Source of the DNA: an uncultured Methylococcaceae bacterium
GTDB taxonomy: Bacteria > Pseudomonadota > Gammaproteobacteria > Methylococcales > Methylomonadaceae
Assembly (NCBI GenBank): GCA_903944165.1
Contig: CAJAQT010000195.1
Span: 1 to 39,646 of the forward strand
Direction: 5' to 3'
DNA: 39,646 bases
Each line of letters starts with the position of its first letter. Positions within the stretch are counted from its first letter, which is position 1. Shown here in pieces: positions 1-39,646 of this stretch. Under the pieces are notes generated by a model. That model did not search any database and was not told the DNA's origin. It was given only the letters and a program-made list of their open reading frames with translations. The position numbers were made by a program, and so were the translations under genes.

Positions 1-93
1 ACGCGTGATGAATGGGCTGAAAGGCATGTTTTGTTTATGGATAGCTCAGCCTATGTGGAAATACTGATGCAAAATCTTATCGTGAGTAATTAA
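1..93 (+). CDS. C-terminal fragment of an unidentified protein (cut by window start)
   Basis: An open frame enters from the left edge in frame 1 and stops at the TAA at 91-93, leaving about 30 residues. The composition is protein-like (acidic/aromatic, ending in a short hydrophobic stretch and VSN), but too little is present to assign a family. It runs in the same direction as the cyoE cluster and is separated from it by about 460 bp that hold a MITE-like element. It could be a chance frame, so confidence is limited. Confidence 0.4.
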   Translation, partial: TRDEWAERHVLFMDSSAYVEILMQNLIVSN

Positions 94-552
94 AAAAGTA
101 ATAAATAAGTGCATAGGTCGCACTAGGCGATACAATTTCATGGATGCAGGGGGTAGAAATATAGGGTGCACTAACTACCCTTTTTCAAAGGGGTAAGTTG
201 AATAGCTATAGAGACTGTAAAAGTATTATGATTTTAACTTCCCTCATTCGACCAGCTCTGACATGTTTTTGAAAAGGGGGAGTTATTTAAATCATACATT
301 ACTGATACACAAAATTATTTTTAATGCATCAAATTTCCCCTAAGCCTTTATGCCCTTTGAGTGCTCTTTGCTAAAGACCTGTCATGAGTTTATCGAATGA
401 GGGGGAATAAAAACAATACTTTCACAATCTCTATACTTAGTAACAGGCCATAAATCTCTGCTTCATCTTGGTTAAAAACCAACTTCTCATTTCAATATCA
501 AAAACTTCACGGTATTATTCCAATTAGTTAATTTAAAGTGGATACAGCCAAT
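94..552. other. Intergenic region upstream of cyoE
   Basis: This gap of about 460 bp carries no convincing gene. Its first part contains an imperfect hairpin (CTACCC at 175-180 against GGGGTA around 190-195) that could end the upstream gene. The middle is filled by the inverted-repeat element at 207-435. The last 100 bp should hold the cyoE promoter, but I see no clean -35/-10 pair. Confidence 0.5.
207..435. mobile_element. MITE-like element, copy 1 (229 bp)
   Basis: The ends are terminal inverted repeats of about 21 bp: the left end starts TATAGAGACTGTAAAAGTAT and the right end read on the other strand starts TATAGAGATTGTGAAAGTAT, with two mismatches. Both ends are flanked by TA (207-208 and 434-435), as expected for a TA target duplication of the IS630/Tc1-mariner type. 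Inside, 'CCCTCATTCGA' near the left end and 'TCGAATGAGGG' near the right end form a second inverted repeat. There is no transposase frame. The element is inverted relative to copy 2 at 6420-6558, which shares both ends and the CCCCCTCATTCGA motif. The family assignment is inference; the repeat structure is directly visible. Confidence 0.75.
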
Positions 553-1437
553 ATGTCTAGCTCGTTCAATTTTTCTTGGAAAAATTACCTTTCTTTATGT
601 AAGCCCAATGTGGTTTTAGAAATGCTGTTTACAGCATTGGTGGGAATGTTTCTCGCTGTACCGGGCTTACCGCCCTTTAGTACAGTTTTTTATAGCACCT
701 TAGGAATTGCTTTAGCTGCTTCGTCTGCGGCGGCTATTAATCATTTTATCGATAGAAAAGCAGACTCAGTGATGGCGCGTACTCAGCATCGACCATTACC
801 TAAAGGCAATTTAACTGCCACCAATGTCATGATCTTTGCCATTGTGTTGGGAGTGAGCTCAATGTTAATTTTAGCGCTTATGGTGAACATGTTAACCGCA
901 GTGTTAACCTTTTTATCCTTATTTGGTTATGCGGTTGTTTATACCTTGTATTTAAAACGCGCTACACCACAAAACATTGTTATTGGCGGTGCCTTTGGCG
1001 CAACCCCACCCTTATTGGGCTGGTGTGCTATCACTAATACCATCGATCCTTATGCTTTATTGCTAGTATTGATTATTTTTGTTTGGACGCCCCCCCATTT
1101 TTGGGCTCTCGCTATCGCACGCAAAGAGGAATATGCAAAAGTTAATATTCCTATGCTACCCGTGACTCATGGCGTGGAATATACTCGTTTACAAATTTTG
1201 CTGTATACCATTCTACTGTTTGTGGTGTCGTTATTACCGTACTTAACAGGCATGAGTGGCTTAATTTATGTCGCCACTGCCTTAGCTTTAGGGCTGATTT
1301 TTATTTATTTAGCCATGCTGATGATGCATACCAAAACCAATAAAACGGCAATGACAACCTTTGGTTATTCCATTGTTTACATCACTGTCTTATTTGCTGT
1401 GCTTCTTATCGATCATTATTTCTTTTATAGTTTATGA
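553..1437 (+). CDS. cyoE: Protoheme IX farnesyltransferase (heme O synthase)
   Basis: This integral membrane prenyltransferase adds a farnesyl group to heme B to make heme O for terminal oxidases. Its length of 294 residues matches the family (about 296 in E. coli). The first Asp-rich prenyl-diphosphate motif is visible as NHFIDRKADSVMARTQHRPL. The conserved loop TPPHFWALAI followed by IPMLPVTHG is also present. The rest is a succession of hydrophobic helices. I chose the ATG at 553, which has a weak AGTGGA about 10 bp upstream; a GTG at 538 in the same frame is possible and would add five residues. The stop overlaps the next gene's start (ATGA), indicating translational coupling. It is probably the first gene of an operon running to nadA. 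Confidence 0.95.
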   Translation: MSSSFNFSWKNYLSLCKPNVVLEMLFTALVGMFLAVPGLPPFSTVFYSTLGIALAASSAAAINHFIDRKADSVMARTQHRPLPKGNLTATNVMIFAIVLGVSSMLILALMVNMLTAVLTFLSLFGYAVVYTLYLKRATPQNIVIGGAFGATPPLLGWCAITNTIDPYALLLVLIIFVWTPPHFWALAIARKEEYAKVNIPMLPVTHGVEYTRLQILLYTILLFVVSLLPYLTGMSGLIYVATALALGLIFIYLAMLMMHTKTNKTAMTTFGYSIVYITVLFAVLLIDHYFFYSL

Positions 1438-2453
1438 CAGTCCGACACCACGCTCACTCCCCTACCCTTGAACATCCCTTTGCCGAATTTGTGCGTATTT
1501 TAGGCAAAGGTAAAAAAGGCTCTAGGCCTTTAACACAAGACGAAGCGCGTACTGCTATGCACATGATTGTGCAAGATGACGTCTTGCCAGTGCAATTAGG
1601 CGCATTTTTAATGTTAATGCGCGTTAAAGAAGAAACTCCTGAAGAATTGGCGGGGTTTGTTCAGGGCGTAAAATTAGCACTTAATTTGCCTTCGTATGTG
1701 TCAGTAGACTTAGATTGGTCATCGTATGCAGGCAAACGTCGCCATTTACCGTGGTTTTTATTAGCTGCTTTATTATTGGCTGAAAACAAAATTACTGTCT
1801 TTATGCATGGTAGCAGTGGTCATTCACCTAATCGCTTATACACAGAAACCGCGCTGGAAGCCTTGGGTTTACGCCCAGCAATGTGTTTAACCGAAGCGCA
1901 ACAGCAACTTAACGATAGCCATTTTAGTTATTTGCCCTTGCAGCAGTTTTGCCCTGTCTTACATGACATTATTCAGTTACGCGCAGTTTTAGGTCTGCGT
2001 TCGCCTGTGCATAGTTTGGTTCGTTTATTAAATCCCTTCAATGCTCCCTGCAGTATTCAGGGCATTTTTCATCCTGGCTATCGTCCTATTCATCAACAGG
2101 CTGCGTGCTTATTACAGCAACCGCATACTGCCGTATTAAAAGGTGAAGGCGGCGAAACAGAGCGTAACCCTGATGTAGAGTGCTTAGTACAAAGTGTCCA
2201 TGAGGGCGTTTTAAGTGATGAGCTATGGCCAGCCTTGTTTAGGCTTCGTCATAGCAAAGACGAACAACTTGACCCCTCGCGTTTAGCGCAAGTGTGGTCT
2301 GGTGAATGTACCGATGACTTTGCTGTAGCGTCGGTTATTGGAACGGTTGCCATTGCCTTGAAATTACTTAAACGCGTCTCTACACAACAGCAGGCTCATG
2401 CCTTAGCACAGCAGTATTGGGCACAACGCAACACACAAAAATTTTTGGAATAA
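1434..2453 (+). CDS. ybiB: YbiB/TrpD2-like protein (glycosyltransferase family 3 fold)
   Basis: This 339-residue protein has the anthranilate phosphoribosyltransferase fold. The N-terminal helical domain is recognisable (EFVRILGKGKKGSRPLTQDE, then DVLPVQLGAFLMLMRVKEET). The middle has the MHGSSGHSPNR segment that corresponds to the HGNR loop of TrpD. The Gly-rich PRPP-binding GTGGD motif of true TrpD is replaced by SSYAGKRRHLPW, so anthranilate transfer is unlikely. E. coli YbiB, also called TrpD2, is a nucleic-acid-binding member of this group (family knowledge). It starts within the cyoE stop codon (ATGA). No trp genes are nearby. A role in DNA or RNA binding is an inference from family. 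Confidence 0.8.
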   Translation: MTVRHHAHSPTLEHPFAEFVRILGKGKKGSRPLTQDEARTAMHMIVQDDVLPVQLGAFLMLMRVKEETPEELAGFVQGVKLALNLPSYVSVDLDWSSYAGKRRHLPWFLLAALLLAENKITVFMHGSSGHSPNRLYTETALEALGLRPAMCLTEAQQQLNDSHFSYLPLQQFCPVLHDIIQLRAVLGLRSPVHSLVRLLNPFNAPCSIQGIFHPGYRPIHQQAACLLQQPHTAVLKGEGGETERNPDVECLVQSVHEGVLSDELWPALFRLRHSKDEQLDPSRLAQVWSGECTDDFAVASVIGTVAIALKLLKRVSTQQQAHALAQQYWAQRNTQKFLE

Positions 2454-2458
2454 ATATC

Positions 2459-2944
2459 ATGTCCACCTCTATTAATACCTTATGCAAAGAGTTGACTGTA
2501 GGTGTCTATGTTATTGGTGTAGCGCATCAAGAACGCTTACATGCTTTTACTGCCGCCTGGGTAATGCAAGTTTCTTTTAATCCGCCTTTATTAGCCCTTA
2601 GCATTAATCCACACCATTATTCCTATGCACTGTTAGCGGCTGGACGAAAGTGCTCAGTGAATGTCTTAGGTCAGCAACACCTTGCTCTTGCCGAGCATTT
2701 TGGTCGTTCTCACACTGGCAATAAAATGGCTGGCTTTCGCTGGCAGACCGCCGTCACTGGTGCGCCCATTTTATCTGATTGCTTGACTTATTTTGATTGC
2801 ACAGTAAGCCATTTCACTGAGGCAGGTGATCATCAGCTAGCAATATGTGAAATAATTGCCGCACAGCGACTCTCATCTGAGCGTCCGCTGCTTTATCATG
2901 AAACCGACACGATGGATAAGGCACACACGCTTTATCCGTCATAG
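2459..2944 (+). CDS. Flavin reductase-like FMN-binding split-barrel protein
   Basis: This 161-residue protein resembles the flavin reductase-like domain (PF01613). The pattern is an N-terminal VGVYVIGVAHQE strand pair, FNPPLLALSINP, then CSVNVLGQQHLALAEHFG and a C-terminal GDHQLAICEI motif corresponding to the GDHxxxxG signature of NAD(P)H:flavin oxidoreductases. The start is taken as the ATG at 2459, six bases after the stop of the previous gene; an upstream in-frame ATG at 2417 would overlap that gene by 37 bp and adds residues not typical of the family. It may supply reduced flavin or act as a small flavoprotein; the partner is unknown. Its position between ybiB and nadA suggests co-transcription. 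Confidence 0.8.
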   Translation: MSTSINTLCKELTVGVYVIGVAHQERLHAFTAAWVMQVSFNPPLLALSINPHHYSYALLAAGRKCSVNVLGQQHLALAEHFGRSHTGNKMAGFRWQTAVTGAPILSDCLTYFDCTVSHFTEAGDHQLAICEIIAAQRLSSERPLLYHETDTMDKAHTLYPS

Positions 2945-2984
2945 TCCACTTAATTACCCCGACTTAACGCCGAGACTGTTACCC

Positions 2985-4073
2985 ATGACCTTAGCCATTC
3001 AAGATTACGCCTTACTCGATGATGCTCAATGTGACGCCAGAATTACTGCTGCCAAAGCTTCCTTAGGCAAGCGTTGTGTGATTTTAGGGCACCATTATCA
3101 ACGCGATGAAGTTTTTAAACACGCTGATTTTACTGGTGATTCGCTTAAACTTTCGCGTAATGCTGCCAACGCAGATGCCGAATTTATCGTCTTTTGTGGC
3201 GTGCATTTTATGGCCGAAGTGGCGGATGTTTTATCGCGCCCCGAACAACGCGTTATACTCCCAGATTTAGCCGCTGGTTGCTCGATGGCGGATATGGCAA
3301 ATTTACATAAAGTGCAGCAATGTTGGACGGAATTAAGTCAAATTATTGATGCAGACACCGACGTTACACCAGTCACCTATATTAACTCCGCAGCTGATTT
3401 AAAAGCCTTTTGCGGCGCACACCAAGGCATTGTGTGTACATCTTCTAATGCACAAAAGATTTTAGCGTGGAGTTTTGCGCAACGTGAAAAAGTGCTGTTC
3501 TTTCCTGACCAACATTTAGGCAGAAATACGGGCTTTCGCATGGGTATTCCTCTTGAGCAAATGGTTGTATGGGATTTTACTCAACCTTTTGGGGGCTTAA
3601 CGGCTAAACAAATCCATAACGCTAAAATTATTTTGTGGCAAGGACATTGTTCGGTTCATCAAGCCTTTAAAGCCGAACATATTGATGCATTTTTGACACG
3701 CTTCCCTGAAACACAGGTTATTGCGCACCCTGAGGCAAGTTTCGAGGTGTGTGAAAAAGCACAATTTATTGGCTCAACTGAATATATTCTTAGCACTATT
3801 CGTGCAGCAGAAGCCAACACGCGCTGGCTGGTAGCCACTGAACTAAACTTAGTAAACCGCTTACATGAAGAATGTAAACACGAAGGTAAAAACGTGCATT
3901 TTATGTCGCCGTATTTATCAATGTGTTCAACCATGTTTAGAACAGATCCACAACATTTAGCGTGGGTCTTAGAAAATCTTGTTGAGGGTCAGGTGATTAA
4001 TCAAATCATTGTACCAAGTAACGAAGCCCTGCTTGCTAAACTCGCATTAAATAGAATGTTGGACGTAAGCTAA
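2985..4073 (+). CDS. nadA: Quinolinate synthase (4Fe-4S)
   Basis: NadA condenses iminoaspartate with dihydroxyacetone phosphate to quinolinate in de novo NAD synthesis, using an oxygen-sensitive 4Fe-4S cluster. The protein is 362 residues. The three cluster cysteines are visible as Cys71 (FCGVHFMAEVA), Cys151 (VCTSSNA) and Cys314 (SMCSTMFRTDP). The substrate-binding segments GHHYQRDEV near residue 35 and FTGDSLKLSR near 49 are intact. I chose the ATG at 2985 because family similarity begins there; the longer in-frame extension to 2856 overlaps the flavin-reductase gene. nadB and nadC are not in this window. Confidence 0.95.
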   Translation: MTLAIQDYALLDDAQCDARITAAKASLGKRCVILGHHYQRDEVFKHADFTGDSLKLSRNAANADAEFIVFCGVHFMAEVADVLSRPEQRVILPDLAAGCSMADMANLHKVQQCWTELSQIIDADTDVTPVTYINSAADLKAFCGAHQGIVCTSSNAQKILAWSFAQREKVLFFPDQHLGRNTGFRMGIPLEQMVVWDFTQPFGGLTAKQIHNAKIILWQGHCSVHQAFKAEHIDAFLTRFPETQVIAHPEASFEVCEKAQFIGSTEYILSTIRAAEANTRWLVATELNLVNRLHEECKHEGKNVHFMSPYLSMCSTMFRTDPQHLAWVLENLVEGQVINQIIVPSNEALLAKLALNRMLDVS

Positions 4074-4169
4074 TCAGTATTTCATTTATTTACGTTATCC
4101 TGCGACACATAAACAACCACTTCTTATAAAAAACTGTGCTGAGCTCAAGCCATAAAAATAGACTCTATC

Positions 4170-4745
4170 ATGACCATGACCAACGCTGAATTATCCATCT
4201 TACATACTCATTTACATGCCGCCTCACGGTTTTTAGAATTTGGGGCGGGGGCAAGTACACTTTATGCCGCAAGCGTGCCCTGCATTCAACAGATTGATTC
4301 AGTGGAATCTTCTAAAAATTTTATTAATGATAACTTAAAACCTCATCCTGTTATTTGTGATGCCTTAGCCTTAGGTAAATTACAGTTTCATGTTATTGAT
4401 ATTGGCACGACTTCTTTTTGGGGTTACCCCACTGATTTTATTTTTAAAAAACATCGATGGCCCAATTATTCTTTTAGTGTTTTTACCAAAAAAAGCGAAC
4501 ACGACTTAGTCTTAATTGATGGACGTTTTAGAGTGGCGTGTACCCTTAACTGCATTCTTAACACCCCTGATGATTGCACAATTATCATCCACGATTTTTG
4601 GAATCGTCCTGATTACCATAGTGTATTAGCCTTTTTAGAGGTTCAGGACAAAGCCGATACGCTGGGGGTTTTTGTTAAGAAAAAGGCTATTGATCGCACT
4701 AAAATATTAGCATTGATAAAAAAATATCAGTATGAACCTAGGTAA
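4170..4745 (+). CDS. Putative class I SAM-dependent methyltransferase-like protein
   Basis: This 191-residue protein has a Rossmann-type motif I, FLEFGAGASTLYAA, near residue 22. A later strand, DLVLIDGRFRVAC (about 111), looks like the motif seen in FkbM-like and other small class I methyltransferases, and IIIHDFWNRPDYH (about 138) would be the following strand and loop. The acidic residue expected at the end of strand 2 may be the Glu of SVESS (about 46). The substrate is unknown and the protein is short for an intact methyltransferase. It lies about 100 bp after nadA on the same strand, so co-transcription is possible but not certain. Two ATGs (4170, 4176) are equally good starts. Confidence 0.65.
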   Translation: MTMTNAELSILHTHLHAASRFLEFGAGASTLYAASVPCIQQIDSVESSKNFINDNLKPHPVICDALALGKLQFHVIDIGTTSFWGYPTDFIFKKHRWPNYSFSVFTKKSEHDLVLIDGRFRVACTLNCILNTPDDCTIIIHDFWNRPDYHSVLAFLEVQDKADTLGVFVKKKAIDRTKILALIKKYQYEPR

Positions 4746-5563
4746 ATATTTGTTTAGGCTTTGCGATATGGTTTACCGTTATGGCATAAACCACTCAGCA
4801 TTTTACGGTGATGAATTCAGTAGTTTTGAAAAGACAGGCGCACAATTTAAAAAAGGGTATCTCCCAACGATGCCGATGCGTGCTTTCGTCCTTGAACCAG
4901 CGGTTCAAGTGGGGACACGGCTTGTCAATTAGGCTTCTCGCAAAGAACGAGCATGCACACCAAAACAAACATCAGTCCCCGAGGGTAATACAGGTTCAGG
5001 AAACACCCAGCACACTGTCGCACACCACAGGAGATACAGTGCAATAGTTTAGCCTGTCACGCACTGGTTTTTAAACCGTTTTATTTTTTTGTTACGCCTC
5101 TGCACACGTATAATTGATAATTTAGTGCGAATAATTGCATATTTTTTACGATATTTCATTATGATAGCGCGTGTCATGCACTACACTTTTAATATGGTTT
5201 AGAAGCGTAAATAGTTTAAAAAAGCATTTTTTTAACTGTTTTAGCCGCGTGCATCACTATACATCGTGTATATTTATTGTTATTTTAATCAACCTCATTA
5301 TGGGCATATTGATAGGACGATTAGCCGACTTTGCCCAGCAAATGGCTTGCTGTACTGCACATAAAATAGCGACACTAAGCAGCTAAATACGCTATCGCTA
5401 TTGCAACAATTTTTACGTCGGGTTTTAACTGCGTAAAGTCAGTTATAACTTCTGAGCCTAATCATGTGGTCTGTCTTTTGTCGAAGGACGAAGCAGACAT
5501 GACTAAAACTTAAAGATACTCATATTGCTGTTTGAACCCATTTTAAAATCAAGGAAAACCCTC
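4746..5563. other. Gene-poor stretch of about 0.8 kb
   Basis: No convincing protein or RNA gene is present. Short frames at 4732-4932, 4808-5047 and 5171-5386 lack ribosome-binding sites and recognisable sequence. There are small dyads: TGGTTTA/TAAACCA around 4769-4793, TATACA-TCG-TGTATA at 5258-5272, AATAGCGA/TCGCTATT at 5365-5402, and the better hairpin at 5469-5498. The stretch may contain decayed genes; the mlaA promoter must be in its last part. Confidence 0.5.
5469..5498 (+). other. Bulged hairpin upstream of mlaA
   Basis: GTCTG at 5469-5473 pairs with CAGAC at 5494-5498. The stem continues inward as CTTT/GAAG and GTC/GAC with single T bulges around a GAAG loop. It lies about 65 bp before the mlaA start codon and has no T-tract, so it may be a leader hairpin rather than a terminator. 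Function is unknown. Confidence 0.35.
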
Positions 5564-6406
5564 ATGAAATCTAAGCGTTTACTTTATTCATCGCTACTTT
5601 TAAGCGTGGCTGTTAGCAGCTTATTAAATGGCTGTTCATCAACAAGCACTGATCCTTATAGTGGTTGGAATCATGGTGCACAAACGTTTAATGATGGTTT
5701 AGATAAGGTGCTTATCAAACCTTTAGCGCAAGGCTATCAATGGCTAACACCTGATTTTGTTGATCATGGCGTAACTAATTTTTTCAGTAATATGAATGAT
5801 ATAGGCGTTGCATTTAATGATTTACTTCAGCTTAAAATGCAGCAAAGCGGCATGGATGCTAGTCGTTTTTTAATTAACACCACGGTTGGTGTGGGCGGTG
5901 TAATGGATATTGCTAATAAATTCGACTTACCTAAACATCATGAAGATTTTGGTCAAACCTTAGGTGTGTGGGGCGTATCAGCAGGCTCGTATTTAATCCT
6001 TCCGGTATTTGGCCCAAGTTCACCTAGAGACACTTTGGGCTTAATTGGTGATGCCTTACTTAATCCTTTAACGTATGTTTCTTTTATCGGAGGCACCGCC
6101 AGCGCTGTCACTGCGGGCTCAAAATTACTTGATGTTACCGATATGCGTGCGACGGCATTACAAACTGAAAAAGTTGTTAATGAAGCTACCATTAATAAAG
6201 ATCGTTATGAATTTATTAAAGAAGCCTATCAACAACGTCGTCATTATTTAGAAACTGATGGTAAGGTCTCAGACGACAATGCTATTGAGCTAGAACTGGA
6301 AGAGAATATGAATGACTCTTCTGGTAACAGCGTACCTGCTCAGGGCGTTCAGGGGGCTAAAGAAGAAACCAGTACGCATCAGTTAACAATATCCTCACCA
6401 GAGTAA
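5564..6406 (+). CDS. mlaA: MlaA/VacJ family outer-membrane lipoprotein
   Basis: MlaA sits in the outer membrane and passes phospholipids from the outer leaflet to the periplasmic MlaC carrier, maintaining lipid asymmetry. The 280-residue protein begins with a lipoprotein signal (MKSKRLLY, a hydrophobic core, then LLNGC with Cys24 as the lipidated residue). The family pattern follows: DPYSGWNHGAQTFNDGLD, VTNFFSNMNDIG, FLINTTVGVGGVMDIA, DFGQTLGVWGVSAGSYLILP and FGPSSPRDTLG. AAGGA at 5551-5555 supports the ATG at 5564. The C-terminal tail after about residue 235 is acidic and probably disordered. The rest of the mla system is not nearby. A MITE-like element begins 13 bp after the stop. Confidence 0.93.
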   Translation: MKSKRLLYSSLLLSVAVSSLLNGCSSTSTDPYSGWNHGAQTFNDGLDKVLIKPLAQGYQWLTPDFVDHGVTNFFSNMNDIGVAFNDLLQLKMQQSGMDASRFLINTTVGVGGVMDIANKFDLPKHHEDFGQTLGVWGVSAGSYLILPVFGPSSPRDTLGLIGDALLNPLTYVSFIGGTASAVTAGSKLLDVTDMRATALQTEKVVNEATINKDRYEFIKEAYQQRRHYLETDGKVSDDNAIELELEENMNDSSGNSVPAQGVQGAKEETSTHQLTISSPE

Positions 6407-6419
6407 TTGTTAATATCGT

Positions 6420-6558
6420 TATAGAGACTGTGAAAGTATTCTTTTTATTCCCCCTCATTCGACCCGCTCATGACAGGTCTTTCGATAAACTCATGACAGG
6501 CTTAATCCCCCTTTTCAAAAGGGGAAGTTAAAATCATAATACTTTGACAGCCTCTATA
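6420..6558. mobile_element. MITE-like element, copy 2 (139 bp)
   Basis: The left end starts TATAGAGACTGTGAAAGTAT and the right end read on the other strand starts TATAGAGGCTGTCAAAGTAT, about 21 bp of terminal inverted repeat with two mismatches. TA flanks both ends. Internal parts include CCCCCTCATTCGA, two direct copies of CTCATGACAGG, and a CCCCCTTTTCAAAAGGGG hairpin. It shares both ends with copy 1 (207-435), inverted, but is about 90 bp shorter. There is no coding capacity. It would be transcribed as the 3' end of the mlaA message unless transcription stops earlier. Confidence 0.75.
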
Positions 6559-6755
6559 GCATAAGCAGTTGAGTTTTCGATTGTTGGCTACCTTACCTCC
6601 AGCCTCTTGTGCAAAATTATCGGGAAAGCTGAGTCAATAGTAGCGACCACAACACTGACCGTGTTGAAGTTATAGTTAAATAAATTGTTTTTTACCCTAT
6701 TCTTAACTCAGTTACGCGATGTTCTGCTTTGTTTGACTCGCATGAAGGATAATAT

Positions 6756-6784
6756 TTCATCCAGTCTGCAATCCCTTTTATAAT
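6756..6784 (+). promoter_or_regulatory. Candidate sigma-70 promoter for gshA operon
   Basis: A perfect -10 hexamer TATAAT lies at 6779-6784. A weak -35 TTCATC lies at 6756-6761 with a 17 bp spacer. The predicted start near 6791 leaves a leader of about 30 nt before the gshA ATG at 6820. Based on sequence match only. Confidence 0.4.
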
Positions 6785-6819
6785 GACTGACTTTTTGAAC
6801 ACTTGCCGCACTCCTTTTC

Positions 6820-8391
6820 ATGACCAAACTCATTACCCAACTCTGCACCAGTGGACAACAACTACTTTTATGTGGGGGACTTAAAGGCTTAGAAAAAGAA
6901 AGTTTACGCATCACCAAACATGGCGAAATTGCTCAAACAACTCACCCGCTCGCCTTAGGTTCGGCCTTAACTCATCCTACCATCACTACTGATTATTCTG
7001 AGGCTCTTATTGAGCTAATTACCCCACCGTATCCACATATCCACGACACACTCGCTGATTTGCACCACCATCATCAGTTTGTTTATCAGCATCTTGACGC
7101 TGAGCTATTACTCGCGGTCAGCATGCCCTGTGGTATCGAAGGCGATGAAAGCGTTCGCATTGCAGACTATGGTAATTCTAATATTGGCCGTATGAAACAT
7201 GTGTATCGCCATGGTTTATGGCATCGCTATGGTCGAACAATGCAAGCCATTGCAGGCATTCATTTTAATTATTCTGTGCCTGACGCTTTATGGCCAGTGT
7301 TACATCAACTGACTAAGTGTACTGACAGTTTAGATGACTTTATTTCAAGCCGTTATTTTGCCTTAATCCGTAATTTTCAGCGTATTGGTTGGATAGTTTT
7401 ATATTTGTTTGGTGCGTCACCCGCACTGTGTAAGCAATTCTTTAATAGCCGTCCTGAACTCATTGACCAATTTGAACGTTTTGATGAACATACCTTGTAT
7501 CATCCCTATGCAACCTCTTTGCGCATGAGTGATATTGGCTACAAAAGTCAAAATCAAGCTAAATTAAATATCAATTACAACAGCTTAGGCGCGTATGTTG
7601 ACAGCTTAACTGAGGCTATCTCAACACCTTATGCAGAGTATGAAAAAATTGGTATTGTGGTGGATGGCACTTATAAACAATTAAACAGTCATCTATTGCA
7701 AATTGAAAACGAGTTTTACAGTACGATTAGGCCTAAGCAAATTACCCATTCATGCGAAAAACCCACCGTCGCCTTAAAGCGTCGTGGGGTGCGTTATGTA
7801 GAAATGCGTTCGCTAGATTTAGATCCTTTTTTACCTTTAGGCATTGATGAAACTAAAGCCTGTTTTATTGAAGCCTTATTACTAACCTGCTTATTAACAG
7901 ATAGCCCCTTGTTTACTGAACATGATGAACGTATCAATAACACCAACCAATTACTGGTTGCTAATGAAGGTAGAAAACCTGGCGTGTTATTGCAGAAAAA
8001 TAATCACAGTATTTCATTAACCGATTGGGCACAGGAAATCATCGCCAGTATGACGCCGATTTGTCAAATCTTGGATACTCAGGAAGCCCAGCAACCGTAT
8101 CAACACGCTTTACAGATCGCCCAGCAATGTGTGACCCATCCTGAACTAACGCCGTCCGCGCGTTTAATAAAAGAAATGCAAATGGAAGCAATGTGTTTTG
8201 GCTCGTTTGCATTAAAACATTCCTTAGCTAATGCAGACTATTTTAGCTCGCGCCCCTTAGATGCCGCAAAAAACCAGTATTATCACGATTTAGCACAGCA
8301 ATCACACCAACAACAATCGGCACTTGAAGCGCAGTCAGAACCACCCTTTGATCAATTTTTAACTGCCTATTTTTCGCAAACTTGCTCGTAA
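6820..8391 (+). CDS. gshA: Glutamate-cysteine ligase (proteobacterial type)
   Basis: This enzyme makes gamma-glutamylcysteine, the first and limiting step of glutathione synthesis, in the cytoplasm. Its 523 residues match E. coli GshA (518). The N-terminal signature GLEKESLRI (about residues 24-32) is intact, as are TDYSEALIELITPP, MPCGIEGDESVRIADYG, IAGIHFNYSVP and RGVRYVEMRSLDLDPF. The start ATG at 6820 fits the family N-terminus; a run resembling a ribosome-binding site is not obvious. It is the first gene of a tight run with cysH (4 bp gap), gdx, dsrH and dsrC, all of which handle thiols or sulfur except the SMR exporter. Confidence 0.97.
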   Translation: MTKLITQLCTSGQQLLLCGGLKGLEKESLRITKHGEIAQTTHPLALGSALTHPTITTDYSEALIELITPPYPHIHDTLADLHHHHQFVYQHLDAELLLAVSMPCGIEGDESVRIADYGNSNIGRMKHVYRHGLWHRYGRTMQAIAGIHFNYSVPDALWPVLHQLTKCTDSLDDFISSRYFALIRNFQRIGWIVLYLFGASPALCKQFFNSRPELIDQFERFDEHTLYHPYATSLRMSDIGYKSQNQAKLNINYNSLGAYVDSLTEAISTPYAEYEKIGIVVDGTYKQLNSHLLQIENEFYSTIRPKQITHSCEKPTVALKRRGVRYVEMRSLDLDPFLPLGIDETKACFIEALLLTCLLTDSPLFTEHDERINNTNQLLVANEGRKPGVLLQKNNHSISLTDWAQEIIASMTPICQILDTQEAQQPYQHALQIAQQCVTHPELTPSARLIKEMQMEAMCFGSFALKHSLANADYFSSRPLDAAKNQYYHDLAQQSHQQQSALEAQSEPPFDQFLTAYFSQTCS

Positions 8392-8395
8392 AATA

Positions 8396-9136
8396 ATGAA
8401 TTCAATAGACATTACCGCCTTACAACAAGAATTAAAAGATAAAAAGCCACGGGCTATTTTAAGTAAAGCCTTAAGCTTGGTTGACTCAATTGCCCTATCC
8501 TTCAGTGGTGCAGAAGATGTAATACTCATTGATTTAGCACTCACCATAAAAAAAGACCTTGCAGTGTTTTGCTTAGATACCGGACGTTTACATCCAGAAA
8601 CCTATCGTTTTATTGACAATGTAGCTAAGCATTATGGCATCACTATCGAAATACTTACGCCAGACCGTACCTATTTAGACCCCTTTGTAAAAGCAAAAGG
8701 TTTGTTTAGTTTTTATCAAGATGGCCATCATGAATGCTGTGGTTTACGCAAAGTTGAGCCGTTAAAAACTAAATTAGCCCAGCTTGAAGCGTGGATTACT
8801 GGACAGCGCAAAGATCAAAGTATCGATACACGTCAGCATCTCCCAGAAGTGCAATGGGATACTACCTTTGGCAGCGAAACCAAACCCTTAATCAAATTTA
8901 ATCCTTTAGTAAACTGGAATTCAGCACAAGTTTGGGATTATATTCACGCCTATCAGGTTCCTTTTAATCCCTTGCATCAACAAGGTTTTGTCAGCATTGG
9001 CTGTGAACCCTGTACACGCGCTATTTTACCAAATGAACATGAGCGAGCAGGACGCTGGTGGTGGGAAGCTGAAACCAAAAAAGAATGTGGCTTACATGCT
9101 GGAAATATCAATCCTCTCCCACACTCACAGGCTTAA
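8396..9136 (+). CDS. cysH: Assimilatory APS reductase (4Fe-4S CysH type)
   Basis: The enzyme reduces activated sulfate to sulfite using thioredoxin or glutathione. The 246-residue protein has the PAPS reductase fold: a P-loop-like SFSGAEDV at about 35, LDTGRLHPETY at 60, and the catalytic cysteine Cys231 in KKECGLH. It also has both cysteine pairs that bind a 4Fe-4S cluster: Cys114-Cys115 (HECCGLRKVEPL) and Cys203/Cys206 (GCEPCTRAI). That cluster marks the APS-using enzymes (EC 1.8.4.10) and separates them from the E. coli PAPS-specific enzyme, which lacks it. Translation is probably coupled to gshA, four bases upstream. Confidence 0.93.
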   Translation: MNSIDITALQQELKDKKPRAILSKALSLVDSIALSFSGAEDVILIDLALTIKKDLAVFCLDTGRLHPETYRFIDNVAKHYGITIEILTPDRTYLDPFVKAKGLFSFYQDGHHECCGLRKVEPLKTKLAQLEAWITGQRKDQSIDTRQHLPEVQWDTTFGSETKPLIKFNPLVNWNSAQVWDYIHAYQVPFNPLHQQGFVSIGCEPCTRAILPNEHERAGRWWWEAETKKECGLHAGNINPLPHSQA

Positions 9137-9139
9137 GCA

Positions 9140-9460
9140 ATGGCATGGTTATTATTATTTGCTGCAGGTATCGTAGAAATTGGTTTTGCGTTAAGTCTTA
9201 AATTTAACGAAGGCTTTACTAAATTAATCCCTAGTTTAGCAACAGTGGTGCTTGGTGGAGGGAGTTTTTATTTGTTAGTGCTGGCAATTAAACACTTACC
9301 TTTAGGCACCGCTTATGCAGTATGGACAGGCATGGGCGCGGTGGGTGTTGCCCTTGCTGGTATTTTTTTATTTAAAGAATCAGCAGATTATTATCGTTTA
9401 CTATCCATTGCCTTGGTTATTTTAGGCATTATTGGCTTAAAGCTTACGGACACAAATTAA
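9140..9460 (+). CDS. sugE: SMR-family exporter, SugE/Gdx type
   Basis: This 106-residue protein has four hydrophobic helices, as in the small multidrug resistance family. The essential membrane glutamate is Glu13 in AAGIVEIGFALSLK. The segment YAVWTGMGAVG and the ending ILGIIGLKLT match the SugE/Gdx group, whose characterised members export guanidinium; EmrE-like polyaromatic cation export is the alternative. The start lies three bases after the cysH stop and there is no room for a guanidine riboswitch between them. It overlaps the next start by one base. A guanidinium role is inference from family. Confidence 0.85.
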   Translation: MAWLLLFAAGIVEIGFALSLKFNEGFTKLIPSLATVVLGGGSFYLLVLAIKHLPLGTAYAVWTGMGAVGVALAGIFLFKESADYYRLLSIALVILGIIGLKLTDTN

Positions 9461-9750
9461 TGTTGCATTTGGTTTATCAATCGCCCTTACAGGTGCAATT
9501 ATTAGCACGTATCAGTGCCGAAGATGATGTGATTTTTTTGAGCACAGCATGCTTTGATCTTTTGCAAAACAGTGTTTTTAGTCAACAGTTAAGCGCTTAC
9601 GCAAGCCCCATTAATTGTTATGCCTTAGTCGATGATCTTGCCGAAAGAGGTTTAATGAGTGCCGCCTTACACCCTGCCATTACTTTAATTAGTTACGCAG
9701 AATGGGTTGAGCTTAGCGTAAAAAACGCCACTATTTTGTCATGGAATTAG
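9460..9750 (+). CDS. tusB: DsrH/TusB family sulfur-relay protein
   Basis: This 96-residue protein starts MLHLVYQSPLQ, the usual opening of the DsrH/TusB family, and has the expected small alpha/beta size. TusB and DsrH form a heterohexamer with TusC/D or DsrE/F that passes persulfide sulfur to TusE/DsrC. The start codon overlaps the stop of the SMR gene, and its own end overlaps the start of the DsrC-like gene by 10 bp, so the three are translated together. The DsrE/TusD and DsrF/TusC partners are not adjacent. One cysteine is at residue 27 and one at 48. Confidence 0.8.
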   Translation: MLHLVYQSPLQVQLLARISAEDDVIFLSTACFDLLQNSVFSQQLSAYASPINCYALVDDLAERGLMSAALHPAITLISYAEWVELSVKNATILSWN

Positions 9751-10073
9751 TGCTACAGCAGCACCCACTGACGTTGACAGAGCATGGTTTTTTAATCAAC
9801 CATGCAGACTGGAATGAAACGATTGCACAGACCTTAGCTGAGCAAGCGAAGATTGAATTACAGGCCGCGCATTGGGAATTGATTTGGTTTATTAGAAAGT
9901 ATTATTTTACTTACCAACATTTACCCAATACCCGTGTCTTTACAAAAGCCGTTGCTAAACAGTTGGGCGAAGAAAAAGGCAATAGCATTTATTTGCAACG
10001 CTTATTTCCTAGTAGTCCATTAAAATTAATCTGTAAAATTGCAGGCTTACCCAAGCCACCTAATTGTTTGTAG
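9741..10073 (+). CDS. dsrC: DsrC/TusE family sulfur carrier with two C-terminal cysteines
   Basis: This 110-residue protein has the DsrC/TusE fold: TEHGFLINHADWNETIA, then HWELIWFIRKYYFTY and the flexible C-terminal arm AGLPKPPNCL. The penultimate cysteine Cys109 is present, and so is Cys98, ten residues before it. In the family, TusE-type proteins used in tRNA 2-thiolation keep only the penultimate cysteine, while DsrC proteins that partner dissimilatory sulfite reductase keep both. This one therefore looks DsrC-like by that criterion, though no dsrAB is seen. It ends the gshA-cysH operon. Confidence 0.88.
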   Translation: MELVLQQHPLTLTEHGFLINHADWNETIAQTLAEQAKIELQAAHWELIWFIRKYYFTYQHLPNTRVFTKAVAKQLGEEKGNSIYLQRLFPSSPLKLICKIAGLPKPPNCL

Positions 10074-10213
10074 ACACCTAGCACAGCGGCCATTAATTTT
10101 ATAAAAGTTAATGCAACTAAGGCGTAAACCAGCCCTACACTTCTCTCAACAAAGAAGGGATGGCATGATTACAACCACGCCCACACCTCTACATTGCGCT
10201 TAACGTAATGGCA

Positions 10214-10243
10214 TTGACATTATGTTTTATTAAAAACTATCAC
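10214..10243 (+). promoter_or_regulatory. Possible sbcC promoter
   Basis: TTGACA lies at 10214-10219 and a weak -10 TATCAC at 10238-10243, an 18 bp spacer. Transcription would then start close to the sbcC ATG at 10250, giving a leaderless or very short-leader message. Only sequence match supports this, and the -10 is poor. Confidence 0.25.
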
Positions 10244-10249
10244 TATCTT

Positions 10250-13200
10250 ATGAAAATACTTAATTTACACTTTAAAAACATTAAGTCATTCGCTGGCGAA
10301 CATCAGATTAATTTTGAACAAGCGCCGTTTATAAAAACAGGTGTTTTTGCTATCACGGGTGCAAATGGCGCGGGTAAATCAAGTATTTTAGATGCGATTA
10401 CTTTAGGCTTATATGGTGAAACTTTTCGCTTTGAAAATCCTGCCCACTTCGTCATTACCCAACAAACTACCGAGGCGTTTTCGTTTGTTGACTTTGCTTT
10501 AGATAATGAACGCTATCAAGCCCAATGGCTTGTGCATACGCTTGATGCTCAAGACCCTAATGCCGAACTAAACGTCACCATGCGTCTACTACGTCAATCA
10601 GATGGTGTTGAACTAGCCAACTCTGCTCCTGACGTGTGCGCTCAGATTACCGCCTTAACCGGTATGAATTTCAGAAATTTCAGCCGTTCTATGTTGCTTG
10701 CACAAGGCGATTTTTCAGCCTTTTTAAATGCCTTAGATAATGAGCGCATGGACATTTTGGAGCACATTGTTGGTAATGATATTTATCAAGAATATACCAA
10801 AGAGCTTACGGATAAAGTCACCAAAGCCAAGCTGGACATGGCACATATTGAGGAAGAATTAGCGTGTTATCAGCCGATGGATGCCAACACACTACATGCT
10901 TTGCAAGAAGATTTAGCTGATTATCAGGAACAGTATAGCGAGTTACAACAACAACGTAATCAGCGTAAACAGCAAAAAACGGCACTGGATACACGGGCAA
11001 ATGTAGAGCAAAAATTAAGCGTTCAGCAGCGTGCCCTAGAAAATCTTACTGTAAAAATTAACACCCTTGAAGACAGCTTAAGCGCATTACGCGCATTAGA
11101 AGCCGCGCAATTGTTTACAGAAGTGTTGACCGAGCGTGATGACACCAAGCGTTTAATTAAGCAAAGCCAACAAGGTGTTGCGCAATTAGACAATGAGTGC
11201 ACACGCTTACAGCAACAATGGGGTGATGTTATTGCTTTACCCGCTACGGCGGCTCATGAGCTAGATAGCGTTACCCAAAAACAACAACGCGCCACACTAC
11301 ACGACAGCTTAGTTAATTACCAAGTAGACCGACAAGCTGAAGAAGTCGTACGGCAAGCGCTATCAATTCAGTACACTGAAAAACTAACGGCTATTGCTGA
11401 ACAAGAAACGTGGTTACTTGAGCATCAATCAGAAAATGCGTTATTGGCACACTTCCCAGAAACGGCTCAATTAAAAAAATTACGTGCCGAACTCAATGAT
11501 CGGCATGCGCAACATACAGCCTGCGCTAAAGACCTTAAACACACTCAAGCGGCACTTGCCTCGACCACCGTCACACTAGAAAAAGCCAACACGAAAACGC
11601 AGCAATTACACGCCTCGCTGAATGCGCAAGAGCTTAGCTTACACGCTTTAACAAAGGATATTTCCGCCGAGGCACTAGACAGTTTAAAAGCCGAACAAAT
11701 AGAACGGATCGCTAGTTTTCAGCAATGGTATGACTTAGCGAAGTCATATAAAAAAGTTACCAAATCAAACGTTTCTTGGTGGTCATTCTTAACCAACACC
11801 GATGCCGAACACGACGACGTAGAAGCATTAAGCAATGAATTAAAGGCCTTAACACTAAGCCTACACCAAGAAGAAAATATCAAATTGGTCTTAGATGAAG
11901 TCGTCACACGTGAGTCGCTCTTAAAACGACTAGCACCAGAACGTCAGCATTTAGATGCGGGCAAACCTTGTCATCTTTGTGGTGCTACAGATCATCCTTT
12001 TATCACGCAGGCTCCTGCCTTGACTAATTCTAGTCAAGCCTTACATGATCAAAAAATCAAAATTAAAACCTTAGAAGAGACGGCTTCAAGCCTACAACAC
12101 CGCATTACTCAGGCGCAAAATTGGGCAGAAAAAAATACCACCACATCATTACAATTAGCGCAGATTAAAGCTCGCTGGCTGAGCTTAAGTAATCGTTTAA
12201 ATATAACGACCACAGCATTAAGCATTAATCATTTACCCCAAATACGTGAGTTGCTTAACGCCCAACATAACGAACTCAAAGCCATTGAAAAACTGCAAAG
12301 CCAATATAAAAACAACACCGCTCGCCACGTAAAATTAACTGAAGCGCTCGCTCACCAACAGACACTAAACAATAATGCAACGACCCAACTCAACCAATTG
12401 CAACACACACTAGCACAGCATCAACAGCGTTATCTTGAGCTAGACAGCCAGTTACAGGCACTGCAAACAGAAGAGCAGCAATTAAGCGAAACGGTTCTAA
12501 AGCAATTAACAATATTGGGCGAAACAATGCCCAGTAAGGGTAAAGAAGAGGTATTTTTTGAACGCCTAAATGAACGACGTCACACTTTTCAGGAAGTCGA
12601 AATAAAGAAAAAAAGTCTCACTGAAGACTTGCCTATAATCACTGCCAAAATACACAAAAGTGAGCAGGAAATTAATCGCTATGACCAGCTAATTTCTGAG
12701 ACCAATCAACAAATTGAAGCTCAAGAGCGCGTGCTTTTACAACTAGCTTACCAAGAATTAGTCGCGCAACGAACAGCGCAACACGCCCACCTTAACCAAC
12801 TTGAAGCCAGCTTAACCACAATTAATCAAAGCCTACAAGAAAGATTAGATGCAAGTCCATTTGCTACGTTGACGGAACTTGAGAATGCTCGGCAACGCTT
12901 AGCAAACCAAGAAAAAATACAGGCAGATAAGGCCGCGCTACAACAAGAATACAGTGTCATGGCTGAAAAATATGCCCGTCAACAAACAGAACTGGCCACA
13001 CAATTTGCTGAATTACCTGACACCTTATCCCGTGAAGAGCTTGATGAGGCGTTAAAACAACTCAATGAAAAAATGCTTATTGTAGAAATGGAACGCCAAC
13101 GCTTAGAAAAATCAGTCAAACAAGAAGCGCAAGCATTGCACACTTATCAAGCCATTGCTCAGCAACACGCCAAACAACAAGCACTGTTAGCACCCTTATT

Positions 13201-13693
13201 AGATGACGTTGAAGACCTTAGCAGCAGCGCAGGAATTAACGTAAGACGCCGCGTACAGCATCAGCTTGCGCAACAATTATTAGGCAAAGCCAATCAAATA
13301 TTAGAAAAAATAAGTGGCCGCTATTATTTACATCAAGCCGACAGTGAGCAAGGTTTAGCCCTTGAAATTGAAGACACTAAACAAGCACATAGTCGCCGTT
13401 TACCCAAAACGTTGTCAGGCGGTGAAAGCTTTATCGTGAGTTTGGCCTTAGCTCTAGGTTTAGCCGAATTAGCCAATAATGGACATTCTGTAGATTCCTT
13501 GTTTATTGATGAAGGCTTTGGCAATTTAGATGCTGAATCCTTATATATTGTGATTTCTGCATTAGAACGCTTACCTGCGCAAGGCAAAACCGTTGGCGTT
13601 ATTTCGCACGTTGAGGCTGTTCAAAAACGCATTAAGGCACAAATAAAAGTCATTAAAAAACCCAATGGCTACGGCGAATTAAAACGCGTGTAA
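10250..13693 (+). CDS. sbcC: SbcC-type exonuclease ATPase subunit (Rad50-like)
   Basis: SbcC is the SMC-like ATPase that, with the nuclease SbcD, opens hairpins and processes DNA ends. This protein is 1147 residues, somewhat longer than E. coli SbcC (1048). The Walker A motif GANGAGKSS is at about 37-45, followed by long Gln/Glu-rich coiled coils. The zinc-hook CHLC is at Cys574/Cys577. The second half of the coil ends in the signature LSGGESF (about 1055) and Walker B SLFIDEGFG (about 1084). I chose the ATG at 10250 (MKILNLHFKN), the usual family N-terminus. The usual upstream sbcD is absent; a DsrC-like gene precedes it. Confidence 0.93.
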   Translation: MKILNLHFKNIKSFAGEHQINFEQAPFIKTGVFAITGANGAGKSSILDAITLGLYGETFRFENPAHFVITQQTTEAFSFVDFALDNERYQAQWLVHTLDAQDPNAELNVTMRLLRQSDGVELANSAPDVCAQITALTGMNFRNFSRSMLLAQGDFSAFLNALDNERMDILEHIVGNDIYQEYTKELTDKVTKAKLDMAHIEEELACYQPMDANTLHALQEDLADYQEQYSELQQQRNQRKQQKTALDTRANVEQKLSVQQRALENLTVKINTLEDSLSALRALEAAQLFTEVLTERDDTKRLIKQSQQGVAQLDNECTRLQQQWGDVIALPATAAHELDSVTQKQQRATLHDSLVNYQVDRQAEEVVRQALSIQYTEKLTAIAEQETWLLEHQSENALLAHFPETAQLKKLRAELNDRHAQHTACAKDLKHTQAALASTTVTLEKANTKTQQLHASLNAQELSLHALTKDISAEALDSLKAEQIERIASFQQWYDLAKSYKKVTKSNVSWWSFLTNTDAEHDDVEALSNELKALTLSLHQEENIKLVLDEVVTRESLLKRLAPERQHLDAGKPCHLCGATDHPFITQAPALTNSSQALHDQKIKIKTLEETASSLQHRITQAQNWAEKNTTTSLQLAQIKARWLSLSNRLNITTTALSINHLPQIRELLNAQHNELKAIEKLQSQYKNNTARHVKLTEALAHQQTLNNNATTQLNQLQHTLAQHQQRYLELDSQLQALQTEEQQLSETVLKQLTILGETMPSKGKEEVFFERLNERRHTFQEVEIKKKSLTEDLPIITAKIHKSEQEINRYDQLISETNQQIEAQERVLLQLAYQELVAQRTAQHAHLNQLEASLTTINQSLQERLDASPFATLTELENARQRLANQEKIQADKAALQQEYSVMAEKYARQQTELATQFAELPDTLSREELDEALKQLNEKMLIVEMERQRLEKSVKQEAQALHTYQAIAQQHAKQQALLAPLLDDVEDLSSSAGINVRRRVQHQLAQQLLGKANQILEKISGRYYLHQADSEQGLALEIEDTKQAHSRRLPKTLSGGESFIVSLALALGLAELANNGHSVDSLFIDEGFGNLDAESLYIVISALERLPAQGKTVGVISHVEAVQKRIKAQIKVIKKPNGYGELKRV

Positions 13694-13775
13694 AGCCTTA
13701 ACAAAAAGCGTTACTTCAGCTTTTCAACAGGTGCTAGCCTTGGCTGCCAGCACCCTTTACAGCATTGTTATCGTT

Positions 13776-14660
13776 ATGACACAGCAGGCACTCATAGAAC
13801 AATTTATTGATACAATTTGGCTGGAGCAAGGCTTAGCAAAAAATACTTTAATGGCGTATCGAAGTGATCTTACGCAGTTTTCTCAGTGGTTAGCTGAGGC
13901 AAATATGCTTGCAGTAGACTCAGGACAGCTTAGTCAATTTATGGCTTATCTGTATAAACAAGGCGCAAGTAATCGCACTGCCGCACGTGCCTTATCAAGT
14001 TTACGACGCTTTTATGGCTATTTATTACGAGAAAACCTTGTCGCAGTTGACCCTACTGCGTGCATCGATGCTCCCTTTATTGGACGCAGTTTGCCGTCGA
14101 CCTTGTCTGAACAGGATGTTGAAAGCTTACTCAATGCTCCTGATGAAGCAACTGTATTGGGCTTACGCGATAAAGCCATGTTGGAAATGTTATATGCCAC
14201 AGGACTTAGGGTTTCTGAATTAATTGAGTTAAAGTTTGAAAATATCAACTTACGACAAGGCTTACTTAGCATCACGGGTAAAGGTAATAAAGATCGCATC
14301 GTACCGGTTGGCGAGGAAGCCATTGCGTGGCTGGAAAAATATCTAACTCAGGGACGCCATCAACTATTAGGTGCACGGCCATGTAAGCATTTATTTGTAA
14401 CCAATCGAGCCAGCGGCATGAGCAGACAAAGTTTCTGGTATCTTATTAAACGTTATGCCAAAAAAGCGCATATTGACAAAGAATTATCGCCGCATACACT
14501 ACGCCATGCTTTTGCTACCCATTTACTCAATCATGGTGCAGATTTACGCGTTGTACAATTATTGCTAGGACATTCTGACTTATCATCCACACAAATTTAT
14601 ACTCATGTTGCCAGCGCTAGATTAGCTGAGTTACATGCCAAATATCATCCACGAGGTTAA
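13776..14660 (+). CDS. xerD: Site-specific tyrosine recombinase XerD
   Basis: XerD works with XerC at dif to resolve chromosome dimers during division. The protein has 294 residues (298 in E. coli). The catalytic residues are all visible: Arg145 (ATGLRVSEL), Lys169 (GKGNKDR), His240 and Arg243 (SPHTLRHAFATHLL), His266 (LLGHSDLSSTQ) and the nucleophile Tyr275 (IYTHV). The start was set to the ATG at 13776 (MTQQALIEQF), where family similarity begins; an in-frame start at 13731 would add 15 residues without family support. XerC is the alternative, but SDLSSTQIYTHV and the full length favour XerD. The next gene begins seven bases after the stop codon. Confidence 0.92.
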   Translation: MTQQALIEQFIDTIWLEQGLAKNTLMAYRSDLTQFSQWLAEANMLAVDSGQLSQFMAYLYKQGASNRTAARALSSLRRFYGYLLRENLVAVDPTACIDAPFIGRSLPSTLSEQDVESLLNAPDEATVLGLRDKAMLEMLYATGLRVSELIELKFENINLRQGLLSITGKGNKDRIVPVGEEAIAWLEKYLTQGRHQLLGARPCKHLFVTNRASGMSRQSFWYLIKRYAKKAHIDKELSPHTLRHAFATHLLNHGADLRVVQLLLGHSDLSSTQIYTHVASARLAELHAKYHPRG

Positions 14661-14666
14661 CTAACT

Positions 14667-15440
14667 ATGTCATCACTTATTCATCCAACTGCGTGTATTT
14701 CTGAGGCGTGTCATCTGGGCGAAAACGTCAAAATTGGCCCTTTTGTCGTGATCGAAGCCAATGCACACATCGGTGATAACTGCATTATTGATGCCCATTC
14801 AGTCATTCATTCCCATGTAATTATGGGCGCTAATAATCACTTGCATCCACATGTAGTGTTGGGTGGACTCCCGCAAGATACGCGTTTTAAAGAAGAAACC
14901 CCGTCCTTATTACGCATTGGCGAGGGCAACGTGTTTCGAGAAGGCTTTACTGCGCATCGTGCCGCCACAGAAAACGCAGTCACACTGATTGGATCGCAAT
15001 GTTATTTTATGAATAATAGTCATGTAGCTCATGATTGCAGCATTGGTGATGCCACTATTTTTGCCAATAATGTTGCCATTGGTGGCTTTGTCGAAATTGG
15101 CGATCATGTGTTCATGGGCGGTGGCGCAGTTGTTCATCAATTTTGTCGCATTGGCGCTTTTGCCATGGTGCGCGGCAACTCTGGCTTATCAATGGATGCC
15201 TTACCTTATATGCTGATTGGTGGTTCACCGGGTCGGCATTACAAATTAAATACCGTGGGACTTAAACGCGCAGGCATTACAGGTGAAAAATACAAAGTAT
15301 TAACGCAAGCATTACGCTTGTTAAGGATAAAACAGAGCTTGGATATTTTGCCTCAGACGGATGAAATAAAATATTTGAACGTTTGGATGACAATGAAATC
15401 AAAACGTGGCATACATGGTTTCATTGACACCACCGTATAA
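14667..15440 (+). CDS. lpxA: LpxA-like acyl-ACP--UDP-GlcNAc O-acyltransferase
   Basis: This 257-residue protein is a left-handed beta-helix hexapeptide-repeat acyltransferase. Repeats such as LGENVKIGPFVVIEANAHIG run through the first 190 residues. The catalytic histidine corresponds to His122 in HVAHDCSIGD. A C-terminal helical part (LKRAGITGEKYKVL, about 203-230) matches the LpxA tail. The central stretch GGLPQDTRFKEET and VFREGFTAHRAAT differs from the usual LpxA pattern (DPQDxKF, REFVTINRGT), so this may be a paralogue that acylates a related UDP-sugar. It follows xerD by six bases and is not in the common lpxD-fabZ-lpxA-lpxB arrangement. Confidence 0.82.
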   Translation: MSSLIHPTACISEACHLGENVKIGPFVVIEANAHIGDNCIIDAHSVIHSHVIMGANNHLHPHVVLGGLPQDTRFKEETPSLLRIGEGNVFREGFTAHRAATENAVTLIGSQCYFMNNSHVAHDCSIGDATIFANNVAIGGFVEIGDHVFMGGGAVVHQFCRIGAFAMVRGNSGLSMDALPYMLIGGSPGRHYKLNTVGLKRAGITGEKYKVLTQALRLLRIKQSLDILPQTDEIKYLNVWMTMKSKRGIHGFIDTTV

Positions 15441-15479
15441 TACGCACACCTTCACAACAAAAAAATATAGAAGATAATC

Positions 15480-16445
15480 ATGACAACAGCGTATTTGAAA
15501 CGACTATTAATCAGCCTAATGTTATTAAGCACCGTCACGACAGTAGCTGCGAAAACGCCCTTGCGTCTTGGCGTGCTCATGACCGGAACCTTAGGCTGGG
15601 AAATACCTGCATTACAACAGCTGCACTTAACTAATGTTGACATCGTGGTGCATCCCTTAGCCCAACCTGAGGCGGGTAAAATTGCCTTACAATCAGGTGC
15701 AGTAGATATGATTGTTACGGATTGGATTTGGGTGGCTCGTTTACGTGCTACGGGTTCAGATTTAACGTTTTATCCTTATTCTCAGGCGTCAGGTGCATTA
15801 TTGGTGCCAGAAAAAAGTGCCATTCATGAGCTTGCTGACTTAACGGGCAAGCGTTTAGGAATCGTTGGGGGGGATTTAGATAAAAACTGGTTGTTACTTC
15901 AAGCCTTAGGTTTGCAAGCTAAGATTAATTTGGCTGATAGCGTTGAAAAAACCTTTGCTGCCCCACCATTGCTTAACGAACAACTGAAAAAAAATCGCCT
16001 CGATGCCTTATTAACATATTGGAATTTTGCCGTGCCTTTAGAATTAGCGGGCTATCGACAGCTTATCGATGGTCAGGGCATACAACAAAAATTAGGTATT
16101 ACCGAAGCAGTTCCCACCTTAGGCTTTGTCTTTAAGGATGCCTTTGCCAACAAACATCCTGAAGCAATACAAGAATTTTTTGCTGCAAGCAGCAAGGTGA
16201 AACAGCAATTATGTACTTCCGATACCGACTGGCAACACGCATTGCCTGTTATTAAGGTCACGAATAGCCAGGAATTAATTCTGTTACGCCAACGTTATTG
16301 CCAAGGTCAAATTACTCAGTGGGGTGCCGCCGAAAAAGCTTCTGCGCAGCGGATGTTCACTTTGTTACGGACACTCAGTCAGCAGCACCTCACTGGCGCA
16401 TCTGAAACCATTCCAGCGGGAACCTTTTGGGCACAAGAAAATTAA
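15480..16445 (+). CDS. ABC transporter substrate-binding protein (NMT1/SsuA-like)
   Basis: This 321-residue exported protein has a signal peptide (MTTAYLKRLL..., likely cut after TVAA at about residue 24). The mature part has the two-lobed pattern of NMT1/TauA/SsuA binding proteins: LRLGVLMTGTLGWEIPAL, AVDMIVTDWIWVARLRATG, LTGKRLGIVGGDLDKNWLLL and LDALLTYWNFAVPLELAG. Ligands of the family include sulfonates, nitrate and thiamine precursors; nothing in the sequence fixes the ligand here. The acidic/aromatic DWIWVAR pocket segment is notable. It leads a three-gene importer with the permease and ATPase that follow. Confidence 0.85.
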   Translation: MTTAYLKRLLISLMLLSTVTTVAAKTPLRLGVLMTGTLGWEIPALQQLHLTNVDIVVHPLAQPEAGKIALQSGAVDMIVTDWIWVARLRATGSDLTFYPYSQASGALLVPEKSAIHELADLTGKRLGIVGGDLDKNWLLLQALGLQAKINLADSVEKTFAAPPLLNEQLKKNRLDALLTYWNFAVPLELAGYRQLIDGQGIQQKLGITEAVPTLGFVFKDAFANKHPEAIQEFFAASSKVKQQLCTSDTDWQHALPVIKVTNSQELILLRQRYCQGQITQWGAAEKASAQRMFTLLRTLSQQHLTGASETIPAGTFWAQEN

Positions 16446-16461
16446 AACTATTTTAAGCATA

Positions 16462-17199
16462 GTGAATAAGTCTTTACCTTGGCTGTCTTTTTTTAGCTTA
16501 CTCACACTCTGGCAAGGCTGCGCAATGTTGGTGAACAACGCAGTGTTACCAGCGCCTGCACAGGTTTTTTGGGTGTTTATTGAGGCCGTGCAATCGGGAC
16601 AACTGCCTCATCATTTAGGCATAACACTGTGTCGATTAATCGTCAGTTTTATCGTCGCCATGACGCTAGGCATTATTATTGGCTATAGCTTAGGACGTTC
16701 AGCGACGGCTAATCGATTTTTTGATCATTGGGTGATTATTTTTTTAAACATACCCGCCTTAGTCACTATTATTTTATGTTATGTCTGGTTTGGTTTAAAT
16801 GAAATGGCGGCACTGCTTGCAGTAGTCATTAACAAATTACCCAATGTGATTGTTATTATCAGAGAAGGTGTCAGAGCACTCGATCAGGAGTTATTAGCAA
16901 TGGCGACATGTTATCGCTTGCGGCGTTGGGTAGTCTTCAGACACGTCATTCTGCCACAGCTACATCCTTTCATCATGACTGCCACGCGCTCTGGCTTATC
17001 GTTAACATGGAAAATTATTTTAGTGGTTGAATTACTTGGTCGCAGTGACGGCGTTGGTTTTCAATTGCATACCTTTTTTCAATTATTTGATGTGGCCAGT
17101 ATTCTTGCTTACACCATCGCCTTTGTTGTCGTGGTGCAACTACTTGAATGGGGCGTACTTCGCCCCTTGGATCGACGCTCAGTAAAGTGGCGTAGATGA
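16462..17199 (+). CDS. ABC transporter permease (SsuC/TauC-like)
   Basis: This protein of about 245 residues has roughly six membrane helices and the BPD-transport EAA loop (ALDQELLAMATCYRLRRWVV then RHVILPQLHPFIMTATRSG), which docks the ATPase. The opening FFSLLTLWQGCAML and VLPAPAQVFWVFIE is typical of SsuC/TauC/ThiX permeases. The start is uncertain: I use the GTG at 16462, 16 bp after the preceding stop. The frame is open back to a GTG at 16324 inside the binding-protein gene, but that extension is not family-like. Its stop overlaps the ATPase start (ATGA). Confidence 0.85.
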   Translation: MNKSLPWLSFFSLLTLWQGCAMLVNNAVLPAPAQVFWVFIEAVQSGQLPHHLGITLCRLIVSFIVAMTLGIIIGYSLGRSATANRFFDHWVIIFLNIPALVTIILCYVWFGLNEMAALLAVVINKLPNVIVIIREGVRALDQELLAMATCYRLRRWVVFRHVILPQLHPFIMTATRSGLSLTWKIILVVELLGRSDGVGFQLHTFFQLFDVASILAYTIAFVVVVQLLEWGVLRPLDRRSVKWRR

Positions 17200-17939
17200 A
17201 TAACTTAAGCATTTGTGTGCAAGCCAAACACTTTCCCGCCGTGGGCAAAGCACTGCCAAAATGTGCCATAGCTGACTTATCTATGTCCGTGCAAGCAGGT
17301 GAATTTGTCTGTTTAATCGGCCCGTCAGGCTGTGGAAAAACCACTTTATTAAATATTATCGCTGGCGTAGATACGCAGTTTACGGGAAATATCAGCTACA
17401 GTGGCAAAGCCGTGTTGCCTAAAATAGGCGTAGTTTTCCAACAACCACGCTTATTAGCATGGCGAACCGTGCGCGAAAATATTGACCTTGTCTTGGCTAA
17501 TCCAAGCGCATCTGCACACAGTGTTGATGAATTATTGGCCTTGATGAACTTAACTGACGTGCAGCATGTCTATCCAGAACGCTTATCCTTGGGGATGAGT
17601 CGACGCGTAGCGATTATTCGCGCCTTTGCTATTGCGCCCGAAGTGTTATTAATGGATGAGCCTTTTGTGTCCTTAGATATTCCCGCAGCAAGGCAGGTGC
17701 GCGAAGCCTTACTTAGCTTATGGCTGCATCGACCACATAGCGTTATATTTGTCAGTCACGATTTGCGAGAAGCCATTGCCTTAGCTGATCGTATCCTTTT
17801 TTTATCATCCTCACCCATGCACGTAATTTCTGAAGTTAAAGTCACCATCCCACGAAATATACGCAATGATGAACACGTAATTAACGCGTTTAGAGAACAA
17901 TTAAAGCATGAACTTCCGCACCTGCACGCATTATTTTAA
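17196..17939 (+). CDS. ABC transporter ATP-binding protein (SsuB/TauB-like)
   Basis: This 247-residue ATPase energises the importer. Walker A is GPSGCGKTT (about residue 42), the Q-loop is VVFQQPRLLAWRTVREN, Walker B is VLLMDEPFVSLD and the H-loop is VIFVSHDLREAIALADR. The ABC signature reads LSLGMSRRVAI, in place of the usual LSGGQ/LSGGM, so the second signature glycine position is Leu. This may lower ATPase activity or be a subgroup feature. It starts inside the permease stop codon. The message may continue into the KYPAA-repeat gene about 110 bp downstream. Confidence 0.88.
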   Translation: MNNLSICVQAKHFPAVGKALPKCAIADLSMSVQAGEFVCLIGPSGCGKTTLLNIIAGVDTQFTGNISYSGKAVLPKIGVVFQQPRLLAWRTVRENIDLVLANPSASAHSVDELLALMNLTDVQHVYPERLSLGMSRRVAIIRAFAIAPEVLLMDEPFVSLDIPAARQVREALLSLWLHRPHSVIFVSHDLREAIALADRILFLSSSPMHVISEVKVTIPRNIRNDEHVINAFREQLKHELPHLHALF

Positions 17940-18051
17940 GCCATGTAAGGCTGATAAAACGGTTGCGAATTTAATTAAAATATTCGATACTTCAAAGGCA
18001 CTTGAAGGCACAATCTTAAAAAATAACGAGACACCAGGAGAACGTATTACT

Positions 18052-18348
18052 ATGAAAAAAACACTTTTGTCAGCAACACTGCTGACACTATCCTTAGTAA
18101 ATCCACTCATTGCAACGGCTGCAAGCAATGATAAATACCCCGCTGCTAATTTTTCACCTAGCGTTATTTACCTTGATAAGGATGTCACGCTATCAGAAAT
18201 CACCACCAGTTTTGATCCAAAATATCCCGCCGCGACATTTCAGCCTACGGTCGTTTATGCGGATAATGACTTAATCCAACAAACTGAACAAAAATTTGAT
18301 CCAAAATATCCAGCCGCTTATTTCAAACCAAAAGTTATTTATCCATAA
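18052..18348 (+). CDS. Small exported protein with three KYPAA repeats
   Basis: This 98-residue protein starts with a clear signal peptide (MKKTLLSATLLTLSLVNPL, likely cut around ATA/AS, residue 22-25). The mature part of about 74 residues is almost wholly three repeats: KYPAANFSPSVIY (28-40), KYPAATFQPTVVY (57-69) and KYPAAYFKPKVIY (85-97), spaced 29 and 28 residues apart. Asp-rich linkers (YLDKD, YADND, FDPK) separate them. There is no cysteine. AGGAG at 18036-18040 lies 11 bp before the ATG; a longer frame to 17908 overlaps the ATPase gene and is unlikely. I do not recognise a characterised family. It could be a periplasmic metal- or ligand-binding accessory to the transporter, but that is inference. 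Confidence 0.85.
   Translation: MKKTLLSATLLTLSLVNPLIATAASNDKYPAANFSPSVIYLDKDVTLSEITTSFDPKYPAATFQPTVVYADNDLIQQTEQKFDPKYPAAYFKPKVIYP
18133..18342 (+). repeat. Coding tandem repeat, three units of about 28-29 codons
   Basis: Three in-frame units encode KYPAAxFxPxVxY followed by a short acidic linker. The second and third units share the DNA run TTTGATCCAAAATATCC before the AAs, suggesting recent duplication, while the first has diverged more. The last unit ends one codon before the stop with no linker. Confidence 0.85.
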
Positions 18349-18358
18349 ACAGATACAT

Positions 18359-18383
18359 CATTCTCATACTTTACATGAGAATG
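18359..18383 (+). terminator. Hairpin after the KYPAA-repeat gene
   Basis: CATTCTCAT (18359-18367) and ATGAGAATG (18375-18383) form a perfect nine-base stem with a seven-base loop, ending 10 bp to 35 bp past the stop codon and followed by TTTA. The stem is AT-rich and the U-tract short, so it is a weak intrinsic terminator. Confidence 0.5.
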
Positions 18384-18389
18384 TTTAGC

Positions 18390-18518
18390 TTATGCCTTAC
18401 TGCTTGAGGGCAACTCTTTTTAGGTGAGGGCATAAAGGTAACAACGTCAGCAACCTCGTCGTTTACGGCGAGGCAATCCACCGACTCTGCTAGCCATCTG
18501 CGGATATCACTAGCAGAG
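18390..18518 (+). ncRNA. Candidate structured RNA (three consecutive hairpins)
   Basis: Between the KYPAA-repeat gene and the next small gene, three stems follow each other: TTATGCC (18390-18396) with GGCATAA (18429-18435); CCTCGTC (18454-18460) with GGCGAGG (18467-18473, one G-U pair, six-base loop); and CTCTGCTAG (18485-18493) with CTAGCAGAG (18510-18518, perfect). The segment is more GC-rich than the surrounding intergenic DNA and has no open frame. It matches none of the riboswitch or housekeeping RNA patterns I know. It could be an independent RNA or the leader of the gene at 18623. Strand is assumed from flanking genes. Confidence 0.35.
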
Positions 18519-18622
18519 CGTATAACCTAGACTAATCACCATATAACTCCGTCAGCCGACGATAATTTTACTCAACTAACAATGACCTATTAACGTAGTT
18601 CACACTATAACACCACCACTTT

Positions 18623-18922
18623 ATGCGATCATATTTACTGTTTATTGCACTCAATACACTTTGCTGCACTGCCTATGCAGCAGCAGACATCAACCAAAAA
18701 TACTGTGTTGATAGTAAAACAACGCAAGAATTTATCAAATTATTGACCGATCATCCTCACGATACCGGCATCGTGCGTTTAGTTGCACTTAAAGAAGGCT
18801 TGTGTAACATGATTAATCAGCACCACGTTTCTATACACATCGCTAATCAATTATGGGATACAGAACGACAAAAGATGTTCTTAGAACGCACCAAAAGAAA
18901 TCTTAATCGCTTTAGTGAATAG
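18623..18922 (+). CDS. Small secreted two-cysteine protein of unknown function
   Basis: This 99-residue protein has a signal peptide (MRSYLLFIALNTLCCTAYAA, likely cut after AYA). The mature part of about 80 residues is helical in look, with two cysteines (KYCVDSK and GLCNMI, about 33 residues apart) that could form a periplasmic disulfide, and a basic end (FLERTKRNLNRFSE). There is no clear ribosome-binding site before the ATG. It sits after a hairpin-rich gap and converges with fimV. I do not recognise the family. Confidence 0.65.
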   Translation: MRSYLLFIALNTLCCTAYAAADINQKYCVDSKTTQEFIKLLTDHPHDTGIVRLVALKEGLCNMINQHHVSIHIANQLWDTERQKMFLERTKRNLNRFSE

Positions 18923-18950
18923 ATCATTATTTAAATCCCCGCTAAACTGT

Positions 18951-18978
18951 TTTATAGCATTGTGGCGGTGGCTATAAA
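18951..18978. terminator. Hairpin between convergent genes
   Basis: TTTATAGC (18951-18958) pairs perfectly with GCTATAAA (18971-18978) around a 12-base loop. It sits between the ends of the 18623-18922 gene and fimV, so it may serve both strands, although neither side has a strong T-run. Confidence 0.35.
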
Positions 18979-19005
18979 GCCTTATTGATACGAGCTGTGT
19001 GTTAT

Positions 19006-21288
19006 TTACTTACCTTCAATAATTGCGCGCGCCACCATTCGTTGCTCTGGCGTGCCTTTTTCAAAAACTTCAAAAGCAATTTTTTGAGCGGCTTCTAAGT
19101 CTCCTTTGTCAATATGTGCGATGGCTAAATCTAACTTGGTTTCTAAAACTTCAAAATCTACTGTTTCTGCAACAGATGACAGTGTTAATTCCACGTCTGC
19201 TTCAGGATCATTTAAACTTATAAAAAAAGCATCCTCATTAAAGGATTCAGTTAACGTCAACTCAGGAGCTCTGTCTGTTTGTGTATGATCCGTAGTCTCA
19301 AGCGTAAAATCAATGACATGGAATGAATCATCTAATTCATCTATTAACACTGCTGCTGGGACAGCGTCTTGAGCTTTGGTGGCTACATCATTAAATTCAA
19401 GTGTTTCGTGTAGTGCTAAGCTTGAGTCCTTTGTCTCAACATACTCTGTTAATAACTGGGGCTCTAAAGGTAAGCCAACTTCATCTTCTGTTTTTGACAT
19501 GGCAAAAAAATCTTCTAACGATGTCATATCAAAACGCGTTTCTTCAATAGCAGGAGACGTTACGTTAACGTGCTCGGACGCAGGTTCAGCAGCGTGTGGC
19601 GTAGCCCCCCCCTTGGCAAGATGTGCAAATAAGGAATGCTGAGCACTCACTTCACAGCCCATATTTTCAACTTTGTGCCAAAAAAGTGTATCTGTGTGCT
19701 GACCTATAACGGCTAATTCTTCAGCGTACTCGGCAAACGCATTACCCTGATTAGTTGTATAAAATATTTCCAATAACTTAAGCTTATAGTCAGCATTGTC
19801 ATCATGTTCATCAATTAATCTACGCATAAGCTTTTCAGCTTGCTGATGATTGCCATACGCCAAATAAACATCTACTTCTGCTAATGGATCAAGCTGCCCT
19901 TGATCGGTATTTAACAAGTGATTTTCTTCAGAATTATCCTGCTCGATAAGCGTAGTTGAAACAGATTCAGGAACCATTTGTGTTGCTTCGGGCGGTGCAA
20001 AAAATTGTTCAGCCCCTTTATCTACCTGTTTAACAACCGCCAATTGTTGTTGGCGTTGACGCCACCCAAACCACCCTAAGCCTGCTAAAGCAAGCATGCC
20101 CAGCGCACTGATAGCAAACAAATATCCTCCACCTTCTTGGCTGCTGGCATTAGCGCCATTAACCGACTCGTGTGCTGAGGTAGAGTTAACAGTGTGTGGC
20201 TTAACAGAAGCTATTGGCTGCTGTGTCGCGACAATCTTATCAACTGGCGGTGATGTTTGATTTTGTTGCGCAGCGGCTAAATTACTCGCACCTAATTTAT
20301 ACTGTAATGCCGTCAACTGTGCATCTTTAGCTTGCAAAGCTGCTTGTAAGGAAATTACACGCTGCTCCAGCGCGGTAATTTTTGTATATTGATTTGCCAA
20401 TTCAGTAGCTGAATTTTCTGTGGCATGTAAGCTAGTTTCAGGTGCGGATAAGGTTAATTTATTTCCTAGTGCTGTCGGATTTATTATTGGCTCAGAAGAC
20501 GGTTCGGGCGTTTTGTTTTGAAACGCACTGACTTGTTCAGCAACGGCTTGCTTAGCTTGCTCGTAGGGTATTTTTAAAATATGTGCTTGACTCGGAATAT
20601 TAAGCGTTTGTCCTACTGATAAGGCGTTTAAATTTTTACGATAAAAGGCGTGTGGATTATGTTCATATAAGGCAATTTCCAATTGTTCAATAGAAATATC
20701 AGTGCCTTTTGCTAAGCGTTTGGCTATCTGTAATAAACTTTCACCGTTGACAGTTGGACCAAACTTTCTTTTACTTAGTTGCCGCGATGTTTTTGATGCT
20801 TTTAATTTAGTGACAGGGATTTGAGCAGGATTAACACCTGAATCAGCCTGTGGCTGAAATGGTGTGGGCGCATAGGACTCGGGGGGATCAAGCAATAACG
20901 TAAACTCTCGCTGCACATGACGTCTACCTGAGTCAATCGTCAGTAAAAAATTGAGCACGGGCTCTTTAATTACCTGCGTTGAAGTGACGTTAATGCTTGG
21001 TTTAGCATGGTTAGTGTGTACTGCAAAATGCACATGAGCTAATTCTGCATTCCAGAGAATACCCGCTTCTTCATGGCGTTTAGAGGAGGCTATCGCAACG
21101 CTGATTTGGGTCAGTTGTTCGCCTTCGTTAAGTGTTAAGGGAATTTCCGCATTTAAAAGTTGATTTAATGCGGAATGTATTTTTATTTCACCTAAACTTA
21201 ACGCGCATCCATCGCTTGATTTTAATAAAGAAACAATGAGTAAAGCTGATGTTAAGTAGACGCTATTGTTCTTGTAAAAGATGCCCAC
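19006..21288 (-). CDS. fimV: FimV-like peptidoglycan-binding polar hub protein
   Basis: FimV-type proteins are inner-membrane polar organisers needed for type IV pili and twitching in Pseudomonas. The 760 residues run: signal/anchor, N-terminal FimV core (SLGEIKIHSALNQLLNAEIPL, then FLLTIDSGRRHVQREFTLLLDPP), a LysM domain (about 180-255, ending VGQTLNIPS), a coiled coil near 295-335 (ITALEQRVISLQAALQAK), one membrane helix near 390-408 (AISALGMLALAGLGWFGW), an acidic cytoplasmic region and the C-terminal FimV motif (LDLAIAHIDKGDLEAAQKIA). The start appears to be GTG at 21288, because an in-frame stop lies just upstream. Its place after asd is conserved in gammaproteobacteria; the usual following truA is not present here. 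Confidence 0.9.
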   Translation of the reverse strand: MGIFYKNNSVYLTSALLIVSLLKSSDGCALSLGEIKIHSALNQLLNAEIPLTLNEGEQLTQISVAIASSKRHEEAGILWNAELAHVHFAVHTNHAKPSINVTSTQVIKEPVLNFLLTIDSGRRHVQREFTLLLDPPESYAPTPFQPQADSGVNPAQIPVTKLKASKTSRQLSKRKFGPTVNGESLLQIAKRLAKGTDISIEQLEIALYEHNPHAFYRKNLNALSVGQTLNIPSQAHILKIPYEQAKQAVAEQVSAFQNKTPEPSSEPIINPTALGNKLTLSAPETSLHATENSATELANQYTKITALEQRVISLQAALQAKDAQLTALQYKLGASNLAAAQQNQTSPPVDKIVATQQPIASVKPHTVNSTSAHESVNGANASSQEGGGYLFAISALGMLALAGLGWFGWRQRQQQLAVVKQVDKGAEQFFAPPEATQMVPESVSTTLIEQDNSEENHLLNTDQGQLDPLAEVDVYLAYGNHQQAEKLMRRLIDEHDDNADYKLKLLEIFYTTNQGNAFAEYAEELAVIGQHTDTLFWHKVENMGCEVSAQHSLFAHLAKGGATPHAAEPASEHVNVTSPAIEETRFDMTSLEDFFAMSKTEDEVGLPLEPQLLTEYVETKDSSLALHETLEFNDVATKAQDAVPAAVLIDELDDSFHVIDFTLETTDHTQTDRAPELTLTESFNEDAFFISLNDPEADVELTLSSVAETVDFEVLETKLDLAIAHIDKGDLEAAQKIAFEVFEKGTPEQRMVARAIIEGK

Positions 21289-21331
21289 GATTCATTACCG
21301 AAAAAGTTCAGAAAGTAAATCTAAGCTTAGA

Positions 21332-22354
21332 CTAGAAGTGATTTTTTACCAGCAATTCTGCAATTTGCACACTATTTAAAGCGGCGCCTTTGCGCACATT
21401 GTCACCAACAATCCAAAGATCAATCCCCATTGGATGCGAAATATCTTCTCTAATACGCCCCACAAAAACCTCATCATGACCTGAAGAATGCGTTACTGCC
21501 GTTGGATAGCCGCCATCAATACGATCATCAATTACTTTAACGCCAGGTGCTTTTTCAAGAAGTGCCCTAACCTCTTGTGCACTGATTTTACTGCGTGTTT
21601 CTATATGCACAGCTTCAGAATGACCAAAGAAAACAGGCACTCTTACCGCAGTCGCATTGACTTTAATATGGCTATCACCCATAATTTTTTGTGTTTCCCA
21701 CACCATTTTCATTTCTTCTTTGGTGTAACCGTTATCCATAAAGACGTCAATTTGGGGAAGTACATTGAAGGCAATTTGTTTTGGATAGACGTTGGTTTTA
21801 ATCGGCTGCATATTTAATAATGCGGTTGTCTGCAACACCAATTCTTCTAGTGCTTCTTTACCCGTTCCAGATACTGCTTGATAGGTGCATACATTAATTC
21901 TATCAATACCAACTGCATCATAAATTGGCTTCAAGGCGACTAACATTTGAATGGTTGAACAGTTTGGATTGGCAATAATGCCTCTATTTTTGTAGTCGAT
22001 TAATTTCTCTGGATTGACTTCCGGAACAATCAAAGGAATATCATCGTCATACCTAAATTGTGAGGTGTTATCTATCACTACACAGCCGGCGGCGGCGGCT
22101 TTAGGAGCATATTCAGCAGATACCGATGCGCCCGGTGAAAATAAAGCAATCTGTACTTTACTAAAATCAAAATTGGCTAAATCGTGGACGGTTAACGAGC
22201 TTTCTTTAAAAGCAATACGTTTGCCAGCAGAGTTTTTACTCGCTAAGGCATAGACTTCTCCCAAAGGGAAATTTCTTTCTTCTAAGATTGACAACATTGC
22301 CTCGCCTACAGCACCTGTAGCGCCTACAACTGCAACATTAAACACCTGTGTCAT
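21332..22354 (-). CDS. asd: Aspartate-semialdehyde dehydrogenase
   Basis: Asd reduces aspartyl phosphate to aspartate semialdehyde, the branch point to lysine, threonine, methionine and diaminopimelate. The 340-residue protein has the NADP-binding GATGAVGEAM at 11-20 and the catalytic Cys132 in NPNCSTIQ. The later motifs QAVSGTGKEALEEL and PVFFGHSEAVHIET are intact. The length fits the shorter Pseudomonas-type Asd rather than the E. coli 367-residue form. It follows leuB by three bases, so the two are co-translated, and precedes fimV. Confidence 0.96.
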   Translation of the reverse strand: MTQVFNVAVVGATGAVGEAMLSILEERNFPLGEVYALASKNSAGKRIAFKESSLTVHDLANFDFSKVQIALFSPGASVSAEYAPKAAAAGCVVIDNTSQFRYDDDIPLIVPEVNPEKLIDYKNRGIIANPNCSTIQMLVALKPIYDAVGIDRINVCTYQAVSGTGKEALEELVLQTTALLNMQPIKTNVYPKQIAFNVLPQIDVFMDNGYTKEEMKMVWETQKIMGDSHIKVNATAVRVPVFFGHSEAVHIETRSKISAQEVRALLEKAPGVKVIDDRIDGGYPTAVTHSSGHDEVFVGRIREDISHPMGIDLWIVGDNVRKGAALNSVQIAELLVKNHF

Positions 22355-22357
22355 AAA

Positions 22358-23443
22358 TTATTCTCCTTTTTGTAATTGTGCTAACACCGCATCGCCCATT
22401 GCCTGAGTGCTCACTTTTTGCATACCTTCTGAATAAATATCTTGAGTACGTAAATGAGCATCTAAGACACTAGCAACGGCTTGTTCAATGCGCTCTGCTG
22501 CTGGCAGCATCGCCAAAGAATAACGCAACAACATTGCTGCGGATAAAATGGTGGCTAAAGGGTTAGCAATGCCTTTTCCAGCAATATCTGGCGCAGAGCC
22601 GTGAATTGGCTCATACATCCCTTTGTTATTAGCATCTAAAGAGGCAGACGGTAACATGCCTATCGAGCCTGTTAACATTGCCGCTGTATCAGATAAAATG
22701 TCCCCAAACATGTTGGTGGTAACAATGACATCAAATTGTGTTGGCGCACGCACTAATTGCATGGCGGCATTATCAACATACAGATGACTTAACTGCACGT
22801 CAGGATAATGATGGCTCACGGTAATCATAACTTCGCGCCATAACTCGGTGCTTTCTAAAACATTGGCCTTATCTACTGAGCATAATTTTGACTGCCGTTG
22901 TTGAGCAATTTTAAAGGCACAATGAGCGATACGCTCAATTTCTGACTCGCTATACACTAAGGTGTTAAAACCTTGGCGTTCATTATTAGCAAGTAATCGA
23001 ATACCGCGAGGTTGGCCAAAATAAATGCCTCCCGTTAATTCACGAACGATCATTATGTCCAGGCCAGCAACAACCTCGGGTTTTAATGTAGAGGCGTGAG
23101 CTAATTGAGGGAATAACTTTGCGGGACGCAAATTAGCAAACAACTGTAATTCAGAGCGCAACCCTAATAAGCCTTTTTCAGGGCGTAAAGCAATGTCTAA
23201 AGACTCCCATTTCACCCCGCCTACAGCACCAAATAAAATAGCATCTGCGGCTTTAGCTAGTGCTAAGGTGGTTTCTGGAAAAGGCGTGCCATACACGTCA
23301 TAAGCACAACCGCCAATTAAGCCATGTTCAAACTCAAGGCCTAAATTCATATCCGTATTTAGAAAATATAATACTTTAAGGGCTTCAGTTATAATTTCTG
23401 GACCGATGCCATCACCGGGTAATACTGCAATTTTTTTTGTCAT
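22358..23443 (-). CDS. leuB: 3-isopropylmalate dehydrogenase
   Basis: LeuB oxidises and decarboxylates 3-isopropylmalate in leucine synthesis. The 361-residue protein has the N-terminal [15 protein letters not shown], the substrate-binding [10 protein letters not shown], the catalytic Lys in [16 protein letters not shown], and the metal-binding [19 protein letters not shown]. The C-terminal NAD-binding part has [17 protein letters not shown]. It sits between leuD (about 80 bp upstream) and asd in the common gammaproteobacterial order. Confidence 0.97.
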
Positions 23444-23526
23444 TCGTTTAAAACCTATCCTTCTGTAAAACTGACTATTTTAGCCGTTACTTTTAATTTA
23501 TTGCCACCGCAGCATAGCCCATGAGC

Positions 23527-24165
23527 TCAGTCTATCGAGAACACCCAAGGCGCACGCTGTGCTCGTTCTGCTTCATAAGCTCTTATTTTATCGGCCTGTT
23601 GTAAGCTTAAACCAATATCATCTAAGCCATTAATTAAACGGAACTTACGATTTTCATCTAGGAAAAATGGAATAATTTCTCCTGTTTGCGTGATAATCTG
23701 TTGTAACGCTAAATCAATTGTTAATTCAGAGCCTTTATAAGCGTCGACAAACAAATTATCAATCGTGGATGATTCTAAGATAATAGGTAATAGGCCATTT
23801 TTAAAACAGTTATTGTAAAAAATATCTGCATAACTAGGCGCAATAATTACCTGAAAACCATAGTCAGTCAACGCCCAAGGTGCATGTTCTCTGGAGGAAC
23901 CACAACCAAAGTTTTCGCGTGTTAATAAAATTTTAGCGTGTTGATACTGTGGCTGATTTAACACAAACGCAGTGTTGATTGGGCGCTGAGAACAATCACA
24001 ATCTGGTTCACCACGATCTAAATAACGCCAGTCGTCAAATAAATAGGGACCAAAACCTACACGTTTAATAGATTTAAGAAATTGCTTAGGAATAATCGCG
24101 TCAGTATCTACGTTTGCACGATCTAAAGGCATAACGCCTGATGTTAAATGAGTAAAAGCTTGCAT
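23527..24165 (-). CDS. leuD: 3-isopropylmalate dehydratase small subunit
   Basis: LeuD is the swivelling small subunit of isopropylmalate isomerase and works only with the 4Fe-4S large subunit LeuC. The 212-residue protein has [14 protein letters not shown] at about 19 and the family signature [16 protein letters not shown] set the start at the ATG at 24165 ([10 protein letters not shown]); the frame is open to 24240, but those 25 residues are not LeuD-like. LeuC normally lies directly upstream, but here the next gene upstream is typA, so leuC must be elsewhere. Confidence 0.95.
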
Positions 24166-24300
24166 AATCGTTATCTTATAAAATAAAAAAACTTCACTCA
24201 CCTTGATGATTAAGTATTGTTGGCTAATACCTTCTGCCAAACACGATAGCTAATCTTTTCGTTGAGTAAAGTTTTTGATTTTTAATTAAATAGAGAATTA

Positions 24301-26112
24301 TTAATTTTTTGACGCGCGTTTACGCTCGTTTTCAGTTAATAATTTTTTTCTTAAACGAATTGATTTTGGCGTAACCTCAACCAATTCATCTTCTGCAATA
24401 AATTCTAAAGCTTGTTCTAAGGTTAATTTTTGAATTCTTGCCAAAGTTAATGCCTCGTCTGTTCCTGAAGCACGAACGTTGGTCAATTGCTTTGGTTTAC
24501 ATGGATTTACACATAAATCATTACTACGCGAATGCAATCCAACTAACATGCCTTCATAAATTTCATCACCATTAACTAATAATAAATCACCGCGTTCTTG
24601 CAAAGGATGTAATGAATAGGTAACTGCTTTACCTGCAACCATAGAAATCATCACGCCACGTAAACGCGCCCCCACTTCGCCTTGTTTCATCGGACCATAA
24701 TGATCGAAGACATGGTATAACAAGCCAGTTCCTGAGGTGGCCGTCATAAACTCAGTCTGAAAACCAATTAATCCTCGTGAAGGCATCATGTATTCCAAAC
24801 GTATACGTCCTTTACCATCAGGAACCATGTTGGTCAATTCACCTTTACGATCACCTAGTTTTTCCATGATAGAACCTTGATGCTCATCTTCAACTTCAAT
24901 GGTTACCATTTCAAAAGGTTCACATTTTTTACCATCAATTTCTTTTAAAATAACTTCAGGGCGAGAAACGCCCATTTCAAAACCTTCGCGACGCATGTTT
25001 TCAATCAGGACAGATAAGTGTAATTCACCACGGCCTGAGACTTTAAATTTATCTGGGTCTCCAGTATCTTCAACACGTAAAGCAACGTTATGCTGTAATT
25101 CTTTTTCTAATCTGTCACGAATCTGACGTGTTGTAATAAATTTACCTTCTTTTCCTGCAAAAGGTGAATTATTGACTTGAAAGGTCATCGATACCGTTGG
25201 CTCATCAACAGATAATGGCGGCAAAATTTCTACTTGCTCTGGATGACAAATAGTATCTGAAATTTCAAGCTTTTCAATACCAGCAAAGGCAATAATATCA
25301 CCCGCACGCGCTTCGGTTACTTCAATACGATCTAAACCATGAAAACCATAAATTTGTAGCATTTTACCTTTACGCTCAACTCCTTCACGATTAACAACTA
25401 CTAATTGTTGATTGGTTTTTATGGTACCTCGCTGAATACGTCCAACCCCAATAACGCCAACATAAGTATTATAATCAAGACTCGATACTTGCATTTGGAA
25501 CAGACCGTCAAGATCAACGGGAGGTGGGCTCACTTTGTCGATAATCGTTTGAAATAATGGCGTCATATCGCCGCTGGTTACTGTGGATTCTAAGCCTGCA
25601 TAACCATTAATAGCTGAGGCATAAACAATTGGAAAATCTAATTGTTCATCAGTTGCACCAAGACGATCAAATAAATCAAAGGTTTGATCAACTACCCAAT
25701 CAGGGCGTGCGCCTGGTCTATCGATTTTATTAATAACTACAATAGGATGCAGGCCTAAAGCGAAGGCCTTTTGTGTTACAAATCGCGTTTGTGGCATAGG
25801 ACCATCAACGGCATCAACCAGTAATAACACTGAATCTACCATCGATAATACACGTTCTACTTCACCACCAAAATCAGCATGACCTGGTGTGTCAACGATA
25901 TTAATATGGTAACCATTCCAATCTAAAGCGGTATTTTTTGCCAAAATAGTAATGCCACGCTCTTTTTCAATATCGTTGGAATCCATCATGCGCTCAGTGA
26001 CTTTAGTATGTGCCGCAAAGGTGCCAGATTGTTGTAACAATTTATCAACTAAGGTGGTTTTGCCATGGTCAACATGGGCGATGATGGCGATATTTCTTAA
26101 TTTTTCGATCAC
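24301..26112 (-). CDS. typA: Ribosome-associated GTPase TypA/BipA
   Basis: TypA/BipA is a translational GTPase that binds 70S ribosomes and helps 50S assembly and stress or cold adaptation. The 603 residues match the family. G motifs are AHVDHGKTT (P-loop, about 12-20), [12 protein letters not shown] (G3) and [12 protein letters not shown] (G4). Domain II, III and V equivalents and the C-terminal BipA-specific domain follow ([38 protein letters not shown]). The start [11 protein letters not shown] matches the family. About 135 bp separate it from leuD downstream, so it may be a separate transcription unit. Confidence 0.97.
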
Positions 26113-26249
26113 TTGAATGTACTCTAAGGGTTAAAAAAACGTGTCGCTCCTGCATTAAACAAGAGCGCCAATAAGACGTATAAAATTAATGAGAATAGTA
26201 CCTTGTAGTACAAATATACATTACGAGAGCACTAGCTTATTATAGGGAT

Positions 26250-26642
26250 TTAAGTCTGTTGCCAAGGTAAGCCTGAAAAACGCCATCCTGACAGGGTACT
26301 TCTGTGGTTTGCGTCATTTAATGCCCCTTCAAAACCACCCATAATATTGATTAATTGCACATAGCCAGCTTGTTCTAGCATTTTTGCTGCTTCAAGCGAT
26401 CTTTGTCCACTGCGGCATAATAATAAAATAGGAATATGACGATCAGCAGCAATTGCCTCCACCTGTGGCAAAAATAATTCATTACTTTGCCAATCAGGAA
26501 GTTCTTTCCACGGAATTAACACTGCATTAAGTGGATGTCCAACAAAATCATATTCTGCTTTTGTTCTTACATCGAGCAAAAGCGCATTGGGAGTATTTTT
26601 TATAAATTCCCAAGCTGTTAGGGGTAACCATTGTTCAATCAT
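26250..26642 (-). CDS. Single-domain rhodanese-like sulfurtransferase
   Basis: This 130-residue protein is one rhodanese domain: LLLDVRTKAEYDFVGHPLNAV, then LLLCRSGQRSLEAAKMLE with the active-site Cys76 in a six-residue loop, and the closing GYVQLINIMGGFEGAL. The loop CRSGQRS is of the persulfide-forming type. The C-terminal extension after GGFEG (about 25 residues, ending SGWRFSGLPW) is seen in many family members. It carries no signal peptide, so it is cytoplasmic. It lies 137 bp upstream of typA; the physiological acceptor is unknown. Confidence 0.9.
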   Translation of the reverse strand: MIEQWLPLTAWEFIKNTPNALLLDVRTKAEYDFVGHPLNAVLIPWKELPDWQSNELFLPQVEAIAADRHIPILLLCRSGQRSLEAAKMLEQAGYVQLINIMGGFEGALNDANHRSTLSGWRFSGLPWQQT

Positions 26643-26839
26643 AAGCGATATTCTGAACTAATAAGAGGGGGTTAATTATTTTATGTGCTATGCACTTAGC
26701 ATTTTAACCCAATTGAAGACATTTTGTGCAGCCAAACGTAACGCTCAGCAAAACTCATTAAAACGGTTTCGATCAATCACCTTAATAATACAGCTTTAGC
26801 TAGGTATCTTGCGAAAGCTGCTCATATCATAAAATTTTT

Positions 26840-27748
26840 TTATTCGGTTCCTGGCATACTCACTTGTGGCCCTAACCATTCTTGTAAAAAATCTAAAAAA
26901 CTTCTTACTTTAGCGGAAAGATATTTTCGATGTGGATATACAGCGTGAATATCCAAAGGGGGCAAGGTGTAGTTTTCTAATACAGGCTTTAATTTACCTC
27001 GTTCAATATCCCGCGCCACTACATACGAGGCCAACATAACTAGCCCCAAGCCATCGATTGCCGCAACCCTAATTGCATCGGCTACATTAGCCTGCAAACG
27101 CCCTGATACTGTAATCACAGAACAGCCACTGTCACTTTTAAACTTCCACTTGTTTCGTGGTGAGCTCGCCCAATTAACAAGACAACTATGTTCTAACAAA
27201 TCTTCTGGTTTAATGGGTATACCGTAACGCAATAAATAATCTGGTGAACCGCAAACAACCATTGATGAAGTGGCTAATTTTCTTGCAACCATACTGGTAT
27301 CGTCTAAGGCACCTAAATAAATTGCCACATCGATACCACCATCAATTAAATCCCCTGGATTACTTTGTAGTATTAATTCTACGGTTAAATCGGTATGAAT
27401 TTTTAAAAACTCCGTTATCGCACGCGTAATATGTGTTGCACCAATGACTGGCGGCGCACTTACTTTTAATATCCCACGCGGCTCAGTTTGCATGTGTGTT
27501 ACCGCGGATTCCATCTCTTCAACATCAAGTAAAACTTGTTGGCAACGCTCTAAATATGAGCCTCCGACATCAGTTAAACTTAAACTTCGCGTTGTTCGAT
27601 TAAAAAGCCTTGTCCCCAAACTGCTTTCCAATTGCATAATATGCTTGGTTGCCATTGCTCTGGAAATACCCAATTCTCTGGCACCTCCCGCAAAACTACC
27701 CGAGCGCGCAACCCGCACAAAGACATTCATACTGGTTAATTTATCCAC
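26840..27748 (-). CDS. LysR-family transcriptional regulator
   Basis: This 302-residue regulator has an N-terminal winged helix-turn-helix (about 1-60: FVRVARSGSFAGGARELGIS, then LESSLGTRLFNRTTRSL), a linker helix and a periplasmic-binding-like effector domain (ILKVSAPPVIGATHITRAI onward). The sequence is close to the AaeR/DsdC-unrelated 'DNA-binding transcriptional activator' subgroup common in proteobacteria (similar to PP-type LysR regulators with the VSAP motif). The target is unknown. It is divergent from the 50-residue membrane protein at 27995-28147, and LysR proteins commonly control a divergent neighbour, so that gene is the first candidate. The ATG is at 27748. Confidence 0.92.
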   Translation of the reverse strand: MDKLTSMNVFVRVARSGSFAGGARELGISRAMATKHIMQLESSLGTRLFNRTTRSLSLTDVGGSYLERCQQVLLDVEEMESAVTHMQTEPRGILKVSAPPVIGATHITRAITEFLKIHTDLTVELILQSNPGDLIDGGIDVAIYLGALDDTSMVARKLATSSMVVCGSPDYLLRYGIPIKPEDLLEHSCLVNWASSPRNKWKFKSDSGCSVITVSGRLQANVADAIRVAAIDGLGLVMLASYVVARDIERGKLKPVLENYTLPPLDIHAVYPHRKYLSAKVRSFLDFLQEWLGPQVSMPGTE

Positions 27749-27891
27749 TTACGTTCCTCAATAATTTAAACAACACAATTATTTATTCAGTGATTTTACA
27801 AGCCCTGTTAAATCCCGTGCTAGGTGAATAAAAAAATATTGACTTTCTTACTGTTTCTTTAAAACAAACAATCAATTTAATATTTAGCGTA

Positions 27892-27919
27892 TTGTATACA
27901 AAAAATATCTCTGTATAGT
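27892..27919 (+). promoter_or_regulatory. Candidate promoter and operator for the small membrane protein
   Basis: A -35-like TTGTAT (27892-27897) and -10-like TATAGT (27914-27919) are 16 bp apart, about 75 bp before the ATG at 27995. The -35 lies in the perfect palindrome TTGTATACAA (27892-27901), a possible regulator site between lysR and this gene. Sequence match only. Confidence 0.4.
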
Positions 27920-27994
27920 GAGCACCAAGTTACAAAAAAACAACATAGATTAAAAAAACCTCCACACTTTTTTAACTTTTACAGGATATAGACA

Positions 27995-28147
27995 ATGAAT
28001 AACTTTAGAAAAGATATATTGATCGGGTTAATGTTTATTGCCGGTATTTGGAGTTTTATTTCCGGTGAATTCATATTCTCAACCGTTTTATTCGCTGGTT
28101 CAGCGATTTACAGTAATATTGTGATTAGAGCCCAACTTAAAAGCTAA
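27995..28147 (+). CDS. Small two-helix membrane protein, 50 residues
   Basis: A short frame starts at ATG 27995, preceded by AGGA at 27983-27986 with an 8 bp spacing, and stops at TAA 28145-28147. The peptide begins MNNFRKDILIGLMFIAGIWS and has two hydrophobic segments (about 8-23 and 26-45, broken by GEF) and a basic end (RAQLKS), so it looks like a small hairpin membrane protein. Upstream is a promoter-like dyad; downstream is a strong terminator. These signals together make it a likely real gene. No family is recognised. It is divergent from lysR. Confidence 0.7.
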   Translation: MNNFRKDILIGLMFIAGIWSFISGEFIFSTVLFAGSAIYSNIVIRAQLKS

Positions 28148-28182
28148 TCATCCCCTTTAACTACCTCCTGGTGTTATACCCA

Positions 28183-28211
28183 CAAGCAAAATTCCTCATG
28201 ATATTTGCTTG
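28183..28211 (+). repeat. Hairpin preceding terminator
   Basis: CAAGCAAA (28183-28190) pairs with TTTGCTTG (28204-28211) around a 13-base loop, just before the main terminator. It may protect the 3' end of the small-protein message or be a tandem terminator. Confidence 0.4.
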
Positions 28212-28216
28212 TCTTT

Positions 28217-28253
28217 ACCTCTCATTACGGCAACGTAATGAGAGGTTTTTTTT
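28217..28253 (+). terminator. Strong intrinsic terminator
   Basis: ACCTCTCATTAC (28217-28228) and GTAATGAGAGGT (28235-28246) form a perfect 12-base stem with a six-base loop, followed by an eight-T run (28246-28253). It ends the small membrane-protein transcript. On the other strand it lies downstream of lpd but would have an A-run before and no T-run after, so it is mainly a plus-strand terminator. Confidence 0.85.
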
Positions 28254-28328
28254 GCCCTAAAATTTTGTAGCATTTTTACGACACACGATGAAACAGACTA
28301 ACCTCCCCCATCGTGGGCATTAATAGTC

Positions 28329-29756
28329 TTACTTTTTCACGTATAAATCAGTAATGGTGCCGGTTATCATTTCTGCTGCGAAGGCAAACGTTTCTGATAA
28401 TGTTGGATGAGGATGAATTGTCAGCCCAATATCTTCAGCATCTGCGCCCATCTCTAACGCCAATACTGCCTCGGCGATTAATTCTCCTGCGTTTGCACCG
28501 ACCATGCCTGCACCAATAATACGTCCGGTTTCTTTATCACAAAGAATTTTAGTCATTCCTTCTTTACGACCCATCGCCAATGAGCGACCACTTGCCGCCC
28601 ACGGAAAACTGCCTTTTTCATACGCAATGCCTTGTTCTTTTGCTTGATTTTCAGTAACTCCCATCCAGGCAATTTCAGGATCTGTGTAGGCAACGGACGG
28701 TATTGTTAACGCATCAAAACTTGCTTTATGTCCTGCGATAACTTCTGCAGCAACTTTACCTTCATGAACGGCTTTATGCGCTAACATTGGGTTACCAACG
28801 ATATCGCCTATTGCAAAAATGTGTGGCACAGTAGTGCGTTGCTGCTTATCGACAGAAATAAAACCTTGTGCTGTGAGGTCAATACCTGCTTGCTGTGCTG
28901 CAATCAATTTACCATTAGGTTTACGTCCAACTGCAACGAGTACAGCATCAAAAACTTCTGCTTCTGGAGCTGTTTTATTTGCATCCTCAGCGGCAAAGCT
29001 TACTTTTAAACCCTCTGACTCGACCTCAATTGCTGTTACTTTGGTATTTAACCAAATGTTTTTGTATTGTTTTTTAATACGACGCAATAAAGGCGTAACT
29101 AAATCTTTATCACAACCAGGAATAATTTGATCCATCAACTCAACAACACTAATTTCTGATCCTAAGGCATGATAAACCGTTGCCATTTCCAAACCAATAA
29201 TACCGCCGCCAACAATTAATAATTTTTTTGGAATCTGTGTTAATGCTAAAGCATCGGTTGAATCCCATAACCGTGCATCATGATTTGGAAATACCGGAAT
29301 CTGAGTAGCATGTGAACCTGCGGCAATAATGGCATGTTCAAATTCAATGTATTGCTCACCTGACTCGGTGCTTACCAGTAAACGATGTGCTGATTCAAAT
29401 TGTCCGTTACCATGAATAACCGTGACTTTGCGTTGTTTAGCTAAACCTGACAAGCCATCATTTAAGGTTTTAGTCACACTTTCTTTCCATGCACGAATTT
29501 TATCTAAATCAAGACTTGGTGCTGCAAACTCAACACCATGCTGCGCCATTTCTTGAGCTTCATGAATAACTAAGGCGATATGCAGTAACGCTTTTGAAGG
29601 GATACATCCTACATTTAAACAGACTCCGCCTAAGACTGGATCACGTTCAACTAAAATGACTTTTTTACCTAAATCTGCTGCGCGAAATGCTGCACTATAG
29701 CCACCAGGACCGCCGCCTAACACTAAAACTTCTGTATTGATAACTGTATCAGTCAT
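28329..29756 (-). CDS. lpd: Dihydrolipoyl dehydrogenase (E3 of pyruvate dehydrogenase)
   Basis: E3 reoxidises dihydrolipoamide on E2 and reduces NAD+, using FAD and a redox disulfide. The 475 residues contain the FAD motif VLGGGPGGYSAAFRAADLG (about 12-30), the disulfide GGVCLNVGC with Cys46 and Cys51, the NAD motif LIVGGGIIGLEMA and the C-terminal His-Glu pair in IHPHPTLSETF. It closes the aceE-aceF-lpd operon, 14 bp after aceF, so it most likely serves pyruvate dehydrogenase first and may be shared with other complexes. Confidence 0.97.
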   Translation of the reverse strand: MTDTVINTEVLVLGGGPGGYSAAFRAADLGKKVILVERDPVLGGVCLNVGCIPSKALLHIALVIHEAQEMAQHGVEFAAPSLDLDKIRAWKESVTKTLNDGLSGLAKQRKVTVIHGNGQFESAHRLLVSTESGEQYIEFEHAIIAAGSHATQIPVFPNHDARLWDSTDALALTQIPKKLLIVGGGIIGLEMATVYHALGSEISVVELMDQIIPGCDKDLVTPLLRRIKKQYKNIWLNTKVTAIEVESEGLKVSFAAEDANKTAPEAEVFDAVLVAVGRKPNGKLIAAQQAGIDLTAQGFISVDKQQRTTVPHIFAIGDIVGNPMLAHKAVHEGKVAAEVIAGHKASFDALTIPSVAYTDPEIAWMGVTENQAKEQGIAYEKGSFPWAASGRSLAMGRKEGMTKILCDKETGRIIGAGMVGANAGELIAEAVLALEMGADAEDIGLTIHPHPTLSETFAFAAEMITGTITDLYVKK

Positions 29757-29770
29757 GTTTAATTCCTTAA

Positions 29771-31093
29771 TTAAAGTAACAAGCGACGAATATCACTTAA
29801 ATTTTGTATCACCACTGACATAAAACGTGCGCCTTCTGCACCATCAATGACTCGGTGATCGTAAGTTAAATCTAAAGGCAGCATTAATCGTGGAACAAAT
29901 TCTGCACCATTCCAAACTGGCTGCATTTTGGCCCGTGTCACCCCTAATATTGCCACCTCAGGCGCATTAACAATCGGCGTAAATGCAGTGCCGCCAATGC
30001 CGCCTAAACTGGATATTGTCATGCAACCGCCTTGCATATCCGCAGGCAATAACTTACCTTGCCTAGCCTTTGTGCTCTTTTCTGCTAATTCAAGAGCCAA
30101 CTGATTGATTGATTTATTATTTACATCTCGTAACACGGGCACAACCAAGCCATTGGGCGTATCTACGGCAATACCAATATTAAAGTATTTTTTTAGTAAT
30201 AACTGTTCGCCATCACTGGATAACGAAGCATTGAAGCTGGGAAATTGCTGCATAGCAGCAACTAAGGCTTTAATAATGAACAGTAAGCCCGTAATTTTAA
30301 GCTCGTCTTTACCTTTTTCAGCATTCAAGGTGCTTCTAAACGCTTCTAAATCAGTGATATCGGCTTCATCGTGATAGGTCACCATAGGTAAATTTAACCA
30401 AACACGTGTTAAATTTTGTCCAGTCAGTTTTTTTATTTTACTTAAACTTTTAGCTTCAATTTCACCAAATACAGAAAAATCAATAACGGGAATTGCAGGG
30501 ATTGCAGCAGCCCCAGAAACGGGCTTGCCATCAAGCATGATTTTTTTCACCCACTCTTTAACATCTTCTTTAAGGAGTCGTCCTTTGCGACCACTACCTA
30601 AACTTACCTTGTTAATATCTACTCCTAATTCACGAGCAAACAAACGTACTGCTGGCGACGCATGCGCTTTTCTAGTCGTCGTGCTCGATGCAATAGGCAG
30701 TGCCTGTTGAGCACTCTTAACTGATTGCGGTGCAGGGCTTGCTGTTGCAATGCTGGCGATATTAGTCGCTAGCACTGGCTCAGTTACCGGTGCTAATACT
30801 TCTGCCACCACAGGCGCTTGGGGAGTATTCTCTAGTTCAGTAGGGACAACTGTCGCGACTAAGGTGCCTTCCTGAACTTTATCGCCGGCTTTAATAAATA
30901 TTTGCTGAATTCGTCCTTGCACTGGAGACGGCAACTCCATCGTTGCTTTGTCTGTTTCTAATGTCGCAACCGTCTGATCGATTATGATCAACTCTCCGAC
31001 GCAAATTAATACTTCAACAACGTCAATTGATGGGACATTGCCCACATCAGGAACCTTAATTTCAATTAAGTTAGCTATTTTTTTATCGGTCAT
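29771..31093 (-). CDS. aceF: Dihydrolipoyllysine acetyltransferase (E2 of pyruvate dehydrogenase)
   Basis: E2 is the core that carries acetyl groups on lipoyl-lysine to CoA. The 440-residue chain holds one lipoyl domain (lipoylated Lys49 in TLETDKATMELPS), an Ala/Pro-rich linker (about 90-140), a peripheral subunit-binding domain (SPAVRLFARELGVDINKV) and the catalytic domain with TYDHRVIDG (His413, Asp417). E. coli AceF has three lipoyl domains; one is present here. The domain order and length fit an E2 paired with a homodimeric E1. The start ATG is 16 bp after aceE. The operon order is aceE-aceF-lpd. Confidence 0.96.
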   Translation of the reverse strand: MTDKKIANLIEIKVPDVGNVPSIDVVEVLICVGELIIIDQTVATLETDKATMELPSPVQGRIQQIFIKAGDKVQEGTLVATVVPTELENTPQAPVVAEVLAPVTEPVLATNIASIATASPAPQSVKSAQQALPIASSTTTRKAHASPAVRLFARELGVDINKVSLGSGRKGRLLKEDVKEWVKKIMLDGKPVSGAAAIPAIPVIDFSVFGEIEAKSLSKIKKLTGQNLTRVWLNLPMVTYHDEADITDLEAFRSTLNAEKGKDELKITGLLFIIKALVAAMQQFPSFNASLSSDGEQLLLKKYFNIGIAVDTPNGLVVPVLRDVNNKSINQLALELAEKSTKARQGKLLPADMQGGCMTISSLGGIGGTAFTPIVNAPEVAILGVTRAKMQPVWNGAEFVPRLMLPLDLTYDHRVIDGAEGARFMSVVIQNLSDIRRLLL

Positions 31094-31109
31094 AATTATT
31101 GTCCTTGGA

Positions 31110-33788
31110 TTAAATTAACCACGGGGCCTTAACATCTGCCGCTAAATTATATTTAGCGATGGCTACATCAATTTTAGCTAACTCAAATTGACCAATATCC
31201 GCCAAACTTTTTAACGCTGCGACAGTAATATGAAAGCGATCGACTTCAAAAAAACGTCGTAAGTTTTCACGGGTATCTGAGCGTCCAAAACCATCAGTGC
31301 CTAAAACAGTATATGACGCTGTAATAAGCCCACGAATTTGTTCAGCAAATGCTCGGGTATAATCTGTTGCGGCAATGACTGGCCCTACAGCATTCGCTAA
31401 ACAATTGGCAACATGTGCTTGTTTAGGTGTTTCAGTAGGATGTAAACGATTCCAACGTTCACAAAGTTGACCATCTCGGGCAAGCTCAGTAAAACTTGGG
31501 CAACTCCATAAATCAGCGGCTACGCCCCAATCTTCAAGTAATAATGTTGCCGCAAATTCCGCCTCACGAAAAATACTACCTGAACCTAATAATTGAACGC
31601 GCAAGGGATTTTCAGGCGCGGTTTGACTAAAAGCATACATGCCTTTAATAATATTTTGCTCTTCACCTTTAGGAATTGCCGGATGCTCATAGTTTTCGTT
31701 CATAACCGTGATGTAGTAAAACACATCTTCTTGTTCAACATACATACGGCGCAAACCGTCTTGAATAATGACGGCTAATTCATAGGAATACGTGGGGTCA
31801 TAAGCCACGCAATTAGGCACTGTTGCCGCCATTAAATGACTATGCCCATCCTCATGCTGCAAGCCTTCACCATTTAAGGTGGTACGTCCTGCGGTTCCCC
31901 CCATTAAGAATCCACGCGTTCGTTGGTCAGCAGCCGCCCATATCAAATCACCCACACGTTGAAAACCAAACATTGAGTAATAGATAAAGAACGGAATCAT
32001 CGGCACATTATGTGTTGAATATGACGTACCCGCCGCAATCCAATCACACAAGCCACCGGCTTCATTAATCCCTTCTTGCAACACTTGACCGTGCTTATCT
32101 TCTTTATAAAACATTAATTGATCAGCATCTTGAGGCGTATATAACTGGCCCACTTGCGACCAAATCCCCAATTGCCTAAACATGCCCTCCATACCAAAGG
32201 TACGAGATTCATCAGGAATAATTGGCACGATACGACGACCAATAGTTTTATCTTTAACTAAGATGTTTAACAATCTGACGAAGGCCATCGTGGTAGAAAT
32301 TTCTCGCCCTTCCCCACTCGCTTCTAATAAGGCTTTAAAATCACTTAATACCGGCACATCTAAGGAATATGATTTTGTTCTTCTGGCAGGCAAATGCCCA
32401 CCTAATTCGGTACGGCGCTGCTGCATGTAGGCTAATTCTTTTGAACCTTCGGCAAAAGTAAGGTAAGGCAATTCATGCAATTGATCATCGGTTACGGGTA
32501 AGGCATAACGATCGCGAAAAATGCCTAAGGAACTTGGGCTCATTTTCTTTTGTTGATGGGTAATATTCTGTGCTTGACCAGATTCCCCCATACCATAACC
32601 TTTAATTGTTTTTGCCAAAATTACCGTAGGCTGACCTTGATGATTTACCGCTGAATGAAAAGCAGCATATACTTTAGAGGGATCATGACCGCCACGATTT
32701 AATTCCCAAATATCACGATCTGACCAATCCGCTACCATGGCACGTAATTCAGGTGTGTTAAAGAAAAACTCTCGCACATAGGCGCCATCTTTCGCCTTGA
32801 AGGTTTGGAAATCACCATCAACACATTGCATCATCCGCGCTACTAATAAACCATGTTTATCGCGTGCAAGTAAGGTATCCCAACGCTGCCCCCAAACAAC
32901 TTTAATCACATTCCAACCTGCACCTCGGAATTCACTTTCTAATTCTTGAATTATCTTGCCATTACCACGCACTGGACCATCAAGACGTTGCAAGTTGCAG
33001 TTAACGACAAAAATTAAATTATCTAACTTCTCGCGGCCAGCCATACCAATTGCGCCCAATGATTCTGGCTCGTCTGTTTCTCCATCACCAAGGAAACTCC
33101 ACACTTTTCGATTGGACGTGTCCGCAAAACCACGGTCTTGTAAATAGCGCATAAAACGGGCTTGATAGATAGCCATAATCGGGCCTAAGCCCATTGACAC
33201 AGTTGGAAATTGCCAAAAATCTGCCATTAACCAGGGATGCGGATAAGACGATAAACCATTGCCATGAACTTCTTGTCGGAAATTGTCTAATTGCTCAACA
33301 TTAAAACGCCCCATTAAAAACGCCCGCGCATAATCACCTGGGGTTAAATGCCCTTGGGTATAGACTAAATCGCCTCCATGTTGCTCAGAAGGTGCATGCC
33401 AAAAATGGTTATACCCGACATCGTATAAAGTTGCCGCTGAAGCAAAACTAGCGATATGTCCTCCGACATTAGTATGTTTATTGGCTCTTAACACCATCAT
33501 CATGGCGTTCCAACGTACATACGAACGAATGCGTTGTTCGATGGTGGCATCACCCGGGAATTGTGCTTGTCGTTCAACGGGAATGGTATTTAGATACGCG
33601 GTGTTGGCACTAAAAGGTACATCAAAGCCTGATTTACGCGTGACAGCCACTAATTGTTCAATTAAATAATGCGCTCGCTCACTCCCATCTTGTTCAAGAA
33701 CGGCCTGTAAGGATTCTATCCATTCCCTAGTTTCTTCTGGATCAATATCATTTTGTCCAGTAATTTCCGAAATTAAATTGTTCGTCAT
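31110..33788 (-). CDS. aceE: Pyruvate dehydrogenase E1 component (homodimeric AceE type)
   Basis: E1 decarboxylates pyruvate with thiamine diphosphate and acetylates the E2 lipoyl group. The 892 residues match the homodimeric AceE family (887 in E. coli). The TPP motif GDGETDEPESLGAIG followed by NLIFVVNCNLQRLDGPVRGN is intact, as are the N-terminal GGHIASFASAATLYDVGYNHF and DFRQ-type HGNGLSSYPHP segments. A good ribosome-binding site AGGAAG precedes the ATG at 33788. It heads the pdh operon and the 258 bp upstream contain candidate control elements. Confidence 0.98.
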   Translation of the reverse strand: MTNNLISEITGQNDIDPEETREWIESLQAVLEQDGSERAHYLIEQLVAVTRKSGFDVPFSANTAYLNTIPVERQAQFPGDATIEQRIRSYVRWNAMMMVLRANKHTNVGGHIASFASAATLYDVGYNHFWHAPSEQHGGDLVYTQGHLTPGDYARAFLMGRFNVEQLDNFRQEVHGNGLSSYPHPWLMADFWQFPTVSMGLGPIMAIYQARFMRYLQDRGFADTSNRKVWSFLGDGETDEPESLGAIGMAGREKLDNLIFVVNCNLQRLDGPVRGNGKIIQELESEFRGAGWNVIKVVWGQRWDTLLARDKHGLLVARMMQCVDGDFQTFKAKDGAYVREFFFNTPELRAMVADWSDRDIWELNRGGHDPSKVYAAFHSAVNHQGQPTVILAKTIKGYGMGESGQAQNITHQQKKMSPSSLGIFRDRYALPVTDDQLHELPYLTFAEGSKELAYMQQRRTELGGHLPARRTKSYSLDVPVLSDFKALLEASGEGREISTTMAFVRLLNILVKDKTIGRRIVPIIPDESRTFGMEGMFRQLGIWSQVGQLYTPQDADQLMFYKEDKHGQVLQEGINEAGGLCDWIAAGTSYSTHNVPMIPFFIYYSMFGFQRVGDLIWAAADQRTRGFLMGGTAGRTTLNGEGLQHEDGHSHLMAATVPNCVAYDPTYSYELAVIIQDGLRRMYVEQEDVFYYITVMNENYEHPAIPKGEEQNIIKGMYAFSQTAPENPLRVQLLGSGSIFREAEFAATLLLEDWGVAADLWSCPSFTELARDGQLCERWNRLHPTETPKQAHVANCLANAVGPVIAATDYTRAFAEQIRGLITASYTVLGTDGFGRSDTRENLRRFFEVDRFHITVAALKSLADIGQFELAKIDVAIAKYNLAADVKAPWLI

Positions 33789-33880
33789 GAGTTCTTCCTA
33801 TGGGCGAGTATTCTTGTTAAGTAATTAGACAGGGCTAAAAAGACGGTTAGTAATGCGACTTTAAATTTATTTATGAGGTT

Positions 33881-33911
33881 ATTTCAATGATTTTTTTTGA
33901 TTCATTGAAAT
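33881..33911 (-). promoter_or_regulatory. AT-rich dyad in the aceE leader
   Basis: ATTTCAATGA (33881-33890) and TCATTGAAAT (33902-33911) are a perfect 10-base inverted repeat around an 11-base T-rich centre, about 95-125 bp upstream of aceE. It does not resemble the E. coli PdhR box, so it may be a site for a different regulator or an RNA hairpin in the leader. A -10-like TATACT (minus strand, 33983-33988) lies further upstream. Confidence 0.4.
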
Positions 33912-33992
33912 TAGAAAAAAATTTTAACTTTTGACTGGTAATTACAAACAAAAGAAAACAATGTGAGTGGATTAGTACGCATAGTATATACA

Positions 33993-34008
33993 ATTGCCCC
34001 TTGGCAAT
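33993..34008 (-). terminator. Small hairpin after the GGDEF/EAL gene
   Basis: ATTGCC (33993-33998) pairs with GGCAAT (34003-34008) with a four-base loop, about 40 bp after the stop of the GGDEF/EAL gene on the minus strand. The tail is TGTATATAC, so termination would be weak. Confidence 0.3.
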
Positions 34009-34046
34009 ACACCCGATTTAATCATTAAAATGCTAAGATTTGCGAA

Positions 34047-36383
34047 TTAATAATCTAAATTAAAGATGTTATTCTCAGGGTTTTTTAATGAGTCCTTGAT
34101 AATCAAGGCTGACTTAAATTCCGTCATTAATAATGCTGACATTTTATAAATAGGTAAAGGCGGACTAAAATAATATCCCTGAATAATATCGCACCCATGC
34201 TGGGTTAAGTAAATTAATTGCTGCTCAGTTTCCACCCCTTCGGCAATGATAATTTGCCCTAAAGAGTGCCCCATTTCAATAATTGCAGCGGTAAGCCTAG
34301 CGTCTTTTGAGTCTATCGTCATGTCTTTGATAAACGAACGATCAATTTTCAAGACATCAATGGGTAAGTTTTTTAAATAGGATAACGATGAATACCCTGT
34401 GCCAAAATCATCTAAAGCAATTTTAATCCCCATTTTTTTCAAGCGCTGCAATTGTAGTTCAATTTGCTTAATATCGCCGACTAACAAGGATTCTGTTAGT
34501 TCTAATTCTAAATGCGCAGGATTTAACTGAGTTTCTTGTAAAACTTTTTGCACCGTAGAGATAAATTCGTTATCGGTAAACTGCCGAGCCGACACATTGA
34601 CCGACACTTGTTTTAACGCATACCCTTCATCTTGCCACTTCTTGAGCTGATAGCACGCTGTGCGCATGATCCAGGCACCCATTTCAACAATTAACCCTGA
34701 CTCTTCTGCGAGAGGTATAAATTGATCTGGCAAAATCATTTTACTATGTAATTCAGAGCCATGAAACCAGCGCACCAAAACTTCCGCACCAAAAATTTTT
34801 CCTGTCGCGGCATAATATTGTGGCTGGTAATACAGCTGTAACTCGTTCTTTTCAATTGCCTTACGTAAATTTGTTTCCATCACTAAGCGATCATGCGCGG
34901 CATTGGCATGCTCTTGTTTATAAAATTGATAGTTATTTCGACCTTGGCGCTTTGCCTCATACATAGCAATATCGGCATTTTTAATTAGCAACTCAGCGGT
35001 ATCACCATGATCAGAAGATAGCGCAATACCGATACTCGCGGTAATAAATACCTCTTGCTTATAGATTAAAAAAGCATTGGCGAGTTTATGTAATATCTCA
35101 CCCGCCAATAAGGTTGTTGCATAAATAGCTTGTTCATGAGAGGACTCATTAGTAATGAAGAGACCAAATTCATCGCTGCTTAAGCGCGCAATAACTCGGT
35201 TTTGAGTAACAAAACTGCGTAATCTAAACGCCACTTCTTTAAGCAAAATATTACCGCCATCATGTCCTAATGAATCATTAATGGATTTAAATCGATCTAA
35301 GTTAATACATAACACCACAAGCCAGCTAGCATTTGCTTTAGTTGTTAATAAAGAATCAGTCAAGCTTGCAAAAAACAGTGCCCGATTGGGTAGCCCTGTT
35401 AATTTATCGTTATGCGCTACCTGCATCATTTGTTTTTCGGATTGTTTTTGACGAGTAATATCCGTTAAGGTTGCAAAATAAACATACTGCCCCTCATGCT
35501 TACGCAGCTCTGAAATTTCCAATTTAATTGGAAATAACTGCCCCTGCTTATGTCGACACAATAATTCCTTTGACCAAAATATATCATTCGTTGCATGAAT
35601 AAACTGTTGATGAGATAAACCAATATCACCGACTAAGCAAAACGTTAATTCTTGATGGGTTAAATCAGCAAATTGATACCCAGTCAATTGACTAAATGAT
35701 TGATTAATCGCAACAATGGTAAAGCTAGAATCCAATAGAATCAGGTTTAAATGAGCCTGCTGAAGCCATTGCATGAGTTGATCGACTGCCGAGATGCTGG
35801 CTTGCTCAAGAAGATGCCCGGTCACTAATAATAATGGGCGCTGTTGCGGTGCTTTAAAAATAGGTGTGCGAGTAATTTCAAAGGTGACGTGCTCTTGATC
35901 AGCAACGCTAATCACTCTGGTTTCTTTTAAGGATTGCTTTAAGTGCAAGGCACTTTTATCCTGAATGCTACATAATTTTAAGGCACGTAAATTACTATCA
36001 GGCAGCAAACTTAAATCGTCGTTGGTCAGTCCTTGATAGGCGTTGTGCTGGATATTAAAACTTAATAAATACGACCGACTTGCCTTTAGCCATCGACCGT
36101 CTTGATCTTTTAAACATAAAAAATTGGGTAATTGTGATAACACTAGCAACAGATCTTCACGACCAGAAGGTGCCGTGTTTGCTTCAGGAGAAATAGGCGG
36201 AAATTGCGAAGAAATTTTCTTACTGGGTTGGCGTAAGATAAGCCCCATTAAGAGTAAATAAGACAAACCATTAAAGATGAGAATGCCGTTTTTGTACCCT
36301 ACCTCAGGATAAAAAAATCCCCACATTAATAAGAAAAAATTGGTCAACGCCAATAAAGAAAGACTAAGCAGCATCATAGACAT
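34047..36383 (-). CDS. Membrane PAS-PAS-GGDEF-EAL cyclic-di-GMP protein
   Basis: This 778-residue protein probably breaks down cyclic di-GMP. It has two N-terminal membrane helices (residues about 1-20 and 32-50), two PAS domains (about 75-190 and 205-310), a GGDEF domain (about 318-490) and an EAL domain (about 505-750). The GGDEF site reads ARLSSDEF, so diguanylate cyclase activity is unlikely; it may still bind GTP as a regulator. The EAL site has EVLVRW in place of EALxRW, SVNVSARQF, ELELTES, DDFGTGYSSL and IIAEGVE, all needed for phosphodiesterase activity. I prefer the ATG at 36383 with AAGAG eight bases upstream; GTG at 36401 would add six residues. It is divergent from the CorA-like gene. 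Confidence 0.9.
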   Translation of the reverse strand: MSMMLLSLSLLALTNFFLLMWGFFYPEVGYKNGILIFNGLSYLLLMGLILRQPSKKISSQFPPISPEANTAPSGREDLLLVLSQLPNFLCLKDQDGRWLKASRSYLLSFNIQHNAYQGLTNDDLSLLPDSNLRALKLCSIQDKSALHLKQSLKETRVISVADQEHVTFEITRTPIFKAPQQRPLLLVTGHLLEQASISAVDQLMQWLQQAHLNLILLDSSFTIVAINQSFSQLTGYQFADLTHQELTFCLVGDIGLSHQQFIHATNDIFWSKELLCRHKQGQLFPIKLEISELRKHEGQYVYFATLTDITRQKQSEKQMMQVAHNDKLTGLPNRALFFASLTDSLLTTKANASWLVVLCINLDRFKSINDSLGHDGGNILLKEVAFRLRSFVTQNRVIARLSSDEFGLFITNESSHEQAIYATTLLAGEILHKLANAFLIYKQEVFITASIGIALSSDHGDTAELLIKNADIAMYEAKRQGRNNYQFYKQEHANAAHDRLVMETNLRKAIEKNELQLYYQPQYYAATGKIFGAEVLVRWFHGSELHSKMILPDQFIPLAEESGLIVEMGAWIMRTACYQLKKWQDEGYALKQVSVNVSARQFTDNEFISTVQKVLQETQLNPAHLELELTESLLVGDIKQIELQLQRLKKMGIKIALDDFGTGYSSLSYLKNLPIDVLKIDRSFIKDMTIDSKDARLTAAIIEMGHSLGQIIIAEGVETEQQLIYLTQHGCDIIQGYYFSPPLPIYKMSALLMTEFKSALIIKDSLKNPENNIFNLDY

Positions 36384-36532
36384 TATAAAAACTCTTAACA
36401 CTCAGAAAATTATCAAATGATAACTAAAAAACGCCCCAAACCACTTATTACAGCAATAACGAGTGTCATCTTATACCACGCACAGATTAATTCAGCATGA
36501 CGATGCGCTACTTTTTTAACGCATAGCAACTG

Positions 36533-36574
36533 TGTCATTTCACCCACTTTCAGCAGAAAACAGGTGAAATGACA
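36533..36574. promoter_or_regulatory. Perfect 12-base inverted repeat upstream of the CorA-like gene
   Basis: TGTCATTTCACC (36533-36544) and GGTGAAATGACA (36563-36574) are exact reverse complements separated by 18 bp. It could be a pair of operator half-sites spaced about two and a half helical turns apart, or an RNA stem. It lies 180 bp before the CorA-like gene and 150 bp before the GGDEF/EAL gene. Confidence 0.5.
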
Positions 36575-36676
36575 TAATTAATTTCAGTATATATCAGCAT
36601 TACCTAATTAACTTATTGATATTAAGGTATATTTTTTATCGGCATAAGGATTGCTTATGTCACTATGCAAGTGCTT

Positions 36677-36717
36677 ATAACAGCTTGCTGTTATCCAACG
36701 ATAACACTAATTATACT
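36677..36717 (+). promoter_or_regulatory. Overlapping dyads and promoter of the CorA-like gene
   Basis: ATAACAG-CTTG-CTGTTAT (36677-36694) is a perfect dyad and GTTATC-CAAC-GATAAC (36690-36705) overlaps it, so ATAAC occurs three times. A -10-like TATACT is at 36712-36717, and TGTTAT at 36689-36694 sits at the right distance (17 bp) for a weak -35 inside the dyad. This is the expected layout of a repressor-controlled promoter, fitting the copper-repressed behaviour known for CorA, but no regulator is identified. Confidence 0.45.
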
Positions 36718-36752
36718 TATTTTTCAAAAAGTTAACTTTATAAAGGAAAGCC

Positions 36753-37397
36753 ATGACTGTCACTATGATTAAAAAAACGCTATTAATTTCTTTGTTAACC
36801 ACAGGTATGTTCACTGCCGCAAACAGCCAAGCTGCAACTCAACTTCCTGTTATCAATGCATTCACTGCTGAGGTCACTGAAGCGGTATTGTCTGTTAAAA
36901 GCAAAGGCTGGCATGATGCGGCCTTTGGTGATATGGGGTGGACGCATAGTTCTGATTGGGGCTCATTTAGCGCTAATAAAGGCGAGACTGTGCGCATTAA
37001 AGTAGCATCAACACAGCTTGGTTTGCACCCTGGCATTACTGTTTGGCACCGTGGTATCGATGACACCGCTCCAGATAGCTATGTGGTTGATCATTTTTAT
37101 CCACAAAACGCTAATTTCGTAAAAATTGGTGTCACGGATGAAACCACAGGTGAAAAACTAGGTAATATTGTGATGCGTCATATTATCCATGCTTACGATG
37201 GCGACAACACCGTCAAAGTGGGACGTATGAAACCAGTAAAAGATGGGCGTGCAGGTGAGTTAGAAATAAGCTTCAAAGCACCTAAAAAAGGTTTAGGTCA
37301 GTATATGTTTGTGGTGGGCGGCATTAATCCAGATGAAGGTGTTGACACGTCATTAAAATATGACATGAATGTATCTGTTTCTGTTACCAAACCCTAA
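36753..37397 (+). CDS. corA: CorA/MopE-like copper(I)-binding secreted protein
   Basis: This 214-residue exported protein has a signal peptide (MTVTMIKKTLLISLLTTGMF, likely cut after SQA). In the methanotroph proteins CorA and MopE, surface-bound Cu(I) is held by two histidines and a kynurenine made from a Trp two residues before a His. Here GDMGWTHSSDWG contains Trp63-x-His65, in a suitable place; candidate second histidines are His143/His146 (MRHIIHAYDG) and His99 (TVWHRG). The next gene encodes a diheme cytochrome peroxidase-like protein, as in CorA-CorB and MopE-SACCP. AAAGGA supports the ATG at 36753. Identification rests on motif plus neighbourhood, not alignment. This is not the Mg2+ channel that shares the name CorA. 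Confidence 0.65.
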   Translation: MTVTMIKKTLLISLLTTGMFTAANSQAATQLPVINAFTAEVTEAVLSVKSKGWHDAAFGDMGWTHSSDWGSFSANKGETVRIKVASTQLGLHPGITVWHRGIDDTAPDSYVVDHFYPQNANFVKIGVTDETTGEKLGNIVMRHIIHAYDGDNTVKVGRMKPVKDGRAGELEISFKAPKKGLGQYMFVVGGINPDEGVDTSLKYDMNVSVSVTKP

Positions 37398-37406
37398 GCG
37401 GTTACT

Positions 37407-37434
37407 TTCGCATACACGCCTGCGTGTATGCGAA
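37407..37434 (+). terminator. Perfect 12-base hairpin between CorA-like gene and diheme cytochrome
   Basis: TTCGCATACACG (37407-37418) pairs with CGTGTATGCGAA (37423-37434) around a four-base loop, 9 bp after the CorA-like stop. No T-run follows, so it may be a partial terminator or a 3' stabiliser that sets a higher level of the first gene relative to the second. Confidence 0.5.
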
Positions 37435-37528
37435 GGCATTGCTGATAGCTAGTAAATACATTACTTCTTGAGTCTTCATTAAACTCAGCAGTGTATTTTC
37501 CACTCTACATTTTTACATTTTAAACACC

Positions 37529-39646
37529 ATGCACTTTACTTTATTAACTTCTTTATTGTCCTCTCGACACACGCTGATAGTGGTGTCTTTACTAAGCTTA
37601 CTTAACGCTTCAAATGCGTGGCCGCATGGCAACACGCCCGCCTCTTTACAAGGCATTCAAGTACCGATAACGCCAGGCTTAGTAGAGGGCAGTGATCCGA
37701 TTATTATTGATAAAGAAACCGCCATCCAATTAGGCAAGGCGTTATTTTGGGATATCAATGTGGGCAGTGATGGTATGGCTTGTGCGTCCTGTCATTTTCA
37801 TGCAGGCGCTGATGCACGTTATAAAAACCAATTGTCCCCTGGTCAACTAAACGCAGCACATCCTACGAAATTTAATCTTACCGCTTCTGGTGCTCAAGGC
37901 GGTCCTAATTACACCTTAAAACGCAGTGACTTTCCACTCCACCAACTCACCAAGCCAACAGATCAAGCATCTAGTGTGGTTTTTACTACAGATGATATTG
38001 TTTCCTCAGCAGGTGTTTTCTTAGCTGAGTACCAAAACACCACTGACCACGCTGACGATGCCTGTCGTGCAAATCATGATCCCTTATTCCATATTAACAA
38101 CTTAAGCACGCGCCAAGTGCAAACTCGCCAAGCACCCAGCGTAATTAATGCCGCATTTAATTTCCGTAATTTTTGGGATGGTCGGGCAAATAATATTTTT
38201 AATGGCGTAACAGTTTTTGGTGTACGTGACCGTAACGCGTCAATTTGGGTAGTTGATGCTAAAGGTAAAACAGTTAAACAAACCATACGCTTAGAAAATT
38301 CAGCACTCGCTTCACAAGCCGTTGGCCCTGCTGTAAATACCTCTGAAATGTCCTGCCAGCACCGGACATTTCCTGAATTAGGACGCAAATTACTGACGCG
38401 TACACCCTTAGAAACTCAGCGAATACATCCTGATGACAGCGTGTTAGCCACCTTACGTAAAAAATCTGGCATAGGGCTTAGCACAACCTATGCAGCAATG
38501 ATTAAAAAAGCCTTTGCACCACGCTATTGGTCTGGTGAAGGGGAATTTGGTCAGGCATTCATTGCTAAAGCACCCGCCTATTCACAATTAGAAGCCAATT
38601 TCTCGTTTTATTTTGGCTTAGCACTGCAACTGTATCAACAAACTTTAATTTCTGATCAAACACCTTTTGATACACCAAGACTCGCAGGCTTTCCACAAAT
38701 GCCTACAGGTTTAAACAATAAACAGCGACGCGGTTTAAAAGTGTTTCTTAACGCTCATTGCTCAGAATGTCATAAAGGTCCCACACTAACATCAGCCGCA
38801 CATCCAGAAGTTTACACGGCATCAGACTCGTTTTCTGCGCCTCGCTTAATTAATCGTAAAACCATTAATGGTTCGTTTAATGGTGGCGGTGTCGCACAAG
38901 GCTTAATTGATGAGGGCTATTTTAATACCAGCGTTACGCCAACTAATGAAGATTTAGGTGTAGGCGGCAAAGATCCTTTTGGCAATCCGTTATCGTTCAG
39001 TGAACAATATTTACAACAATTACGCGATAACTCAGCACCAGTTGATCCCATCGCGATGAATTCATGTGATTTAGATAATTCATTTGCACAAGACTACAAA
39101 AAAACCGAATTGACAGACGACTCTTACCTGAAAGGCGATTGTTTTGATCGTTCTATTTATGCAAAAATCCCTTTACCTGCGGTTATTGAAGCTGAATTAC
39201 AAAAAAATAATGGCGGACGTTTTATGGTTGCGACGCAAGGTGCTTTTAAAGTCCCCACCCTACGTAACATTGAATTAACAGGGCCTTATATGCATAACGG
39301 TAGCCTGCTTACTTTAGAACACGTTATCGATTTTTACTTCCGTGGCGGTAATATTAATAACCCTCACCATTTTGCTACCTTAGTATTTCAACAAGCGATT
39401 AGTAAACGTGAAAAAGCTGATTTAGTAGCGTTCTTGACTTCATTAACTGATGAGCGAGTAAGATGGGAACGCGCACCTTTTGATCACCCAGAACTTCGCG
39501 TTCCTCATGGTCACAAACAAGCCGCTGACCCGAACGTGCCAGAATGGGCAGCGGATAACTTTATGACCGTGCCGGCCATTGGTAAACAAGGCCGTGATGA
39601 GCGCTTAGGCCCATTAAAAGCATTTCATACCTATTTGCAAAAATAA
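37529..39646 (+). CDS. corB: Secreted diheme cytochrome c peroxidase-like protein (CorB/SACCP-like)
   Basis: This 705-residue protein has a signal peptide ending near residue 30 (ASNA) and two heme-binding CXXCH motifs, CASCH (Cys85/Cys88/His89) and CSECH (Cys411/Cys414/His415). It belongs to the diheme cytochrome c peroxidase/MauG superfamily (LGKALFWDINVGSDGMACAS, RQAPSVINAAFNFRNFWDGR, PTLRNIELTGPYMHNGSL). It is about twice as long as a classical CcpA peroxidase (around 320-350 residues) because of a long stretch between the hemes, as in the surface-associated cytochrome peroxidase that follows mopE in methanotrophs. It may act in copper handling or in making the kynurenine of its neighbour; that is inference. 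The stop is the last codon of the window, so the gene is complete. Confidence 0.85.
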   Translation: MHFTLLTSLLSSRHTLIVVSLLSLLNASNAWPHGNTPASLQGIQVPITPGLVEGSDPIIIDKETAIQLGKALFWDINVGSDGMACASCHFHAGADARYKNQLSPGQLNAAHPTKFNLTASGAQGGPNYTLKRSDFPLHQLTKPTDQASSVVFTTDDIVSSAGVFLAEYQNTTDHADDACRANHDPLFHINNLSTRQVQTRQAPSVINAAFNFRNFWDGRANNIFNGVTVFGVRDRNASIWVVDAKGKTVKQTIRLENSALASQAVGPAVNTSEMSCQHRTFPELGRKLLTRTPLETQRIHPDDSVLATLRKKSGIGLSTTYAAMIKKAFAPRYWSGEGEFGQAFIAKAPAYSQLEANFSFYFGLALQLYQQTLISDQTPFDTPRLAGFPQMPTGLNNKQRRGLKVFLNAHCSECHKGPTLTSAAHPEVYTASDSFSAPRLINRKTINGSFNGGGVAQGLIDEGYFNTSVTPTNEDLGVGGKDPFGNPLSFSEQYLQQLRDNSAPVDPIAMNSCDLDNSFAQDYKKTELTDDSYLKGDCFDRSIYAKIPLPAVIEAELQKNNGGRFMVATQGAFKVPTLRNIELTGPYMHNGSLLTLEHVIDFYFRGGNINNPHHFATLVFQQAISKREKADLVAFLTSLTDERVRWERAPFDHPELRVPHGHKQAADPNVPEWAADNFMTVPAIGKQGRDERLGPLKAFHTYLQK

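Follow-up and report, generated by a model that had tools for sequence, protein, structure and literature searches.

An undescribed KYPAA-repeat protein family of Methylococcales, encoded beside a PqqT-type transporter and within the RuMP operon

EPYC1 and CsoS2 are multivalent linkers, unfolded chains in which short binding motifs recur, and act on Rubisco in the plastid or the cytoplasm. Methanol dehydrogenase depends on PQQ, functions together with MxaD, and produces the formaldehyde that RuMP fixes; PQQ enzymes use Ca or lanthanides, and methanotroph families have intracytoplasmic membranes. According to PMC12124388, PqqT binds PQQ with a Kd of 50 nM, and PMC12828617 gives 9B1V as PqqT with PQQ and Gd (PDB title, "PqqT with PQQ and Gd3+ bound").

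We analyzed a window of 39,646 nucleotides, the whole stretch of DNA presented here, from an uncultured Methylococcaceae bacterium. A predicted transporter trio resembling PqqT is followed in it by T1, a gene for a small repeat protein. The features discussed below are as follows.

15480 to 16445, + strand: homologue of the PqqT-type periplasmic PQQ-binding protein, assigned by sequence, profile, and model comparison
16444 to 17199, + strand: ABC permease, from a BPD_transp_1 match (stretch as searched, start codon approximate)
17196 to 17939, + strand: ABC ATPase, from an ABC_tran match
17963 to 17991, + strand: promoter-like element of T1, TTGCGA-N17-GATACT, conserved upstream of T1
18052 to 18348, + strand: T1, a 98-aa, putatively exported three-repeat protein with homologues in relatives and under purifying selection
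18052 to 18123, + strand: signal-peptide-like segment of T1, residues 1 to 24, from sequence, with the cleavage site judged by eye
18133 to 18171, + strand: T1 repeat 1, residues 28 to 40, motif match
18220 to 18258, + strand: T1 repeat 2, residues 57 to 69, motif match
18304 to 18342, + strand: T1 repeat 3, residues 85 to 97, motif match

The translation of 18052 to 18348 begins with a hydrophobic, signal-like N terminus, and from residue 25 on it comprises 74 residues. Among 26 aligned T1 sequences, Ala23 is invariant, as is Pro98, which directly follows repeat 3 and ends the chain in 25 of the 26. Cys, Met, Trp, and His are all absent from the mature T1 of the window. A first-pass annotation of this DNA had described the linkers as acidic, but with a net charge of -2 the mature chain is only mildly so. 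T1 is a real gene under purifying selection (dN/dS of about 0.1); its reading frame is kept in homologues, and comparison of the window's copy with that of locus L073 gave a dN of ~0.04 and a dS of ~0.42 overall, with 0.02 and 0.33, respectively, inside the repeats. AlphaFold, supplied with the 26 aligned sequences, returned a pLDDT of 66.7 and a pTM of 0.18, and T1 therefore has no predicted fold. A search among plasmids and phages gave no match to T1 at an E value of 0.01, and comparison of 14 loci revealed no terminator conserved 3′ of the gene. Further downstream, at 18623 to 18922, the window encodes a small exported-looking protein of 99 aa; among the neighborhoods compared, only that of the close relative L033 contains a counterpart.

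The motif KYPAAxFxPxV[IV]Y matches all three T1 repeats, which lie 29 and 28 residues apart and are identical in 9 of 13 columns, while 400 shuffles of the 74 residues with spacings of 20 to 35 yielded at best 3 identical columns. The earlier description of three 13-residue repeats at a spacing of 28 to 29 in a mature protein of ~74 residues is thereby confirmed. So are two further points: the last two repeats share DNA identity, as a direct repeat with 35 of 48 bases in common (18211 to 18258 versus 18295 to 18342), and repeat number, as suspected, varies, with three repeats in 47 of 80 T1 loci, two in 32, and four in 1, as counted by one regular expression that misses degenerate copies. The annotation had also known of no characterized protein with this motif, and indeed T1 matched nothing above the cutoff in Pfam or NCBIfam; the motif and T1 are real and undescribed in these collections. 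We define the KYPAA family, which comprises T1 and its paralogue T2, by at least two copies of D-x-[KQ]-[YF]-P-A-[AST]-x-F-x-P-x-[VI]-[IVL]-[YF] after a signal-like peptide. The T1 of the window fits this pattern, with the Asp of its first repeat one place nearer. One consensus is common to T1 repeats (209 copies) and T2 repeats (45 copies), an agreement that is partly by construction because a regular expression collected the copies; the A1 profile, built from T1, finds T2 independently.

The binding protein matched PqqT (PDB 9b1u and 9b1v) with an E value of 2.4e-47 in a sequence comparison and 8.3e-73 in a profile comparison, which placed the E. coli aliphatic sulfonate-binding protein at 3.2e-5. 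When its AlphaFold model was compared with known structures by Foldseek, the best match was 9b1v (E value of 1.4e-31, TM scores of 0.84/0.91, 33% identity) and the next was SsuA (1.3e-16). An SsuABC-like sulfur transporter, our first impression, was rejected on these profile and Foldseek values, as PqqT fits far better. Residue Y180 aligns with the Tyr changed in the PDB variant Y161W and is invariant in 16 aligned sequences. Judged by sequence and model comparison, then, the window's transporter is of the known PqqT type and not undescribed, and the trio may transport PQQ. Homologues of the binding protein were matched in 188 plasmid records, and all three of the plasmids opened carry homologous trios beside xoxF5, pqqB/pqqC, or quinoprotein relay genes; 3′ of these trios lie other genes in two cases and a gene for a hypothetical protein in one. 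Reading through the window's own neighbors revealed no quinoprotein or pqq genes. At positions 36753 to 39646, the window encodes a CorA-like copper(I)-binding protein and then a MauG-type di-haem protein, the stop codon of which ends on the last base of the contig.

T1 begins 112 bp after the ATPase stop (17939), in agreement with the roughly 110 bp first reported. For locus comparison, the best 80 of 166 relatives in a named collection were kept (Methylovulum, Methylobacter, Methylomonas, Methyloprofundus, Methylomicrobium, Crenothrix, animal symbionts and similar, with a few vaguely labeled). In 50 of these 80 homologous loci, no more than 1 kb separates the ATPase stop from the start of T1 (median gap, 125 bp), the ATPase being recognized by a score of >60 bits to that of the window (52 to 92% identity in the rows compared). 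Thirty loci have no recognized ATPase link; 6 of them have <2 kb of upstream sequence, and 2 others (L097 and L135) have a binding-protein gene upstream with no ATPase recognized. Among relatives, a binding-protein gene lies within 5 kb of a T1-type gene in 18 of 30 genomes by hand count, although in one of the 30, G030, the T1-type gene may be a shortened T2. Genes outside the quartet of binding protein, permease, ATPase, and T1 vary across the 80 loci, and no gene apart from the transporter was seen to accompany T1 constantly. By eye, four unlinked copies follow cysD-cysN (L084, L087, and L088) or cysN (L091), and the remainder follow assorted genes; a sulfur link of T1 was rejected, since only 4 of the 80 loci have such cysD-cysN-like neighbors. 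The transporter neighborhood of T1 is conserved, not obligatory.

The spacer of the promoter-like element often ends in AAAATATTC. A scan allowing two mismatches and spacers of 16 to 18 found the element within 250 bp of T1 in 41 of 51 linked and 24 of 29 unlinked loci (the window counted as linked and L114, which has no upstream sequence, dropped); as a control, 25 of 400 random stretches of the same loci scored, some of these matches probably being the true element. It is absent in fifteen loci, six of them with Methyloprofundus-type surroundings. Because the element is conserved in both linked and unlinked loci, T1 probably has its own promoter, a prediction from sequence. We rejected a promoter common to T1 and other genes: the exact pattern GTTGCG-N18-GATACT had 18 matches in 31 genomes, 11 of them upstream of T1 and the other 7 without the conserved spacer, and a reversed control pattern had 5 matches in the same 31 genomes.

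These results bear on the proposal of the first-pass annotation that T1 and the transporter form an undescribed system, whose homologues should share ABC transporter neighbors. Linkage in 50 of 80 loci and an undescribed repeat uphold part of it, but the transporter appears to be PqqT type, and T1 also occurs elsewhere, in the 30 unlinked loci (6 with <2 kb of upstream sequence). The annotation had named homologues lacking transporter neighbors and expression independent of the transporter as arguments against such a system. Given the unlinked copies (30 of 80 loci without a recognized ATPase) and the promoter-like element conserved whether T1 is linked or not, both therefore hold in part, the latter as a prediction.

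The A1 profile, made from 26 T1 sequences, was searched in 61 relatives of families f1 to f8 and matched 51 of them at an E value of 1 or better. At 1e-5 or better, 48 of the 54 f1 to f6 genomes had the repeat, or 48 of all 61 genomes searched in the order (f1, 37/37; f2, 1/3; f3, 2/2; f4, 2/6; f5, 1/1; f6, 5/5). Four of the six f4 genomes had no repeat at this threshold, and A1 detected none in the seven genomes of f7 and f8. A class-wide sample gave matches in 2 of 369 genomes, both of the window's family, and a phylum-wide sample gave 1 in 398, from the window's own family. The family is thus common among gammaproteobacterial methanotrophs of a single order, with no match outside that order in these samples, and one member sits in the middle of a central carbon-assimilation operon. 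A MAG titled Lysobacterales (L103), with T1 and neighbors of nearly the same sizes as those in a Methylomonas MAG (L102), is probably misnamed or mixed. A literature search, weak in that subscription journals and supplements lay mostly outside it, returned no title or abstract on the KYPAA repeat or T2.

A1 finds two repeat genes in the window's genome, T1 and T2. The strongest context of the T1 repeat is T2, a RuMP-operon paralogue that lies outside the window, on G000:C36. T2 has a signal-like peptide, two KYPAA repeats, a hydrophobic span, and then about four TGVxxYL repeats, a layout that would place the KYPAA repeats on the exported side and the TGVxxYL repeats in the cytoplasm; nothing in Pfam or NCBIfam matched it above the cutoff. 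Its RuMP neighbors, identified by NCBIfam, are HPS, PHI, transketolase, transaldolase, and fructose-bisphosphate aldolase. In f1 and f5, T2 lies between the transketolase (tkt) and transaldolase (tal) genes in 15 of 15 retrieved loci with both flanks present, and four further loci end at a contig edge with transaldolase on the side present. L216 agrees, and in L183, L189 (f3), and L190 a profile-matched frame, for which the regular expression counted no repeats, is also found between tkt and tal. Three f4 genomes (G060, G054, and G039) have a T2-like gene about 1 kb or less before hps. The T2-like proteins of f6 and f2 have the repeats and the hydrophobic span without the TGV tail and lie away from RuMP genes in 5 of 5 loci, and in G046 a degenerate T2 lies well away from hps. 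The T2 homologues of G054 and G039 each retain a single degenerate repeat and extend across two frames (L174, about 8140 to 8560; L175, about 8000 to 8560), which may reflect a pseudogene, an error, or recoding.

Next to T2 in the window's genome is c8, with about eleven TGVxxYL repeats; c8 (L067, 7854 to 8660) and its homologues carry about 4 to 20 such repeats beside T2 in the RuMP operon, and in G030 a 94-residue repeat protein adjoins c8. NCBIfam gave nothing above the cutoff for c8, and a Pfam match to U1snRNP70_N (26.6 bits against a cutoff of 23, with no single stretch passing) was taken as a repeat artifact. A third TGVxxYL family, of about 230 to 300 aa with a conserved C-terminal Cys/His pattern, is encoded away from the RuMP operon. 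The start of that operon can itself occur in repeated copies, with three copies of hps in G029, two in G021, and large TGVxxYL proteins between them. These features are located as follows.

L207, 3300 to 4049; L208, 3478 to 4374; L212, 2734 to 3519; L217, 4442 to 5272; and others: members of the third TGVxxYL family
G029:C1:3513213-3524205; L216, 2334 to 12751: repeated RuMP-operon starts

L183 (G038:C285) and L190 (G052:C1) belong to genomes placed in different families, and their RuMP contigs are almost identical, with frames that match and scores that barely differ; one of the two contigs may be a stray.

In one genome only (L111), three KYPAA repeats follow an SRPBCC domain (Pfam PF10604). 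A homologue of this domain in Methylobacterium nodulans, 38% identical, is encoded inside a methanol dehydrogenase gene cluster, in what we take to be the place of mxaD; the MxaD name is given by gene order. No homologue of the domain was found in eight stretches from four genomes, six around PQQ dehydrogenase genes and two around pmo genes.

We tentatively propose that T1 is an unfolded multivalent periplasmic protein whose repeats dock one-carbon oxidation machinery, possibly PQQ methanol dehydrogenase. T1 would be soluble, and each KYPAAxFxPxVxY repeat would serve as a short linear motif for the same periplasmic partner, with one T1 bridging two to four partner molecules; T2, encoded in the RuMP operon, would expose this motif beyond the inner membrane and a different set of repeats on the inner side. 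The partner would most likely belong to the one-carbon oxidation machinery of Methylococcales, and the PQQ methanol dehydrogenase complex is our best guess because PQQ import, the MxaD-like protein, and RuMP are three contexts centered on methanol dehydrogenase. The distribution of the repeat does not track that enzyme alone, since genomes of f7 and f8 have PQQ alcohol dehydrogenases (7/7) and PqqT homologues (6/7), all without the repeat. G044 (f2) has the repeat and no HPS, which is found in 0 of 3 f2 genomes, and G057 has pMMO, HPS, and PQQ dehydrogenase with no repeat match. Because the repeat best tracks families f1 to f6, pMMO or the membrane system is also allowed as a partner. A rival reading makes the repeat a structural element of the envelope or the intracytoplasmic-membrane lumen that binds pMMO, lipid, peptidoglycan, or itself, T2 tying membranes and T1 acting as a free cross-linker. 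Its presence in 48 of 54 f1 to f6 genomes, including f2 without HPS, agrees with this, as do its absence from f7 and f8, whose pmoB-type matches score lower, and the hydrophobic span that f2 and f6 T2-like proteins keep despite the missing TGV tail. However, G057 has pmoB (E value of 4e-190) and no repeat, and pmoB-type genes, present in 53 of the 61 genomes, include six from the seven repeat-free f7 and f8 genomes, with lower scores than in most f1 to f6 genomes; we consider this reading unlikely.

We are similarly doubtful that T1 assists PQQ import, holding PQQ or acting as an adaptor in the periplasm on behalf of PqqT or the transporter. The PqqT homology of the neighboring binding protein, the placement of T1 behind the ATPase in 50 of 80 loci, and a nearby binding-protein gene in 18 of 30 T1-type genomes all speak for it, but the promoter-like element is also a feature of unlinked loci (24 of 29), these repeats recur in T2 next to RuMP genes, and PqqT homologues occur without any repeat in 6 of 7 f7 and f8 genomes. 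Binding of a metal (Ca or lanthanide) or small ligand by each repeat is very unlikely: Asp flanks the repeat, lying two places ahead of its first residue in 90% of 209 T1 copies and two places beyond the final Tyr in 85% of 136, yet the best-conserved positions are Tyr, Pro, Ala, and Phe, the mature T1 of the window lacks His, Cys, and Met, and no EF-hand-like acidic cluster is seen by eye. An EF-hand protein as such was rejected, T1 having no 12-residue loop with clustered acidic ligands (by eye) and no EF-hand match in Pfam. Tandem copies in varying number behind a signal-like peptide would also suit a multicopy precursor cut into peptides, e.g., a signal or chelator. We find this extremely improbable, as the same repeats occur in the membrane-anchored T2 and on an SRPBCC protein and as no gene besides the transporter stays with T1 across the 80 loci.

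The docking-motif reading is accordingly the best supported, though unproved, and we hold it tentatively. A wider scheme, which we judge distinctly unlikely, is a trans-envelope scaffold in Methylococcales in which KYPAA repeats (on T1, T2, and the MxaD-like fusion) would gather periplasmic oxidation enzymes and TGVxxYL repeats (the T2 tail and c8) would gather RuMP enzymes beneath the same membrane patch, so that formaldehyde would be handed directly from methanol dehydrogenase to hexulose-phosphate synthase. If enzymes are so gathered on two membrane faces, formaldehyde handling and membrane organization would become testable, and methane biotechnology would gain a handle. For T1 itself, T2 is a more telling relative than the transporter link.

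Among known systems, the PqqT-type importer is matched by the window's binding protein, whereas T1 itself is unrelated to PqqT. T1-like repeats are found on a domain related to MxaD in one genome, and T1 is without such a domain. EPYC1 and CsoS2 resemble T1 in their repeated short motifs in an unfolded chain, but T1 looks exported, and its partner is one that we infer. T2 shares with T1 the repeat consensus and the signal-like peptide, while the hydrophobic span, the later TGVxxYL repeats, and the fixed operon place in f1 and f5 belong to T2 only.
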